Positions 1-64,000 of a stretch of DNA of 64,000 nucleotides are shown here, one piece after another (within the stretch, counting starts at the first letter, position 1; each line of letters opens with the position of its first letter). This stretch comes from Mycolicibacterium cosmeticum (GTDB lineage: Bacteria; Actinomycetota; Actinomycetes; Mycobacteriales; Mycobacteriaceae). The stretch spans positions 3,141,356 through 3,205,355 of the forward strand of contig NZ_CCBB010000001.1 in the NCBI RefSeq assembly GCF_000613185.1, in the 5' to 3' direction. The translations under genes and the position numbers were made by a program. The notes below the pieces were generated by a model that was not told the origin of the DNA, made no database searches, and saw nothing but the letters and a program-made list of their open reading frames with translations.

Positions 1-918
1 GCGGCGGAGCCGGCCCCGGTCATCCGGTTGGCCGACGACTCCAACCCGCTCGCCGGCCGGCCGTTCTATGTCGACCCGATCTCCAAGGCGATGCGGGCCG
101 CGCAGGCCGCCAACCCGCCGAGTGCCGAGCTGACCACCATCGCCAACACGCCGCAGGCGTACTGGCTCGATCAGGCGTTCTCCGCCGGCACGGTCGGTGG
201 CACGGTGGCCAAGCTCGCCGGCGACGCCGCGGCGGCCGGAGCGACGCCGGTGCTGGCGCTGTACGCCATCCCGCACCGGGACTGCGGCAGCTACGCCGCG
301 GGCGGCTTCTCGTCGGGGGCCGACTACCGACAGTGGATCGACGGGGTCGCCGCCGGGCTGGGCGCCCTGCCGGCCGCGATCATCCTGGAACCCGATGCGC
401 TGGCGATGGCCGATTGTCTGTCTGCCGACCAGCGCCAGGAACGCTTCGACCTGATCAGCTACGCCGTGGACACGCTGACCCGTAACCCGGCCGCCGCCGT
501 CTATATCGACGCGGGCCACTCCCGATGGGTGAGTGCGGACACCATGGCGGCCCGGCTCAACCAGGTTGGCGTGGCCAAGGCGCGGGGTTTCAGCCTGAAC
601 ACCACCAACTACTTCACCACCGAAGAGGAAATCGGCTACGGCGAGGCCATTTCCGGTCAGACGGGCGGCGCGCACTACGTGATCGACACATCGCGCAACG
701 GTGCAGGGCCGGCGGCGGGCGAGTACTACTGGTGCAATCCCGACGGCCGCGCGCTGGGCACCCCGCCGACCACCGACACCGCGGGACCGCACGCCGACGC
801 CTACCTGTGGGTGAAACGCGTCGGGGAATCCGACGGGTCGTGCGGCCGTGGCGAACCGTCGGCGGGCACCTTCGTCAGCCAGTACGCCATCGACCTGGCG
901 CGCGCGACGGTCCGTTAG
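1..918 (+). CDS. Glycoside hydrolase family 6 (cellulase-like), 5' end outside window
   Basis: The open frame enters from the left edge, so the signal peptide and true start lie upstream. The protein carries the hallmark blocks of GH6 endoglucanases/cellobiohydrolases: LEPDAL with the catalytic acid Asp, YIDAGHSRW, GFSLNTTNY, VIDTSRNG, the CNPDGRALG block, and a late WVKRVGESDG block. In this family these residues line the substrate tunnel or cleft and perform inverting hydrolysis of beta-1,4-glucan. Mycobacteria carry a secreted homologue (CelA1, Rv0062). Export is assumed, because the N-terminus is not visible. The stop overlaps the stop of the opposite-strand glycosidase by 4 nt. Confidence 0.9.
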   Translation, partial: AAEPAPVIRLADDSNPLAGRPFYVDPISKAMRAAQAANPPSAELTTIANTPQAYWLDQAFSAGTVGGTVAKLAGDAAAAGATPVLALYAIPHRDCGSYAAGGFSSGADYRQWIDGVAAGLGALPAAIILEPDALAMADCLSADQRQERFDLISYAVDTLTRNPAAAVYIDAGHSRWVSADTMAARLNQVGVAKARGFSLNTTNYFTTEEEIGYGEAISGQTGGAHYVIDTSRNGAGPAAGEYYWCNPDGRALGTPPTTDTAGPHADAYLWVKRVGESDGSCGRGEPSAGTFVSQYAIDLARATVR

Positions 919-2021
919 CCGCTGGTTTTCGAGATGACCGCGCCCCGGACCGGGTGGGCGGCAATCCAATTGGCGATGGCCGTGGCCGCAGGCTTGGCCG
1001 TCCAGGCCTGGTTGAAGACGCCCCACGGGGTCTCGTTCGGCCGGTCCACCAGGCAGTAGATGAACATCGGCCCGACGCCGGGCAGCGTCGACCAGGTGGT
1101 CGCGAAATCCGTTATCCACGCGGCCTGGGTCTGCGCGTTCACCGCCGATGTCGGGACGCCGTACTCCGTGGTCCAGATCAGCTTGCCGGTGTCACCGGCG
1201 GCATTCATCAACGCCCGCAACGACTTCACCTGTTGGTAGGGCGTGTTGGCGTACGGGGCGCCCGCGGAGAAGCTGCTGGAGAAGTTGTACGGGTGGAAGG
1301 ACAGCGCGTCGAAGTAGCCCTGCGCGCCCGCCGAGTACATCTGGGTCAGGTAGTTGACCGGGTTGATGGTCCAGGTGCCGAAGGTCAGGCCGGCCCCCAG
1401 CACGCCGCCGATCACCGGGGCCGTCGGCTCGACCTGCTTGACGGCGGTGTAGGCGGCCTTGAGCAACGCGGTGTAGCCCGCGACGTTCGGCTGCGGTGAC
1501 CATCCGGTGTTGCCGTTCGGTTCGTTCCAGATCTCGTACGCGGCGACCCTGGGCGCACTGCTGCGCGAACCGTACCGCTGGGCCACCTGGGTCATGAACC
1601 TGGCGTAGTCGTTGGGGTCGTCCGGTGCCGCGTTGGGCAACCAGAAGCCCACCTTGGACGCCCAGGTCGGCGTGCTGGTCACCGCGCCGACCACCGCGAG
1701 TCCTTGTGCCGCAGCGGCATCGAGAATCCGGTCGGCGTCCACCCAGTTGTACTTGCCCTTCTGCGGCTCCATCGCCCGCCAGGGCAGGAACACCCTGATC
1801 TGCTTGACGCCCATGGCCTGGAAGTTCTGCATGGCGGCGGCCAGGTCGGTGGCGTTCATGAAGTACAGGTTGGATTCGGCCATGCCCATCGCGGTGGCCG
1901 AGGTGTCGATGGTCAACGGGGCCAGGGCCGCGGCGCGGGGTTGCGGTGCGATGCCGTAGAGCGCCGCCGCCACCAGGGCAACGACCATGAGTAATCGGTT
2001 GACGGGACGGATGGCGGGCAT
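915..2021 (-). CDS. Secreted clan GH-A glycoside hydrolase (GH39/GH5-like)
   Basis: 368 residues with an N-terminal signal peptide (hydrophobic run after NRLL, then a QPRAAA cleavage region). The fold signature is a TIM-barrel clan GH-A enzyme: IWNEPNG near residue 165 supplies the acid/base Glu and TTEYG near residue 287 the nucleophile Glu, and an aromatic-rich stretch follows. Such retaining enzymes cut beta-linked polysaccharides; the exact substrate cannot be read from sequence. An AAAGG motif lies about 6 nt before the ATG. It converges on the GH6 gene with a 4-nt stop overlap, so the two glycosidases face each other. Confidence 0.82.
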   Translation of the reverse strand: MPAIRPVNRLLMVVALVAAALYGIAPQPRAAALAPLTIDTSATAMGMAESNLYFMNATDLAAAMQNFQAMGVKQIRVFLPWRAMEPQKGKYNWVDADRILDAAAAQGLAVVGAVTSTPTWASKVGFWLPNAAPDDPNDYARFMTQVAQRYGSRSSAPRVAAYEIWNEPNGNTGWSPQPNVAGYTALLKAAYTAVKQVEPTAPVIGGVLGAGLTFGTWTINPVNYLTQMYSAGAQGYFDALSFHPYNFSSSFSAGAPYANTPYQQVKSLRALMNAAGDTGKLIWTTEYGVPTSAVNAQTQAAWITDFATTWSTLPGVGPMFIYCLVDRPNETPWGVFNQAWTAKPAATAIANWIAAHPVRGAVISKTSG

Positions 2022-2520
2022 GACAGCCTTTCTGGCAGGCCAAGCGGTTGCGCATCATTAAGGCAGATCAACCGCCCTCTTGCACAGCGCCGTTCGGCCG
2101 GCCGTGGGGGTGCCGCGCACCGCCCCGTGGCAGGCGGGACGCGTGCCTGCGGATGTCCTGACCGCTGTCCGGCCGGTATGCCAGCAACGCCGGGCGGCGT
2201 CGCCGCCGCTGGTGCCGGCACGGTGCCACATCGGTCGTCGTTCCGCTCGCAGGCCTCACACGCTGGTCTTTTTGTTTGCAAACAGGCGCGCCGCACCGAA
2301 ATTTGCTGGGAGGTCAAAATGTGCTCACCGGCAGCCAGGTAACACCCAGGGTGATAAGCGATTATTGCCAGGATTCGGTCTTCGGGCCGCACCCGCCGGT
2401 GATGTGCTGCGCGGGTGCCGTAATTCCGTCACCGAATCGAAACGCCGCCGAGTGTAAACCGAGATGTACTCGGGCCGGATGGCGTTGCGGGACAGCCCCA
2501 ATCGTCCAAGCCGGCCGCAT
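2022..2520. other. Intergenic stretch without a convincing gene
   Basis: About 500 bp without codon structure that I trust. It contains a perfect 12-bp palindrome TGTTTGCAAACA at 2273-2284. A seven-codon open frame (2319-2342) sits behind a good GGGAGG Shine-Dalgarno. Nothing downstream on the plus strand is a plausible target, so no function is assigned. Confidence 0.5.
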
Positions 2521-2754
2521 TCACTCGACGGGCGACTCGGCCCCCCGACGGTCCACGCTGTCCACTGCGAAACACACCAGGCTCGCGATGAACCCGGCCA
2601 GTCCGGCGACCGCGAGTACCACCGCGGTTCCCATCCGGCCATCGAGGCCGAGCGCGAAGGCACCGGTGATCGCGATCAGTGCCGCGAAGTTCAGCAGGAG
2701 CCCGACGGTGGCGGGTGCTTCGTGCGGCGTGTCCGTGGTGACGGGGCTGTGCAT
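2521..2754 (-). CDS. Small two-helix membrane protein, unknown function
   Basis: 77 residues. Two hydrophobic segments (roughly residues 17-36 and 44-66) are separated by a short GLDGRMGTA turn, with charged tails on both sides, which fits a small inner-membrane protein. I recognise no family. It is supported by a SigF-type promoter ending 11 nt before the ATG (2765-2790). The gene is downstream of and on the same strand as the carotenoid operon but is likely transcribed from its own promoter. It could be a membrane stress protein; that is inference only. Confidence 0.6.
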   Translation of the reverse strand: MHSPVTTDTPHEAPATVGLLLNFAALIAITGAFALGLDGRMGTAVVLAVAGLAGFIASLVCFAVDSVDRRGAESPVE

Positions 2755-2764
2755 GGCACACCAT

Positions 2765-2790
2765 GTACCCAGACCGCGGTTGCGACAAAC
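2765..2790 (-). promoter_or_regulatory. SigF-type promoter for the small membrane protein
   Basis: Read on the minus strand: GTTT at 2790-2787, a 16-nt spacer, then GGGTAC at 2770-2765. This matches the mycobacterial SigF pattern GTTT-N15/17-GGGTA. It ends 10 nt before the ATG at 2754, so the transcript would be close to leaderless. Confidence 0.6.
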
Positions 2791-2805
2791 GTGCTCACCT
2801 GGCGG

Positions 2806-3831
2806 TCACCCCATCGATCGCAGTTGGTAGAGCCGTTCGGCGTAGGCGAGGTCATCACGCCACAGCCGGGCCGCGGCCATCCGCATGAGCGGGCGGAGCA
2901 GCGGGGCGACGGCCGCCGACTTGCCGAAGTGCTTGCGATCCGAGTGGGCGATCACCGCTTCCAGCACCGCGGTCCTGGGCCGGCCGTCGGGACCGGGTCC
3001 CAGCGGGGTGGCGTGGGTTTCCACGACACTGCCGACCCCCTCGCCGTCGACGATGTGCATCACCACGGTGCGCGGCTCCGGGGTGGTGAACTCCGCGACC
3101 ACGGGCACCCCCAGCCGACCGACCTTGAATGTGACGTCGACGACGAAGCGGTCGTCCTCGGGGCTCAGGTCGTCGGTGGCCGCGGGGGCCTGACGCACCC
3201 GCAGCGCGGTGAACGAATAGGGGTGGAACCAGGCGCCGTGCCAGGGGTCCAACCGGTTGGCGACGATGTCTTCCGGCTCGCAGACACCTTCCACGGTGGC
3301 CACCGCCGCCAACCGGGGTTCCGGCGGGCGCACCGGCAGAACGGGTGCCTCGGTGGGGGTTTCGCCGCCCACCGCATCCAGGCGTACCCAGCTCAGCACC
3401 CCGTCGTCGAAGGTCGGCAGCGCCCGCCAGGTTCCGTGCCGGCGCCCGTCCAGGCGCAGCCCGTGCCACGGACAGATCAACGCCCCGCACTCCACCGGTG
3501 ACAGGGCGAGGTCGGCGCCCAGGTGCGGGCAGGCGCGCGGACCCGCCAGCAGCGCACCGTCGCTGCCGCGCCACGCCACGATCGGCACACCCGCGACGCA
3601 CGTGCCCAGCGGCTTGGCGCCGATGCGAGCGCTGTCGGCGAAGACGAACCAATTGCCGCTGGGTCGGCCCACGGCCCGGCGCAGTGCCGCCTGGATCACC
3701 CCAGGGTTGGCGTCACCGTAGGTGGGTCGCTGCGCCGACCATGCGGTGGGCGCCAGCGTGGTGAACGGCAGGGTTCGTGCCGCCGTGAACGGCGAAATGC
3801 GATGGGCCCAGCGCCGCAGCGGCCCGGTCAT
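2806..3831 (-). CDS. Rieske [2Fe-2S] protein at the end of the carotenoid operon (DUF5914-like)
   Basis: 341 residues. The Rieske ligands are Cys101-Pro-His103 (ACPHLGAD) and Cys120-Pro-Trp-His123 (CPWHGL). After them comes a roughly 200-residue region without the mononuclear-iron triad that I can identify. The start is the ATG whose first bases overlap the stop of the upstream desaturase gene (ATGA), indicating translational coupling. Actinobacterial carotenoid clusters often end with such a protein beside the crtU-type gene. It may pass electrons to, or act with, the flavin desaturase/methyltransferase that makes aromatic carotenoid rings, but that role is inferred from context. A longer in-frame extension upstream is antisense-free but overlaps crtU and is rejected. 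Confidence 0.85.
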   Translation of the reverse strand: MTGPLRRWAHRISPFTAARTLPFTTLAPTAWSAQRPTYGDANPGVIQAALRRAVGRPSGNWFVFADSARIGAKPLGTCVAGVPIVAWRGSDGALLAGPRACPHLGADLALSPVECGALICPWHGLRLDGRRHGTWRALPTFDDGVLSWVRLDAVGGETPTEAPVLPVRPPEPRLAAVATVEGVCEPEDIVANRLDPWHGAWFHPYSFTALRVRQAPAATDDLSPEDDRFVVDVTFKVGRLGVPVVAEFTTPEPRTVVMHIVDGEGVGSVVETHATPLGPGPDGRPRTAVLEAVIAHSDRKHFGKSAAVAPLLRPLMRMAAARLWRDDLAYAERLYQLRSMG

Positions 3832-5363
3832 CGGTGCCGCTCCTGGGCGCGGGCGGCCAGCAGCCGCAGTCCGCGGGAGCGCCCGCGGGTGGGCACGGTG
3901 TACAGCTCGTGGCCGGCCAAGCCGAACCCGGCCAGCAGCCCGTTGGCGGCCAGCCATCCGGTGGTGGCGGCGCGTTCCATCAGCGCCACCGGCAGGTCGA
4001 CCCGAATACCGTCGCCGGCCAGCATGATTCGTGGGTCAGGAGTCGTCACGGTGGGCCGCCCGGCGAAATCACCGGGTGCGAACCGGGGACAATCCTGTCG
4101 GCGCAGCAGGCGTTCGTCGACGATGCCGGCCTGAACCGTTTCCGGGTAGAGCTGGTGCATGCGCGCCAGCAGCGCGGCCCGAACCTGCGCGTCGGGTTCG
4201 GTCACCGAGTACGCGTGCAGTTCGACCACTGATCCTCCCGTCCGTCGGGTCCATTGCGCGGCTTCGCGTTCGTAGCGCTCCAGCACGCTGATGTTGTCCA
4301 GCGGTGCCCGGCCGCCGGTTCCGACGAAGGCGGCGCGGTCGCGGCGCACCGCGCGGTCCAGCCACAGCCGCAGCACGACGAACGCCGGTGCGGTGCGCAG
4401 CGCGGCGACCCGCCGGCGCCAGCTCTCGTCACCGAGCGTCGGCGACGCGGCGGTGAGGCGTTGCAGGCCGGTGATGTCGGTGGCCAGCACCGCGGCGTCG
4501 GCCTCGATGTCCGGCGCGCCGGCGACCCGCACCCGCACACCGGCGACGGTGCGGTCCAGCGCCTGCACCTCGGCGCCGAGATGCAGGCACACCCCGAGGC
4601 CGGAAAGATACTCGCGCAACGGGTTCCACAGCGCGGCATCGAAATTGGCATTGGCCACATCGAAGACCAGACCTTCGGACGAGCCGAGGAAGTAGATGTG
4701 GAACATGGTCACCAGTTCGGCGGCGGACAGCTTCTCCGGCCTGGCGAAGAAACTGCGGGCGAAGACTTCGAAGGCCAGATGGCGGGCGGCGTCGGGAAAG
4801 TTGATGTCCCGCAGGAAGGTGGCCGCGTCGAGGTGGTCCAATCGGTCGTAGGTGGCCGGCACCCCGACCGTCACCAGCGGCGCGGCCGCCTTGGCGTCCA
4901 GCCGCACCAGGTCGCGCAGCCGGAACGTCGGGCTGCGCAATGCGAACGCCAGCGCGTTGAAGGGCGGCGTGCGCGGCAACCCGCGGAAGGTGTCCCGGCG
5001 CCCATCGCCGTCGATCAGGGGGTAGTCCGCAATCGGCGAGAGCGCCCGCAGGTGCGGGTCGGCGCGCCGCAACAGAGCCCGCAGGTTGTAGTACTGCCGG
5101 AAGAAGGCGTGAAATCCGCGGTTCATCCCGCCGCGGCTGCCGTCGGCCAGGGACTCCGGCCAGCCGGCCACCCGGCCGCCCAGCCGGTCGGCTGCCTCGA
5201 CGAGGTGGACGCGGACACCGCGCTCGGCCAGGCCCGTGGCCGCCGCGAGTCCGGCGATACCGCCGCCGACGACCACGACGGTCGGCACCCGGGACAGCGC
5301 GGCGGCGTCGGGCAGCCCGGTACCGCCCGGCAGCCGCTCGCGCCGTGGGTCCGGCGCCGTCAC
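3828..5363 (-). CDS. crtU: CrtU-like FAD-dependent carotene desaturase/methyltransferase
   Basis: 511 residues. An N-terminal Rossmann motif VVVGGGIAGLAAATGLAERG is followed by the adenine-binding acidic end and a GGRVAGW motif, and a C-terminal FAD-binding segment reads IMLAGDGIRVDLP. This is the amine-oxidase/phytoene-desaturase superfamily layout. Position after crtYd and before the Rieske gene fits CrtU, which converts the beta-ionone rings of beta-carotene to aromatic rings (isorenieratene/leprotene pathway in mycobacteria and streptomycetes). The GTG start overlaps the crtYd stop (GTGA). It could instead be a ketolase-type desaturase; the sequence alone does not settle this. Confidence 0.8.
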   Translation of the reverse strand: MTAPDPRRERLPGGTGLPDAAALSRVPTVVVVGGGIAGLAAATGLAERGVRVHLVEAADRLGGRVAGWPESLADGSRGGMNRGFHAFFRQYYNLRALLRRADPHLRALSPIADYPLIDGDGRRDTFRGLPRTPPFNALAFALRSPTFRLRDLVRLDAKAAAPLVTVGVPATYDRLDHLDAATFLRDINFPDAARHLAFEVFARSFFARPEKLSAAELVTMFHIYFLGSSEGLVFDVANANFDAALWNPLREYLSGLGVCLHLGAEVQALDRTVAGVRVRVAGAPDIEADAAVLATDITGLQRLTAASPTLGDESWRRRVAALRTAPAFVVLRLWLDRAVRRDRAAFVGTGGRAPLDNISVLERYEREAAQWTRRTGGSVVELHAYSVTEPDAQVRAALLARMHQLYPETVQAGIVDERLLRRQDCPRFAPGDFAGRPTVTTPDPRIMLAGDGIRVDLPVALMERAATTGWLAANGLLAGFGLAGHELYTVPTRGRSRGLRLLAARAQERHR

Positions 5364-5683
5364 CGGGGCTCCCCGGCGCGGGCCCGTTGCCGCTCCCACA
5401 ACAGCAGCACACCGGTCACCAGCGCATAACCGAACAGGAAGTCCTCCACCGGAATGTCGAACGGGAACCGGATCCCACTGGTGTGCCGGTCGTCGTAGAT
5501 CACGATGGGCGCGGAGAGCTTGGTGAGCCAGCCGTCCACCGGAATCTGGAAGCCGAGCACGATCACCATCGAGATCCAGTAGCTGGCCCGGCGGAACAGC
5601 CCGGTACGCAACACTTTCCATTCGAGCACCAGCACGATGACGACGGCCAGCACGGCGGGCAGCGTGTAGCCGAGGCCGCTCAT
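5360..5683 (-). CDS. crtYd: Lycopene cyclase subunit CrtYd
   Basis: 107 residues, strongly hydrophobic with about three membrane helices. The block IPVEDFLFGYAL is the second copy of the PxE(E/D)xLFF-type motif of the lycopene cyclase domain. In actinomycetes this cyclase is split into two small membrane subunits, CrtYc and CrtYd, that together cyclise lycopene ends to beta-ionone rings. The ATG overlaps the crtYc stop (ATGA), and the stop overlaps the next GTG start. Confidence 0.92.
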   Translation of the reverse strand: MSGLGYTLPAVLAVVIVLVLEWKVLRTGLFRRASYWISMVIVLGFQIPVDGWLTKLSAPIVIYDDRHTSGIRFPFDIPVEDFLFGYALVTGVLLLWERQRARAGEPR

Positions 5684-6030
5684 CGGCTCGACTCCACCCG
5701 CCGCCTGCTCAGCCACGACCAGATGGTGTCCACCGCCGAGTAAGTCAGCAGCCCGCACACCGGGATGACCACGAAGAACAACACCTCCTCCAGCGGAAGG
5801 GCGCCCGGCAGCACCACGCCGAGCAGGTAGCGCGGGTTGTAGTGCCACACGCCGGCGGCCACCGCGACCGCGTCCCAGATCAAGAACAGCACCGCGACCG
5901 GCAGGATCGCCGTGAGCAGCCGGCGGGGCCGGCGGTACACCCCGCGCCCGAACAGTTCCAGCGGCGCGGTGACGAGCACGCACGCGGCCAACACCAGCAG
6001 GTACTGCCACTGGTCGAGCTCGGTGCTCAT
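5680..6030 (-). CDS. crtYc: Lycopene cyclase subunit CrtYc
   Basis: 116 residues with several membrane helices and the motif LPLEEVLFF, the first of the paired motifs in the heterodimeric lycopene cyclase. It works with CrtYd on membrane-embedded lycopene. The ATG overlaps the crtB stop by ATGA and the stop overlaps crtYd, so the two subunits are probably made in equal amounts by coupled translation. Confidence 0.92.
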   Translation of the reverse strand: MSTELDQWQYLLVLAACVLVTAPLELFGRGVYRRPRRLLTAILPVAVLFLIWDAVAVAAGVWHYNPRYLLGVVLPGALPLEEVLFFVVIPVCGLLTYSAVDTIWSWLSRRRVESSR

Positions 6031-6971
6031 CGGCGCCGGACCGTGCTGCGGGCCCACCAGGCGCCGGCCAGGCCACGCAACGCGACCACCAGCCGGCGGG
6101 GCTTGCCGACGCTCGCCCGGGTGCCGAAGATCTCGAAGTCGAGTTCCTCGATCCGGCACAGGATTTCGGAGTACAGCGTGAGTGCGGCCTGCACACACGG
6201 ACGGGATATCGGCGCCAGCATGCCGATGCCGGGCTGCGCCTCGCGGTACACCCGGCGGGCCTGCGCATGCTGGTCCACCAAGGCCCGGCGCACCCGGGGA
6301 TCGCTGCGTCCGTTGCGGTGGCACCACAGCAGCAGCTCGCGGTCGACCCCGTGGACGGCCAGTTCGTCGGCGGGCAGGTACACCCTGCCCCGAGCCAGGT
6401 CCTCGTCCACGTCGCGGAGAAAGTTGGTGAGCTGGAACGCCTTTCCGAGTGCCGCGGCATGCGGTTCGGCTTCCTCGCGGGCCACCGTGGTGCCGAGGAT
6501 GGGCAGCATCTGCAACCCGATCACCTCCGCCGAGCCGTGCATGTACCGCTCCAGCGCGGGGCGGTCCGGATAACCGGTGACGGTCAGGTCCATCCGCATG
6601 GCGGCCAGGAAGTCGTCGAACAGCTCCCAGCCGATCCCATAGCGGTGTGCGGTGTGGACGACGGCAGTCAGCACCGGGTCACCGACGGGGGAGACGCCAC
6701 CGGTCAGGCAACCGAACAACCGGTCCGACAACGACTGCAGCTGCTCGGCCCGCAGGGCACTGTCGCGCTCGTCGAAGGAGTCGAGGATGTCGTCGGCGTA
6801 GCGGGCGAACCCGTACAAGGCATGAACCGCGGGGCGCTGCTGGGGTGCCAGCAGCCGGGTGGCCAGGAAGAACGTCTTGCCGTCCCTGGCGTTGACGGCC
6901 CGGCAGTGGGCGTAGGCGGCGCGGAGGTCCGTGCCCTCGAGGCCGGCGGCATCGAGTTCGTCCTTGATCAT
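6027..6971 (-). CDS. crtB: Phytoene synthase
   Basis: 314 residues. The two aspartate-rich motifs that bind the Mg-diphosphates are present: YADDILD (Asp60-Asp64) and RDVDEDLARGR near residue 190, the latter typical of squalene/phytoene synthases. The enzyme condenses two geranylgeranyl diphosphates to phytoene, the first committed carotenoid step. The ATG lies directly after the third copy of a 17-bp tandem repeat, 33 nt after the crtI stop. All other crt junctions overlap, so this is the only gap in the operon. Confidence 0.96.
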   Translation of the reverse strand: MIKDELDAAGLEGTDLRAAYAHCRAVNARDGKTFFLATRLLAPQQRPAVHALYGFARYADDILDSFDERDSALRAEQLQSLSDRLFGCLTGGVSPVGDPVLTAVVHTAHRYGIGWELFDDFLAAMRMDLTVTGYPDRPALERYMHGSAEVIGLQMLPILGTTVAREEAEPHAAALGKAFQLTNFLRDVDEDLARGRVYLPADELAVHGVDRELLLWCHRNGRSDPRVRRALVDQHAQARRVYREAQPGIGMLAPISRPCVQAALTLYSEILCRIEELDFEIFGTRASVGKPRRLVVALRGLAGAWWARSTVRRR

Positions 6972-7022
6972 CGTCGAACCCCGATCATCATCGAACCCCG
7001 ATCATCATCGAACCCCGCTCAT
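6972..7022 (-). repeat. Three tandem 17-bp repeats at the crtI-crtB junction
   Basis: On the minus strand three units follow each other: ATGAGCGGGGTTCGATG (7022-7006), ATGATCGGGGTTCGATG (7005-6989) and ATGATCGGGGTTCGACG (6988-6972). The crtB start ATGATC follows at once. The crtI stop codon TGA (7007-7005) lies across the first unit boundary. Deleting the last two units would place crtI stop and crtB start in a TGATG overlap, the same as at crtE/crtI. Confidence 0.95.
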
Positions 7023-8525
7023 CGTGCTGTCACCCCGCGGCGCGGACGACGCGTTCACGCCGGTGATCCGGTCGGCGGCCAGACGACCGGAGATCACGGC
7101 GGTGGGCACACCGACCCCGGGAACGGTCGACGAGCCGGCGAGGACGACGTTGTCGATGCCGCGCACCGTGTTGGCCGGCCGGAACGGCCCGGTCTGACCG
7201 AAGGTGTGCGCCAGCGCGAACGGTGTACCCGCCAGCATGCCGCGGCGCGCCCAGTCGGCGGGGCTGACAACGTCCAGGATCTCGGCGTCCGCACCGAGAC
7301 CGGGCACCCGGGACCGGACGGTGTCGAGCATGTGCTCGACATACGCCGACGACGTGGTGTCCCAATCGATCCGTCCCACTTGGGTATTGGGCGCCGGCGC
7401 CAGCACGTACAGCAGGTCCCGGCCCGGCGGTGCCAGGGTGGGATCGCTCGCCGTAGGGCGCGTGACCAACAGCGACGGGTCACCCATCACCCGGCCCTGG
7501 TTGATGATCTCGTCGAAGGTCCGCTGCCAGGCGTCGCCGAACACGATCGTGTGGTGGCCCGCGGCGTGTGTCGCGGCGCGGCACCCGACGTGGGCGACCA
7601 CCGCCGACGGCGCGGGCTGCAACGCCGTCAGCCGTCGCGGACTGCGGCCCAGCAGGTGGTAGGTGGTGGGGAGTTCGGTGGTCAACACCACGGCGTCGGC
7701 GGCCACCCGCGTGCCGTCACCGGTGAGCACGGCGGTGACGCGGGACCCGCTGTGCTCGAGGCGATCGACCTCGACACCGTAACGGAATTCGACACCGGCG
7801 GCCGTCGCGGCGGCGGCCATCGCGTCGGGGATCGCCCGCATGCCGCCGCGGGGGAAGTACACCCCGGCCACGGTGTCCATGTAGGCGATCACCGCATAGG
7901 CGGCCAGCGCGCTGTGTGGCGGTACGCCGGCGTAGAGCGCCTGGAAGGTGAAGACCCGCAGCAGCCGCTCGTCCTTCAGGTACCGGCGGATCATGCGTTC
8001 CCACCGCCGGAACCCGCCGAGTGCGGCCAGCCGCGCCAGTTGGGGTGTCAGCAGGGACAGCGGGGAGTCGAAGTTGGCCGAGATGAAACCGTCGAACTCG
8101 GCCTTGTACAACGCCGTCAGCCAGGCCCGCATCCGCACATACCCTGCGGCTTCGCCCGGCCCGGCGAAGCGCTCGATCTCGCCGGCCATCGCCTCCGGCT
8201 CGGTGTGCACCGCCAGCTCGCTGCCGTCGGCGAACCGCGCGTGGTAGGCCGGGTGCAGGGGCGTGAGGTCCACCCGCGCCGACAGCGAATCGCCCACCGC
8301 GCCAAGGGCTTCGTCGATGATCTCGGGCATTGTCAACACGGTCGGCCCGGTGTCCAGCGAGTACCCGGCGATATCCCCCCGGCCCATCCGCCCGCCCGGT
8401 GCCGGGTCCCGCTCGAGCACGGTGACCCGCCGGCCGCGGCCGGCCAGGTGCAGGGCCGCCGACAACCCGGACAATCCGGCGCCGACGATGACGACGTGGT
8501 CGGTGCGACCCTTCACAGAACGCAT
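7005..8525 (-). CDS. crtI: Phytoene desaturase
   Basis: 506 residues. The N-terminal dinucleotide-binding motif is VVIVGAGLSGLSAALHLAGRG, then GGRMGRG. The C-terminal region contains a NVVLAGSSTVPGVGVPTAVISGRLAADRI block, the CrtI-type FAD-binding signature. The enzyme introduces double bonds into phytoene to give lycopene. The start is the ATG at 8525, which overlaps the crtE stop as TGATG; the longer upstream frame is rejected because it runs inside crtE. The last five codons (MSGVR) come from the first copy of the 17-bp repeat. Confidence 0.95.
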   Translation of the reverse strand: MRSVKGRTDHVVIVGAGLSGLSAALHLAGRGRRVTVLERDPAPGGRMGRGDIAGYSLDTGPTVLTMPEIIDEALGAVGDSLSARVDLTPLHPAYHARFADGSELAVHTEPEAMAGEIERFAGPGEAAGYVRMRAWLTALYKAEFDGFISANFDSPLSLLTPQLARLAALGGFRRWERMIRRYLKDERLLRVFTFQALYAGVPPHSALAAYAVIAYMDTVAGVYFPRGGMRAIPDAMAAAATAAGVEFRYGVEVDRLEHSGSRVTAVLTGDGTRVAADAVVLTTELPTTYHLLGRSPRRLTALQPAPSAVVAHVGCRAATHAAGHHTIVFGDAWQRTFDEIINQGRVMGDPSLLVTRPTASDPTLAPPGRDLLYVLAPAPNTQVGRIDWDTTSSAYVEHMLDTVRSRVPGLGADAEILDVVSPADWARRGMLAGTPFALAHTFGQTGPFRPANTVRGIDNVVLAGSSTVPGVGVPTAVISGRLAADRITGVNASSAPRGDSTMSGVR

Positions 8526-9649
8526 CAGGCAAGCCTTTCCGTGCAGAACGTGGCCATGTCGGTGAGTGCGGCACGTGAGCCGTGCGGAATGTCCGGCCGG
8601 TCCAGGCGGTTCAGCGCGTGGCCCAGCCGTTCGGCGATCAGATTCTCGATCCAGGCCAGCGCCCCGCTGGCGTGGATGAGCGTGCGCCACCGATCGATGT
8701 CACCGGGCTCCAGCCGGGGAGCGGTCATCAGTTCGGTGAGTTCGCGGCGCACCACCGGCTCGGCGAGCAGGTGGGCGGCCACCACCACGCTGGTGGCTTT
8801 GCGGTCGGCCAGGTCGGTATGCGTCGGCTTGCCGGTCTCGGTGACGCTGCCCGCCACCCCGAGCACGTCGTCGCGCAGCTGGAAGGCCTCACCGATCGCG
8901 CCGCCGTAGGCGCCGAGGGCTTCGATGACGCCGGGCCCGCAGCCGGCCATCGCCGCGCCGAGCTCGAGCGGTCGGCGCACGGTGTAGTTGCCGGATTTGC
9001 GCCGCAACACGTCGAGCACGTCGTCCAACGACGGCAGGGCGCGGGAGTCGTTCACCAGGTCGGCGAACTGTCCGACCGCCAATTCGGTGCGCATCATGTC
9101 GTAACGCGGCCAGACCCGGGCCAGCGCGTCGTGATCCAGACCGCTGGTCCGCAACATCTGCTCGGCCCACACCAGGCACAGATCGCCGAGCAGCACCGCG
9201 GCCGATTCACCGAACCTGTCGGGTTCGCCGCCCAGCCCGCGCTCGCGGTGCCAGCGGCCGAAGGCGACGTGGGCGGCGGGGTGCCCGCGCCGCAGCTGCG
9301 CCGAATCCATGACGTCGTCCTGCAGCAGGGCGAAGGCGTGCAGCAGCTCCAGACTGGCGCAGGCCCGCACCGCGGGAGCCGACGGTGCCCAGCCGGCCGT
9401 CCCGCACGTCCAGCCCAGATACATGAAGGTGCTGCGGACGAACTTGCCGCCGTGGGTGAGGGTGCGCAGGACATCGGTGGCGATGTCGACATGCGCGCCC
9501 CGCAGCTGTTCGGTGCAGTGCCGGGACAGGAAGTCGGACAGTTCGGCGCGCAGCCGGGCGCACAAGGGCGCGCGCCAATCGCATGACGAGTCTCCGGCCG
9601 TGGGCCCGGGCCGGGTGTCGACCATGGTGGGGTGCCTGTGCTCAGCCAA
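8525..9649 (-). CDS. crtE: Geranylgeranyl diphosphate synthase
   Basis: 374 residues. The first Asp-rich motif is DDVMD (residues 111-115) followed by RRG, GGKFVR lies at 67-72, and the second motif is RDDVLG followed by TGKP, the form usual for actinobacterial polyprenyl synthases. The enzyme elongates farnesyl or shorter diphosphates to C20 for CrtB. The chosen TTG start has GAGGAG a few nucleotides upstream; an ATG eight codons later is an alternative. It is the first gene of the crt operon, about 170 nt downstream of a SigF-type promoter. Confidence 0.93.
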   Translation of the reverse strand: MAEHRHPTMVDTRPGPTAGDSSCDWRAPLCARLRAELSDFLSRHCTEQLRGAHVDIATDVLRTLTHGGKFVRSTFMYLGWTCGTAGWAPSAPAVRACASLELLHAFALLQDDVMDSAQLRRGHPAAHVAFGRWHRERGLGGEPDRFGESAAVLLGDLCLVWAEQMLRTSGLDHDALARVWPRYDMMRTELAVGQFADLVNDSRALPSLDDVLDVLRRKSGNYTVRRPLELGAAMAGCGPGVIEALGAYGGAIGEAFQLRDDVLGVAGSVTETGKPTHTDLADRKATSVVVAAHLLAEPVVRRELTELMTAPRLEPGDIDRWRTLIHASGALAWIENLIAERLGHALNRLDRPDIPHGSRAALTDMATFCTERLA

Positions 9650-9820
9650 TGCGCTCCTCGGATCCGTGGTGCACCCAGGGGTTCGGCGCGCATCCCCGCG
9701 CGGACGGGTGACAACCCGTGGATGTGGCCGGGATCACAACAGCGACGGGTGAGCGATTCACGTCCGGCCCCCTGCCCCCGCGGTCGACATCCGGCATCGC
9801 ACGGCGCCGCCCTGCGTGGA

Positions 9821-9845
9821 ATACCCCGGTTCGGGTCAGCGAAAC
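9821..9845 (-). promoter_or_regulatory. SigF-type promoter of the crt operon
   Basis: Minus strand: GTTT at 9845-9842, exactly 15 nt, then GGGTAT at 9826-9821, a full match to the SigF consensus. The -35 lies in the last codons of idi. The leader to crtE would be about 165 nt, in which I see no gene. SigF control of carotenoid pigment is established in M. smegmatis. Confidence 0.75.
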
Positions 9846-10462
9846 GCCACCAGGTGCAGGGAGTCCAGCAGGGGGATCTGGGCGGCCGCCCAGGGGCTGA
9901 TGGCCCACGGCAGCCGGGCGGCGGCGCACAGGTCGTGCCACTGGACCCAGACGTGCTCCATGACCTCGGCGGGGTCCGGACGTACCGGGCCCGCCGCTCG
10001 GCCGACGTAGACCGGACAGATCTCGTTCTCCACCACACCGTCCGAGGCGGTCGCCCGGTAACGGAAATCGGGTAGCACACAGCGCAATTCGCCGATCTCC
10101 AGGCGCAACTCCTCGCGCACCCGGCGCCGCACGGCGGCCTCGGGATCCTCACCCGGTGCCGGATGCCCGCAACACGAGTTGGTCCAGACGCCGGGGAAGG
10201 CCTTCTTGTGCAGCGCTCGCCTGGTCAGCAGCACCGCGCCGGCATCGTCGAACAGGTAGCAGGAGAAGGCGAGATGCAGGGGCGTGCCGGCGTGGTGTAC
10301 CTGCTCCTTGGGTGCGGTGCCGATCGGGCGGCCGTCCTCGCCGAGGAGGACCACCAGCTCCTGCGGCTGACCGTCCGCTGCCCTGATCTGTCCGGCCCTG
10401 GTCTGTCCGGCCCTGGTCTCTCCGATGCGGGTCTCACCGTTGCGCACCGAGGTATTCGTCAC
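9836..10462 (-). CDS. idi: Isopentenyl-diphosphate delta-isomerase (type 1)
   Basis: 208 residues with a Nudix-like fold. NSCCGHP carries the catalytic Cys and a metal His, the Nudix-like helix is RRVREELRLEIG, and ENEICPVY carries the second catalytic Glu. It interconverts IPP and DMAPP, supplying crtE. The GTG start overlaps the permease stop (GTGA). The first 30 or so residues are an odd extension of pentapeptide repeats (NGETR-IGETR-AGQTR-AGQIR) not needed for the enzyme fold; a shorter start after them is possible but I see no good ribosome binding site there. Confidence 0.93.
   Translation of the reverse strand: MTNTSVRNGETRIGETRAGQTRAGQIRAADGQPQELVVLLGEDGRPIGTAPKEQVHHAGTPLHLAFSCYLFDDAGAVLLTRRALHKKAFPGVWTNSCCGHPAPGEDPEAAVRRRVREELRLEIGELRCVLPDFRYRATASDGVVENEICPVYVGRAAGPVRPDPAEVMEHVWVQWHDLCAAARLPWAISPWAAAQIPLLDSLHLVAFR
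10383..10442 (-). repeat. Four 15-bp tandem repeats in the 5' end of idi
   Basis: Four degenerate 15-bp units (10383-10397, 10398-10412, 10413-10427, 10428-10442). Units 1 and 2 differ by one base. They keep frame and encode the pentapeptide series NGETR, IGETR, AGQTR, AGQIR. Confidence 0.9.
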
Positions 10463-11826
10463 CGGTGCTCCGGCGGATGGGTCGGGCCGGTGGCACCGCG
10501 CCGTACCCGGGTGAGCAGGAACAGCACCGCACCGACCGCCAGCAGCGCGCCGGCGAACAGCCACACCTGGGCGCTCTGCCGGCACATCAACAACACGCAG
10601 GAGGCCACCCCGAGCACCGGGACCGGCGTCCACACCCGGAAGTGTGTGTGGGCCACGGTGTCCCGCCGCAGCACCAGCACCGCGATGTTGGTGGAGATGA
10701 ACACGAACAACAACAGCAGGACGACTGTCTCGGCCAGCGTGGACAGTTTCCCGATGGCGGTGAGCAGGATGGCCACCGCGGTGGTGGACAGGATGGCCAC
10801 CCACGGCGTGCGACGGCGGGGCAGCACGCGCGCCAGGACGGCCGGTAACAGGCCGTGCTCGCCCATCCCGAAGGCCAGCCTGCTGGCCATGATCATGGTC
10901 AGCAGGGCGCCGTTGGCCACGGCCACCAGGGCGATCGCGCCGAACACCCGGTCCGGCACGCCCAGCCCGGACGCCGCCACGACGTCGAGCAGCGGCCCGG
11001 TCGACCCGGCCAGCCGGTCGGGGGCCAGCACGGCCGCGGCGGCGATGCCGACCAGCACGTACACCACCCCGGCGGTGATCAGCGCACCGAAGAGTGCCGA
11101 TGGATACACCTTGGCCGGATCGCGGATCTCCTCGGCGACGTTCGCCGACGTCTCGAACCCGACGAACGAGTAATAGGCGATGATCGCCCCGCTCAGGATG
11201 GCCAGCGCCGGCGTGGTTCCCTCGGGGAACTGGGTCAGCCGGCCGGCGTCGCCGTGGCCGCCGCCGAGCACCACCGCACCGGCGACGACCACGATGAGCA
11301 GGCCACTGAGTTCCACCACGGTCATCGCGACATTGCTCTTGACCGATTCGCTGATGCCACGGGCGTTGAGCGCGGCGATCAGCAGCAGGAACACGATGGC
11401 GGCAGGCACGCTGGGCACGTCGATGAAGGTGCGCAGGTAATCCCCGGCGAAGGCCAGCGCCAAGCCCGCGGCGCTGGTCACCCCGGCCGCGAGCATGCAG
11501 AAGCCGACGAGGAAGGACAGCAGCGGCCGCCCGAAGGCCCGTTCGGCGAACACGGCGGCACCGCCGGCCTTCGGATACTTGGTGACCAATTCGGCATACG
11601 AACCGGCGGTCAGCAGCGCCAGCAGCAGCGCGCCCAGCAGCGGGGCCCACAGCGCCCCGCCCACCTTCTCCGACAGCACGCCCATCAACGCGTACACGCC
11701 CGCACCCAGCACATCGCCGAGGATGAACAGGAACAGCAGCGGACCGGTGATGCTGCGCCGGAGCTTGGTGTCCGGCAGCGCCCGCTCCGGATCCTCGACG
11801 GTCTCGGGTGTCGTGCCGGATGTCAT
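10459..11826 (-). CDS. APC-superfamily amino acid permease
   Basis: 455 residues and about 12 membrane helices. The N-terminal GDVLGAGVYALMG segment is the substrate-binding glycine motif of TM1, and VGFETSANVAEEIRDPAKVYP is the conserved TM6-loop consensus of APC amino acid/polyamine transporters. Substrate is unknown. The ATG at 11826 is preferred to much longer in-frame extensions, which overlap the divergent dehydrogenase. It is translationally coupled to idi. A SigF-like element with GCTT instead of GTTT lies just upstream, facing this gene. Confidence 0.88.
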   Translation of the reverse strand: MTSGTTPETVEDPERALPDTKLRRSITGPLLFLFILGDVLGAGVYALMGVLSEKVGGALWAPLLGALLLALLTAGSYAELVTKYPKAGGAAVFAERAFGRPLLSFLVGFCMLAAGVTSAAGLALAFAGDYLRTFIDVPSVPAAIVFLLLIAALNARGISESVKSNVAMTVVELSGLLIVVVAGAVVLGGGHGDAGRLTQFPEGTTPALAILSGAIIAYYSFVGFETSANVAEEIRDPAKVYPSALFGALITAGVVYVLVGIAAAAVLAPDRLAGSTGPLLDVVAASGLGVPDRVFGAIALVAVANGALLTMIMASRLAFGMGEHGLLPAVLARVLPRRRTPWVAILSTTAVAILLTAIGKLSTLAETVVLLLLFVFISTNIAVLVLRRDTVAHTHFRVWTPVPVLGVASCVLLMCRQSAQVWLFAGALLAVGAVLFLLTRVRRGATGPTHPPEHR

Positions 11827-11835
11827 CCCGCCGGC

Positions 11836-11861
11836 ATACCCCCGGAGCGGGGCGGATAAGC
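11836..11861 (-). promoter_or_regulatory. Possible SigF-type promoter of permease-idi (imperfect -35)
   Basis: Minus strand: GCTT at 11861-11858, 16-nt spacer, GGGTAT at 11841-11836. The -10 is perfect; the -35 differs from GTTT at one base. It ends 9 nt before the permease ATG. Confidence 0.4.
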
Positions 11862-11867
11862 ACTGGC

Positions 11868-11892
11868 GTTTCGCCCAGGGCAAACCGGGTAG
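11868..11892 (+). promoter_or_regulatory. SigF-type promoter of the alcohol dehydrogenase operon
   Basis: GTTT at 11868-11871, 15-nt spacer, GGGTAG at 11887-11892. It lies 30 nt before the dehydrogenase ATG, which has its own GGAGGAG ribosome binding site. Confidence 0.72.
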
Positions 11893-11922
11893 CTCCAGGG
11901 TGCACCGACGGAGGAGCGACTT

Positions 11923-13071
11923 ATGCGTGCCATGGTCTATCGAGGCCCCTACAAGATTCGCGTCGAGGACAAGGACATCCCGGCGATCGAGCACCCCAAC
12001 GACGCGATCGTGCGGGTGAGCATGGCCGCCATCTGCGGATCGGATCTGCACCTGTACCACGGGATGATGCCCGACACCAGGGTCGGGATGACTTTCGGCC
12101 ACGAATTCATCGGTGTGGTCGAACAAGTCGGACCGTCGGTGCGCAACCTGACTCCCGGCGACCGGGTGATGGTCCCGTTCAACGTCTACTGCGGCTCGTG
12201 TTATTTCTGTGCGCGCGGGCTGTATTCGAACTGCCACAACGTGAATCCCAATGCGACTGCCGTGGGCGGCATCTACGGGTACTCGCACACCTGCGGCGGC
12301 TACGACGGCGGGCAGGCCGAGTTCGTCCGGGTGCCGTTCGCCGACGTGGGCCCCGCCGTCATCCCGGACTGGATGGCCGACGAGGACGCACTGATGTGTA
12401 CGGACGCGCTCGCGACCGGATACTTCGGTGCCCAGCTGGCCGATATCGACCAGGGCGACACCGTCGCGGTGTTCGGCGCCGGCCCGGTCGGGCTGTTCGC
12501 GGCGAAGTCGGCCTGGTTGATGGGCGCCGGCCGCGTCATGGTCATCGACCACCTGGAGAACCGGCTGGCCAAGGCCCGCACCTTCGCCCACGCGGAGACG
12601 TACAACTTCGCCGAGCACGACGACATCGTGGTGACGATGAAACGCGCCACCGGCGGGTTGGGTGCGGACTCCGTGATCGACTGCGTCGGTGCCGAAGCCG
12701 ACGGCAACTTCCTGCAACACGTCACCGCCGCCAAGCTCAAGCTGCAGGGCGGATCCCCGATCGCCCTGAACTGGGCCATCGACTCGGTCCGCAAAGGCGG
12801 CACGGTGTCGGTGATGGGGGCCTACGGGCCGATGTTCAGCGCGGTGAAGTTCGGCGACGCCATGAACAAGGGCCTCACCCTGCGGATGAACCAGTGCCCG
12901 GTCAAGCGACAGTGGCCGCGACTCTTCTCGCACATCCAGAACGGCTATCTCAAGCCGAGTGACGTTGTCACCCACCGTATTCCGCTGGAACACATCGCCG
13001 ACGGCTATCACATCTTCTCTGCCAAGCTCGACGACTGCATCAAACCGGTCGTCCTTCCCGCCGCCGGCTGA
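11923..13071 (+). CDS. Zinc-dependent alcohol/formaldehyde-type dehydrogenase
   Basis: 382 residues of the MDR superfamily. Catalytic zinc ligands are in CGSDLH and GHEFIG. The structural zinc lobe is the run of Cys in CGSCYFCARGLYSNC. The NAD-binding motif GAGPVG follows near residue 188. The length and the insert after the structural zinc resemble glutathione-independent formaldehyde dehydrogenase-like members, but the substrate is not certain. A GGAGGAG ribosome binding site stands before the ATG. A SigF-type promoter and a downstream partner gene 13 nt away suggest a stress operon. Confidence 0.9.
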   Translation: MRAMVYRGPYKIRVEDKDIPAIEHPNDAIVRVSMAAICGSDLHLYHGMMPDTRVGMTFGHEFIGVVEQVGPSVRNLTPGDRVMVPFNVYCGSCYFCARGLYSNCHNVNPNATAVGGIYGYSHTCGGYDGGQAEFVRVPFADVGPAVIPDWMADEDALMCTDALATGYFGAQLADIDQGDTVAVFGAGPVGLFAAKSAWLMGAGRVMVIDHLENRLAKARTFAHAETYNFAEHDDIVVTMKRATGGLGADSVIDCVGAEADGNFLQHVTAAKLKLQGGSPIALNWAIDSVRKGGTVSVMGAYGPMFSAVKFGDAMNKGLTLRMNQCPVKRQWPRLFSHIQNGYLKPSDVVTHRIPLEHIADGYHIFSAKLDDCIKPVVLPAAG

Positions 13072-13084
13072 CAGGAGCCACATC

Positions 13085-13666
13085 ATGGTCTACACCTCCG
13101 AACACCCGCCGACCCCCGATGCCGAAGAGCTGCGCGCACGCATCCCCGGCTGGGGAGCCGACCTGAACCCGGCGGACCGGCCGGCCGTGCCCTGGCAGCG
13201 CTTCGATCCGGAATCCACCGGGGCGCATTGGATCTTCCCGGACCGGCAACCGGAGAAGACGCCGCGCGAGCGGTCGATCGAGCACGAGATGCTGACACCG
13301 GTTTTCGGCACGTCCGCTCCACCACGCGGGCTGTCCGGAGCGGTCCGCCGATACGCCTACCGCTACAGCGAAGGCCGGGCCGCGCACTGGCTGTTGCTCA
13401 TCGGCGCCGACCGGATCGACGCGGTGGAGAGCCATCTGGCGTCGTTTCTCACCCGTCGTCCCGACAACCCGTTCACCGAAACCGGGATCAGGACCGAGTT
13501 CACGCATCACGGCTGGCGTTCCCGCGCCGGCACCACCCGGGTGGACAAGGCGCACGTCTGGATGGATCCGATCATCATCGCCGGACCCTGGGTCGCCGCC
13601 GCCACCGTACTCGGCGGCGCCGTCCGCGCCGTGGTGAAACGCAGGCCACACCAACCGAACCGGTGA
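13085..13666 (+). CDS. Conserved hypothetical protein next to the dehydrogenase
   Basis: 193 residues with no domain I can name. It starts with a hydrophilic region with many Pro and Arg. The middle contains GRAAHWLLLIGADRIDAVESHL, and a C-terminal hydrophobic segment (about residues 163-183, IIIAGPWVAAATVLGGAVRAVV) ends in a basic tail, which suggests a tail-anchored membrane protein. AGGAG lies about 7 nt before the ATG. It follows the dehydrogenase by 13 nt and is probably in its SigF-driven transcript. Confidence 0.7.
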   Translation: MVYTSEHPPTPDAEELRARIPGWGADLNPADRPAVPWQRFDPESTGAHWIFPDRQPEKTPRERSIEHEMLTPVFGTSAPPRGLSGAVRRYAYRYSEGRAAHWLLLIGADRIDAVESHLASFLTRRPDNPFTETGIRTEFTHHGWRSRAGTTRVDKAHVWMDPIIIAGPWVAAATVLGGAVRAVVKRRPHQPNR

Positions 13667-13738
13667 TCGTGCCCACCCCCGGTTTCAGATCCGGCACAAC
13701 TGTGCATCCTGCTGGCTGACCCGACGAGAGGGAAAGTG

Positions 13739-14296
13739 ATGAGCAAACACAGCAAGGCCGACGAGGCCCGCAAGGGGCTGGTCGATTCGGTCAAGGGCAA
13801 GGCCAAGGAGATCGCCGGTGCGGTGACCGGTAACGATTCGTTGACCGCGGAGGGTCAGCTGGAGCAGGCCCAGGCACGGGAACGCAAGGAGGCCAACGCC
13901 GTCGAAGCCGTCGCCGACGCGCAGGAGGAAGCCGCCCGCGCCGAGGCCGCCCGAGCCGGCCGCGACGCCGCGGCCGAGCGCAGCGCGGTGCAGCAGGCGG
14001 CGGCCACCGCCGAGGGTGTCGTGCATGAGCAACGGGCCCAGCAGCGACAGGTCGCCGAGGAGACCGCCCGCCTGCAGGCCGAACGGGACAAGGCGGCCGC
14101 GCAGCGCGCTGCCGAACGCGACGTGGCGCAGGCCAAGGCGCAGGAACGGCGCGAGATCCTGGACGCGTCGACCGACGCCGCCGAGGCCGTCGACGAGCAC
14201 CGCGACGCCGTTGATCAGGCCGCGGCCGAGCAGGCCGAGGCCGATCGTCTCGAGCGCCGTGCCGAGAAGCTGACCGACCGCGCCGACCTGCCCTGA
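13739..14296 (+). CDS. CsbD-domain protein with long Ala/Glu/Arg coiled coil
   Basis: 185 residues from the ATG (an in-frame GTG immediately before is the alternative). Residues about 7-45 hold the CsbD pattern KGKAKEIAGAVTGNDSLTAEGQ, a small stress-associated domain. The remaining 140 residues are almost only Ala, Glu, Arg, Gln and Asp with heptad character, predicting a long coiled coil. CsbD proteins are general-stress proteins in other bacteria. A weak SigF-like element (GTTT at 13682, then GTGCAT 16 nt on) lies upstream. The next gene has the same composition. Confidence 0.8.
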   Translation: MSKHSKADEARKGLVDSVKGKAKEIAGAVTGNDSLTAEGQLEQAQARERKEANAVEAVADAQEEAARAEAARAGRDAAAERSAVQQAAATAEGVVHEQRAQQRQVAEETARLQAERDKAAAQRAAERDVAQAKAQERREILDASTDAAEAVDEHRDAVDQAAAEQAEADRLERRAEKLTDRADLP

Positions 14297-14323
14297 AACC
14301 ACCGCCAACCGAAGGATTCCACC

Positions 14324-15016
14324 ATGAACGTGACCGACCTGCCCCGTACCGTGCTGCGGCTGGAATACCAGCTGGCACGGTTGCCGCTGACGCTCATCGA
14401 GCAACGGGTGCTGGCCCGACTGCCCGACGATGCGCCGGTCCGGCTGGTCTTTGAACGATCACTCGGCGTGCTCGACGCGACCGTGGGTGGTGCGCTCGGC
14501 GACCCGGATCTGCGCCGCCGGGGTGTCGCGCTCGCCGAACGCAGCAGCGCCCTGGGCCGCGCCGCGACGCTGCGGGCATCGGCGTCCGCAGAACGCCGGC
14601 AGGCCGATGCGACCCTGAAAGCCAAGCTGGACCAGGTCGCCGAGGACCAGTCCGACGCACTGGCCGCGGAGCGGTCCGCCGTCGACGACGCCCGTGCCAC
14701 CGAGGAACGGCGCGAACGCGAGGCCGAGCGCGCCGCCCGCACGCGCGGTGCCGCCGCGAAGCGGCAGGCCGACCAGGCCGCGGCCAGGCGCACGGAGTCG
14801 GTGGAAGCCGCCAAAGGTGCCGAGCTCGACCGCATCGCCGCTGCAGAACGTGAGGTGGCCGCCGAAACCACTGCCGCACTCAAGGATTCGCGCGAGGACC
14901 GGGCCGCGGCCGAAGCGACACGGGCCAAGGCCGACCAGGTGGAGGAGCTCGCCGAGGCAGAGAAGCGTAAGCGGCAGGCGCAGCGCGCCGGGCGCACGGC
15001 CTCAGCCGACACGTGA
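14324..15016 (+). CDS. Coiled-coil protein of the mycobacterial 'IF2-like' family
   Basis: 230 residues. The first 80 form a globular-looking domain (LPRTVLRLEYQLARLPLTLIEQ...), and the rest is an Ala/Arg/Glu-rich coiled coil. Databases often label such proteins as IF2-family translation factors because of composition, but no GTPase motif is present, so that label should not be taken as function. It follows the CsbD gene by 27 nt and shares its low-complexity make-up; the two may bind each other. Confidence 0.72.
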   Translation: MNVTDLPRTVLRLEYQLARLPLTLIEQRVLARLPDDAPVRLVFERSLGVLDATVGGALGDPDLRRRGVALAERSSALGRAATLRASASAERRQADATLKAKLDQVAEDQSDALAAERSAVDDARATEERREREAERAARTRGAAAKRQADQAAARRTESVEAAKGAELDRIAAAEREVAAETTAALKDSREDRAAAEATRAKADQVEELAEAEKRKRQAQRAGRTASADT

Positions 15017-15022
15017 GCAGGG

Positions 15023-16618
15023 TCAGCCCAGCAGGAACCGGCCGGCGGCGCGGGTGAGCCGGCGCCGCGGCCAGCCGGCCAAGCCGTCGGCGGCCAGCGC
15101 CGCCCGGGCGGCGTTGCGCCCGCACACCCCGTGCACGCCGCCGCCCGGTGTGGCGCCCGCACTGCCCAGGAACACATTCGGCACCGGTGTCTCGGCGCGC
15201 CCGAAGCCGGGCGCCGGCCGGAAGATCAACTGCTGGAACAACTGTGACGTTCCGCCGTTGACGGCGCCGGTGTGCAGGTTCGCGTCACCGGCCTCCAGAT
15301 CGGAGGGTCGCTGCACCGACTTGCCGACCACATGGCCGGTGAACCCGGGGGCATGTGCCTCGAGCACCGCGTCGACGCGTTCGGCCAGGCGTTGTGCGGA
15401 TTCGTCGTCGGCCAGCCCGCGTGGCAGATGGGTGTAGGCCCAAGCACTTTCGGTGCCCAGCGGGGATCGGGTCGGATCCGCCGTCGTCATCTGGCCGAAC
15501 AGCAGGAACGGATGCTCGGGCAGCGTCCGGGTGTTCAGGTCGGCCATCCAGCGGATCAGTCCGTCATGGTCGGCGCCCAGGTGCACGGTGCCCGCACCGT
15601 GCAGGCTGCTCGAGCGCCACGGGATGGCGGCATCCAACGCGTAATTGATCTTCAGGACGGGCGTGTCCCAGACGAACCGGTCCAATGCCCGGCCCAGCGC
15701 GGCCGGCAGCGCGTCCTGCGGCAGCAGACGCCGGAACAGTTGCGGCGCCGAGGTATCGGCGATGACGGCGCGTCGGCACCGGATGGTGGATCCGTCGGCG
15801 GTGCGCACGGCGGTGGCCCGCCCACCGCGCACCTCGATACCGCTGACCGGTCGGCCGCACAGGATCTGGGCTCCCGCGGTCTCGGCGCGCCGCACCAGGG
15901 CGGCGGTCAACTGCCCCGCCCCGCCCACCGGCACCGGGAAGCCGCCGTCCTGCGCCATCATGATCAGCAGGTACCCCATCACCCCACTACCCGGCGCGTC
16001 CAACGGCACATCGGCGTGCATCGCGTTGCCGAGCAGCAGCAGCCGGGCCGCGTCGCCGGCGAAGAGCTGCTCGGCCAGCACCCCGGCCGGCAACAACAGG
16101 AGGTGTGCCAGCCGCAGCGCCTCGGCGGTACCGAGACGGCGCAGCAGGCCGATCGGTCCCCGCACCGGGGGAAACGGGGCGAAGAGGGTGTCCAGCAGCG
16201 GCGCCTTGATGCGCTCCCACTGGTCGAACAGATCGCACCAGCGCCGGCCGTCCCCGTGCCGGGCCCGATCCAATTCGCTTGCGGTCCGCTCGATGTCGCG
16301 GTAGATGACCGGTGCGTCAGTATCCTCGGCGGCGCGGGCATGGCCCACCACGGCGGGTGCGTGCGTCCAGCGCAGGCCGTGGTCCTCCAGCCCGAGTGCG
16401 CGCAGCGCGGGGGAGGCGACCGACAGCGGATAGAAGGCGCTGTACAGATCGCTGAGGTAACCGGGGAACAACTCGGCGCTCTTCACCGCCCCACCCGGTT
16501 CGTCCTGGGCCTCGGCCACGATGACATCCCAGCCCGCGTCGGCCAGCAGGGCGGCAGCGACCAGCCCGTTGTGCCCGGCGCCGATCACCACGGCGTCGGC
16601 GCTGGTGCTACTCGGCAT
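15023..16618 (-). CDS. Phytoene-desaturase-like FAD oxidoreductase
   Basis: 531 residues. The N-terminal AVVIGAGHNGLVAAALLADAGW and GGAVKS motifs bind FAD. The C-terminal NVFLGSAGATPGGGVHGVCGRNAAR is the typical closing motif of the family that includes PYROXD2-like proteins and CrtI relatives. It is too divergent from crtI to call the same reaction. The gene overlaps the upstream SRPBCC gene by 11 nt and is the last gene of an SDR-SRPBCC-oxidoreductase operon with a SigF-type promoter. A substrate in lipid or terpenoid modification is plausible but not shown. Confidence 0.85.
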   Translation of the reverse strand: MPSSTSADAVVIGAGHNGLVAAALLADAGWDVIVAEAQDEPGGAVKSAELFPGYLSDLYSAFYPLSVASPALRALGLEDHGLRWTHAPAVVGHARAAEDTDAPVIYRDIERTASELDRARHGDGRRWCDLFDQWERIKAPLLDTLFAPFPPVRGPIGLLRRLGTAEALRLAHLLLLPAGVLAEQLFAGDAARLLLLGNAMHADVPLDAPGSGVMGYLLIMMAQDGGFPVPVGGAGQLTAALVRRAETAGAQILCGRPVSGIEVRGGRATAVRTADGSTIRCRRAVIADTSAPQLFRRLLPQDALPAALGRALDRFVWDTPVLKINYALDAAIPWRSSSLHGAGTVHLGADHDGLIRWMADLNTRTLPEHPFLLFGQMTTADPTRSPLGTESAWAYTHLPRGLADDESAQRLAERVDAVLEAHAPGFTGHVVGKSVQRPSDLEAGDANLHTGAVNGGTSQLFQQLIFRPAPGFGRAETPVPNVFLGSAGATPGGGVHGVCGRNAARAALAADGLAGWPRRRLTRAAGRFLLG

Positions 16619-17081
16619 CGTCGGGTGTGCGGCGTTCGGCGAGGGCGGCCAGGCGCCGGGTGCATTCCCGGTTGCGCGGCACGACGGCCAGCAGCGCCAA
16701 CCGGTGCGGCACCCATCCCATGGGTGCGCCGACCGGGACCTCGGCCATCTCGATGCGGCAACCACCGTCGATATCGAACAGGCGCAACGTGATCCGGGCC
16801 TTGCCAAGGGGCCGGCCCTTGGCCAGCAACACCAGCTCCTCCAGCGGCCGGCAGTCCTGCACCACCGTGATGTCGTCGAGCAGCAGCGGCCACACCCCGA
16901 TCGAGTGCTCGATCGTGCTGCCGACGGCCGGCCAGCCCGGGTCGACAGCCCGCATCCGGCTGTTGCCCACCACCCACTGCGAATAGGTCCAGCCGTCGGC
17001 GATGACTTCCCACACCCGGCTGCGGGTGGCCGACGTATCGCGTTTGACCGTCAGCACGCTGTCGACTTCCTCTGGAGGCAT
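16608..17081 (-). CDS. SRPBCC-fold (polyketide cyclase/START-like) protein
   Basis: 157 residues. It has the SRPBCC pattern: an N-terminal strand with TSATRSRVWEVIADGWTYSQWV, then GNSRMRAVDPGWPAVGSTIEHS, and a C-terminal helix. Such proteins form a hydrophobic cavity that binds lipids or polyketides. The start ATG has AAAGG upstream. It sits between an SDR and an FAD oxidoreductase, so it could carry or present their substrate. Confidence 0.8.
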   Translation of the reverse strand: MPPEEVDSVLTVKRDTSATRSRVWEVIADGWTYSQWVVGNSRMRAVDPGWPAVGSTIEHSIGVWPLLLDDITVVQDCRPLEELVLLAKGRPLGKARITLRLFDIDGGCRIEMAEVPVGAPMGWVPHRLALLAVVPRNRECTRRLAALAERRTPDDAE

Positions 17082-17097
17082 GGCAGGCACCCTTTCT

Positions 17098-17889
17098 CTA
17101 GCGAGCACCGAAGGGCCGGACGATCAGCCGGTTGGCCGCCGCCTTCACCGAATCCGGCAGCACGTGCGCCACCGCGCCCATCAGCTTGCTGGCCAACGAC
17201 GAGGCCACCACCTTCTGGTCACCGCGCAGCATGGCGTCATAGCCTTGCCGGGCGGTCTTGGCGGGGTCGTCCTTGAACGGCAGGCGGCCCAAGGGCGTGT
17301 CGATCATCGATGCCCGGCGGAAGAACTCGGTGTCGGTGGGTCCGGGCATCAGGGCGGTCACCGAGACGCCGGTGTCGCGGAATTCGTCGTGCAGTCCTTC
17401 GGCGAAGGACTGGATGAACGACTTGGACGCGTTGTACATCGTCTGATAGGAGCCGGGCATGGTGGCCACGATCGACGAGGTGAACAACGCTGTGCCGCTG
17501 TCCCGCTCGGCCATGTCGCGCAGCAGCAACTTGGCCAGCGCTACCGTGGACCGGACGTTCACGTCGATGATGTCCAGATCGGCTTGCAGGTCACCGTCGA
17601 CGAATCGGCCCGCCCGGCCGATCCCGGCGTTGAGCGCGATGGCATCGGGCACGCGCCCGGTGTCGATGATCATCCGGTGGATTCGCTGCGCGGCGTCGGT
17701 GTCGCGCAGGTCGACCTGCGCGGGTTGTACCCGCACCCCGGCGCCGGCCAGCTCGACGGCGGCATCGCCGATCTGGGGCTCATCGGCCACCACCACGAGG
17801 TCGTAGCCGTCGGCGGCGAACAGGCGGGCCAACTCCAGCCCGATCCCGCTCGACGCGCCGGTCACCACCGCCAGCCGGGCATTCGACAT
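17098..17889 (-). CDS. Short-chain dehydrogenase/reductase
   Basis: 263 residues of classical SDR type. TGASSGIG binds the nucleotide, NAG is at about residue 87, and the catalytic set is Ser in FTSSIV with Tyr-x-x-x-Lys in YNASK. The C-terminal part is longer than in minimal SDRs. First gene of the three-gene operon. The SigF-type -10 ends 11 nt before the ATG, so the transcript has almost no leader. Confidence 0.9.
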   Translation of the reverse strand: MSNARLAVVTGASSGIGLELARLFAADGYDLVVVADEPQIGDAAVELAGAGVRVQPAQVDLRDTDAAQRIHRMIIDTGRVPDAIALNAGIGRAGRFVDGDLQADLDIIDVNVRSTVALAKLLLRDMAERDSGTALFTSSIVATMPGSYQTMYNASKSFIQSFAEGLHDEFRDTGVSVTALMPGPTDTEFFRRASMIDTPLGRLPFKDDPAKTARQGYDAMLRGDQKVVASSLASKLMGAVAHVLPDSVKAAANRLIVRPFGAR

Positions 17890-17899
17890 GAGTGTTCAC

Positions 17900-17924
17900 C
17901 TACCCGGCACGGCGCCGGCCAAAC
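17900..17924 (-). promoter_or_regulatory. SigF-type promoter of the SDR-SRPBCC-oxidoreductase operon
   Basis: Minus strand: GTTT at 17924-17921, 15-nt spacer, GGGTAG at 17905-17900. It lies in the short divergent region shared with the GAF-ANTAR gene. Confidence 0.7.
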
Positions 17925-17965
17925 GCATCGTTTGGTTCTGGGCGCCCCGGGGCACCCTGCCGGAC

Positions 17966-18649
17966 ATGTCCGACTTGCAAGGCCGAGCACTGGCTGCCCG
18001 CATGGGTGAGCTGGCTCGCGCCGTTGCGGTCCCGACCAGCACCGAGGAGATCCTCTCCCACGTCACCACCGCGGCGGTGGAGTTGATCCCGGGAGTCGAC
18101 ACCGCAGGCATCCTGTTGATCACGCCGGGCGGAAACTTCGAATCGCACGCCACCACGACGGACCTGCCGCACGAACTGGATCAGCTGCAGCGGCTGTTCG
18201 ACGAAGGGCCGTGCCTGGCCGCGGCGGTGGAGGACATCATGGTGCGCACCGACGATTTCCGGGCCGAGACCCGATGGCCGGCGTATTCCGCGGCGGCGGT
18301 GAAGATCGGGGTGCTCAGCGGTCTCTCGTTCCGGCTGTACACCGCCGACCGTACCGCCGGTGCGCTCAACCTCTTCGGGTTCGAACCTCAGCAGTGGGAC
18401 GAGGACGCCCGCACGACGGGCAGCGTGCTGGCCGCGCACGCCGCCGCCGCGATCCTGGCGCACCGCCAGGGCGAGCAGCTGCAGTCGGCACTGGCCAGCA
18501 GGGACCGCATCGGTCAGGCCAAGGGCATCATCATGGAGCGCTACAAGGTCGACGATGTGCGGGCTTTCGACATGATCCGGCGGCTGTCGCAGGAGAGCAA
18601 CGCGCGGGTGGTGGATATCGCCGAACGCGTGATCGCCAGTCGCGGTTGA
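17966..18649 (+). CDS. GAF-ANTAR regulator
   Basis: 227 residues. Residues about 20-165 are a GAF sensor domain (ELIPGVDTAGILLI, DEGPCLAAA, RTDDFRAETRWP, LFGFEPQQWDEDA). The C-terminal about 55 residues are an ANTAR RNA-binding domain (SRDRIGQAKGIIMERYKVDDVRAFDMIRRLS). ANTAR proteins bind paired hexaloop RNA structures to cause antitermination. The ATG at 17966 is preferred; an in-frame start further upstream would run into the divergent promoter. It ends 16 nt from the stop of the convergent MFS gene. Confidence 0.9.
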   Translation: MSDLQGRALAARMGELARAVAVPTSTEEILSHVTTAAVELIPGVDTAGILLITPGGNFESHATTTDLPHELDQLQRLFDEGPCLAAAVEDIMVRTDDFRAETRWPAYSAAAVKIGVLSGLSFRLYTADRTAGALNLFGFEPQQWDEDARTTGSVLAAHAAAAILAHRQGEQLQSALASRDRIGQAKGIIMERYKVDDVRAFDMIRRLSQESNARVVDIAERVIASRG

Positions 18650-18665
18650 CCTTCGGCGTTGCTGT

Positions 18666-20819
18666 TCAGCCCCGGGTCCGGAACGGCCGGGTGGGCGGCT
18701 CTGCCGGGGCCGGGCGGGGAGCCCCCGTCTGAGCTCTCGTCGGACGGCCGGTCGAACGATGGCCGGCGCCGAGCTTGAGCGGGCGGGTTTCGTCCGCCGC
18801 GGCGTCGCGCTCCAGCAGCACGCCGCGGGCGATCCGGTCCAGCGCGCCCTGCACCTGCATCCGGTCCGGCCGGCCCTGGAATTCCGCCGACTGGGCCAGG
18901 GTTTCGGTGATCCAACCGGAGATCAGGTCGCGGGCCGTGTTGATCTCCGCGGCGCCCGCCGGGGTGAGGGTGAACGCGTTCCCGGCGCGGGTGGCGTACC
19001 CGGTGGCCACCAGGCGGCCGAAGGTGGGTTCCAGGATCTGGCGGGGCACCCGGCGCTCGTCGGCGATGTCGAGCAGATCCGCGGTCCCGGTCACCGCGGC
19101 GTGCCGGTAGATCTGGATCAGCGCCCACAGCGCCGCGGTGTCCACGTGACTGCGCGGCGAATGCGCCAGGGCCTCCAGGTCGACGCCCTGGCTGCGGTGC
19201 AGTAACCGGCCGATGGCGACCTCGAGCAGCTTCTCGGGCGGTTCGATGGTCGGCATGCCGAACCCCTCGCCCAGGTCGGTGCTGCCGCTGGCGGCCGTGT
19301 CGCGTAGCGGAACCTGTTTGAGGAACAGTGCCAGGACGAACCCGACGAGGGCGAACGGCGCCGCGTACAGGAACACCCGGCTCAGCGAATCGGCGTAGGC
19401 GTCGATGATCGGGGCGGCGATATCGTGCGGAAGTTGGTGCAGCACTTGGGGTGCCGTGGCGGCCTGCGGTGGTGCGCCGCTACGGGCCATGGCGGCCGGC
19501 AGCCTGCCGTCCAGGAAGTTGGCGAACATGGAGCCGAAGATCGCGGCACCGAACGAGCTGCCGATCGTCCGGAAGAAGGTGACGCCCGAGGTCGCGACGC
19601 CGAGATCGGTGAAGTCGACGGTGTTCTGCACGACCAGGATGAGCACCTGCATGCTCAGCCCGATCCCGACGCCCAGCACCAGTAGATAGAGCGACTGCAG
19701 CAGCGTGGAGGTGTCGGGGTCCATCCGGGACAGCAAGACGAACCCCAGTGCCATGATCGCGGTTCCGGCGATGGGGAAGATCTTGTAGCGCCCGGTGCGG
19801 CCGACGAGCACGCCGCTGCCCAGGGACGTCACGAGCAGGCCGGCGACCATCGGCAATGTGCGCAGCCCGGACATGGTGGCCGACACACCGTCGACGAACT
19901 GCATGTAGGTCGGCAGGAAGGTCAGGGCCCCCAGCATCGCGAACCCGACCACGAAGGACAACACACAGCACACCGTGAAGACCGGATTGGCGAAGAGCCG
20001 GATGGGCAGGATCGGCTCGGCGGCCCGGCGTTCGGCGGCGACGAACGCGATCAGTGCCACCGTCGAACCGACGAAGAGCCCGATGATGGTCGGCGATCCC
20101 CAGGCGTAGGTGGTGCCGCCCCAACTGGTCGCCAACGTCAACCCGGCCGCGCCGATCCCGATGAGCACGATGCCGGCATAGTCCAGCACCGGCCGCGCGG
20201 TGCGGTTCAGTTCGGGGATCGCCACGGCGGCGATCGCGATCACCACGACGGCCACCGGGACGTTGACCCAGAAGGCCCAGCGCCACGTCAGATGATCGGT
20301 GAACAGCCCGCCGAGCAGCGGCCCGACGACGGTCGTGACGCCGAACACCGCGCCGAGGGCGCCCTGGTAGCGACCGCGGTCGCGCAGCGGGATGACCTCG
20401 CCGATGACCGCGACCGCCGTCACGGTGATGGCGCCACCACCGAGGCCCTGCAGCGCCCGGGACGCGACCAGCATCCCCATCGACTGCGCCAGACCGCAGA
20501 GCACCGAGCCGGCCAGGAAGAGCAGCACGGCGACCTGGAAGATCTTCTTGCGGCCGAAGATGTCGCCCAGCTTGCCGACCACGGCGGTGACGATGGTCGA
20601 GGCCAGCAGATAACTGGTGACGACCCAGGCCTGGTGGCCGGCACCGCCGAGATCGGCGACGACGGTGGGCAGCGCCGTGGCGACGATGGTCTGGTCGAGC
20701 GCGGCCAGCAGCATGCCGAGCACGACCGCCAGGAAGATGAAGTTGCGCTGCCTGCCGTCAGCCGCCTCCGTGGCCGGCGGTTGATCGGCGGCCTGCCGGG
20801 GCGCGGTGGTCACGGACAT
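18666..20819 (-). CDS. MFS drug efflux pump (DHA2/EmrB type) with C-terminal winged-helix-like domain
   Basis: 717 residues. Residues about 30-530 form a 14-helix DHA2 transporter: DQTIVATALPTVVADLGG in TM1, GRKKIFQ in the loop 2-3, and the antiporter motif GPLLGG in TM5. The C-terminal about 190 residues contain a MarR-like pattern (RQILEPTFGRLVATGYATR...FTLTPAGAAEI) resembling a winged helix. Long mycobacterial pumps of this type are known (Rv1877 class). The ATG at 20819 has AGAGGAG upstream. Confidence 0.88.
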   Translation of the reverse strand: MSVTTAPRQAADQPPATEAADGRQRNFIFLAVVLGMLLAALDQTIVATALPTVVADLGGAGHQAWVVTSYLLASTIVTAVVGKLGDIFGRKKIFQVAVLLFLAGSVLCGLAQSMGMLVASRALQGLGGGAITVTAVAVIGEVIPLRDRGRYQGALGAVFGVTTVVGPLLGGLFTDHLTWRWAFWVNVPVAVVVIAIAAVAIPELNRTARPVLDYAGIVLIGIGAAGLTLATSWGGTTYAWGSPTIIGLFVGSTVALIAFVAAERRAAEPILPIRLFANPVFTVCCVLSFVVGFAMLGALTFLPTYMQFVDGVSATMSGLRTLPMVAGLLVTSLGSGVLVGRTGRYKIFPIAGTAIMALGFVLLSRMDPDTSTLLQSLYLLVLGVGIGLSMQVLILVVQNTVDFTDLGVATSGVTFFRTIGSSFGAAIFGSMFANFLDGRLPAAMARSGAPPQAATAPQVLHQLPHDIAAPIIDAYADSLSRVFLYAAPFALVGFVLALFLKQVPLRDTAASGSTDLGEGFGMPTIEPPEKLLEVAIGRLLHRSQGVDLEALAHSPRSHVDTAALWALIQIYRHAAVTGTADLLDIADERRVPRQILEPTFGRLVATGYATRAGNAFTLTPAGAAEINTARDLISGWITETLAQSAEFQGRPDRMQVQGALDRIARGVLLERDAAADETRPLKLGAGHRSTGRPTRAQTGAPRPAPAEPPTRPFRTRG

Positions 20820-20925
20820 GGCGGTGGCTCCTCTGCCGGGCGGGTCGGTGGTTTCCGCTCGCATCCTCCGACCCATACCCCGGGAGGTGCCCACTGACAC
20901 CGGGCCGCGGGTTACGCCTGGCCGA

Positions 20926-21396
20926 TCAACCGGCGTGGCTGGAGGTGGCCTGCGGTGCGGGCGCGCGGCGGCGCGCGGGGTCGACTGTGCTGGAGCGGCG
21001 CAGGCGGCGTCGGTCGCGCGCGATGCGGCGGCTCAGGATGCGCTGGTCCCTGGCGCTCACACCGCGGTTCTTGTGGGCCAGCAGCTCAAGCTGCTCCCAG
21101 CTCAGACCGTCCAGGTCGCCGTCGGCGTCGTGGGTGGCCACCACGATGCAGCCGCGCAACAGCGGGACGGTTTTCGCGTCGAAAGAGGTTGTCGCCAAGA
21201 GCAATTCGGTGGCACGGCGGTTGACGTCGCGCTGGCACCGGCGTGACGTCGGGCTGAACCAGAAGTCGAACTGCCGGTCGGCGCTGATCAGACTCTGCAG
21301 GCCCTGGTCGTGGACGAGTTGGGTGATATCGGCCTGGGTGTAGGCACGGGTTTCATATACGGCGCCATTGACGCTGAAGTACAGGACGGTATTCAT
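20926..21396 (-). CDS. Conserved hypothetical protein, SigF-type promoter
   Basis: 156 residues, no domain recognised. The N-terminal 60 residues are mixed alpha/beta (NTVLYFSVNGAVYETRAYTQ, then FWFSPTSRRCQRDVNR). The middle LLLATTSFDAKTVPLLRG looks globular, and the last 45 residues are very basic and Arg-rich, possibly for nucleic acid contact. The ATG is at 21396, and a perfect SigF-type promoter lies 65 nt upstream. It is divergent from the first twin secreted peptide. The basic C-terminus could be disordered; no function is assigned. Confidence 0.7.
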   Translation of the reverse strand: MNTVLYFSVNGAVYETRAYTQADITQLVHDQGLQSLISADRQFDFWFSPTSRRCQRDVNRRATELLLATTSFDAKTVPLLRGCIVVATHDADGDLDGLSWEQLELLAHKNRGVSARDQRILSRRIARDRRRLRRSSTVDPARRRAPAPQATSSHAG

Positions 21397-21460
21397 TGTG
21401 ATGACCCATTCGGCTCTTTCTCGTGGACGGGTGCACCGATCTCCGGTGCTGTTACCAAAG

Positions 21461-21486
21461 ATACCCGTGTGACAATTGGGGTAAAC
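21461..21486 (-). promoter_or_regulatory. SigF-type promoter of the hypothetical gene
   Basis: Minus strand: GTTT at 21486-21483, 16-nt spacer, GGGTAT at 21466-21461. It lies in the 273-bp divergent region before the secreted peptide gene. Confidence 0.7.
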
Positions 21487-21569
21487 GACGATAACGATCC
21501 GGATAATTCCCGGTGCCGTCGCCCTATTTGCTGACAGCATGCGCGTCGCGGGCCGCCGAGCATCGTTTC

Positions 21570-21628
21570 CTGCCAATCGGCGGTCAATTACTGCCACCGG
21601 AATTACCCAGCTGACCAGTGCGTTATGG
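21570..21628 (+). promoter_or_regulatory. Conserved upstream element of secreted peptide 1
   Basis: This 59-bp block starts exactly 100 bp before the peptide ATG. It matches the block at 27621-27679 without gaps: shared runs are CTGCCA, GCGGTCAATT, CTGCCA, CGGAATTACC and GTGCGTT-n-TGG. TGCCA occurs twice. It is probably a promoter with regulator sites; no known sigma consensus is clear to me. Confidence 0.7.
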
Positions 21629-21669
21629 CTGGCAGAAGTCAGCAGACCACTAGCCAGAAGGGCACTCAA

Positions 21670-21837
21670 ATGAAGAAGTTCGGTTTTGCCAGCATCATCG
21701 CCTCCGGGTTCGCCGCCGCCGTCGTGGCCTTGGCCGCCCCGGCGCAGGCCGATATCACCCACCACGAATGGGTGAACGATATCCAGCAGCACGCCACCAC
21801 CGGCCAGGTGACGTCGGTCTTCGGCAACGGCCGTTGA
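21670..21837 (+). CDS. 55-residue secreted peptide, copy 1
   Basis: The precursor begins MKKFGFASIIASGFAAA, with a Lys-Lys n-region and a hydrophobic core, and has a clear signal peptidase site APAQA-D. The mature part is 28 residues, starts DITHHEWVNDIQQHATTG and ends VFGNGR. A paralogue of the same length at 27721 keeps the MKKFGF start, the DIxHHEW block, QQxATTG and the GNGR end. The gene has a conserved upstream element and a strong hairpin after the stop, so it appears monocistronic. Paired His and Trp could bind a metal, but this is speculation. I know no characterised member. Confidence 0.8.
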   Translation: MKKFGFASIIASGFAAAVVALAAPAQADITHHEWVNDIQQHATTGQVTSVFGNGR

Positions 21838-21853
21838 TCGGAGCCGCTGCGCA

Positions 21854-21884
21854 AAAGGGGCACCCCACACCGGGGTGCCCCTTT
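21854..21884. terminator. Hairpin after secreted peptide 1
   Basis: A 13-bp perfect stem (AAAGGGGCACCCC pairing with its complement) with a 5-nt loop, 16 nt after the peptide stop. GC-rich with T/A at the ends, it could act on either strand. There is no long U tract. Confidence 0.7.
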
Positions 21885-21913
21885 GCACATCTGCGCCCTT
21901 GTATAACGGCATC

Positions 21914-22399
21914 GTGAAACAAGCCGGGACCGTCGAATTCATCACCGTTGCGCAGAGCGATCCGCTGGCCGCACCGCTGCTCGACGAGCTGAGCCAGGAG
22001 TACACGGCGCGCTACGGGGATCTCAGCGGCACCGAGTACGCCGATATGCGGGCGTACCCCGCCCACGAGTTCGCCGCGCCAGGCGGTGTGCTGATCGTCG
22101 GAGTGTCCGGCGGCGTCCCGGTCGCCGGGGGAGCGTTCCGGCGCCACGACGCCGACACCGCCGAACTCAAACGGATCTGGACGTCCTCGGCGCACCGCGG
22201 GCGCGGCTACGGCAAGCTGGTGGTCGCCGAACTGGAGCGCATCGCCCGCGAACGCGGCTACCGCAGGGTGTGCCTCACCACCGGACCGCGCCAGCCCGAA
22301 GCGGTCGGCCTCTACCTGGCCAGCGGATACCGGCCGCTCTACGACACGTCGCTGCGGGCGGAGGACATCGGCGCCCACGCGTTCGAGAAGACGCTCTAA
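21914..22399 (+). CDS. GNAT-family N-acetyltransferase
   Basis: 161 residues from the GTG. The acetyl-CoA pyrophosphate loop is seen in HRGRGYGKLVVAELE (R/Q-x-x-G-x-G/A pattern), followed by the YLASGYRPL block near the C-terminus. Substrate is unknown. TATAAC lies 7 nt before the GTG and no ribosome binding site is visible, so the gene is probably leaderless. Its stop overlaps the convergent PfpI stop by 4 nt. Confidence 0.86.
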   Translation: MKQAGTVEFITVAQSDPLAAPLLDELSQEYTARYGDLSGTEYADMRAYPAHEFAAPGGVLIVGVSGGVPVAGGAFRRHDADTAELKRIWTSSAHRGRGYGKLVVAELERIARERGYRRVCLTTGPRQPEAVGLYLASGYRPLYDTSLRAEDIGAHAFEKTL

Positions 22400-22953
22400 G
22401 TGTGTGCCTTCACCGCGGCGAACTGATCGGTGATCGCCTGGCAGAACGCCGGCAGGTCATCCGGTGAGCGGCTGGTGATCAGGTTGCCGTCGATGCAGAC
22501 CGACTGGTCGACGACGGTCGCCCCGGCGTTGCGCAAATCGGTGCGGATGCTGGGGTAGGAGGTTAGGGTCCGATCCCGGACCACATCGGCCTCCACCAGC
22601 GTCCACGGTCCATGGCAGATGGCCGCGACCGGCTTGCCCGACCGCACGAAATCCCGGACGAAGGCCACCGCCGCGGAATCCAGTCGCAACTTGTCCGGGT
22701 TGACGGTGCCGCCGGGCAGGATCAGCGCGTCGTATTCGTCGACGGCCGCGTCGGCGACGGTGCCGTCCACCGGGAATGTCCCGGCCGGCTCCAGATCGTG
22801 GTTGCGGGCCTGGATCTCGCCCGGTTGGACCGACAACAGGTCGGCCCGGCCGCCGGCATCCGTCACGGCGGCGCGCGGCACCTCCAGTTCCACCTTCTCG
22901 ACGCCGTCGGCGGCGAGGATGGCGACCTTGCGTCCTTGCAGTTCGTTGGGCAT
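22396..22953 (-). CDS. DJ-1/PfpI-family protein
   Basis: 185 residues. The fold signature is VAILAADGVEKVELEVPR at the start and AICHGPWTLVEA, with the nucleophile-elbow Cys in CHG; DALILPGG precedes it. Members act as proteases, deglycases or chaperones under stress. The gene is the third in the DUF2795-TPP-PfpI set, 14 nt after the TPP enzyme. Confidence 0.9.
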   Translation of the reverse strand: MPNELQGRKVAILAADGVEKVELEVPRAAVTDAGGRADLLSVQPGEIQARNHDLEPAGTFPVDGTVADAAVDEYDALILPGGTVNPDKLRLDSAAVAFVRDFVRSGKPVAAICHGPWTLVEADVVRDRTLTSYPSIRTDLRNAGATVVDQSVCIDGNLITSRSPDDLPAFCQAITDQFAAVKAHT

Positions 22954-22967
22954 CACATCACTCCCTA

Positions 22968-24746
22968 TCAGTGGGCGTACCGGTTGGTGCTCTCCTGCCG
23001 GACGCGCTGCTGTGCATACGCCCCGTCGGTTTCCCGTTCCAGGGCCGAGATAATCCGCCCTTGGGTGCCGCGCGGCAGCTGTGGCGGCAACATCGGTGTC
23101 GACGCGTCGACCACCGCCTCCAGCACGAAGGGCCGGTCGGCGGCGAACGCCTGCTCCCATGCCGCGGACACCTGGGCCGATTCGGTGACCCTGGCACTGG
23201 CCAGGCCCAGCAGTTCGGCGTAACCGGCGTACGGGAACGACGGAACACGTTGGGAAGCCGGGAATCTCGGATTGCCCTCCATCTCGCGCTGTTCCCAGGA
23301 CACCTCGGCCAGGTCGCCGTTGTGCAGCACCAGGATCACGAAGCGAGGGTCGGCCCAAGCGCGCCAGCGGTCGGCCACGGAGATCAGGTCGAGCAGTCCG
23401 CTCATCTGCATGGCGCCGTCACCGACCAGGGCCACCACCGGCCGGTCCGGCGCGTCGAGTTTGGCTGCCAGGCCATAGGGCATGGCACAGCCCATCGACG
23501 CCAGGTAACCGGACACATGCGCCGGCACACCGGGCGGCAGGCGCAGATGCCGCGCATACCAGTAAGTCACCGATCCGACGTCGACGGCCAGCCGGGCGTT
23601 GCGCGGAAGGTGCCGCGACAGGGTGCGAATCACCAACTCCGGGTTGGTGTTCGGTGTCGGTGTGCTGGCGCGCTGCCAGGCCGTGTCCTGCCAGGCGCGC
23701 TTCCACCGCACCACCGCGTCATGCCAGCTGCGGTCGGGCTTGCGGGTGAGCCGCGGCACCAGCGCTGCCACCGTCTCCCGCGCACCGCCCACCAACGGCA
23801 CCTCGACGGGATACTTCGAGCCGATCACGCGGGGCTGGATGTCGATCTGCACGGCGCGGGATTGGTCCGGAGCCGGATAGAACTCCGTCCACGGGTCGTT
23901 GGATCCGATGACGACGAGCGTGTCGCAGTTCGCCATCAGCTCGGCGCTGGCATCGGTGCCCAGATGACCCATCACCCCGGTGTGCCAGGGGGCGTCCTCG
24001 TCGAGCACGGGCTTTCCCAACAGGGAGCACGTGACGCCGGCACCGGCCGTGTCCACCAGTGCGGCGATCTCGGCTTCCGCCCCGGCCGCACCCCGACCGA
24101 CCAGCACCGCCACCCGCTCGCCCGCGTCGATCACCTCGGCGGCGCCGCGCAACTTGTCGTCGGCGGGTAGGGCCGGCCGGCCGTGTCCGGTGACCGGTGC
24201 CGACGCCACGATGCCGTGACTGTGTTGCGGCTGGGCGGGCATCTGCGCCTGCTGCACGTCGTGCGGCACGATCAGGCAGGTCGGGGTGGAGGTGGCGACC
24301 GCGGTACGCATGGCGTTGTCCACCGCCATCAGGGCTTGTTCCGGGGCGAACACGGTCTGCACGTACTGGCCGCAGACGTCCTTGAACAACGCGTGCAGGT
24401 CCACTTCTTGGAGGTAGCCGCTGCCCAGCGCGGTGGAGATGACCTGCCCCACGATCGCCACCACGGGCCTGCGGTCCAGCTTGGCGTCATAGAGGCCGGC
24501 CAGCAGGTGGATGGCACCGGGGCCCTGGGTGGCGATGCAAACACCCACCCCGCCACTGAATTTCGCGTGCCCGCACGCCGCGAACGCGGCGAGCTCCTCG
24601 TGTCTGGTGGAGACGAACTCGGGGTCGCCCGCGCGCTGCAAGGCGCCCAGGATGGGGTTGATGCCGTCACCGGCATAGCCGTAGACCCATCGGACACCCC
24701 ATTCGCGCAGACGCCCGACGATCGCGTCGCACACCAGCTCGGCCAT
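22968..24746 (-). CDS. Thiamine-diphosphate enzyme, pyruvate oxidase (PoxB)-like
   Basis: 592 residues in the three-domain ThDP fold. HEELAAF near residue 50 carries the ThDP-activating Glu, a central transhydrogenase-like domain follows, and the C-terminal GDGAMQ...HNGDLAEVSWEQREM is the Mg-ThDP binding motif. Best match by pattern is pyruvate dehydrogenase (quinone)/pyruvate oxidase, which makes acetate and CO2 and feeds electrons to quinone or FAD. Substrate identity is not proven. It lies between DUF2795 and PfpI in a SigF-type operon. Confidence 0.87.
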   Translation of the reverse strand: MAELVCDAIVGRLREWGVRWVYGYAGDGINPILGALQRAGDPEFVSTRHEELAAFAACGHAKFSGGVGVCIATQGPGAIHLLAGLYDAKLDRRPVVAIVGQVISTALGSGYLQEVDLHALFKDVCGQYVQTVFAPEQALMAVDNAMRTAVATSTPTCLIVPHDVQQAQMPAQPQHSHGIVASAPVTGHGRPALPADDKLRGAAEVIDAGERVAVLVGRGAAGAEAEIAALVDTAGAGVTCSLLGKPVLDEDAPWHTGVMGHLGTDASAELMANCDTLVVIGSNDPWTEFYPAPDQSRAVQIDIQPRVIGSKYPVEVPLVGGARETVAALVPRLTRKPDRSWHDAVVRWKRAWQDTAWQRASTPTPNTNPELVIRTLSRHLPRNARLAVDVGSVTYWYARHLRLPPGVPAHVSGYLASMGCAMPYGLAAKLDAPDRPVVALVGDGAMQMSGLLDLISVADRWRAWADPRFVILVLHNGDLAEVSWEQREMEGNPRFPASQRVPSFPYAGYAELLGLASARVTESAQVSAAWEQAFAADRPFVLEAVVDASTPMLPPQLPRGTQGRIISALERETDGAYAQQRVRQESTNRYAH

Positions 24747-24760
24747 CGGTGCAGTCCCCG

Positions 24761-24973
24761 TCAGGCGGTGGAGCCGCCGAGTGCGCCCTCGTCACCCAGG
24801 GCTTGCATCACCGCGCTCGGCCCGTCGAAACTGTCCTTGGACAGCCCCTTGAGGCTTTGCACCAATTCGTCGGCGGCGCCGTGTTGTTCGGCGTGCCGGG
24901 CCAGATCATCGGCCGTCCCCGGGTAGTCGAAGCCGGACAGGCATTTCTGTACTTCGGTCACTTGTAGTCCCAT
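24761..24973 (-). CDS. DUF2795 small protein
   Basis: 70 residues, with VQKCLSGFDYPGTADDLARHAEQHGA forming the DUF2795 helix-turn pattern (FDYP-tatkdeL). The function is unknown. It is common in actinobacteria and often near stress genes. It heads the DUF2795-TPP-PfpI operon, with a perfect SigF-type promoter 10 nt upstream of the ATG; the small size and short leader suggest strong stress expression. Confidence 0.85.
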   Translation of the reverse strand: MGLQVTEVQKCLSGFDYPGTADDLARHAEQHGAADELVQSLKGLSKDSFDGPSAVMQALGDEGALGGSTA

Positions 24974-24983
24974 GCCGCCCGGG

Positions 24984-25008
24984 CTACCCGGCGGGTCGTG
25001 GCGCAAAC
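24984..25008 (-). promoter_or_regulatory. SigF-type promoter of DUF2795-TPP enzyme-PfpI
   Basis: Minus strand: GTTT at 25008-25005, 15-nt spacer, GGGTAG at 24989-24984, 10 nt before the DUF2795 ATG. Confidence 0.72.
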
Positions 25009-25014
25009 CTCGGC

Positions 25015-26051
25015 TCAGCCCTTGGTGCGGGTGTCGATGACGCGCTGCGCCAGCTCGAGCAGGCCCATGTCCGACTGGTCGGCGAGCCGGCGCAACATCT
25101 CGAACGCCGCGACGTCGTCGACACCGTAGCGCTCCATGATGATGCCCTTGGCCTGGCCGAGCCGCTCCCGGCTGCCGAGCGGCGAGGTGAGCGCCGAACC
25201 CCACGGACTGGCCGCCGCGAGGCCAGCACCGCGCCGACGGTCTCGGCATCGTCATCCCAGGGCCTCGCTCCGAAGCCGAAGATGTTCATGGTCGCGGCGG
25301 TCGACCCGGCGCAGTAGATCTTGTAGGACAGGCTGCTGCGCACCCCGCGGGCGACGGCCGCCGGCGAGTACCGGGGCCAGCGGGTCTCGGTGCCGAAATC
25401 GTCGGCCCGCACCATGGTGCTGTCGGCGGCGGCCTGCGCGCACGGCCCCTCCCCGAACCGCTGTTGCAGTTCGTCGAGCTCGGCCGCCAGCGGCGAGGTG
25501 GCGCCCATCGACAGCACGGCACCGTCGCGCAGCACCATGATGTCGGCGACGTCCGCACCGGGGATCAATTCGACCGCCAGCGCGGCGATATCGGCGAAGA
25601 GCTGGTCGGCCGGCCGAAACTCACGCACCTCCGGTGCCAGCTCGGCCAGCCGCTCGACCAGCTGCGGCCCCTGCATGGTGTTCTGCGCGGACATCCTCGT
25701 CACCTCTCTCACGGTGTAGTGCAGCGGGCCGTCCGGGGCGACGACGGCGGCACCGGACGCGTCTGCGACCAGCCAGCCGGTGCCGGCCAGATGCCGACTG
25801 ACCCGGTCGACGTCGTCGAATAGCGGAGTGTCGCGCAGCAGCGCGGCAATCGCCGTGCGGATATCGGACTGCAGGATGGGGGGCCCGGCGCCGTTGGTGC
25901 GGCCCGCGACGATCAGGACCTCGTCGTCCGACAGCCGCCGGCGCAGCAGGGCGAACAACGGCAGATAACCGGTGGCGGGCACTCCGGTGGGGTAACCGGC
26001 GCGGAAGAAGTCCGCCACCGTCGTCAGCGCTCGTGTAAGCACGATCACCAC
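25015..26051 (-). pseudogene. DUF3349-GAF-ANTAR gene with a frameshift before ANTAR
   Basis: From the GTG at 26051 one frame reads a DUF3349-like domain (VADFFRAGYPTGVPATGYLPLFALLRRRL, about 100 residues) and then, without a stop, a GAF domain (ELIPGADVADIMVLRDG, FGEGPCAQAA, FGFGARPWDDDAETVGAVLA). At about 25217-25224 the frame breaks. The neighbouring frame then encodes SALTSPLGSRERLGQAKG and the rest of a full ANTAR domain, ending at TGA 25015-25017. The apparent lesion is loss of one base or of 3n+1 bases. An internal ATG at 25694 with a GAGAGAGG leader could start the GAF part alone. A SigF-type promoter lies upstream. Sequencing error cannot be excluded. Confidence 0.72.
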
Positions 26052-26078
26052 CCTTCGCCCGCGCTGGTTGACGAGCGG

Positions 26079-26103
26079 TTACCCGGGCGATGGGCCGCCA
26101 AAC
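26079..26103 (-). promoter_or_regulatory. SigF-type promoter of DUF3349-GAF-ANTAR
   Basis: Minus strand: GTTT at 26103-26100, 15-nt spacer, GGGTAA at 26084-26079, 27 nt before the GTG at 26051. Confidence 0.65.
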
Positions 26104-26151
26104 GCATCGCACCGACCGGCGTCGCCGCTGTCGGTGTGATAGACAGCGGCT

Positions 26152-27597
26152 GTGCCCGACGATCCCGTCCTCGTGCCGGGCCGGACCTGCTGGAAGACCG
26201 AACACGCCGACCACGTCGCCTTCGTCGTCGACGGCGCGGACTACCTCCGGCACGTCAAGGCCGCGATGCTGCGTGCACAGCACCGGATCATCCTGGTCGG
26301 CTGGGATTTCGACGGCCGGACCACACTGGAACCCGCGGAGCCCACCCTGCCCGGGCCGAACCAGCTGGCGGCGCTTCTCTACTGGCTGCTGTGGAAACGG
26401 CCCGGTCTGCAGATCTACGTGCTGAAGTCCAACCTGCGGCTGCTGCCGGTCTTCGACGACCTGTGGTACGGGTTGACGCCGGTGCGGGTGCTGAACACGC
26501 TCAGCGGCAGGCGAATTCGCTTCGCCGTCGACGGTGCGCATCCCACCGGTGCCGTGCACCATCAGAAGATCGTGGTGGTCGACGACGTGGTCGCCTTCTG
26601 TGGCGGTATCGACCTGACGCTGGGCCGCTGGGACACGCCGGAACATCTGGACGACAACGGGTTTCGCCGTGGTTATGGCCCCCGCCACGAGGTGGCCGCC
26701 GCCGTGGACGGCCAGGCCGCGCGTGCCCTGGGCGAGGTTGCCCGCGACCGGTGGGCGGCGGCAACCGGTCAGGTGCTGCCCGGGCTGGACGTGGCACACC
26801 TGGCCTGGCCCCGTGGCCTGGAGCCCGACGTGCGCGATGTCGAGGTGGGCATCGCGCGCACCAGCCCCGACCTGCCCGGCCGCGAGGAGGTGCGGGAGGT
26901 GGAGGCCCTGAACCTGGCCGCCATCGCGGCCGCGCGCCACACCATCTACCTGGAGAACCAGTATCTGGCGTCGCGCACCGTCGCCGAGGCGCTGGCCGGG
27001 CGCCTGCGCGAACCGGACGGTCCGGAGGTCGTCATCGTGTTACCGCGCCGGTCCGAGAGCCGGTTGGAGCAGCAGGCGATGGACAGCGCGCGCAAGCTGC
27101 TGCTCGACGAACTGTGGGCGGCCGACGAACACCGTCGGTTCGGGGTGTACTGGCCGGTGACCGCGGGCGGGCAGCCGGTGTACATCCATTCGAAGGTTCT
27201 CGTCGTCGATGACCGGTTGCTGCGCATCGGGTCCTCCAATCTGAACAATCGGTCGATGGGCTTCGACAGCGAGTGCGACGTGGCCATCGAGGCCGAGGGT
27301 CCCGAGGCCGGCGCCGGTGACCCGCTCCGGGAGACCATCACGGCCTTCCGGGACCGGCTGATCGCCGAACACCTGGGCGTCGACGCCGCCGACTTCGGCA
27401 GCGCCCTGCACGGCTCGACGTTCCTGGCGGCGGTCGAGGCGCTCATCGACACGGGCCGGACGTTGCGCCGGTTCACCGCCGAGACCGTCGCAGGCGAGGC
27501 CAGCCCGTTGGCGGAGAACGAGCTGATGGACCCCGACCACGTGCCGCGGTCGCTGGCCGCCAGCCTGCGCCGGTTCCTCACCGGCCTGGGCAACTAG
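26152..27597 (+). CDS. Phospholipase D superfamily protein
   Basis: 481 residues with two HKD motifs: HHQKIVVVDD near residue 140 and HSKVLVVDDRLLRIGSSNLNNRS near residue 345. The pair builds one active site for phosphodiester transfer or hydrolysis, as in PLD and cardiolipin synthases. No signal peptide is visible, so a cytoplasmic or membrane-face role is likely. A GTG start with GATAGA a few bases upstream and no ribosome binding site suggests a leaderless message. It lies upstream of secreted peptide 2, separated by about 120 nt. Confidence 0.9.
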   Translation: MPDDPVLVPGRTCWKTEHADHVAFVVDGADYLRHVKAAMLRAQHRIILVGWDFDGRTTLEPAEPTLPGPNQLAALLYWLLWKRPGLQIYVLKSNLRLLPVFDDLWYGLTPVRVLNTLSGRRIRFAVDGAHPTGAVHHQKIVVVDDVVAFCGGIDLTLGRWDTPEHLDDNGFRRGYGPRHEVAAAVDGQAARALGEVARDRWAAATGQVLPGLDVAHLAWPRGLEPDVRDVEVGIARTSPDLPGREEVREVEALNLAAIAAARHTIYLENQYLASRTVAEALAGRLREPDGPEVVIVLPRRSESRLEQQAMDSARKLLLDELWAADEHRRFGVYWPVTAGGQPVYIHSKVLVVDDRLLRIGSSNLNNRSMGFDSECDVAIEAEGPEAGAGDPLRETITAFRDRLIAEHLGVDAADFGSALHGSTFLAAVEALIDTGRTLRRFTAETVAGEASPLAENELMDPDHVPRSLAASLRRFLTGLGN

Positions 27598-27620
27598 CCC
27601 CGCGAGGATCCGGTCCGGTA

Positions 27621-27679
27621 CTGCCACGAAGCGGTCAATTCCTGCCAGCGGAATTACCTGGGCCCACGGTGCGTTGTGG
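27621..27679 (+). promoter_or_regulatory. Conserved upstream element of secreted peptide 2
   Basis: A gap-free counterpart of 21570-21628, again starting exactly 100 bp before the peptide ATG. The shared core runs from GCGGTCAATT through CTGCCA to CGGAATTACC, then GTGCGTT-n-TGG. Confidence 0.7.
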
Positions 27680-27720
27680 AAGCCAGGAACCGTCAGAGGC
27701 TCGTACGAAAGGGCTTGAAA

Positions 27721-27888
27721 ATGAAGAAGTTTGGATTCACCGGAATCATCGCTACGGCGTTCGCCGCGATGGTTGTCGGACTGGCCGCTCCCGCGCAGGC
27801 CGACATCGCCCATCACGAGTGGGTGCACGACAACCAGCAGCGTGCCACCACCGGTGCGGTGACTTCGATCGTGGGCAACGGCCGCTAG
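27721..27888 (+). CDS. 55-residue secreted peptide, copy 2
   Basis: The signal peptide is MKKFGFTGIIATAFAAMVV plus LAAPAQA-D. The mature 28 residues begin DIAHHEWVHDNQQRATTG and end IVGNGR. It matches copy 1 over the whole length with no gap: the N-terminal MKKFGF, the DIxHHEW block, QQxATTG and the GNGR terminus are identical or nearly so, while exposed positions differ (N/H, I/N, H/R). That pattern suggests purifying selection on the motif and divergence at contact sites. A hairpin follows. Function unknown; a signalling, metal-binding or antimicrobial role are all open. Confidence 0.8.
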   Translation: MKKFGFTGIIATAFAAMVVGLAAPAQADIAHHEWVHDNQQRATTGAVTSIVGNGR

Positions 27889-27907
27889 GTCTGCCGTCGA
27901 TCGACCC

Positions 27908-27946
27908 GACGAGGAGGGGCACCCGCAACGGGTGTCCCTCTTCGTC
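27908..27946. terminator. Hairpin after secreted peptide 2
   Basis: A 17-bp stem, with two G-U pairs when read as plus-strand RNA, and loop GCAAC, 19 nt after the stop. Its position mirrors the hairpin after copy 1. Confidence 0.7.
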
Positions 27947-28053
27947 GTGTGGGCCGCACCGCCCACTTCCGGGAATAGCGCCGGATGGGCCATAGTTGGG
28001 CGACATGGTCGGGTATCGCACCGCGACGACAACGACGACAGCTGGGGACGCGC

Positions 28054-28884
28054 ATGAAATTCGGCATCTCGACGTTCGTGAACGACGACACCATCGACAC
28101 GGTGACACTGGCACGGGCGATCGAGGAGCGGGGTTTCGAGGCGCTGGCGGTCGCCGAGCACACGCACATCCCGGCCAGCCGGGAGTCGGCGTACCCGCTC
28201 GGCGGTGACTTGCCGCGCATCTACTACCGCACCCTGGACCCGTTCGTCACACTCGCCGCGGCCGCGGCCGTCACTTCGAAGATCGAGCTGATCACCGGCA
28301 TCGCCCTGCTCATCCAACGCGATCCGATCATCACCGCAAAGGAAGCCGCGAGCATCGACCTGATCTCGGGCGGCCGCTTTGTGCTCGGCGTCGGGGCCGG
28401 CTGGAACATCGAAGAACTGCGTCACCACGGCACCGATCCGAAGACCCGCGGCGCGCTGCTCGACGAGCGCATCGAGGCCATCAAGGCGCTCTGGACCGAT
28501 GAACCGGCCGAATACCACGGCACGTACGTCGACTTCGACGCGTCGTATCTGCGGCCCAAGCCGGTGCAGACCCCGCACCCGACCGTCCTCATCGGCGGCG
28601 ACTCCGACGCGACGGTCAAACGGGTGATCAGGCACGAGGCCGGCTGGATCTCCAATCCGCTGCCGGTCGACCGGCTGACCCGGCGGGTCGAGCAGCTCCG
28701 GGCCGGTGCCGGCCATGACGTGCCGTTGAGCACCTTCGGTGTGCCGATCGACCTCGACTATTGGCGTGCCCTGCAGGATCTCGGCTTCGGCCAGGCCAAC
28801 CTGCTGCTACCCACCAAATCCCGCGACGACTCACTGCGCCTGCTCGACGAGTACGCCGCCCGGGTCGCGCAGTTCCGGGCCTGA
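28054..28884 (+). CDS. LLM-class F420-dependent oxidoreductase
   Basis: 276 residues of the luciferase-like monooxygenase TIM-barrel type: MKFGISTFVNDDTIDT at the start, VAEHTHIPASRES, LISGGRFVLGVGAGWN and PKPVQTPHPTVLIGG. Mycobacterial members use reduced F420 to reduce varied substrates. The ATG follows a weak GGGGACGCGC leader. Substrate unknown. It is followed by a VOC gene 49 nt on. Confidence 0.88.
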   Translation: MKFGISTFVNDDTIDTVTLARAIEERGFEALAVAEHTHIPASRESAYPLGGDLPRIYYRTLDPFVTLAAAAAVTSKIELITGIALLIQRDPIITAKEAASIDLISGGRFVLGVGAGWNIEELRHHGTDPKTRGALLDERIEAIKALWTDEPAEYHGTYVDFDASYLRPKPVQTPHPTVLIGGDSDATVKRVIRHEAGWISNPLPVDRLTRRVEQLRAGAGHDVPLSTFGVPIDLDYWRALQDLGFGQANLLLPTKSRDDSLRLLDEYAARVAQFRA

Positions 28885-28933
28885 CCGGCGCCGGTATGGC
28901 GCGCCACATCTGCGGAACCGACGGGGGACAGCC

Positions 28934-29308
28934 GTGAGCATTCGGTTGGGTGCGGTGGCAGTCGATTGCCCCGACCCGGCGGCACTCGGCGATTTCTATC
29001 GCGAGGTGCTGGGGTTGAAGGTGGTGCTGTCCACCCCCGATCTCGTCGCCCTGGAAGGGCCGGGCATCCTGCTGAGCTTCGAACGGGTCGACGACCACCG
29101 GCCGCCCACCTGGCCCGCCGGGCCGGCGCCCAAACAGCTGCACCTGGACCTGGCGGTGGACAACCTCGACGTCGAGGAGAGCCGGCTCCTGGCGCTGGGT
29201 GCCACGAAGGCCGAGCTGCAGCCCAACCCGGACAAATGGCGGGTGCTGATCGACCCCGCGGGTCACCCGTTCTGCATCACGGTGGTGTTCCGGCCGGCGT
29301 CGGCCTGA
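28934..29308 (+). CDS. VOC/glyoxalase-fold protein
   Basis: 124 residues. It has the VOC beta-alpha-beta-beta-beta pattern: AVAVDCPDPAALGDFYREVLG, then LHLDLAVDNLDVEESRLLALGA and IDPAGHPFCI at the end. Such domains bind a divalent metal; the H/E ligands are not fully conserved with glyoxalase I, so the reaction is unknown. The GTG start has GGGGGA upstream. Confidence 0.85.
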   Translation: MSIRLGAVAVDCPDPAALGDFYREVLGLKVVLSTPDLVALEGPGILLSFERVDDHRPPTWPAGPAPKQLHLDLAVDNLDVEESRLLALGATKAELQPNPDKWRVLIDPAGHPFCITVVFRPASA

Positions 29309-29398
29309 TTTTTTTCCCGCGTGATGTCGAAACCCGCGTGATGGCTCCGTCCCAGTGGTGAGCGACCGCTAGGGTCGCACACCTGGAGGGAGAAACCG

Positions 29399-29806
29399 AT
29401 GGCCAAGTACCTGATGCTGAAGCACTACCGCGGGGCGCCGGCGGCGGTCAACGACGTCCCGATGGATCGGTGGGAGCCGGCCGAGGTCGAGGCGCACATC
29501 AAGTACATGAACGATTTCGCCGCCCGGCTGCAGGCCAGCGGTGAGTATGTCGACAGCCAGGCGCTGGCGCCCGGCGGCACCTGGGTGCGCTCGGGCGGGG
29601 CCGGTAAGCCACCCGTCACCGACGGTCCGTTCGCCGAGACCAAGGACCTCATCGCCGGGTGGATGATGATCGACGTCGACAGTTACGAGCGCGCGCTCGA
29701 GCTGGCCGGGGAGTTGTCGGCGGCGCCCGGCGCCGGTGGGGAGCCGATCCATGAATGGCTGGAGCTGCGGCCACTGCTGAACCACACCCCGTGCGTCGCG
29801 GAGTAG
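29399..29806 (+). CDS. DGPF/YCII-domain protein
   Basis: 135 residues. DGPFAETKDLIAGWMMIDVDSYERALELA is the signature of the YCII-related DGPF family. These proteins are the usual neighbours of ECF42 sigma factors, and the next gene is one, 9 nt downstream. The ATG has GGAGGGAG in good position. The DGPF protein may sense or modulate the sigma factor; published work links the two, but the mechanism is not settled. Confidence 0.9.
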   Translation: MAKYLMLKHYRGAPAAVNDVPMDRWEPAEVEAHIKYMNDFAARLQASGEYVDSQALAPGGTWVRSGGAGKPPVTDGPFAETKDLIAGWMMIDVDSYERALELAGELSAAPGAGGEPIHEWLELRPLLNHTPCVAE

Positions 29807-29815
29807 CCGTCGCGC

Positions 29816-30958
29816 ATGGTGGACGCCGCCCAGCTGCGTGAGCTGATCCCCGGCGTGCTGGCCGCGCTGGTGCGCCGGGGAGCGGATTTCGGCACCGCCG
29901 AGGACGCGGTGCAGGAAGCGCTGATCCGGGCTCTGCAGATCTGGCCGGCACAACCGCCCGCCGACCCGAAGGCCTGGCTGATCACCACCGCGTGGCGCCG
30001 ATTCGTCGACCTCGCCCGCTCCGACGCCGCCCGGGTTCAGCGCGAACAGCTTGTCGCAGAACAACCTTCGCCTGGACCAGCCGTCGACGTGGACGACACC
30101 CTGGCGCTGTATTTCCTGTGCGCGCACCCGCGGCTGTCGCCCGCTTCGGCGGTCGCGCTGACGCTGCGCGCGGTGGGCGGGTTGACCACCCGGCAGATCG
30201 CCCAGGCCTATCTGGTCCCGGAAGCGACCATGGCGCAACGCATCAGCCGCGCCAAACGCACCGTCGGCGCTACCCGGCTGGACCGCCCCGGCGACCTGCA
30301 CACCGTGCTCAAGGTGGTGTACCTCGTGTTCAACGAGGGCTACAGCGGGGAAGTCGATCTGGCGGAGGAGGCCATCCGGCTGGCCAGGCAGCTGGTCGCC
30401 GCGACACCCGACGAGGAGGCCGCCGGGTTACTGGCCTTGTTCCTGCTGCATCACGCCAGACGTCCGGCGCGCACCCGGCCCGACGGCGCCCTGGTGCCGC
30501 TGGCCGAACAGGACCGCACGCTGTGGCGGCGGGACCTGATCACCGAAGGCATCGATATCCTGCAGGCCGCCCTGGCGCGGGATCGCTTGGGGGAGTACCA
30601 GGCTCAGGCTGCCATCGCCGCCCTGCACGCCGACGCCGAGACGGCCGAGCAGACCGACTGGGTGCAGATCGTCGAGTGGTATGACGAACTGGTGCACCTC
30701 ACCGACAGCCCGGTGGTGCGGCTGAACCGGGCCGTGGCACTGGGTGAGGCCGACGGGCCGCGGGCCGGGTTGGCTGCACTGGCGGCACTGGATCCCGCCC
30801 TGCCGAGGTACACCGCGGCGGCGGCGTATCTGCACGAGCGGGCCGGTGCGGCGGCAACGGCCGCCGACCTCTACGTGCAAGCCGCGGCGGAGGCCGACAA
30901 CGTGGCCGAACGTGACCACCTCACGATCCGGGCCGCCGCGCTGCGCCGGCCGGGCTGA
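29816..30958 (+). CDS. ECF42-type RNA polymerase sigma factor
   Basis: 380 residues. The N-terminal 170 contain sigma region 2 (EDAVQEALIRALQIWP, PKAWLITTAWRRFVDLAR) and region 4 (LTTRQIAQAYLVPEATMAQRISRAKRTV). The C-terminal about 200 residues are a helical-repeat (TPR-like) extension typical of ECF42, which replaces an anti-sigma factor as the control element. A DYxxxW-like element is not evident in what I can see. The last 38 nt overlap the 3' end of the convergent TetR gene. Confidence 0.9.
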   Translation: MVDAAQLRELIPGVLAALVRRGADFGTAEDAVQEALIRALQIWPAQPPADPKAWLITTAWRRFVDLARSDAARVQREQLVAEQPSPGPAVDVDDTLALYFLCAHPRLSPASAVALTLRAVGGLTTRQIAQAYLVPEATMAQRISRAKRTVGATRLDRPGDLHTVLKVVYLVFNEGYSGEVDLAEEAIRLARQLVAATPDEEAAGLLALFLLHHARRPARTRPDGALVPLAEQDRTLWRRDLITEGIDILQAALARDRLGEYQAQAAIAALHADAETAEQTDWVQIVEWYDELVHLTDSPVVRLNRAVALGEADGPRAGLAALAALDPALPRYTAAAAYLHERAGAAATAADLYVQAAAEADNVAERDHLTIRAAALRRPG

Positions 30959-31490
30959 ATCCGCGCATGATGGTGTCCAGGTGGCGTTGCCAGCGTTGCC
31001 GCCCGCGGTGGGCCGGGTCGATCCGTTCGGACTGGATGACGCCGCGCAGCGCCCACACCGCGATGGTGATGTCGTCGGGGGTCAGGTCGGCGCGCACCGC
31101 GCCGACGCGCTGAGCGCGGGTGAGCAGATCCGTCGACCGGCGGCGCAACTCCGCCACGAGTGCCCGCGGGGCGAGATCACCCCACACCGGCGCGGACAAT
31201 CCGGCCTTCTCGGCCAGTTCGACGCCGACGGTGCGCAGGAACAACTCCACGCCGTGCTCCGGTTCGGCAGCGGCCGCGGTGTCGGCGACCTCGATGAGCC
31301 GCTGGAAGAAACCGGCGAGCACCTCCTGAACCAGGGCCTCCTTGTTGGCGAACCGGCGGTAGAGGGTCGCCGGACCCACCCCGGCGGCGCGGGCGATGTC
31401 GTCGAGGGTGGCCGCGGGACCGTGTTCGGCGAATACCTGCTCGGCCGCCTTGACCAACTTGTCGCGGTTGTCGGTGGCATCGCGCCGCAC
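30921..31490 (-). CDS. TetR-family regulator
   Basis: 189 residues from the GTG at 31490, which has AGGAGG four bases upstream; the longer open frame is rejected. The HTH reads TLDDIARAAGVGPATLYRRFANKEALVQEV. The C-terminal ligand domain is unremarkable. It is divergent from an aldo/keto reductase and two SDR genes, and two palindromes occupy the intergenic space, so it probably represses those genes and itself. Confidence 0.9.
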   Translation of the reverse strand: MRRDATDNRDKLVKAAEQVFAEHGPAATLDDIARAAGVGPATLYRRFANKEALVQEVLAGFFQRLIEVADTAAAAEPEHGVELFLRTVGVELAEKAGLSAPVWGDLAPRALVAELRRRSTDLLTRAQRVGAVRADLTPDDITIAVWALRGVIQSERIDPAHRGRQRWQRHLDTIMRGFSPAGAARRPGS

Positions 31491-31510
31491 GTGACCTCCT
31501 GAGAACCCAG

Positions 31511-31560
31511 CCGGGAATACTTCCCGGGCCGACACGTTCCATACTATGTGATAGTGGAAC
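31511..31560. promoter_or_regulatory. Two palindromes between tetR and the aldo/keto reductase
   Basis: The first is a perfect CCGGGAA-TAC-TTCCCGG (31511-31527). The second (31536-31560) has arms GTTCC and GGAAC around ACTAT-GTG-ATAGT, slightly asymmetric. A TACTAT -10 for the reductase lies inside the second, so a bound repressor would block it. Confidence 0.65.
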
Positions 31561-31579
31561 TCTCATTTAGGCGGTGGCG

Positions 31580-32614
31580 ATGACAAACCACTCGGCACGC
31601 GTGCGGCTGGGGCATTCGGATCTGACGGTGCGGCCCATCGGGCTCGGCTGTATGGGCATGTCGCAGTTCTACGGCGACTCCGACGACCAGGAATCGGCCC
31701 AGACCATCCGCGCGGCGATCGACCTCGGGGTCGACTTCCTGGACACCTCGGACGTGTACGGCGGCTCCGATATCGGTACGGCATCCAACAGTCGCGGTTT
31801 CGGTCACAACGAGCGGCTCATCGGAACCGCATTGCGGGGCAGGCGCGACCGCGTCGTGCTGGCCACCAAGTTCGGTGCCAAGGTCAACGACACCCGGGAC
31901 GGGATCGTCATCGACGGTCGGCCCGAATACGTCGCCGCGGCCTGTGAGGCCAGCCTGCGCCGGTTGGACACCGACGTCATCGACCTGTACTACTGCCACC
32001 GGCTGGACCGCAACGTGCCCATCGAGGACACCGTCGGCGCCATGGCCGAACTGGTGCAGGCCGGCAAGGTCCGAGCACTCGGTCTCAGCGAGGTCGGCCC
32101 CGCACTGATCCGGCGGGCACACGCCGTGCACCCGATCACCGCGCTGCAGAGCGAGTATTCGCTGTGGGAACGGGATGTCGAGGAATCGGTGACGGCGACC
32201 TGCCGCGAGCTGGGCATCACGCTGGTCCCGTACTGCCCACTGGGCAGATCGGCTCTGACCGGAGCGCTCACACCGGGCGAGCGGTTCCATCCCGACGATT
32301 TCCGGCACTCGAACCCACGGTTCGCGGCCGACAACCTGGCCGCCAATCTGGAGCCGGTCGAAGCGCTGACCCAGCTGGCCGATGAAAAAGGCTGCACGCC
32401 CGGTCAATTGGCACTGGCCTGGCTACTGGCCCAGCCCCTGGACGTGGTGCCGATCCCCGGCACCAGACGCATCGCCCACGTGCGGGAGAACTTCGCCGCC
32501 ACGGCGGTGCCGATCAGCGCCGACGAAATTGCCTATCTGAGCGCGGTTTTCGCGCCCGGCCGGGTGGTGGGAGAACGATACACGCCCGTCCATGCCGCCA
32601 CCGTCGCCCGCTGA
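31580..32614 (+). CDS. Aldo/keto reductase
   Basis: 344 residues from the ATG (a GTG two codons earlier is possible). The catalytic tetrad is visible: Asp in DTSDVY, Tyr in the same motif, Lys in ATKFGA and His in YYCHRLD. The C-terminal [14 protein letters not shown] binds NADPH. The enzyme reduces aldehydes or ketones. It is controlled from the palindrome-rich divergent region and is followed by an SDR gene 25 nt on. Confidence 0.92.
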
Positions 32615-32639
32615 CAAACACCGAGAACAGGAGACAAAT

Positions 32640-33494
32640 ATGAGCAAGGTCTGGTTCATCACGGGATCGTCCCGCGGCTTCGGCCGTGAACTCGTGCGGG
32701 CCGCACTGGAAGCCGGAGACAGTGTCGCCGCCACGGCGCGCCGGCCCGACCAACTCGACGAATTGACCCGCGCATACGGCGAGCGGATCGCGGCGCTGCC
32801 GCTGGACGTCACCGACGCCGACGGCGTGCGCACCGCCCTCTCCACCGCCCAGGGACGGTTCGGCCGCATCGACGTGGTGGTCAACAATGCGGGCTACGCC
32901 AACGTCGCGCCCATCGAGACCGGGGACGAGGCGGATTTCCGCACCCAGTTCGAGACCAACTTCTGGGGTGTGTACCACGTGTCCCGGGCCGCCATCCCAG
33001 TGTTACGCGCCCAAGGCGGCGGGCTGATCATCCAGTTCTCGTCGATGGGCGGGCGCGTCGGGGGATCGGCGGGCATCGCGTCCTACCAGGCCGCGAAATT
33101 CGCCATCGACGGGTTCTCCCGTGTCCTGCAGACCGAGACCGCGCCGTTCGGGATCAAGGTGCTCGTGGTGGAGCCGAGCGGATTCGCCACCGACTGGGCC
33201 GGGTCATCGATGGAGATCGGCGACATTCCCGCGCACTATGCCGACACCGTCGGGGCGATGAACACGGTGCGCAAGGGGACGGCGGTCAGTGCCGGTGATC
33301 CGGTCCGCGCCGCGCAGATCCTGGTGCGGCTCTCTCGGCGCGACGAGTTGCCCTACCACCTGCCGTTGGGGGTGAACGCCGTGCAGGGCTCGATCCGGCA
33401 GGACGAAACGCTGCTGGCCGAGGATCGTAAGTGGGCGGCCGTGGGCCGCTCCGCGGATTTCGCCGAGCCGTATCCGGTCGACTTCCCCGCGTGA
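32640..33494 (+). CDS. Short-chain dehydrogenase/reductase
   Basis: 284 residues. TGSSRGFG binds NADP(H), NNAG follows, and the catalytic Ser is in FSSMGG, with Tyr-x-x-x-Lys in YQAAK. AGGAGA precedes the ATG. It is in the same direction as the aldo/keto reductase and probably cotranscribed; the substrate is unknown. Confidence 0.92.
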   Translation: MSKVWFITGSSRGFGRELVRAALEAGDSVAATARRPDQLDELTRAYGERIAALPLDVTDADGVRTALSTAQGRFGRIDVVVNNAGYANVAPIETGDEADFRTQFETNFWGVYHVSRAAIPVLRAQGGGLIIQFSSMGGRVGGSAGIASYQAAKFAIDGFSRVLQTETAPFGIKVLVVEPSGFATDWAGSSMEIGDIPAHYADTVGAMNTVRKGTAVSAGDPVRAAQILVRLSRRDELPYHLPLGVNAVQGSIRQDETLLAEDRKWAAVGRSADFAEPYPVDFPA

Positions 33495-33543
33495 CAGCAC
33501 AGCCCCCATTTGTAACCCGCCGAAGTACGTATATCGTCTAACT

Positions 33544-34377
33544 ATGGTGGCGATCATCACGGGCGGTGCCGGCGGCATGGGTCTGGCCACGGCCAAGATT
33601 GTCGGCAAGGACCACGCCGTGGTCCTTGCCGACAACAGGCCTGCTCGGCTGACCGCCGCGGTTGACGTGCTGTCCGGCGTCGGGGTGGCGGCCACCGCGG
33701 TCGACTGCGATGTGACCGACCGGGCCGCGGTCCAGGCGCTGTTCGCGACCGCGGCCGCCGTCGCGCCCGTCACCGCCGTGATCCACGCGGCCGGGGTCAG
33801 CCCGAGCATGGGTGACGCCGACTACGTCATGCGGACCAACGCGCTGGGCACCGTCAACGTCAACGAGACCTTCTTCGGCGCCGCGGCCGACGGCGCGGCG
33901 ATCGTGAACGTGGCCTCGATGGCCGCACACCTGCTGCCCGACGGGCTCATCCCCACCGACTCGTTCCCGTTGGCACTCAGCGATCACGCCGCCTTCACCG
34001 CGGCGATGCGCGCCGCGTACGGTGCCGTCCCCGAGGAGGCCCGTTCCGGGATGTCGTATGCGGTGAGCAAGGCCTTTGTGAAGTGGTACAGCGCGGCGCA
34101 GGCCGAGCGGTTCACCCGCCGGGGTCTGCGCATCGTCTCGGTGTCGCCCGGCTCGGTGGACACCGAGATGGGTCGGCTGGAGGAGCAGGCGGGCGCCGGC
34201 GCGCTGGTGGCCGACGCCGCCGTGCCGCGCTGGGGCACACCGCAGGAGATGGCCGAACTGTTCGCGTTCTGCGTCAGCGACCGGGCGGGTTACCTGACCG
34301 GAACCGACATCCTCAACGACGGCGGGGTGGTTGCGTCGGTGCGCGAACGGGCCAGGGTAGCCACCGCGACGGCGTGA
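33544..34377 (+). CDS. Short-chain dehydrogenase with internal perfect palindrome
   Basis: 277 residues. TGGAGGMG is the cofactor motif, HAAG replaces the usual NNAG, and the catalytic set is ASMAA with YAVSK; the C-terminal YLTGTDILNDGG is typical. No ribosome binding site is seen and TATATC lies upstream, so it may be leaderless. A 37-bp palindrome starts 55 nt into the coding sequence and encodes IVGKDHAVVLAD. Confidence 0.88.
   Translation: MVAIITGGAGGMGLATAKIVGKDHAVVLADNRPARLTAAVDVLSGVGVAATAVDCDVTDRAAVQALFATAAAVAPVTAVIHAAGVSPSMGDADYVMRTNALGTVNVNETFFGAAADGAAIVNVASMAAHLLPDGLIPTDSFPLALSDHAAFTAAMRAAYGAVPEEARSGMSYAVSKAFVKWYSAAQAERFTRRGLRIVSVSPGSVDTEMGRLEEQAGAGALVADAAVPRWGTPQEMAELFAFCVSDRAGYLTGTDILNDGGVVASVRERARVATATA
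33599..33635. repeat. 37-bp perfect inverted repeat inside the SDR gene
   Basis: Two 18-nt arms (left arm TTGTCGGCAAGGACCACG) flank a single C. Every base pairs. It lies 55-91 nt downstream of the SDR start and stays in frame. Confidence 0.95.
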
Positions 34378-34378
34378 G

Positions 34379-35185
34379 TCACCAGACCTTGACGTAGTCG
34401 ACCAGCATGTCCGCGGGGTAGCTGCCCCCGCTGGGATCACCACCGCCGGATCCGGCCACCGCCAGGTCCATGACCGGAAACAGTTGGTAGCCGGGCTGAT
34501 TGAACTGCCAATCCGGCAGGGCGTGGGCCGGCACGTTGAAATAGGGCTGCGCGCCGTCGGTGTAGTCCTTCCAGAACCGCATCCCCGCGTCGTCCCACTG
34601 CACCCGCCAGGTGTGCCAGCCGCTGTCCACCGTGATGCCCTGGCTGACGTGTTCGCCACCGTTGAGCTTGGCGTGCACCGCGGTACCGGCCGCCCACTTG
34701 CCGTTGCCGTACCACTCCATGATGTCGACCTCGCCGCCGATGGTGGGGTCGTTGTTGGCCAGATACCAGGCCGGCCAGCAGCCCGGGGTCAGGCAGTTGA
34801 GTTTGATCCGGGCTTCCCAGTTGTGCCCGATACCGCCGCGCCACTTGCCGAACAGCTTGCCGCTGTAGAAGGTGTCGCCGTCCTTGGCCGCGCGGAACAC
34901 CAGATTCGATTTGCCGTCGATGAAGACGTTGCGGCGGTCGTCACGGTACTGGCCGACGTTGCCGGGCAGTTCCCAGTACGTCGGATCTTCCATCGACTCA
35001 CGGGCAAGGGCCACTTCCCATTTGGACGCGTCCGGGGCCGAACCGGCGGGTCCGTCGAAATCGTCGACGAACAGATAGCCGCCGGCGGGGGGTGCCGCCG
35101 GCGGCGGCGCGGCATGCGCTGTCGGTAGGGCGGTGGACAACGCACCGATGCCGGTCAGTACCAACATGTCTCGCCGGTTCAACAT
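34379..35185 (-). CDS. Secreted glycoside hydrolase family 16
   Basis: 268 residues. The catalytic motif EVDIMEW (ExDxxE) near residue 152 holds the nucleophile and acid/base Glu. A beta-jelly-roll pattern surrounds it with WPAWYLANND and WHTWRVQWD. The N-terminus has a twin Arg (LNRRDMLVLTGIGALS) and Ala-x-Ala cleavage region, so Tat export is possible. GH16 enzymes cut beta-1,3/1,4-glucans or galactans. It follows the MFS-USP gene by 13 nt. Confidence 0.9.
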   Translation of the reverse strand: MLNRRDMLVLTGIGALSTALPTAHAAPPPAAPPAGGYLFVDDFDGPAGSAPDASKWEVALARESMEDPTYWELPGNVGQYRDDRRNVFIDGKSNLVFRAAKDGDTFYSGKLFGKWRGGIGHNWEARIKLNCLTPGCWPAWYLANNDPTIGGEVDIMEWYGNGKWAAGTAVHAKLNGGEHVSQGITVDSGWHTWRVQWDDAGMRFWKDYTDGAQPYFNVPAHALPDWQFNQPGYQLFPVMDLAVAGSGGGDPSGGSYPADMLVDYVKVW

Positions 35186-35198
35186 CGCGGTTCGCCTC

Positions 35199-37190
35199 TC
35201 AGTTGTTCGCGGACGCCAACGCGGCGGGCTGCGTCACCTGCGGCACGATCAACACCGGGGTGTCGGTGTGTGCCACCACCGCCGCGGCGACACTGCCCTG
35301 CAGGTGGCCCAGCAGCCCGTTGCGACGGTGCGGCCCGAGCACGATGAGGCTGGCCCGCGTTTCGGCGGCCGTCGCGACGATGCCCTGCCAGGTGGGCGAC
35401 GCCTCGACGGCCCTACTGCACACCGCAAATCCTGCCTCGGCGGCCAGCTGCGCGCCATAGGCCGCGGTGTGTTCGGCGGATCGGCGCACGTCGGCGGCGT
35501 TGTCGGCATCCAGAGCCCGCCCGTCGGCCGGGGTGAATCCCACCTCGACGGGCTGCCACACGCAGACGACCAACGCCCGCCGGCCCGGCGGCACCTGCGC
35601 GGCGGCCGCCGATATCGCAGCGGCGGCGCGCTGCGACCCGTCGTAGGCGATGAGGACCGGGCCGGGTGCGCCCGGATCGGCCACCGGCTGCGTACCGCCG
35701 GTCGCGGGGGCGGGTGCCTGGGCCGGTTCCGGTGCCGGTAGTCCCGGCCGCAGCCGGGCCAGCAGCGGTGGGGAATACCAGGCGGGGGATTCGCCGTCCA
35801 GGAACAGGTCGAGGTCGGGTCGTTGGGGGCGGGCGCCGCTGAGCGCGTACACCGCCACCCCGAAGACGGCGCCGGCGATGGCGAGCCCGAATCCGACCCA
35901 CAACGCGATACCGGTACCGGTCACCAGGTCACCCGCGGTGGTGGCGGCGAAGTGGGCGAAGATCGGCGCCACCATGAACGCCGCCACCGCACGCAGCAGC
36001 TCGATGATGGCGAAGACCCGCTGCAAGCTGTTGGACTGCAATGAGAAACCGGCGACGAACAGGGCGGGCGCCACCGTGGCGCCCAGAGCCAGACCGGTCA
36101 GCGCCGCGCCCAGCAGGGCCAGCGGCTGGTTGGCGGGCAGGGCCAGGCGGAACACAAGGATGCCGGCCGCCAGCAGGGCCATGCCGACCAGCGGCAGGTA
36201 GTGCATCGCGCGCCGGGAGATCACCGCGCCGAACACCACCGCCATCACCACCGCGCCGCCCAGCTCCGGCAGATACAACAGGCCCACCTGGACCGGGGTG
36301 TAGCTCAACAGGAAGACGTTGGCCGTCAGCGCGGTCGCGGCCACCGATGCCGCGGCGGCGAACAGGGCGACCCCGACGCCGGCCACCGGGATCGAGCTGG
36401 TGAGCATGGTGCGGATGGTCAGCAGCGGGCGCCGCGCCCGGAACTGGTAGACGATCAGCACGACGATGAGGGCCAGGCCCCCGAGCATCGGGCCGGTCAC
36501 CGCGAGGTCGCCGAAGCCGTGGCTGGTGAGCTGGGCGGCCCCCACGAAGGCGGCGGTGCAGCCCGCGGCGGCCAGCACGATCGCCCACCCGTCGCGCGGT
36601 GCCTCCCGGTCGGCGGGCGGCGCGTCGTCGAAGGTGAGTGCGGCCAGGATGAGCGCCGTCAGCGCGATGGCCGCGACGATCCAGAACAGTGGCCGCCACT
36701 GGTGGGATTCGGCCTGCAGACCTCCGACGAACGGGCCGAGCGCGACGGCCCCGAACACGCACATGTTCATGATGACGGCCGTGTTGCGCAGCTTCTCGCG
36801 GGGAAAGCCGATGGTCAGCGGCGGTGCGGCGGCGATGAGCAGCATGCTGGTGGCCAGCCCTTGCAGCACGTGGCCGCCGATGAACATGCCGGCGTTCTGG
36901 GCGGCTGCGGCCAGCACCGATCCGACGACCAGCACCACGGCGTAGGCGAGCAGCATCCGGCGCTGCGGCAGGTGCTGGGCGAACTGGACGGCCAGCACGG
37001 TGCCGACGGCGTACGCCGCATTGCCCAGCCCGGCGGACAGGCTCATCTGCTGAGCCGTCATGTGCAGCTGCTCGGAGATGATCGGCACCAGCGGGTCCAG
37101 CGCCGCCGACAGCGCAAGGTAGGGGATCAGCGCGAGCGTGACCATGGCGGCCACGGCCGGATACCGTCCGGCAAGGGGTCCCTGGCGCAT
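35199..37190 (-). CDS. MFS transporter fused to a universal stress protein domain
   Basis: 663 residues. About 14 membrane helices occupy residues 10-475 (DHA2-like, SAGLGNAAYAVGTVLAVQFAQHLPQRR as loop 2-3). After a Pro/Ala linker comes a USP domain of about 140 residues: PVLIAYDGSQRAAAAI at its start and VLGPHRRNGLLGHLQGSVAAAVVAHTDTPVLIV at its end, the latter close to the ATP-binding G-2x-G-9x-G(S/T) pattern. The ATG at 37190 is the likely start. GH16 follows in the same direction. Confidence 0.86.
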   Translation of the reverse strand: MRQGPLAGRYPAVAAMVTLALIPYLALSAALDPLVPIISEQLHMTAQQMSLSAGLGNAAYAVGTVLAVQFAQHLPQRRMLLAYAVVLVVGSVLAAAAQNAGMFIGGHVLQGLATSMLLIAAAPPLTIGFPREKLRNTAVIMNMCVFGAVALGPFVGGLQAESHQWRPLFWIVAAIALTALILAALTFDDAPPADREAPRDGWAIVLAAAGCTAAFVGAAQLTSHGFGDLAVTGPMLGGLALIVVLIVYQFRARRPLLTIRTMLTSSIPVAGVGVALFAAAASVAATALTANVFLLSYTPVQVGLLYLPELGGAVVMAVVFGAVISRRAMHYLPLVGMALLAAGILVFRLALPANQPLALLGAALTGLALGATVAPALFVAGFSLQSNSLQRVFAIIELLRAVAAFMVAPIFAHFAATTAGDLVTGTGIALWVGFGLAIAGAVFGVAVYALSGARPQRPDLDLFLDGESPAWYSPPLLARLRPGLPAPEPAQAPAPATGGTQPVADPGAPGPVLIAYDGSQRAAAAISAAAAQVPPGRRALVVCVWQPVEVGFTPADGRALDADNAADVRRSAEHTAAYGAQLAAEAGFAVCSRAVEASPTWQGIVATAAETRASLIVLGPHRRNGLLGHLQGSVAAAVVAHTDTPVLIVPQVTQPAALASANN

Positions 37191-37625
37191 CAGAGCGGTC
37201 CGAACCTGTGAGTTTGCTGGCAATTTCGCGCGATAGACGGCCGGCTGGTCATCCGGATGGGGTCGGCCACGTTTTGCTGCAACTCCTTCTAAGGGGCATT
37301 TGTTCCCACAGCGGTGACCGGATCGCCACACCGTCGAGGTGCGCGTTCTATTGCATAGGACGAGAGCCGAATTCACCGGGAAGGCGGTCGCGGCGACGCC
37401 TTCGTCGGCCGCGCAGACCAGTCAATGCTATCCGGACCGGCGCCCGCGGGCCGACTCAGGTCGCCCCGCAGGCACCGAGCAAACCAGGTTGTTCGTTCAC
37501 AAACACTAATTAGCTGCGCTTATCGCCGCCGACCCACCGGGCGAGCATCTGGCCCGCGCCGCCGGGCCCACCGCCCGCCGGGGTGCCGGACGTCACGTAA
37601 CGGCACAACCGCTGGTGACGATCAA
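37191..37625. other. Divergent intergenic region, no gene seen
   Basis: 435 bp between MFS-USP and the cutinase-like gene. I see no convincing coding frame, no SigF-type element and no strong hairpin. An AT-richer stretch near 37494-37521 may hold the promoter of the plus-strand gene. Confidence 0.5.
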
Positions 37626-38462
37626 ATGATCGTGATTCGTCGGGTGGTGACAGCGATCGCGGGCGTGCTGCTCGCATCGGGTATCAGCGGTCTGTCCGCC
37701 GGTGCGGCCTCGGCCGCGCCCGGATGCGCGGACTATCACTGGATCGGTGCGGCCGGCTCCGGTCAGCGAGACGGGGCTGGATTGACCGCCAACGGCGGTA
37801 TGGGCGACGTGGTCTACCAGTCGTATCTGCAGATGCGTGCGGCCCTGGCCGACAGCGGGCGCACCATCACCGCCGAGGCCGTGCAGTACCCGGCCGCACC
37901 GGTGCCGGCCGACGGCGGCATCCGCGGCTGGATGAACTTCATGGACAGCGTGCACGACGGTACCGATGCCGCGGCCGAGCAACTTAAGGCGTTCAGCGCG
38001 CAATGTCCGGCCACCAAGGTGATCCTGGCCGGATACTCGCAGGGCGCCATGGTGATTCACCGCAACCTGCGCGACCTGGCCGACGATCCGCAGGTGGTGG
38101 CCGCACTGCTGGTCGCCGACGGCGACCGGTTGCCCGTGGACACCACCATCAACATGGGGTCCACGGCGCTGGCGCCGGGTGTCGGCAAGGGTGTGGCGCA
38201 AGAGCATTCGTTCCTGGCCGACACCGACACCTCGATGCTGCCCGCGGCCATCGGGGCGCGCACCGTCAGCGTCTGCGATATCGGCGACCCGGTGTGTGAC
38301 TCCGTGCCCGACCAGGACTCGATGTCCCCGGCCGGTATCGCCATCCACACCGGCTATGCGCCGGCCGGCAGCGGTCCGCACGCGTGGGGCGCTCCGCTGT
38401 ACAACTTGGTGCTGGCCTCAGGCCCCGACGCCGGTTACCAGCCCGCGCAGAGCCTGCGGTAG
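37626..38462 (+). CDS. Secreted cutinase-family alpha/beta hydrolase
   Basis: 278 residues. The N-terminal signal peptide ends at about GAASAAP. GYSQGA near residue 140 is the nucleophile elbow Ser of cutinase-like esterases, and a Cys-rich block (CDIGDPVCDSVPDQD) and His near HTGYAPA match the rest of the triad. Mycobacterial relatives hydrolyse lipid esters. The 3' end overlaps the helD gene by 45 nt on the opposite strand. Confidence 0.86.
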   Translation: MIVIRRVVTAIAGVLLASGISGLSAGAASAAPGCADYHWIGAAGSGQRDGAGLTANGGMGDVVYQSYLQMRAALADSGRTITAEAVQYPAAPVPADGGIRGWMNFMDSVHDGTDAAAEQLKAFSAQCPATKVILAGYSQGAMVIHRNLRDLADDPQVVAALLVADGDRLPVDTTINMGSTALAPGVGKGVAQEHSFLADTDTSMLPAAIGARTVSVCDIGDPVCDSVPDQDSMSPAGIAIHTGYAPAGSGPHAWGAPLYNLVLASGPDAGYQPAQSLR

Positions 38463-40628
38463 CTCCCCGGTGTGCAGCACACCGAGGCGCTGGGTGGCCC
38501 GGGTCAGCGCGACGTAGAGATCGGCCGTGCCACGCGGGCCGGTGGAGAGGATCGCCGCGGGCTCGACCACCAGCACCGCGTCGAACTCCAGTCCCTTGGT
38601 CTCCGCCGCGGTCACGGTGCCCGCCATCCCGGGCGGCCCGATCACCACGCTGGTGCCCGGCAGGCGGTCCTCTTCGGCCACGAATTGCGCTATCGCCGAG
38701 GGTAATTCCTCAGCGGTGACGCGCCGCGCCCACGGTTGGAAGCCCGACGCGCGTACCGACTCCGGCGGGGTGACCTCGGGCGCGAATTCCGCCAACAAGG
38801 CGGCGGCGACGGTCATGATCTCCGAGGGGGTGCGGTAGTTGACCGACAGGGAGCGGTACATCCAGCGGTCCGGGACGTACGGCGCCAGCATCTCGTCCCA
38901 GGAGCGCGCGCCGGCCGCCGACCGCCGCTGGGCCAGGTCACCGACGATGGTGAAGGACCGGGACGGGCAGCGCCGCATCAGCACCCGCCAATCCATCTCC
39001 GACAGTTCCTGCGCCTCGTCGACCACCACGTGGCGGTAGGTCCAGTCCCGGTCGGCGGCAGCACGTTCCACCAGATCGCGGGTGTCGCGCTCGGCGAAGC
39101 GGTCGGCCAGGTCCTCCGCCCGCAGGACGTCCTGGGCCAGCAGTCGGTCCTCGTCGTCCATCAGCTCCTCGCGGGCGACCATCAGATCCAGGACGCCCTT
39201 GGCGTAGGCCTCCTGCTTCTTGCGCTCCCGCTCGGCGGCCCGGTCGGCGGCCTTGTCCCGGCCCAGCAGATCGACCAGTTCGTCGAGCAGGGGCACGTCC
39301 GACACCGTCCAGGCCGCGCCGTCGGCACGCCACAGCGATGCGTCCGCGCCCGCCGCCGCCAACCTCTCATGTGACGAATAGAGCTGCGAGAGGACCGATT
39401 CCGGGGTGAGTCGGGGCCACAGTTGTTCGATGGCGGCGTGGAACGCGGCGTTCTCGGACAGCTCCTCGAGCAGATCGGAGCGCATCTGTTCCCAGGCGTT
39501 CTTGTCCGACCGGGACAGCCAGCCGCGGCCGATGCGCCCGATCGCCCGCTCGGTGAGCACATAGGTGACGATGTCGACGAACACCGCCCGCGCCTGATTG
39601 TGTGGCTGCCCACTGCCGCGGGCCTCCTCGCGGGCCCACTGCGCGGTCTCGGCATCGATGCGCACGGTGACATCGGCGAGCTCGATGGTCAGCGGATCGT
39701 CGGGCAACCGCTGATGGTCGGCCACCGCCGCCGCCAGCACGTCGAGCATGCCCAGTGCGCCCTTGATCCGGGCGACCGCGGGCGCGTCCTCGGCCGTCAC
39801 CCGCAGCCCCGGTACCAGCTCCCCGGTGGTGGTGAAGACGACGTCGGTCTCGCCGAGGGAGGGCAGCACCCGGCCGATGTGGTTGAGGAAGGCCGGGCTG
39901 GGGCCCACCACCAGTGCACCGTGCCGCTCGATCTGCTGGCGCCGGGTGTAGAGCAGGTAGGCCACCCGGTGCAGCGCCACCACCGTCTTACCGGTGCCGG
40001 GGCCGCCTTCGATCACCAGCACACCGGGGTGATCCAGCCGGATGATCTCGTCCTGCTCGGCCTGGATCGTCGCGACGATATCGCGCATGCCCTCCCCGCG
40101 CGGGGCGTTGACCGCGGCCAGCAGTGCGGCGTCCCCACCGGCGGCCGCGTCGGGCCTGGCGAGGCTCTCGTCGGTGAAGCCGACCAGCCGGCGGCCCAGG
40201 GTGCGGAACTGGCGCCGCCGCCGCATGCCTTCCGGGTTGGCGGCGGTGGCGGTGTAGAAGGCGCGCGACGCCGGCGCCCGCCAGTCGAGCAGCAGGGGCT
40301 CGTAGCCGTTTTCCGGGTCGAACAGGCCGAGGCGCCCGATGTACAGTGCCTCGCCGTCCTCGGCGTCCAGCCGGCCGAAGCACAGGCCGCTGTCGGCGAC
40401 GTCCAGCCGGTTCATCTCCCTGGCCAGGGCGCGTACCTCGACATCGCGTTGCAGCAGGGTGGCCCCGTCCTGGGCATCGATGTCCCCGCGCAGCGCGGCG
40501 TCATAGCGCCGTTTGGCGGCCGTGCGCTCGTCGTCCAACCGGGTGTACAGGCGGTCCACGTAGTGCCGTTCGGACCGCAGTTCGTCTTCGTAGCCGCCTT
40601 CTGTCGTGGTCACACTTCCGGTAGTCAC
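38418..40628 (-). CDS. helD: HelD-type ATPase (RNA polymerase-associated UvrD-like helicase)
   Basis: 736 residues. An N-terminal coiled-coil arm (RSERHYVDRLYTRLDDERTAAKRR) precedes the Walker A GGPGTGKT, a split 1A/1B domain, Walker B VVVDEAQELSEMDW and the motif VALTRATQRLGV. This is the HelD layout, which frees stalled RNA polymerase; some homologues (HelR) protect against rifamycins. I did not see the palindromic rifamycin-associated element in the short upstream gap, so a rifamycin role is not supported. Start is one of two nearby GTG codons. Confidence 0.87.
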   Translation of the reverse strand: MTTGSVTTTEGGYEDELRSERHYVDRLYTRLDDERTAAKRRYDAALRGDIDAQDGATLLQRDVEVRALAREMNRLDVADSGLCFGRLDAEDGEALYIGRLGLFDPENGYEPLLLDWRAPASRAFYTATAANPEGMRRRRQFRTLGRRLVGFTDESLARPDAAAGGDAALLAAVNAPRGEGMRDIVATIQAEQDEIIRLDHPGVLVIEGGPGTGKTVVALHRVAYLLYTRRQQIERHGALVVGPSPAFLNHIGRVLPSLGETDVVFTTTGELVPGLRVTAEDAPAVARIKGALGMLDVLAAAVADHQRLPDDPLTIELADVTVRIDAETAQWAREEARGSGQPHNQARAVFVDIVTYVLTERAIGRIGRGWLSRSDKNAWEQMRSDLLEELSENAAFHAAIEQLWPRLTPESVLSQLYSSHERLAAAGADASLWRADGAAWTVSDVPLLDELVDLLGRDKAADRAAERERKKQEAYAKGVLDLMVAREELMDDEDRLLAQDVLRAEDLADRFAERDTRDLVERAAADRDWTYRHVVVDEAQELSEMDWRVLMRRCPSRSFTIVGDLAQRRSAAGARSWDEMLAPYVPDRWMYRSLSVNYRTPSEIMTVAAALLAEFAPEVTPPESVRASGFQPWARRVTAEELPSAIAQFVAEEDRLPGTSVVIGPPGMAGTVTAAETKGLEFDAVLVVEPAAILSTGPRGTADLYVALTRATQRLGVLHTGELPQALRGLVTGVGA

Positions 40629-40680
40629 AGTTCACCCCAACGCATTCGACCCCTCGGGAGTTCCGCTTTCGGAGGTGCCG

Positions 40681-41364
40681 TCAGGCGCGCTGAACGGCGG
40701 TGCCCGGCAGGCGTCGCTCGACGATGCCGACCAGCTCGGTCATTGCCGCGGGATCGCCGTCGACCGCCACATCACCACGCTGCACGGCCTCTGCCATCGT
40801 CACCCGTCGTCCGGCGATGGCCAGGAAGGTGGCCGCCGTGGTCCGGACGGTGACATCGGCGTCGGTGGCCTCGCCGGCCGTGACGCGCATCCGGCCGCCC
40901 CGGACGCGCAGCCAGGCGCTGCTGCCGTCGATGTGGAACTGGTAGACGGCGGCGAAGTCGGCGGGCAGCTCGTCGTCGTCGACCGCTGCCAGGAAGCCGA
41001 GTGCCCACTCGGCGCGGAACGTTTCCTCGGCCGCGCTGGCGGCGGCCATCTGATGCCGAGCGCCCCACAATGCCAGCGGGACAGCGGCTTTGGCGAGTTC
41101 GACACCCGACGGGGTGAGCTCGTAGGCGACCGCCGCATTGGGCTGGTCGAGCATCAGCTTGCGCTGCACGACGCCGTCGGCCTCCAGCTGCCGGACCCGG
41201 GTGGCCAACAGGCTGGTGCCGATGCCGGCCAGCGCCTCGGCGAGTTGGGTGTAGCGCTTCGGTCCCGACGCGAGCTCACGGACGATCAGCAGCGTCCAGC
41301 GTTCCCCGACCACGTCCAGGGCATGGGCGAGACCGCAGAACTGACCGTAGTTACGCCGGGACAT
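40681..41364 (-). CDS. HxlR winged-helix regulator fused to an SCP2-like domain
   Basis: 227 residues. Residues 1-100 are an HxlR HTH: CGLAHALDVVGERWTLLIVRELASGPKRYTQLAEAL, TRVRQLEADGVV and ELTPSGVELA. The C-terminal 110 residues resemble the SCP2 sterol-carrier fold (FAAVYQFHIDGSSAWLRV, ADVTVRTTAATFLAIAGRRV, GDVAVDGDPAAM). Lipid or sterol sensing is inferred. The ATG is at 41364 and the adjacent 120-bp region contains AT-rich sequence. Confidence 0.86.
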   Translation of the reverse strand: MSRRNYGQFCGLAHALDVVGERWTLLIVRELASGPKRYTQLAEALAGIGTSLLATRVRQLEADGVVQRKLMLDQPNAAVAYELTPSGVELAKAAVPLALWGARHQMAAASAAEETFRAEWALGFLAAVDDDELPADFAAVYQFHIDGSSAWLRVRGGRMRVTAGEATDADVTVRTTAATFLAIAGRRVTMAEAVQRGDVAVDGDPAAMTELVGIVERRLPGTAVQRA

Positions 41365-41485
41365 GGCGCCAGCCTACCCAATCACTACTCAATCCATATG
41401 CGGACTGCAATAACATGGTGCGTACTTCAAAATCTTATGTTACGTTCCCATGGTGGGCCGCCCACGGGATACGAGGTGAAGGCAG

Positions 41486-41665
41486 ATGGCTGCACTGATC
41501 GATACGGGGGCGCCGGCGTGGGCGCGCCGGGCGCTGATGATGCTGGTGCACGCGGTGGCGCGCGAACCTGGACAGCGGCCACCGAAGTCCAGGCGCCACT
41601 ACCCGCCAAGGCGTGACATCGTCATCGAACAGGCCGCGATGTCGCGAGAGATGTACCGGCTATGA
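41486..41665 (+). CDS. Small basic protein, 59 residues, unknown
   Basis: Open frame from ATG 41486 to TGA 41665. GAGGTGAAGG stands 3-4 nt upstream. The protein reads with a hydrophobic patch (RRALMMLVHAVA), a Pro/Arg-rich middle and the end RDIVIEQAAMSREMYRL, whose helix-like tail looks conserved. The last 6 nt overlap the padR 3' end. It could also be non-coding; no homologue is recalled with confidence. Confidence 0.5.
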   Translation: MAALIDTGAPAWARRALMMLVHAVAREPGQRPPKSRRHYPPRRDIVIEQAAMSREMYRL

Positions 41666-42217
41666 CCCCAACCGCCGGTCGAGTACCGACAGCGTGCGGT
41701 GTGCCCAGCGGATGTTCTCCTCTTCGAACGCGATACCGCGTAACAGGGTGAGATACGGGCCCACCCGCTCGCCGGTGGCCAGGTAGTCGTCCTCGTCGCG
41801 GCCGCCGAGCAAGCGCACCCGCATCCGTTCGTAGCGTTCGAGTTTGGTTTCCGACCAGCGCAACTGCTCGGCGACCAGGCCGCGGACGGCCGCCGGATCA
41901 CCGCCGTCGACGGCATTGACCTTGATCAGCAGCTCGTCACGAATCGTCGACGGTTTGGGCGGCGTGGCGGTGAAGGACGCAATGGCGGCCCGGCCGGCCG
42001 CGGTCAGGGAGAAGAGTCGCTTGTTCGGCCTGCGCTCCTGCTGCACCACCCTGGCCTCGATCAGCCCGTCGGCGGCGAGTCGATCCAGTTCGCGGTAGAG
42101 CTGCTGCGGGGTGGCCGCCCAGAAGTTGGCTACCGAGGCGTCGAAGGATTTGGCCAGGTCGTAACCCGACGATTCGCCGTCGAGCAGGGCGGCCAGCACC
42201 GCGTCGCGTAGCGCCAC
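41660..42217 (-). CDS. PadR-family regulator
   Basis: 185 residues from GTG 42217, which gives the usual family start ALRDAVLAALLDGESSGYDLAKSFD; a longer start at 42241 is possible. The winged helix includes PQQLYRELDRLAADGLI and RLFSLTAAGRAAI. The C-terminal dimer helix matches the Vir_act_alpha_C form. TACAGT lies just upstream with no ribosome binding site, so a leaderless start is likely. It is divergent from the SnoaL-F420 pair and probably represses it. Confidence 0.87.
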   Translation of the reverse strand: MALRDAVLAALLDGESSGYDLAKSFDASVANFWAATPQQLYRELDRLAADGLIEARVVQQERRPNKRLFSLTAAGRAAIASFTATPPKPSTIRDELLIKVNAVDGGDPAAVRGLVAEQLRWSETKLERYERMRVRLLGGRDEDDYLATGERVGPYLTLLRGIAFEEENIRWAHRTLSVLDRRLGS

Positions 42218-42222
42218 GGCAC

Positions 42223-42231
42223 GTACTGTAC
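42223..42231. promoter_or_regulatory. Candidate PadR operator
   Basis: GTAC-T-GTAC inverted repeat followed by a further ACTGT half, 6 nt upstream of the padR GTG and within the divergent region. It overlaps the TACAGT -10 of padR. Confidence 0.4.
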
Positions 42232-42275
42232 TGTCATCCACACCTATTCAACAAAGTGACTATGCGAGGTGCTGG

Positions 42276-42674
42276 ATGCATCCCTTCCGTCAGGCCGTCG
42301 AGGCTCGCGATCCCGAGGCAATGGCCGCCCAACTGGCCGATGACGTCGTGTTCACCAGCCCGGTGGCGTTCAAGCCGTACCCGGGCAAGCCCATCACCGC
42401 CGCCATCCTGCGCGCCGTGCTGCGGGTGTTCGAAGATTTCCGCTACATCCGCGAGATCAACGACGGGGCCGATCACGCCTTGGTCTTCGAGGCCACAGTG
42501 TCGGGCAAGCGGATCACCGGCTGCGATTTCATCCACACCAACGAGGCGGGCCTGATCGACGATTTCATGGTGATGGTGCGTCCGCTGTCCGGTGCCCAGG
42601 CCCTGTCCGAGGCGATGGCCGCGCAGTTCGACCAGATCCAGCGCGAGGCGGCCGAGGAGGTGCAGAACCGGTGA
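42276..42674 (+). CDS. SnoaL/NTF2-like protein
   Basis: 132 residues with the cone-fold pattern HPFRQAVEARDPEAMAAQLADDVVFTSPV and the later FDFIHTNEAGLIDDFMVMVRP-like strand-turn (CDFIHTNEAGLIDDF). Members are isomerases, cyclases or dehydratases; the catalytic residues are not diagnostic here. The next gene starts inside its stop (GTGA). Confidence 0.84.
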   Translation: MHPFRQAVEARDPEAMAAQLADDVVFTSPVAFKPYPGKPITAAILRAVLRVFEDFRYIREINDGADHALVFEATVSGKRITGCDFIHTNEAGLIDDFMVMVRPLSGAQALSEAMAAQFDQIQREAAEEVQNR

Positions 42675-43708
42675 AGATCGGACTGGGCATCAACTACGCG
42701 GGCGGTTTCAAAGAGGTCGCCGCCGAGGTCGCCGACCTCGAGCGCGCGGGGCTGGACATCGTGTTCGTGCCGGAGGCGTATTCGTTCGACGCGGTGAGTG
42801 CGCTCGGCTACCTGGCCGCCAGCACCGAACGGGTGCAGCTGGCCTCGGGCATCCTGCAGCTCTACACCCGCACGCCCACGTTGACCGCGATGACGGCCGC
42901 CGGCTTGGACTACGTGTCCGACGGCCGGTTCATCCTGGGTCTGGGCGCTTCCGGCCCGCAGGTCATCGAGGGTTTCCACGGTGTGCCCTACGACGCACCG
43001 ATCGCCCGAACCCGGGAGGTGGTGCAGATCTGCCGGCAGGTGTGGCGTCGGGAACGGGTGCAGTTCGAGGGCGAGCACTACACCATCCCGCTGCCCAAGG
43101 ACCGCGGCACCGGCCTCGGGAAACCGCTGAAGCTCATCAACACGCCTGTCCGCGAACGGATCCCGGTTCTGCTGGCGGCGCTGGGCCCGAAGAACGTGGA
43201 GCTGACCGCCGAGATCGCCGAGGGCTGGCAGCCGATCTTCTTCCTGCCCGAGAAGGCCGGCGACGTCTGGGGCAAGGCGCTGCAGTCCGGCAAGGCCAAA
43301 CGCGATCCCGCGCTCGGCGAACTCGACGTCTATGCCGGGCCGGCGCTGGCCATCGGTGACGATGTCGAGCCGTTACGCGAATTCATCAAGCCGCACCTGG
43401 CGCTGTACATCGGCGGGATGGGCGCCAAGGGCAAGAACTTCTATCACGCGCTGGCCACCAGCTACGGCTACGGGCCGCAGGCCGACCGCATCCAGGAGCT
43501 CTACCTCGCCGGTGACAAGGAAGCCGCCGCCAAGGCCGTGCCCGACGAGCTGGTTCGCGACGTATCCCTGATCGGTTCGGCCGGCTTCGTCAAGGAACGG
43601 ATCGCGGCGTTCCGGGAGGCGGGGGTGACGGCACTGAACGTCGTGCCGTTCGCCGAGACCCCCGCCGACCGGGTGAAGCTGATCGAACGGCTGCGCGACC
43701 TGACCTAA
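42671..43708 (+). CDS. LLM-class F420-dependent oxidoreductase
   Basis: 345 residues. KIGLGINYAGG at the N-terminus, VFVPEAYSFDAVSALGYLA, and DGRFILGLGASGPQVIEGFHG are characteristic of the mycobacterial F420-dependent LLM family close to Rv3520c. Translationally coupled to the SnoaL-like gene, suggesting successive action on one substrate. Its stop overlaps the convergent cutinase stop. Confidence 0.9.
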   Translation: MKIGLGINYAGGFKEVAAEVADLERAGLDIVFVPEAYSFDAVSALGYLAASTERVQLASGILQLYTRTPTLTAMTAAGLDYVSDGRFILGLGASGPQVIEGFHGVPYDAPIARTREVVQICRQVWRRERVQFEGEHYTIPLPKDRGTGLGKPLKLINTPVRERIPVLLAALGPKNVELTAEIAEGWQPIFFLPEKAGDVWGKALQSGKAKRDPALGELDVYAGPALAIGDDVEPLREFIKPHLALYIGGMGAKGKNFYHALATSYGYGPQADRIQELYLAGDKEAAAKAVPDELVRDVSLIGSAGFVKERIAAFREAGVTALNVVPFAETPADRVKLIERLRDLT

Positions 43709-44433
43709 CGGTGCGCGGCCGCCTGATCCACCGGCTGCCCCGACCGCTGGCCGCCCAGCCGGGCGACCACATAGTCGGCCGCCTGATCGGTCAGCCCATT
43801 GCTCACGTACGCGTTGTGGGCGCCCTGGTCATGACCGGACGGTGAGCACACCGGGTCTTCCGGGATGCACAGGTCGTCAGTTTTTCCGACGTACCGGGAG
43901 CCGACGGTGATCGGCGGCGCGCCGGTGTAGATCATCTGCAGGAAGCCGCTCGAGGGCTTGCCGAACAGCGCCACCGCGGCCACATGGTCGGCGACCTCGG
44001 CCGGCATCGGTCCGGTCAGGCCCGGCGGCAGCGCGAAGCCCTGGGGCACCGCGTCGGCGGTGATGTACGCGGCCACCGCCGCGCCCTGCGAGAACCCGCC
44101 CAGAACCACCTTGGTGTTCGGGCAGGCCGCGGCGGTGGCACGGACCTTGTTGCTGGCGTCGATGACGCCGTCGGCGGCGGTCGCGAAGTCCAGCGTCGCC
44201 GGATAGTTCACGGCGTACTCCTCGACCGACTTACCGGGAGCCTTGGCGCGCACGGAGTCCACGAATGCCCGCCCGACACTGCCGACGCCCGCGGGTTCGA
44301 AAGTTCCCCGCGCGAACACCACCTGCACATCCGGACACGGATCGGCAGCGGCCGGAGTCGCGGCGGCCAACGACCCCGCCCCCACGAACACCGCCGATGC
44401 CACGGCACCCATCCAACGATCAATACGGTTCAT
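43705..44433 (-). CDS. Secreted cutinase
   Basis: 242 residues. Signal peptide to about ATPAAAD. CPDVQVVFARGTFEPAGVG is the family start, GGFSQGAA carries the nucleophile Ser, EDPVC supplies the Asp and the His is in GHDQGAHNAY. Four Cys fit two disulfides. Mycobacterial cutinase-like proteins hydrolyse ester lipids. The ATG at 44433 is chosen because the signal peptide starts there. Confidence 0.92.
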   Translation of the reverse strand: MNRIDRWMGAVASAVFVGAGSLAAATPAAADPCPDVQVVFARGTFEPAGVGSVGRAFVDSVRAKAPGKSVEEYAVNYPATLDFATAADGVIDASNKVRATAAACPNTKVVLGGFSQGAAVAAYITADAVPQGFALPPGLTGPMPAEVADHVAAVALFGKPSSGFLQMIYTGAPPITVGSRYVGKTDDLCIPEDPVCSPSGHDQGAHNAYVSNGLTDQAADYVVARLGGQRSGQPVDQAAAHR

Positions 44434-44552
44434 CGCTACCGCCCCACCAATTCGTCCCGACCCGCGGAGGCCCCGCTGCCCCGCGACAAGCACGGTGGGA
44501 GTACCCAGGGTCTGCACAACTGAATCAAAGACGAATGTGACGCGCAGCACAC

Positions 44553-47048
44553 TCAGTCGAGGCGGCCGGCCCCGGTCATCCGCACCACCGGAGATCCTTC
44601 CTCATCGGAGGCGGCCAGGTCCACCTCTATTTCGAAACCCCAGTCGTGGTCGCCGGCCGGATCGTCGAGGATCTGACGGACCCGCCACACGTCGGGTTGC
44701 CGGTCGAAGATCAGCAGCGCCGGCCCGCGGGCGTCCGCGCCGGTGCCCACCTCGTCGTGCTCGGCGTAGTACGCCGAGCCGAGCTCTTCCCACCGCTGCG
44801 CGGACCAGCCGCCATCGAGTGCACCCAGCTCGGCCCACCGGCGCCGCGCGAACAACTCGACCCGGCGGAACAGCGCGTTGCGCACCATCGCGGTGAACGC
44901 GCGGTCGTTGGCCGTCAGCGCCCGCACCGGAACCGTCACCGGCGCCGCCTCCGGCAGCTCACCACTGGTGAGTTTCTCCCATTCGTCGAGCAGGCTCGAA
45001 TCAACTTGGCGCACAAGCTCGCCCAACCATTCCACGATATCGGCCAGTTCACCGGTGCGGGCGGCGGCGGGCACCCCGGAGCGCAGCGCCTTGAACGTGT
45101 CGGACAGGTAGCGCAGCACCGCGCCCTCCGACCGCGTCAGCCCGTATTCGCTGACGAACTCGCGGAACGTGTGCGCCCGCTCCCACATCTCGCGTACCAC
45201 CGATTTCGGGGAGAGTTTCCCGTCGGCCGCCCACGGGTTGCTGCGCAGGTACACCTCGAAGGTGTGCTCCAGCAGTTCCTGCAGGGGTTTGGGATAGGTC
45301 ACCTCGTCGAGCAGTTCGATGCGCTCGTCGTACTCGATGCCGTCGGCTTTCATCTGGGCGACGGCTTCCCCCCGCGCCTTGTTCAACTGCGCGGCAAGGA
45401 TCTGGCGGGGATCCTCCAATGTCGCCTCGATCACCGAGACCACGTCCAGCGCATACGTTTCCGACTCGGGGTCCAAGACGTCCACCGCGGCCAGGGCGAA
45501 GGTCGACAGCGGCTGGTTGAGCGCAAAATCGGGCGGCAGGTCGACGGTCAACCGGTACTGTCGGCCATCGGGTTCCGGTTCGGGCAGCCGCTCCAGGATG
45601 CCGGCCTGCAACAGGGACCGGGCGATGCCGACGGCCTCCAGGATGAGCTTGAGCTGGCGTTTGCGTGGCTCGTGATTGTCGGTGAGCAGCCGGCGCATCG
45701 CCTCGAACGGATTCCCCGGCCGGTCGACGACGTCCAGGATCATCGCCGTCGACACCCGCATGTGGCTATGCAGTGGCTCCGGGGCGGCTTCCACCAGCCG
45801 CGTCATGGTCTGCTCGCTCCACGGCACCATGCCCTCCGGGACCTTGCGGCGCACCAGTTTCCGGCGCTTCTTCGGGTCGTCGGCGACCTTGGCGAACTGT
45901 TTGAGGTTCTCCACCTCGTGTTCGGGTGCCTGCACGACGACGGTGCCCGCGGTGTCGTAGCCGGCGCGGCCGGCCCGACCGGCGATCTGATGGAACTCGC
46001 GGGCATTGAGCAGCCGGGTGCGGGTGCCGTCGTACTTGGACAGCGCGGTGAACACCACGGTCCGGATCGGCACGTTGATGCCCACCCCCAAGGTGTCTGT
46101 GCCGCAGATGATCTTGAGCAGCCCGGCCTGGGCCAGCTGTTCGACCAGCCGGCGGTACTTGGGCAGCATGCCGGCGTGGTGCACCCCGATGCCGTGGCGC
46201 ACCAGCCGGGACAGCGTGGTACCGAACGCGGTCGAGAAGCGGAAGGCGCCGATGTGCGCGGCGATCGCGGCCTTCTCCTCCTTGGTGCACACGTTGACAC
46301 TCATCAGTGCCTGCGCGCGTTCCAGCGCCGCGGCCTGGGTGAAATGCACGACGTAGATCGGCACCTGCCGGGTGTCGAGCAGGTCGCCGATGGTCTCGTG
46401 CATGGGCGTGGTGGCATACGAATAGAACAGCGGCACCGGGCGCTGCGCCCCGGCCACCAGTGCCGTCGGCCGGCCGGTGCGCCGGGTGAGATCTTCGCGC
46501 AGGAACGTGACATCGCCGAGCGTCGCCGACATCAGCAGGAACTGGGCGCGGGGCAGTTCCAGCAGCGGCACCTGCCAGGCCCAGCCGCGGTCGGGGTCGC
46601 CGTAGAAGTGGAATTCGTCCATCACCACCAGGCCGATGTCCGCGGCGGCACCTTCGCGCAGTGCGACATTGGCCAGGATCTCCGCGGTGCAGGCGATGAT
46701 CGGCGCGTCGGCGTTCACGGAGGCATCGCCGGTCAGCATCCCGACGTTGGCCGCGCCGAACACCTCGGTCAGCGCGAAGAACTTCTCGCTGACCAGTGCC
46801 TTGATCGGTGCGGTGTAGAAGCTTCTGCCGTGCGCGGTCGCCAGCGCCGCGTAGATCGCCCCCGTCGCCACCAGCGACTTACCCGAACCGGTGGGCGTCG
46901 CCAGCACCACGTTCGCGCCGCTGACCAGTTCGATCAGCGCCTCCTCCTGAGCGGGGTACAGCACGGTGCCACGTCCCTCGGCCCAGGCCGCGAACGAGGT
47001 GAACAGTTCGTCGGAGTCGGTACCCGACGCAGGCAACAGGACGGTCAT
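44553..47048 (-). CDS. Ski2-like DExH helicase with DUF3516
   Basis: 831 residues. ATPTGSGKS (motif I), DEFH (motif II), SATLGD (motif III), GVGINVPIRTVVFTALSKYDG (motif V) and QIAGRAGRAG (motif VI) place it in the Ski2-like helicases, close to but shorter than mycobacterial HelY. The C-terminal half fits the DUF3516 domain. It probably unwinds RNA or structured nucleic acids. It is divergent from the kinase with about 60 bp between starts. Confidence 0.9.
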   Translation of the reverse strand: MTVLLPASGTDSDELFTSFAAWAEGRGTVLYPAQEEALIELVSGANVVLATPTGSGKSLVATGAIYAALATAHGRSFYTAPIKALVSEKFFALTEVFGAANVGMLTGDASVNADAPIIACTAEILANVALREGAAADIGLVVMDEFHFYGDPDRGWAWQVPLLELPRAQFLLMSATLGDVTFLREDLTRRTGRPTALVAGAQRPVPLFYSYATTPMHETIGDLLDTRQVPIYVVHFTQAAALERAQALMSVNVCTKEEKAAIAAHIGAFRFSTAFGTTLSRLVRHGIGVHHAGMLPKYRRLVEQLAQAGLLKIICGTDTLGVGINVPIRTVVFTALSKYDGTRTRLLNAREFHQIAGRAGRAGYDTAGTVVVQAPEHEVENLKQFAKVADDPKKRRKLVRRKVPEGMVPWSEQTMTRLVEAAPEPLHSHMRVSTAMILDVVDRPGNPFEAMRRLLTDNHEPRKRQLKLILEAVGIARSLLQAGILERLPEPEPDGRQYRLTVDLPPDFALNQPLSTFALAAVDVLDPESETYALDVVSVIEATLEDPRQILAAQLNKARGEAVAQMKADGIEYDERIELLDEVTYPKPLQELLEHTFEVYLRSNPWAADGKLSPKSVVREMWERAHTFREFVSEYGLTRSEGAVLRYLSDTFKALRSGVPAAARTGELADIVEWLGELVRQVDSSLLDEWEKLTSGELPEAAPVTVPVRALTANDRAFTAMVRNALFRRVELFARRRWAELGALDGGWSAQRWEELGSAYYAEHDEVGTGADARGPALLIFDRQPDVWRVRQILDDPAGDHDWGFEIEVDLAASDEEGSPVVRMTGAGRLD

Positions 47049-47111
47049 GTCCCGTCCAGCCTGCCTGACGGACCCGCCGCGCCGACAGGACGGGTCACAT
47101 ACCATTTGCCC

Positions 47112-48992
<1,881 letters not shown>

Positions 48993-49012
48993 CACGCTAG
49001 GGTCGGAACGCA

Positions 49013-50236
49013 ATGACGACATCAGATGCGTTGCGGCGCAGTGTGAAATCCGTTCTGGCGCTTGCTGGCGCGGTGGCGGTTGCCGCATGTGCCCACACCA
49101 ACGACACTCCCGCGTCCTCCAGTTCGGTTGCGGCGCCCACCGCTTCGGCGCCACCGATCGTCAGCCCCGCCCTGCTGGACGTCGGCAGCTACCCGACGGT
49201 TCCGCAACCACCGCTGGGCAATGCCGGCTCCATCGAGACCGGGGTGGCGGTGGACGCGCGCCGAATGTCCGAGTTCGTCATCGGGCCATGGGACGTCGAT
49301 CCGACCCTGATCAACCCATACCTGGACACCTATTACATCCTGGCCAACCCGCTGCTGCTGGCCCAGTTGGGCCCGGAAGCCATCGCGGCGGCCGCCCAAG
49401 GGCACGGGTTCGTCAACGGTTTCGCCTCCGCGCGCAACTCGGACAAGGCCGTGCTGGTCAATGCCGTGCTGCGGTTCCCCGACCCGGCCGCGGCCACCGC
49501 GGCGGCCGCGGCAATGGGCGACGCGGCGGCGGGCAGCCCGATCGGGGGCGCCCAACCGGTCCGCACCCCGATCGCCGGCCACCCGGAGGCCGTTGCCGTC
49601 ACCTACCCGTTCACCCCGCACGGTTCGGACCACCCGTGGGCGGTGGTCCGCTCGTTCACCCCGCACGGCACCTACGTGTTCATGCAGTTGGCGCAATCCT
49701 CGGACGGTCTGGACGGCGCGGCGGGGCTGGTAGCCAAGGCGATCGACGCGCAGGGGCCCGTCATCGACGGGTTCACCCCGACCGATCTGAAGGGCTTCGC
49801 CGACGTACCGCTGGACCCGACCGGCCTGCTGGCCCGCACCGTGCCGCAAACCGGTGACATCGCGCCGACCAAGAACGCCGTCTATCCCGCCAGGGCCGCC
49901 ATGCATTTCCAGACCGATCCGGTGGCGTCCAAAACCCTGTTCTCCGACACCGGGGTGACGGAGGTGGCGATGGGCAAGGCGAACGTGTATCAGGCCCGAG
50001 AACCGCTGACGGCGCTGATGATCACCAACGGGTTCAACACCGAGGTGCTGTCGGAGGCCGGGGCGAAACCGGCCGACCCGGTGCCCGCGCTGCCGGAAAG
50101 CCATTGTGTGGCACGGCCGAAGAGTTTCTACTGCGTGGCGCCCGCCGGCCGCTACGCGATCGAGGCCAGCGGGGCGCCGCTGCGTGACGTGCAGCAGTTG
50201 GTGGCCGCGCAGTACGTGCTGCTCACGGCGAAGTGA
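49013..50236 (+). CDS. Lipoprotein of a mycobacterial DUF7373-like family
   Basis: 407 residues. The lipobox is VAAC at Cys26, after a hydrophobic signal, so the mature protein is lipid-anchored. A Ser/Ala linker follows, then a mostly alpha/beta globular domain with LINPYLDTYYILANPLLLAQLGPEAIAAAAQ. Function unknown; I recognise the family pattern but not a role. The start is 20 nt after the kinase stop, and the 3' end overlaps the convergent PhyH-like gene by 14 nt. Confidence 0.82.
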   Translation: MTTSDALRRSVKSVLALAGAVAVAACAHTNDTPASSSSVAAPTASAPPIVSPALLDVGSYPTVPQPPLGNAGSIETGVAVDARRMSEFVIGPWDVDPTLINPYLDTYYILANPLLLAQLGPEAIAAAAQGHGFVNGFASARNSDKAVLVNAVLRFPDPAAATAAAAAMGDAAAGSPIGGAQPVRTPIAGHPEAVAVTYPFTPHGSDHPWAVVRSFTPHGTYVFMQLAQSSDGLDGAAGLVAKAIDAQGPVIDGFTPTDLKGFADVPLDPTGLLARTVPQTGDIAPTKNAVYPARAAMHFQTDPVASKTLFSDTGVTEVAMGKANVYQAREPLTALMITNGFNTEVLSEAGAKPADPVPALPESHCVARPKSFYCVAPAGRYAIEASGAPLRDVQQLVAAQYVLLTAK

Positions 50237-50909
50237 GCGGTCGGGTCAGCATGATCGGCCCCTGCGCCATGAACCGCGGGGTGTGACCGCGATGCCGGTC
50301 GGCGGCATGCACGGTGAACGGGTGCAGCAGATACATGTCGCCCGGCTGCCCGGTGGCGTGGGCGATCGGCCGCCCGGCACTGGCGGCGTCGGCGCGCCGG
50401 CCCGCCGTCACGGCATCCAACGGGTCATCCCCGAGCACCGCAGGCACATCCCGGTGTGAGCCCACCCGGATCCGGGTCGGCGCATCGTCCGGGCCCACCT
50501 CGGACAGCAGGGTCAGCACCAGCACCGTGTGTGGTTGCCGCGATACCGCCCAGGAGCCGTCGGGCAGCGGGGTGTTCAGGTCGAGATGCCAGCCGCGGTC
50601 GTCGACATCCGAGGGAAGCGGGAACCGGATGACGATGTTGCCCAACGATCCCCGCGGAACCCAGCGGCCGGCGCCCAGCACCGCGTCCAGCGCTGCCGAC
50701 AGGCCCGGAGGTCGGGTCAGCTCGTGGAATGGTCCGGCACCGGACAAGTCCGAGGTCCACACCACCGAATCGGTCCACAGCTCGGGCCGGTCGGCGGCCA
50801 GTCCGAGGCGCTGCCACAGCAGTGTCTGCGCGGCGCGGGCGGCCTCGCGCACCGCGGTGCCGTCGATGCGCAGGTAGCCGTCGCGGCCGAAGGCGTCGAC
50901 GTCGATCAC
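50223..50909 (-). CDS. Phytanoyl-CoA dioxygenase (PhyH)-like protein
   Basis: 228 residues. The HxD pair is HLD in GWHLDLNT and the distal metal His is in LHPFTVHAADRHRG, with Arg in that stretch for 2-oxoglutarate. This is the Fe(II)/2-oxoglutarate dioxygenase jelly roll. The substrate is unknown. It starts with GTG at 50909, about 50 nt after the acyl-CoA dehydrogenase stop on the same strand; cotranscription is possible. Confidence 0.8.
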   Translation of the reverse strand: MIDVDAFGRDGYLRIDGTAVREAARAAQTLLWQRLGLAADRPELWTDSVVWTSDLSGAGPFHELTRPPGLSAALDAVLGAGRWVPRGSLGNIVIRFPLPSDVDDRGWHLDLNTPLPDGSWAVSRQPHTVLVLTLLSEVGPDDAPTRIRVGSHRDVPAVLGDDPLDAVTAGRRADAASAGRPIAHATGQPGDMYLLHPFTVHAADRHRGHTPRFMAQGPIMLTRPLTSP

Positions 50910-50958
50910 ACCCGCCAGGGTGCCCTGACGGGTGCGGTCGGCGCCAATGGTTTTCGGG

Positions 50959-52170
50959 TCAGCGGATGGCCAGGCCGGTGATGGCCCGCGAGATCACCAG
51001 GCGCTGAATCTCGCTGGTGCCCTCGAAGATGGTGAAGATCTTGGCGTCGCGGTGCATGCGCTCCACCGGGTAGTCCCGGGTGTAGCCGTTGCCGCCGAGG
51101 ATCTGGATGGCCTCGTCGGTGACGTAGACGGCGGTCTCGCTGGCCACCAGCTTGGCCATCGACCCCTCGGCATTGTCGAAGGGCTGGTTGTTGCGGGCCA
51201 TCCAGCCGGCCCGCCAGACCAGCATGCGGGCGGCGTCGATCCGGCACTTCATATCCGCCAGCTTGAACGCGACGGCCTGGAACTCACCGATCTTGCGGCC
51301 GAATTGCTCACGCTGGCTGGCGTACTCGAGCGCGTACTCGTACGCCGCCCGGGCCACGCCGACGGCCATCGCACCGACGGTGGGTCGGGTGCGTTCGAAG
51401 GTCTTCATGGCGGCCTGGCCGCCGGCGGACGCCCCGGACTTCACCCGGGCGACCCGCTCCTCGAACTTCTCCCGGCCACCGAGGATCATGTCCTCGGGCA
51501 GGCGGACGTTGTCGAGCACCACCTCGGCGGTGTGTGACGCGCGGATACCGTGCTTCTTGAACTTCTGGCCCTGGCTGAGCCCGTGCGTGTCGGGCGGGAT
51601 GATGAACGTGGCCTGCCCGCGGGAACCCAGCTCGGGGTACACCGACGCCACCACTATGTGCACGTTGGCGATGCCGCCGTTGGTGGCCCAGGTCTTGGTG
51701 CCGTTGAGCACCCACTCGCGGGTGGCCTCGTCGAAGCGCGCCCGGGTGCGGATGGCGCCGACGTCGGAGCCGGCGTCGGGTTCCGACGAGCAGAACGCCG
51801 CCAGCTGCGGCTCGCCCGGTGTGCCGAACATGGCGGGCAGCCACTGGCCGACCTGTTCGGGAGTTCCGTTGCCTGCCAACGCCGCCGCGGCCAGCCCGGT
51901 GCCCAGGATGGACAGCGCGATACCGGCGTCACCCCAGAACAGTTCCTCGAAGACGGTGATGAAGCCCAGCCCGCTCGGCTCGGCGGCCTGCGTGCCGAAG
52001 AACTCGGGCGAGTACAGGCCGATCTTGGCGGCCTCCGCGATGATCGGCCAGGGCGTCTCTTCGCGTTCGTCCCACTCCGAGGCGGCGGGGCGCACGACGT
52101 CGGCGGCGAACTGGTGTACCCAGTCGCGCACCTCGATGACATCGTCGGACAGTTGCAGGGAAAAGGTCAT
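50959..52170 (-). CDS. Acyl-CoA dehydrogenase
   Basis: 403 residues. Typical blocks are [68 protein letters not shown] and [34 protein letters not shown], with the catalytic Glu in the last. It oxidises a fatty acyl-CoA with FAD. Start is the ATG with GGAGT upstream; a longer frame runs through the tetR gene and is rejected. tetR lies 26 nt upstream. Confidence 0.94.
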
Positions 52171-52196
52171 GGCGGACTCCTGAAATGACTTGGTGC

Positions 52197-52808
52197 TCAG
52201 GGTTTCTTGGGAATGGTGTGGCGTTCCAGAACGGCGGTGATCTGGTCCACCCAGGCTTCGAAGTAGCGGTCGTCGCCGACGTTGCCCGGGGTGCGGTCGG
52301 TCAGCGCGCGCAGCGTGGCGAAGTAACTCAGGGAGGCGATGGCGACGGCCGCCGCCGCTTCCGGGTCGGGGATCTGCGTGCGGCCCGACTCGTTGGACCG
52401 GGTGAGCTCGTCGGCGAACCGTTGATAGGCGTTGTCGGTGATGATCTGCCAGGTCTTCTCGTCCAGGTCGCCCAGTTCGTCGGGCTCGCGCAGCATCACC
52501 CGCAGCAACTCTTCGCTCTCGGTGAGATTGCTCCAGATCAGCTGACCCGCGGTGCGGACCGCGTTCTCCATACCCTTCGGTTCGCCCGAGTCGTACTGTT
52601 CGCGGGCGGTCACGATCTTCTCGATCCGATTGGCGACGGCCTCTTCGAGAAGTGCGCGTTTGGAACTGAAGTGCTTGTACAAGGCCCCCGAACCGGGTGC
52701 CAGCCCGGCCGCCTGCTGGATGTCGGCCACCGACGTGGCGGCATAGCCCTTGGCCGCGAACAGTTGCAGCGCGGTGGCCATGAGTTGATCGCGACGGGAG
52801 GCGGTCAC
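52197..52808 (-). CDS. TetR-family regulator of the acyl-CoA dehydrogenase
   Basis: 203 residues. The HTH is [37 protein letters not shown]. The C-terminal domain is helical. The GTG start is 3 nt from a 22-bp palindrome at 52811-52832, so it probably represses itself and the acyl-CoA dehydrogenase behind it. Confidence 0.9.
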
Positions 52809-52810
52809 AA

Positions 52811-52832
52811 GGTGAGAGAGTACTCACTCACC
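52811..52832. promoter_or_regulatory. Palindromic TetR operator
   Basis: A 22-bp palindrome GGTGAG-A-GAGTACTC-A-CTCACC with one mismatched pair, centred on GTAC, directly before tetR and 60 nt before the divergent DUF3159 gene. Confidence 0.75.
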
Positions 52833-52891
52833 TAGCGGGTAGCAAATTCTGCGGAGCGGGTGCCGCGTCCCTGCACGTACCCTTGGCGGGT

Positions 52892-53512
52892 ATGACGAAC
52901 ACGCAGTCGCCGGCCGCCGCGCTGCTGGCCCGGGCGGGCGGTGTGCGGGGTTTGGTCCACACGGCGCTGCCGGTCACCGTTTTCGCGTTCACCTCCGCCG
53001 TGGCGGGGCTGGTGCCGGCCGTCGCGGCCGCGGTCGGCGTGGCCGTGCTGATGCTGGCGTGGCAACTGCTGCGCCGGGAATCGGCCCGGCCCGCGCTGTT
53101 CGGGTTCGCCGGTGTACTGGTCTGCGCGGCGCTGGCCTTCATCACCGGCCAGGCCAAGGACTTCTACCTTCCGGGCATCTGGATGTACCTCGGGATGGCC
53201 ATCGCCTTCACGGTCTCGGTGCTCATCCGCAGGCCCCTGGTCGGGGTGATCTGGGCCCGGGTCACCGGCCGGGACGACAGTTGGCGCGGAATCCGCCGGG
53301 CCCGGCTGGCTTTCGACACCGTCACCGTGCTGATGGCCCTGGTGTCCTGGACCCGCTTCCTGGTCCAGTATCACCTGTACGACACCGACCAGGCCGAGCT
53401 GCTGGCCATCGCCCGCGTCGCCATGGGGTGGCCGGTGTTCGCCGTCACCTCCTCGCTGATCTACCTGGCCATTCGCACCGCGATCAGGGCCGTTCCGCAC
53501 CCGGCCGACTGA
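52892..53512 (+). CDS. DUF3159 membrane protein
   Basis: 206 residues with about six membrane segments. FITGQAKDFYLPGIWMYLGMAIAFTVSVLIRRPLVGVIW in the middle is a recognisable DUF3159 pattern. Function unknown. TACCCT lies about 12 nt before the ATG and no ribosome binding site is visible, consistent with a leaderless start. It is divergent from tetR and precedes the MoxR operon. Confidence 0.82.
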   Translation: MTNTQSPAAALLARAGGVRGLVHTALPVTVFAFTSAVAGLVPAVAAAVGVAVLMLAWQLLRRESARPALFGFAGVLVCAALAFITGQAKDFYLPGIWMYLGMAIAFTVSVLIRRPLVGVIWARVTGRDDSWRGIRRARLAFDTVTVLMALVSWTRFLVQYHLYDTDQAELLAIARVAMGWPVFAVTSSLIYLAIRTAIRAVPHPAD

Positions 53513-53566
53513 GGCCAGCGAATTCCGGTGGGTATGAAGTGAGCGCCCGCGGGGTATCCGGCCGGG

Positions 53567-54568
53567 ATGACGACGGCGGGTGTGCGGCTCAACGATCGCG
53601 ACGTGGCCGAGGCCCAGCACATCGTGGGTGCGGTGGCCACGGCGTTCTCGGCCAAGGTGGTGGGCCAGGAACACCTGCGCGAATCGATGCTGCTCGGGCT
53701 GCTGGCCGGTGGCCACCTGCTGATCGAAAGCGTGCCAGGACTGGCGAAGACCACGGCGGCCCGGGTGATCGCCGAGTCGATCCACGGGGGCTTCCGGCGC
53801 ATCCAGTGCACACCGGACCTGTTGCCCAGCGACATCATCGGCACGCAGATCTATGACGCCGCGGCGAACACCTTCGTCACCCAGCTCGGCCCCGTGCACA
53901 CCAATATCGTGCTGCTCGACGAGATCAACCGTTCCAGTGCCAAGACGCAGAGCGCCATGCTGGAGGCGATGGAGGAACGCCAGACCACCATCGCCGGCGT
54001 CGAATACCCCATCCCCGAACCGTTTCTGGTCATCGCCACCCAGAACCCTGTCGACCAGGAGGGCACCTACCCGCTCTCCGAGGCGCAGACCGACCGCTTC
54101 ATGCTCAAGGACATCGTCCGCTACCCGTCGGTCGACGACGAGGTCGAGATCATCGCCAGGATGGACACCGGCCTGTACGACAAGGACCATCACAGCGCCC
54201 CGGTCGTCGGCGTCGACGACATCCGCAGGGTGCAGCGCCTGGCCGGTGCCGTACACCTGGACCGCGCGCTCATCCAGTACGCCAGCACCCTGGTGGCCGT
54301 CACCAGGGCGCCCGACGGACACCTGCCGGCCAACATGGCGCGGTTGATCGAGTACGGGGCCAGCCCACGCGCCACCATCGCCTTCTGCCGCACGGCCCGC
54401 GCAGTGGCCGTGCTGCGCGGCCGCGCCCACGTGGTCCCCGAGGACATCGCCCACGTCGCACACCGGGTGTTGCGGCACCGGCTCGTCCTCGGCTTCGAGG
54501 CGGCCAGCGCCAGGATCACCCCGGATACGGTGGTCGACGCGGTGCTGCGGGCCGTCCGGGTGCCCTGA
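53567..54568 (+). CDS. MoxR-type AAA+ ATPase
   Basis: 333 residues. Walker A is ESVPGLAKTTAAR, Walker B is LLDEINRSSAKTQSAMLEAMEE and sensor I is in ATQNPVDQEGTYPL. MoxR ATPases assist maturation or remodelling of von Willebrand factor A domain partners. It is the first gene of a six-gene cluster of that type. Confidence 0.94.
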   Translation: MTTAGVRLNDRDVAEAQHIVGAVATAFSAKVVGQEHLRESMLLGLLAGGHLLIESVPGLAKTTAARVIAESIHGGFRRIQCTPDLLPSDIIGTQIYDAAANTFVTQLGPVHTNIVLLDEINRSSAKTQSAMLEAMEERQTTIAGVEYPIPEPFLVIATQNPVDQEGTYPLSEAQTDRFMLKDIVRYPSVDDEVEIIARMDTGLYDKDHHSAPVVGVDDIRRVQRLAGAVHLDRALIQYASTLVAVTRAPDGHLPANMARLIEYGASPRATIAFCRTARAVAVLRGRAHVVPEDIAHVAHRVLRHRLVLGFEAASARITPDTVVDAVLRAVRVP

Positions 54569-54574
54569 CCGGCG

Positions 54575-55447
54575 ATGGGCAAGCATCTGGACCGCGCCAG
54601 AGCGCATTTCGGCCGGGATGCCGGCGCACTGCTCGACGGCGGTCGGTACGCGCTGGTGCACACGCGCAGCCTCGAACTCGACGACCTGCGGCCCTACGTG
54701 CCCGGCGACGACGTCCGCGATATCGACTGGAAGGCCACCGCGCGGTCCGGCCACACCCTGATCAAGCGATTCGTCTCGGAGAAACACCACAAGGTGCTGG
54801 TGGTGGCCGACACCGGGCGCAACGTCACCGCATTGGCGCCGTCGGGCGAGCTCAAACGTGACGTGGCGGCCAATGTGATCGGTGCGGTCGGGCTCGTCAC
54901 GCTGCCCCGATCCGACCAGATCGGGATGGTGGCCGGCGATGCCCGCGGCTGCGTGGACATCCGGCTGCGCCGCGGCGAGACGCACGTCGAGTACCTGCTG
55001 CACCGTTACCACCAGCACAGCACCAGCCACCCGGCACCCAGTGACATTGCGGTGCAACTGGATTGGGTGTCGCACCACTATCGGCACCGCATGCTGATCG
55101 TGGTGGTGGCCGACGAACCCGAACCCGGCCCGGCGCTCGGTGATGTGCTGGACCGGCTGACCGCCCGGCATGACGTGATGTGGGCGATGATCACCGATAT
55201 GCCGGCGGTGTCCTCCGCCGACGACGAACGGTCGGGTTTCGACGTGGCCGGTGGCGGGTTCGTGTTCGGCGGTGCCGAGCTGGGGGAGACGGTGATCCGC
55301 GCTTATCGAGCGGCCGAACAGCAACGGCGGCAGGAAGTCTCGGAGTTCCTCACCGTGCGCGGCGTCGTGCACGGCGCCTTCGGCAGCAGTGCGGGCATCA
55401 GGACGGGACTGACCGGCATGACGGAGGTGTATGCCCGTGCCCGTTGA
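54575..55447 (+). CDS. DUF58 (VWA-like) protein
   Basis: 290 residues. LRPYVPGDDVRDIDWKATARSG is the DUF58 signature, and the later MLIVVVADEPEPG region resembles a VWA strand. Usually acts with MoxR. It starts 6 nt after MoxR with a weak leader; the next gene begins inside its 3' end (17-nt overlap). Confidence 0.93.
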   Translation: MGKHLDRARAHFGRDAGALLDGGRYALVHTRSLELDDLRPYVPGDDVRDIDWKATARSGHTLIKRFVSEKHHKVLVVADTGRNVTALAPSGELKRDVAANVIGAVGLVTLPRSDQIGMVAGDARGCVDIRLRRGETHVEYLLHRYHQHSTSHPAPSDIAVQLDWVSHHYRHRMLIVVVADEPEPGPALGDVLDRLTARHDVMWAMITDMPAVSSADDERSGFDVAGGGFVFGGAELGETVIRAYRAAEQQRRQEVSEFLTVRGVVHGAFGSSAGIRTGLTGMTEVYARAR

Positions 55448-55907
55448 TCTGCTCCGCTACGTCACCGGGCCGGAACCGTACTCCCGTACCTGGTTGTGGG
55501 TGGCGGTGCTCTGCCTGGTCGTCCTGGTGCTCTGGTACGCAGGGGTTTTCGTGTACACCGCACCCGGGCGGCGGCCGACCGTGCCGCTGCTGTCCGCCGC
55601 GCGCGACCAGCTGATCAAGCGGCGCGCCGCCCACGCCATCGGCTCGATCGCGCAGCGCTACCGGCGTGGTGAACTCGCCGCGGCGCCCGCGGGTGCGGCC
55701 GTCAGCCGCGAGGTGCGCAGGTTCTTGCACCGCAGCACCGGGCTGCGCGCCGAGTACATGCAGCTGAGCGCCATCGCGAACAGTGAACTTGCCCCGGCCG
55801 CACCGGTTCTCGCCGATCTGGTCGATGCCCAGTTCAACGCTTCGTCGGCGGTGGACGTCGGCGACGTCAGCGACCGGGCCGAAGAGCTGGTTCGCACGTG
55901 GACCTGA
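55431..55907 (+). CDS. Membrane protein of the MoxR cluster
   Basis: 158 residues: a hydrophobic helix at about residues 20-44, then a soluble helical domain with AAHAIGSIAQRYRRGELAAAPAG. GGAGG precedes the ATG. Its place between DUF58 and the VWA-like proteins matches the DUF4381-type slot of other MoxR operons, but I do not see that family's signature clearly. Confidence 0.75.
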   Translation: MPVPVDLLRYVTGPEPYSRTWLWVAVLCLVVLVLWYAGVFVYTAPGRRPTVPLLSAARDQLIKRRAAHAIGSIAQRYRRGELAAAPAGAAVSREVRRFLHRSTGLRAEYMQLSAIANSELAPAAPVLADLVDAQFNASSAVDVGDVSDRAEELVRTWT

Positions 55908-56857
55908 ACTGGTGGGTGGTGGCGATCGCCGGGTGCGTGGCGCTGGCGGCGGTGATCGCCGCCGCGGCGCTGTGGCCGACGGCCGCCGGGCGCAGCCGGC
56001 TACGCCCACTGGCCAATACCGCGCGACTGACCCGGTTGCCGGAATATCGCCGCGCGGTGCGGTTGCGCACGCTGTGGCTGGCGGTGACGGCGCTGCTGCT
56101 CGTCACCGGTTTCGCCGCGGCGACGCTGGCGGCGGCCCGGCCCTCCGGTCTGCCGTCGGCGGCGAACGGCCACCTGGCACAACCGGCCGAGGACATCATG
56201 GTCTGCGCGGGCGCCCCGGCATCCGAACCGGCGGTGGCGGCGGTACTGCAGTACTTCGCCCAGAGCACACCCGGGTTCGGGGCGGAACGGATCGGACTGA
56301 CGTCGGCGAACCGCCGGGTCATCCCGCTGACCCGCGACTACCAATATGCGGCAGCGCAATTCGCCACCGCCGCCCGCCCCGGTGCGGGGCTGATCGCGAA
56401 CGTCTCCTACACCGACTACGCCGGGGATGTGGACGACGTGCTGGCCATGTGCCTGACCGGATTCCCCGACTTCGGTGAACCGGCGGGCAACCCGCGCTCG
56501 CTCATCTACGTCGGCCCCGCGGCGCTGCGCCAGTCCGGGGATCCGCGAGCCCAGCTGTTCACCGCCGACCGGCTCCGCGAGCTCGCCGAGACCGCCGCGG
56601 TGCAGGTGAACGCCGTGGTCGTCGGCTCGGACAACGGCACCCTGGACGGGCTGGTCCGGGCGACCGGGGGCTTGGCCCTACCGGCCGACGGGAACACCGC
56701 CGCGCGGGTGGCCGAGATCCGGGCCCACCCGCCCGCGGTGTCCGCCGTCGCCGAGGACGTGACCACCCGCACCGTGGAGTCCCCGGATATCCCACTGGTC
56801 CTCGCGCTGCTCGCGGTGACGGGGCTGCTGGTCTGGCCGAGGCTGGTGCGGCGATGA
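55898..56857 (+). CDS. Membrane protein, VWA-like, of the MoxR cluster
   Basis: 319 residues. Two N-terminal helices (about 5-28 and 60-80), a periplasmic or cytoplasmic alpha/beta domain, and a final helix near the C-terminus ending in RRLV-like basic residues. The central domain has a VWA-like arrangement but no clear DxSxS metal motif. The GTG overlaps the previous gene, and its stop overlaps the next ATG (ATGA). Confidence 0.72.
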   Translation: MDLNWWVVAIAGCVALAAVIAAAALWPTAAGRSRLRPLANTARLTRLPEYRRAVRLRTLWLAVTALLLVTGFAAATLAAARPSGLPSAANGHLAQPAEDIMVCAGAPASEPAVAAVLQYFAQSTPGFGAERIGLTSANRRVIPLTRDYQYAAAQFATAARPGAGLIANVSYTDYAGDVDDVLAMCLTGFPDFGEPAGNPRSLIYVGPAALRQSGDPRAQLFTADRLRELAETAAVQVNAVVVGSDNGTLDGLVRATGGLALPADGNTAARVAEIRAHPPAVSAVAEDVTTRTVESPDIPLVLALLAVTGLLVWPRLVRR

Positions 56858-57780
56858 GGTTCCTGCCCGTCCTGCATCCCGTGCTGTTGCTGATGCTGAC
56901 CGCGGTGATCCTGTGGTGCGCCGGCGCGGCGGTGTTGCGCATCAGATCCGCGGGGTGGCCACGGAAGGCGTTGTGGCGCTGGGCCGGTGTCACCGGCGCC
57001 GCGGCGCTGCTGGTGCTGGCCTGTGCGCGACCGGTGTTCGGCGACGATGTGCAGACACGCCCCGTCGGCGAGACCGCCCCGAACGTGTTCGTGGTGCTCG
57101 ACCGGTCCTCGGACATGGCCGCGGCGATGGACACCGCGCGCGCCGATATCGGGGCGTTGATCGCCCGCTACCCTCAGGGCCGCTTCGCGCTCATCTCCTT
57201 CGCCGCCGAGCCCAGCCTGGACTGGCCGTTGTCCGCGGATACCTGGAGCCTGCGCCCGGTGGTGGCCGCGCTCCGCCCGGATCCCGAACCCGTCGACGGC
57301 ATCGGCGCACCGAACCCCGGGGCGGCCGCCACCGTGCTGCGCTACCAACTGATCAGCGCCCGCCAACAGTATCCCCGCGCCGACAACCTGGTGTTCTATC
57401 TCGGTGCCGGCGCACCCGGAAGTGCTGCGCCGGCACGGGAATTCGATCTGCCGGCCACAGCCGTGACGGGCGGGGCGGTACTCGGCTACGCCGACACCGA
57501 CGCCGGCACGCTACAGCGGATCGCCGGCCAGATCGGGGTGCCGTACCTGCCGCGCGCCGGGGCGGCGCCATTGGACCGCGCCGGGGCGGCGCCGTTGGAC
57601 ACGGTGCTACCCGACGACCCGCAGAACCGGCGGCAGACCCCCACCGAGGCCGCGGTGCGGCTCACCGAGATCTACTGGGCCGCAGCGGCCGTCGCGGGTG
57701 CCCTGTTGTTGGCCGAATTGTTCGCGATCCTGCGCGAGTTCCGGCGCACCCGTTCCGTCGACGTGGCGGCACTGCAATGA
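56854..57780 (+). CDS. VWA-domain membrane protein
   Basis: 308 residues. After two helices, FVVLDRSSDMAAAMDTARADI is the VWA MIDAS motif (D-x-S-x-D/S form). A helix lies near residue 285. In MoxR systems such proteins are the remodelled substrates. A 24-bp direct repeat inside the gene duplicates RAGAAPLD. Start and stop overlap neighbours (ATGA on both sides). Confidence 0.85.
   Translation: MRFLPVLHPVLLLMLTAVILWCAGAAVLRIRSAGWPRKALWRWAGVTGAAALLVLACARPVFGDDVQTRPVGETAPNVFVVLDRSSDMAAAMDTARADIGALIARYPQGRFALISFAAEPSLDWPLSADTWSLRPVVAALRPDPEPVDGIGAPNPGAAATVLRYQLISARQQYPRADNLVFYLGAGAPGSAAPAREFDLPATAVTGGAVLGYADTDAGTLQRIAGQIGVPYLPRAGAAPLDRAGAAPLDTVLPDDPQNRRQTPTEAAVRLTEIYWAAAAVAGALLLAELFAILREFRRTRSVDVAALQ
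57553..57600 (+). repeat. 24-bp tandem duplication in the VWA gene
   Basis: Two adjacent copies (57553-57576, 57577-57600) differ at one base and stay in frame, encoding RAGAAPLD twice. Confidence 0.92.
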
Positions 57781-58478
57781 CGGGGACCGGGATGACAGGG
57801 ACCAGGAGGAAACTCCTGCTGTGGTCGGCGCCGGTCGCGGTGCTGCTGGCCCTGGTCGTGGTGAAGGCGCTGTCGGTGGTGATCGCCGGCGATTCGGCCG
57901 CCCGTAACTTCGCCGCGGGACGGCCCGATGCCCTGCGCACCGATGTCGCGGTGCTCGGTGCGCTCAACATCGTGGAACCGGCACGGGCGCACGTCGCCGC
58001 CGGCGGCCTGGCCGTGCTGGAGGACCGACTCGACGATGCGGATGCCGGCTTCGCGACGGCATTGGCGCGCACCGCGAAGGAGTCCTCCTGCCCGGTCCGG
58101 GTGGACCTTGAGCTGGTGCGCGAAACGCTGGGTGACCGGGCGGCCGGCAGGTTCGACGCCGAATCCGCAGCGGCGCACTACCGCGGCGCCCTCGAGGTGG
58201 TGCGACAGGCGCCCGAGCGGTGCTTCGGCGGCAACGCCGATCCCGATGCCGACCGCAGGGCGATCCGGGAGGCCGCGGCCGCCCGGCTGGAGGACAAGTT
58301 GCGCGCGGTGGCCGCCGCGCCGCCGCCACCTCCGCCCCCACCCGCCGTCGGGGCCCCGGCGCCGGCACCCGTCGGCGGGACGGCGCCCACCGAACGGGAT
58401 CCCGGGCGGCAACTACACCCCGGCACCGGCGACCCGCTGGAGCGCCTGCAGCAGATCCTGCAGGACGCCAAGGGTTGA
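57777..58478 (+). CDS. Membrane-anchored helical (TPR-like) protein of the MoxR cluster
   Basis: 233 residues. One N-terminal helix (about 12-36) anchors a helical region with repeats such as LEDRLDDADAGFATALARTA and AAAHYRGALEVVRQAPERC that look TPR-like, then a Pro-rich tail with an eight-Pro run. It ends the MoxR cluster, translationally coupled to the VWA gene. TPR-like proteins are common at the end of such operons. Confidence 0.75.
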   Translation: MTGTGMTGTRRKLLLWSAPVAVLLALVVVKALSVVIAGDSAARNFAAGRPDALRTDVAVLGALNIVEPARAHVAAGGLAVLEDRLDDADAGFATALARTAKESSCPVRVDLELVRETLGDRAAGRFDAESAAAHYRGALEVVRQAPERCFGGNADPDADRRAIREAAAARLEDKLRAVAAAPPPPPPPPAVGAPAPAPVGGTAPTERDPGRQLHPGTGDPLERLQQILQDAKG

Positions 58479-58595
58479 CGGGCGCGTGAGGGCCGGTGCG
58501 CGCAAGCTCGAGCGTGTTGCGACGGCTTAACGATTCGGTTGTGTCTCGGTGTTGACGCTCGCGCAATTACCCGGGCCGTGGTCAGGTGGAAGGTG

Positions 58596-59129
58596 ATGTC
58601 TACTTCCACGCTTTCCGTTGTCCGCCTGACCGCATCCGGCGTGGCGGGGCTGGCACTGCTGGCCGCCGCGGCCGGCCTGTCCGGGGCCGCGCCCACCGCC
58701 GACAGCCAGGGTTATGTCGACTCCACGGCGCGGTGTTCCGCCCCCGCCGTCGCCGTCCTGTTCGGCAGCACCTCCAGCTCGCGCATCGCCATCTGCAAGG
58801 ACGCCACCGGCGGGTACGAGTACCGCGGTGTGCGGATCCGTGACGGCGCCAAGCTGGTGCTGACGGCCACCGCGTCGGACGGCGGCTACGTCGCCGAGAG
58901 CGACGGGGTCACCTACACCGTCACGTCCAGCACGCTGAAGGTCAGCACCGGCGGCACCGTCCTGCGCAACGAGCCGTTGACCGATGTGCACGAACCGCAG
59001 GGCACGGGGGCCACCTCGAGCTCATCCACGAGCGCCACCACGACGGTGACCACCACGGTGACCTCCAGCACGCCGACCTCCACCACGCCGCTACCTCCCC
59101 CGCTGCCCGCCGAGGTGGGTTCCCGCTGA
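58596..59129 (+). CDS. Secreted Ser/Thr-rich protein, unknown
   Basis: 177 residues. Signal peptide with LTASGVAGLALLAAAAGLSGAAP and a processed start around AAPTADS. The middle has two Cys (RCSAP, ICKDA) that could pair, and the last 45 residues are Ser/Thr/Pro-rich, likely O-glycosylated in mycobacteria. GGAAGG precedes the ATG. No family recognised. Confidence 0.7.
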   Translation: MSTSTLSVVRLTASGVAGLALLAAAAGLSGAAPTADSQGYVDSTARCSAPAVAVLFGSTSSSRIAICKDATGGYEYRGVRIRDGAKLVLTATASDGGYVAESDGVTYTVTSSTLKVSTGGTVLRNEPLTDVHEPQGTGATSSSSTSATTTVTTTVTSSTPTSTTPLPPPLPAEVGSR

Positions 59130-59142
59130 CTGCTTTATTGGC

Positions 59143-59155
59143 AATGATTACCATT
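59143..59155. promoter_or_regulatory. Possible Fur/Zur-type box
   Basis: AATG-ATTAC-CATT inverted repeat (13 bp) in an AT-rich spot, overlapping a TACCAT -10 just before the downstream GTG. It resembles actinobacterial Zur boxes but differs in the centre; treat as tentative. Confidence 0.3.
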
Positions 59156-59160
59156 AAGCG

Positions 59161-59562
59161 GTGCTCGTTGCCTCGCGACTGCCGCTGTGGGTCCCCGATC
59201 TCGACGAGATCCGCGACGGCGCCCTCCGCCTGACGGTTCCGCTGGTCGAGGACGTGATCCAGATCGGGCTGGGCGGGCGGTACGACGTCGGCGGGATCGA
59301 CGTGCTCAAGTGGCCGGCCGGGCTGCTGGTGCGCCGGACCGATGGCCGGCCACTGCAGGCGCGGATCATCCGGGACGAGCCGGTCACCGTGCTGCGCGCG
59401 CCGGTGCCGCATCTGGCGCTCAGCCGGGTGGCCCCGGGATGGTGGCTGGCTCCCGATGCCGTGCCGGTCGGCCGGGCGCAAGATCTGGCGCAGCTGGTGC
59501 GCACCATCGCCACCTTCGGGCGGGCCAAACAGGATGGTGCGACGGCGTCAGCCGCAGTATGA
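59161..59562 (+). CDS. Conserved hypothetical protein, 133 residues
   Basis: No signal peptide or membrane helix. The sequence is mixed alpha/beta (VPDLDEIRDGALRLTVPLVEDVIQIGLGGRYDVGG...). No domain recognised. GTG start without ribosome binding site, behind a -10 with a palindrome, so leaderless and perhaps metal-regulated. Its 3' end overlaps the chorismate mutase gene by 15 nt on the other strand. Confidence 0.6.
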   Translation: MLVASRLPLWVPDLDEIRDGALRLTVPLVEDVIQIGLGGRYDVGGIDVLKWPAGLLVRRTDGRPLQARIIRDEPVTVLRAPVPHLALSRVAPGWWLAPDAVPVGRAQDLAQLVRTIATFGRAKQDGATASAAV

Positions 59563-60105
59563 GTGCGTGGCGAAAGCCAGTGCCTGCCGGTAGTCGGGGT
59601 CCAGCCCGAATGTCGCCCCGGCGTTGTCCAGGGCATCTCGCAGCGCCGCGGGGCATGCCGGTGAGCGCAGCAGATCCCGTTGCGCGCCAAGCTCGGTGAC
59701 GATCGTCGTGTTCAGGGCGTCGATACGGGCCCGCGACGAGGACAGGTCCGGCGCGGCCGTCGGTGCGGCGGCGGGGTCGAGTTTCCACTCCGAGAACCGC
59801 CGGTATTCGACGGCTTCGGTCGCGTGGATCTGGTCGGTGAAGATGCGGGTGACGTAGTCGGCGTCGACGTCGTGGCCGCCTGCGGTGGCGGTGACGGCCG
59901 TGAGCACCTGCTGGACCCGCGCCGGATCTTCGATATCGCCGTGGGTGATCCACTTGACCGCGGCGACCGGGTCGGCGGTCTGCAGCCGTTGGGTCGCGGC
60001 CGACACCAGGGGGTCCAGCGGGCTGGGGGCGGCGTTCGCCGTACCGGCCGGCGCCAGCACGGCGACGGCCGCCAATGCGGTGAGGACGGCGCCGCGGACG
60101 ATCAT
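59548..60105 (-). CDS. Secreted chorismate mutase (AroQ gamma type)
   Basis: 185 residues with a signal peptide ending near ANAAP. The all-helical mature region has LDPLVSAATQRLQTADPVAAVKW, RFSEWKLDP and two Cys near the C-terminus (SPACPAAL, HSYCG) that may form a disulfide, as in the secreted M. tuberculosis enzyme Rv1885c. It turns chorismate into prephenate outside the cell. The start overlaps the upstream tetR stop by ATGA, so it is in that operon. Confidence 0.9.
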   Translation of the reverse strand: MIVRGAVLTALAAVAVLAPAGTANAAPSPLDPLVSAATQRLQTADPVAAVKWITHGDIEDPARVQQVLTAVTATAGGHDVDADYVTRIFTDQIHATEAVEYRRFSEWKLDPAAAPTAAPDLSSSRARIDALNTTIVTELGAQRDLLRSPACPAALRDALDNAGATFGLDPDYRQALAFATHSYCG

Positions 60106-60692
60106 GGTCGCAGTGCCACCGTGCCGGGCTCGGCGGCCACCGCCAGCAGGCGCTGTGCGCGGTCGAGCAGGATGCGATGCAGGTCGGCGTCGGAGACGTC
60201 GCTGAGGTGCGGCTCGGTGGTGCTGCCGAAAATGCCGGCAGTGAGCATCCCGATGGTCACGCGCGTCTCGACGTCCACCGTCGGGCCGATCAGCAACTCG
60301 CGCAGGCGATCACCGCATTCCTCGAACTCCTTGTGGGCCCGCACCAGCTCCAGGACCGCGGGGTCACCGTAGAACATCGTGCCGATCCGGCGGTGCCGGA
60401 TCGCCATCTCGACGAATCCGCTGATGGTCGCGTCGCGGCGGGACTCCGGGTTGGAGATCGTCTCGGCGACGCGCACCAGGCGGTCCATATCGTCGAAGAC
60501 CGGACGCACCACCGACAGCACGATGTCGTCCTTGGTGTGGAACTGGTAGTAGATGGCGGCCTTGCTGACCCCGAGGTGGTCGGCGATCATCTGCAGGGAT
60601 GTGCCGTTGACGCCTCGCTCGGCGAACAGATGCAGGGCGGCCTCGAGAACGCGCTCACGGGCGAAGCCGCGTTGTGCCACTGGCTTGGCCAT
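60102..60692 (-). CDS. TetR-family regulator next to mmpS-mmpL
   Basis: 196 residues from ATG 60692, which has AAAGGAGG upstream. HTH: GTSLQMIADHLGVSKAAIYYQFHTKDDIVLSVV. Divergent from mmpS-mmpL with an inverted repeat in between; likely represses the transporter and the chorismate mutase behind it. Confidence 0.88.
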   Translation of the reverse strand: MAKPVAQRGFARERVLEAALHLFAERGVNGTSLQMIADHLGVSKAAIYYQFHTKDDIVLSVVRPVFDDMDRLVRVAETISNPESRRDATISGFVEMAIRHRRIGTMFYGDPAVLELVRAHKEFEECGDRLRELLIGPTVDVETRVTIGMLTAGIFGSTTEPHLSDVSDADLHRILLDRAQRLLAVAAEPGTVALRP

Positions 60693-60792
60693 GCGACCCG
60701 CCTCCTTTCCTCGGTCGAGCTTGTGACCTGCCGCGCATCTTCGCACGGGCAGTATCCGGCATCACAGACTTTGACGCTCGCCTTGTCCTAAC

Positions 60793-60808
60793 TTAGCCGA
60801 TTGGCTAA
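60793..60808. promoter_or_regulatory. Inverted repeat between tetR and mmpS
   Basis: TTAGCC-GATT-GGCTAA, perfect 6-bp arms. A related partial site with CTAGCTAG and CCTAAG lies 15-28 nt downstream. Likely operator of the TetR regulator. Confidence 0.6.
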
Positions 60809-60869
60809 TCTCGTCCAGTCGACTAGCTAGCCTAAGTGAGGCTGTTCACCATCGGACGGAGTCGGGGCG

Positions 60870-61301
60870 ATGAACGTGTTGAAGCGGGCGTGGATACCGC
60901 TGGTCATTGTGGTCGTGGTCGCCGTCGCGTCGTTCACCGTGATGCGGGTGCGGACGTTCTTCGGCACCGGTCCCGGTTACGTCTCGACCGAGAACAGTGC
61001 GTCCGACGAGAGCGAGCCGTTCGACCCCAAGGTCGTCAAATACGAGATCTGGGGTGAGCCGGGCGCGACGGCCAACATCAACTACATGGACCTCGACGCC
61101 AAGCCGCAGCGGGCCGACAACGCCCCGCTGCCGTGGACGTTGACGCTGAGCACCACCGCCCCGTCGGTGTTCCCCACCATCTCCGGGCAGGGTGACGGTT
61201 CCACGTTGTCCTGCCGCATCACCGTCGACGACGAAGTGAAAGACGAACGTACCGTCGACGGTGTCGGCGCCCACACCTACTGCTTGGTGAAATCCGCATG
61301 A
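60870..61301 (+). CDS. MmpS-family membrane accessory protein
   Basis: 143 residues: one N-terminal helix ([26 protein letters not shown]) and an external beta-rich domain with [17 protein letters not shown] and [17 protein letters not shown], the MmpS pattern. It supports its MmpL transporter in export of lipids or siderophores. Stop overlaps the mmpL start (ATGA). Confidence 0.94.
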
Positions 61302-64000
61302 GTGCACCCCGAAACGATATGCACAACGATCCACCGACGGATCCCTTCAAGGCCACGCCGCACGCCACCGACGGCGATCGTCGTGGCATCGCGAAATGGG
61401 TTCGCACGCTTGCCGTTCCGATCATCATCGGCTGGATAGCGCTGGTCGCCCTGCTCAACGTCATCGTCCCGCAGCTCGAAGAGGTCGGGCAGATGAAGGC
61501 GGTGTCGATGAGCCCGGAGACGGCGCCATCGGTGATTTCGATGAAGCGCGTCGGGCAGAACTTCGACGAGTTCAAGTCGAACAGCTCGGCGATGGTGGTG
61601 CTGGAGGCCGATCATCAGCTCGGGGATGCCGAGCACAAGTTCTACGACGAGATGATCAAGAAGCTGGAAGCCGACACCAAACATGTCGAGCACATCCAGG
61701 ACATGTGGGGCGACCCGCTGACGGCGGCCGGCGCGCAGAGCGCCGACGGCAAGGCCACCTACGTTCAGGTGTACACCGCCGGTAACCAGGGCGAGTCGCT
61801 GGCCAACGAGTCGATCGATGCCGTGAAGGCGACCGTCGACGGCATGACCGCGCCGCCCGGGCTGAAGGTGTACGTCACCGGTCCCGCGGCGATGACGGCG
61901 GACCAGCAGATCGCCAGCGACCGCAGTCTGCGGGTGATCGAGGCGCTGACGTTCGCGGTGATCATCGTGATGATGCTGCTGATCTACCGATCGGTGGTAT
62001 CGGTTCTGCTCACCCTGGTGATGGTGGTGCTGGGCCTGGCCGCCACCCGAGGAGCGGTGGCGTTCCTCGGGTATTACGACATCATCGGGCTTTCGACGTT
62101 CGCGACGAACCTGTTGGTGACGCTGGCCATCGCTGCCGCGACGGACTACGCGATCTTCCTGATCGGGCGCTACCAGGAGGCCCGCACCAGGGGGATGGAC
62201 CGCGAGGCGGCCTACTACGACATGTATCACGGCACCGCGCACGTGATCCTGGGCTCGGGTATGACCATCGCCGGTGCGACGTTCTGCCTGCACTTCACCA
62301 AACTGCCGTACTTCCAGTCCCTGGGCATCCCATTGGCGGTCGGCATGGTGACGCTCGTGTTCTGCGCCCTGACCCTGGGCCCGGCGATCATCTCGGTGGC
62401 CACCCGGTTCGGTAAGACGTTGGAGCCCAAGCGCAGTGCGCGCATCCGCGGCTGGCGCAAGATCGGTGCCGTCGTGGTGCGCTGGCCGGGACCGATCCTG
62501 GTGGCCACGATCGCGCTGTGTCTCGTCGGCCTGGTGGCGCTGCCCGGATACAAGACCAACTACAACGACCGTAACTACCTACCGGACAACCTTCCCGCGG
62601 CGCAGGGCTACGCGGCGGCGGATCGGCATTTCAACCAGGCGCGGATGAATCCGGAACTGTTGATGATCGAAAGCGATCACGATCTGCGCAATTCGGCGGA
62701 CTTCCTGGTGATCGACAAGATCGCCAAGGCGGTGTTCCGCACCCCGGGTATCGGTCGGGTGCAGGCGATCACGCGGCCGCAGGGCACCCCGATCGAGCAC
62801 ACCTCGATCCCGTTCCAGATCAGCATGCAGGGCACTTCTCAGAAGATGAACGAGAAGTACCAGCAGGACATGATGGCCAACATGCTCAAGCAGGCCGACG
62901 ACATGCAGGTCACCATCGACAACATGACCAAGATGCAGAGCATCACGGTCCAGATGGCGGCCACCACGCATTCGATGGTCACCAAGATGAAGAACATGAC
63001 CGTCGATGTGGCCGAATTGCGGGACCATATCGCCGATTTCGACGATTTCTTCCGGCCGATCCGCAACTACCTGTACTGGGAGCCGCACTGCTACGACATT
63101 CCGTCGTGCTGGGCGATCCGGTCGATCTTCGACACCCTGGACGGGATCGACACCATGACCGACGACATCCAGCAGTTGATGCCGGACATGGAGCGCCTGG
63201 ACACGTTGATGCCGCAGATGGTGGCGTTGATGCCGTCGATGATCGCGACGATGAAGAACATGAAGACCTACATGCTGACGATGTATCAGACCCAGAAGGG
63301 CATACAGGATCAGATGTCGGCGATGCAGGACAACTCGTCGGCGATGGGCGAGGCCTTCGACGCGGCCAAGAACGACGATTCGTTCTATTTGCCGCCGGAA
63401 ACCTTCGACAATCCCGAATTCAAGCGGGGCATGAAGAGTTTCGTGTCGCCCGACGGGAAATCGGTGCGGTTCATCATCAGTCACGACGGTGACCCGATGA
63501 GCCCCGAGGGCATCTCGCACATCGAGGCGATCAAGCAGGCCGCCAAGGAGGCGATCAAGGGCACCCCGCTGGAGGGTTCCAGGATCTACCTGGCCGGTAC
63601 CGCCGCCACCTTCAAGGACATGCAGGAGGGCGCGAACTACGACCTCATCATCGCGGGCATCGCCTCGCTGTGCCTGATCTTCATCATCATGCTGATCATC
63701 ACCCGCGCGGTGGTGGCCGCGGCGGTGATCGTCGGCACGGTGGTGGTGTCGCTCGGGGCGTCGTTCGGTATCTCGGTGTTGCTGTGGCAGCACCTGCTGA
63801 ACACACCCCTGCACTGGATGGTGCTGGCGATGTCGGTGATCATCCTGTTGGCCGTCGGCGCGGATTACAACCTGTTGTTGGTGTCCCGGTTCAAGGAGGA
63901 GATCCATGCCGGGCTGAACACCGGCATCATCCGGTCCATGGGCGGTACCGGATCGGTGGTCACCTCCGCGGGCCTGGTGTTCGCGTTCACCATGATCTCG
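61298..64000 (+). CDS. MmpL RND-family transporter, 3' end outside window
   Basis: 901 codons visible, running to the right edge. The two halves each show the RND helix set: TM4 carries the Asp-Tyr proton relay in [15 protein letters not shown] and TM10 carries it in [16 protein letters not shown] large external coiled-coil loop rich in Met and Asp separates them (about residues 500-720). Exports lipids or siderophores; the substrate is not readable. Coupled to mmpS. Confidence 0.95.

Follow-up and report, generated by a model that had tools for sequence, protein, structure and literature searches.

What are the two 55-residue secreted peptides encoded in this stretch of Mycolicibacterium cosmeticum DNA, and what connects them to other genes of the genus? 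The preliminary description of the window, by which we mean the whole analysed stretch of 64,000 nucleotides, had taken them for duplicated, exported and conserved micropeptides, unusual in mycobacteria and of no described function. In this study, we explored both loci and their flanking DNA by comparison across genomes, and we propose, with a probability of roughly 0.5, that they belong, as stand-alone stress genes, to a regulon specific to the genus, in which a SigH-type sigma factor and a candidate activator would drive the production of cysteine-free exported proteins.

The two peptide genes

Both open reading frames could be confirmed (Table 1), and the motifs HHEW, QQxATTG and GNGR-stop each occur, over the six frames of the window, only at copies 1 and 2. 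If the signal peptide is cleaved after AQA, as judged by eye from the A-x-A rule, a mature part of 28 residues is left. The copies are identical at 42 of 55 residues (76%), with a pS of 0.55 and a pN of 0.13. Copy 2 agrees with P0052 at 54 of 55 positions and copy 1 with P0002 at 52 of 55, and since each is thus closer to these proteins than to the other copy, the two look like old, separate lineages. In the protein search, 134 proteins, the window's own included, matched at E<=1; at least three of them (P0027, P0039 and P0082) bear the species name M. smegmatis. We compared 207 gene pairs, differing at 2–30% of bases and drawn from 36 distinct 55-residue genes of the same type (type A, see below), and found pN below pS in all 207 for the signal peptide and in 201 for the mature part. 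The coding sequence is under selection, the conservation of codon pattern that had been set beforehand as a test is present in nearly all the type A gene pairs compared, and an RNA-only element is ruled out by pN<pS; both window peptides therefore look like real translated genes. Export, duplication and conservation as translated peptides are borne out by the protein search, the paralogues and pN<pS; the preliminary description had overlooked the promoter in common and the further mature types (see below), which tell more about these genes. The pair are also more than twins, the genome holding five family members, namely copies 1 and 2, L003 and L004 (both ending in VHQSH) and the divergent L005. 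An in-frame ATG further upstream at 21625, opening a 70-residue frame, was rejected as the start of copy 1, since it directly adjoins the -10 trimer and cannot serve as start if this promoter is used. An origin from a phage or plasmid was rejected, as neither the phage nor the plasmid collection gave a match.

The preliminary remark that no function is described for these peptides agrees with our searches: neither window peptide reaches the cut-off of any Pfam or NCBIfam family, no solved structure is related to the mature parts at a convincing E-value, and no description of the family or of its promoter was found among the matches listed from the open-access literature. DUF732, the UniRef name of P0012, is absent from Pfam matches of both peptides at E<=10, and the WGxxGxxG family NF041742 scores 12.8 and 13.7 bits against a curated cut-off of 35. 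We attribute the likeness to WGxxGxxG NF041742, DUF732 and PASTA (see below) to signal-peptide-like similarity or to automated naming.

Table 1. Sequence features of the two peptide loci; positions are those of the window.
Feature	Position	Strand	Basis
Copy 1, direct repeat CTGCCA-N15-CTGCCA, proposed activator site	21570..21596	+	0 mismatches
Copy 1, -35 hexamer GGAATT, SigH-type	21599..21604	+	consensus GGAAYR-N17-GTT (available part of PMC4803200)
Copy 1, -10 trimer GTT, 17 bp past hexamer	21622..21624	+	spacing tally over elements
Copy 1, ribosome-binding-site-like AGAAGG	21656..21661	+	
Copy 1, gene for 55-residue predicted exported peptide	21670..21837	+	
Copy 1, signal peptide	21670..21750	+	cleavage by eye
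Copy 1, mature part	21751..21834	+	cleavage by eye
Copy 1, terminator-like hairpin	21854..21884	+	fold of 21838-21912: -37.8 kcal/mol; limits by eye
Copy 2, direct repeat CTGCCA-N15-CTGCCA	27621..27647	+	0 mismatches
Copy 2, -35 hexamer GGAATT	27650..27655	+	
Copy 2, -10 trimer GTT, 17 bp past hexamer	27673..27675	+	
Copy 2, ribosome-binding-site-like GAAAGGG	27707..27713	+	
Copy 2, gene for 55-residue predicted exported peptide	27721..27888	+	
Copy 2, signal peptide	27721..27801	+	cleavage by eye
Copy 2, mature part	27802..27885	+	cleavage by eye
Copy 2, terminator-like hairpin	27907..27947	+	fold of 27889-27963: -47.7 kcal/mol; limits by eye

A common upstream element

The features follow each other in the same order at each copy: direct repeat CTGCCA-N15-CTGCCA, then GGAATT-N17-GTT, a ribosome-binding-site-like stretch, the open reading frame and a strong hairpin. 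At <=1 mismatch, the direct repeat is found three times in the window, compared with a mean of 0.48 and a maximum of 2 in shuffles; the third match (2012-2038, minus strand, 1 mismatch) looks like chance. Two further observations concern the surroundings of the peptide genes. Some 1.5 kb downstream of copy 2, positions 29399-30958 (+) hold two ORFs, the first YCII/DGPF-like and the second for an ECF sigma factor whose C-terminal extension is long and which we take, by eye, to be ECF42-like. A GAF-like ORF at 24984-26051 (-) looks frameshifted by eye, its C-terminal part leaving the frame that holds an ANTAR-like stretch at 25015-25137.

When the whole genome was scanned for the repeat extended by its TT flanks and the CAATT within, at <=3 mismatches and with no promoter required, four sites came up, every one upstream of family genes (control 0); the family gene L004 lacks the repeat. 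Across the 148 genomes of the genus searched, the pattern CTGCCA-N15-CTGCCA-NN-GGAATNA at <=1 mismatch was found at 133 sites in 61 genomes, compared with 3 matches of the backward pattern, and the preliminary label "unusual in mycobacteria" finds no support as worded, all the more as small exported proteins lie behind this element and 51 of the 128 complete genes are of the HHxW type. In the consensus of 122 distinct elements, each CTGCCA is preceded by TT, and CAATT lies within the repeat. This extended repeat, at <=2 mismatches, is found in 29 of 60 genomes of the genus (2 control matches, for the pattern only); the element pattern at 3 mismatches is a noise-limited setting (3 sites, 3 control matches). 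Outside the genus, 230 genomes from 30 genera contained 2 sites of the element versus 9 backward-control matches, both sites with 1 mismatch and unconserved spacers; among the genomes searched, its occurrence there is thus at chance level. By eye, repeat and GGAAT could further be recognised in every one of the 12 mycobacterial loci taken from named genome records (L010-L021), which are not to be counted as extra evidence, since some of these records seem to recur within the genome set searched. For the 13th locus of that search, from Arthrobacter (L022), the match lies in the signal peptide only and the element is absent.

Direct repeats of 21-bp period beside a -35 hexamer are typical of AraC/XylS activators. 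The present repeat, just upstream of the -35, would bind a candidate activator. In several elements, an inverted pair like CTGACC...GGTCAG flanks the -10 by eye, a possible second operator.

Four types of exported protein

All 133 stretches behind the elements were fetched. Complete genes could be read behind 128 of them; among the remaining five, four are cut by contig ends and one stays open to the end of the fetched stretch. Apart from two genes (L035, L106), the complete genes all encode small exported proteins whose signal peptides are related and whose mature parts fall into four types, assigned by motif: A in 51 cases, B in 59 (counting L059, which is interrupted by Ns), C in 8 and D in 8. 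L035 is an element-linked type B gene with a frameshifted tail, and its near relative L036 is intact. The two window copies, together with 54 proteins from the protein search, served to build an HMM of the type A signal peptide. It reached >=12 bits behind 129 of the 130 elements that are followed by 200 bases or more, and in a single one of 130 control stretches; it was used in place of a loose regular expression, which 77 of 1000 random positions had passed. Hairpins below -25 kcal/mol follow 122 of 125 stop codons (43 of 125 in shuffles), and a regulator gene lies directly behind the element in none of the 128 genes read.

Type A itself is narrowly distributed. With up to 26 candidates scored per genome, profile A3 at E<=1e-6 matched at least 11 of 251 genomes, all from the genus itself, and none of the candidates scored from 230 genomes of 30 other genera reached this threshold. 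At E<=0.01, 100 of 148 genomes had a match to profile A1, a figure not usable as a count of peptides because many of these matches are to the signal peptide only. Type B includes a short variant of 82 residues (D/EDRGY...), found behind six element sites in one genome (G042, L114-L119) and behind seven in another (G014, L127-L131, L154 and L155; two of them contig-cut).

In six representatives scanned, the other types likewise gave no Pfam or NCBIfam family above cut-off. Among 36 members, LytR_C matched 16 (best E 0.022) and PepSY_2 matched 15 (best E 0.0056), both below cut-off for the member shown, and we did not accept the weak LytR_C match as an identity of type B; PASTA, the UniRef name of some type B proteins, gave no Pfam match at E<=0.1 in the same 36.

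Three other views of what the peptides do were weighed. One histidine of the HH-x-W motif is invariant in 35 aligned rows and the tryptophan nearly so, which speaks for metal- or haem-binding peptides, but types B, C and D stand behind the same element without this motif, which therefore cannot explain the regulon, and we consider such binding very improbable. It is somewhat easier, though still improbable, to see the proteins as secreted signalling peptides or pheromones whose active parts are the conserved C-termini GNGR and VDTTVHQSR: mature parts are short, and genomes carry several paralogues with distinct tails, but the element also drives domain-like type B proteins of about 70 residues. 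We give least credence to an antimicrobial or competitive function, in which one common leader would export variable cargo. Several mature types that share one element and signal peptide do recall leader-cargo families, but the type A mature part is under purifying selection and diversification is not seen there.

The group has a formal parallel in the chaplins and rodlins of Streptomyces, where several small secreted proteins are under one ECF factor, BldN. The likeness lies in several small secreted proteins sharing one ECF sigma factor; the difference is that no such family exceeded the cut-off in scans of the window peptides and six representatives.

Probable assignment of the sigma-factor promoter

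The trimer GTT was absent from the search pattern, yet it is present in all 134 rows (133 element sites, one read twice), at 17 bp from the hexamer in 93, at 18 bp in 40 and at 19 bp in one, whereas shuffled spacers carry GTT at 16–19 bp in 349 of 6700 trials (about 5%). At hexamer position 6 we counted T in 116 rows, G in 16 and C in 2. Position 5 is C in 4 of 134 rows where the pattern asked for T, and the frequency of T there proves nothing, because T was built into the pattern.

For M. tuberculosis SigH, the available part of the literature gives the consensus GGAAYR-N17-GTT with a spacing of N17-18, a preference for A/G at position 6 and tolerance of variation at the 2nd, 5th and 6th positions of the -35 (PMC4803200). 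SigH of C. glutamicum reads GGAAT-N18-19-GTT, counted from a five-base -35, while SigE requires C at the fifth position, GGAAC (PMC10012870, in the part available), and in M. smegmatis treated with hypochlorite 124 GGAAY-N18/19-GTT promoters were induced (PMC5430705, likewise). Our GTT spacing fits GGAAYR-N17/18-GTT, the GGAAT core having been part of the search, and the C at position 5 that marks SigE promoters occurs in none of the 8 + 11 type A hexamers collected from the protein side (see below). Judged by consensus, the promoter thus appears close to that of SigH. With the regulons of M. tuberculosis, M. smegmatis and C. glutamicum, it shares the -35/-10 core, the spacing and the stress-type promoter class; the regulon genes named in the available parts of these reports serve redox, repair, chaperone and proteolysis functions, in contrast to the small exported proteins found here, and the CTGCCA-N15-CTGCCA repeat goes unmentioned for SigH regulons in those same parts (PMC4803200, PMC5430705, PMC10012870).

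We infer that the sigma factor is SigH itself. Position 6 is mostly T and position 5 is A in several of the genes collected from the protein side, both off the SigH optimum, and the presence of a direct repeat hints at the integration of a second signal. A less probable alternative is that the same architecture serves another ECF sigma factor and another cue, such as nutrient, surface or growth phase, and that the products are ordinary structural envelope peptides instead of a stress set. Mycobacteria possess several SigH-like sigma factors. Against this alternative, core and spacing match SigH closely, and SigH is reported to tolerate changes at positions 2, 5 and 6 (PMC4803200, available part).

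At L042, L168 and L169, the -10 lies very near the start codon; leaderless transcripts would be expected there, since GTT sits so close to the ATG (L168, L169).

Type A genes approached from the protein side

Twenty type A genes were picked from the best-scoring profile A1 matches that had no listed strict element. The repeat is kept clearly in 11 of them and doubtfully in one (L185). A GGAA-like hexamer with GTT 17–18 bp further on accompanies 11 of these 12 repeat-bearing genes, the hexamer being GGAAT in four, GGAAA in five and weaker in two. Position 5 is thus T in the four GGAAT genes and A in the other seven; L176 lacks such a pair, GTT being absent at the right place. In five genes (L170, L172, L174, L184 and L187), 13 bp rather than 2 bp separate the repeat from the -35; this displacement, roughly one helical turn, fits a protein bound to the repeat.

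The repeat is absent from the other 8 genes, with L183 retaining one half-site. All eight carry GGAAT followed by GTT 17–20 bases after the pentamer, 36–96 bases before the ORF, at a chance per gene of 0.006–0.022 (C at position 5 allowed, never seen). Since all eight repeat-less genes keep the promoter, the sigma-type promoter appears to be more constant than the repeat, which would act as an additional input.

Cysteine and the type B homologues

None of the 126 classified element-linked proteins contains a cysteine. Type B homologues exist, however, that carry a conserved cysteine pair, with the second cysteine at or near the C-terminus (PLxQC...VRPG...VYVDxxC). They have the same domain and occur in several copies per genome, but differ from element-linked type B in having two cysteines and no element. 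We picked 40 type B genes by protein similarity, all without listed strict element. Among the 18 with cysteine, none has the repeat and one (L223) a -35/-10 pair; among the 22 free of cysteine, 10 have the repeat (<=2 mismatches), 7 the -35/-10 pair only and 5 neither. Where neither promoter feature is present, the cysteine pair is kept in 17 of 22 genes. In M. cosmeticum itself, the eight type B homologues read (L188-L195) all contain cysteine and show neither feature. Cysteine-containing type B-like exported proteins are numerous in this genome: it gives 17 matches at E<=0.1, five of which are members of the type A family that match mainly by signal peptide.

The association of cysteine with promoter state has a Fisher p of 4.6e-6 over the 40 genes, a value that ignores relatedness. 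On the tree of 103 rows, the cysteine state requires only 3 changes, and two to three independent pairs of cysteine and promoter state run in the expected direction, too few to reach significance; L216 is cysteine-free among cysteine-containing relatives and has no visible promoter. Because it rests on two or three evolutionary changes, the link between cysteine and promoter is suggestive only and is treated here as a hypothesis.

Conclusions

We propose a model in which a SigH-type ECF sigma factor reads GGAATT-N17/18-GTT, aided by a candidate activator that would sit next to the -35, on the adjoining upstream repeat CTGCCA-N15-CTGCCA of 21-bp period. Every gene is predicted to form a single-gene transcript with its own terminator and would yield one small cysteine-free exported protein. 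A stress that frees the sigma factor, which for SigH means heat or oxidation, would then lead to export of the cysteine-free set, which may act in the envelope or outside the cell, the 28-residue HHxW...GNGR peptides being one of its four types. As to what the mature peptides do, the most economical guess is that they protect the envelope when the cell meets heat or thiol stress.

The boldest reading of the set goes further. Under zinc starvation, zinc-free ribosomal paralogues are made, and a comparable logic would apply if the cysteine-free exported counterparts replaced exported disulfide proteins that may fail to fold under thiol-oxidative stress, which would also free the SigH-type sigma factor. 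Such a substitution set would comprise type B minus its cysteine pair, together with types A, C and D without cysteine; we regard this replacement of cysteine-containing exported proteins as unlikely.

An element of about 75 bp predicts small exported proteins, mostly named 'hypothetical' or unnamed, in 126 of 128 readable cases, and through it orphan secreted peptides are linked with a sigma promoter of stress type and a candidate activator. A concrete induction condition follows from the promoter type, and the role of the peptides is directly testable. If the cysteine link holds, the regulon would reveal a novel means of shielding the exported proteome against thiol stress.
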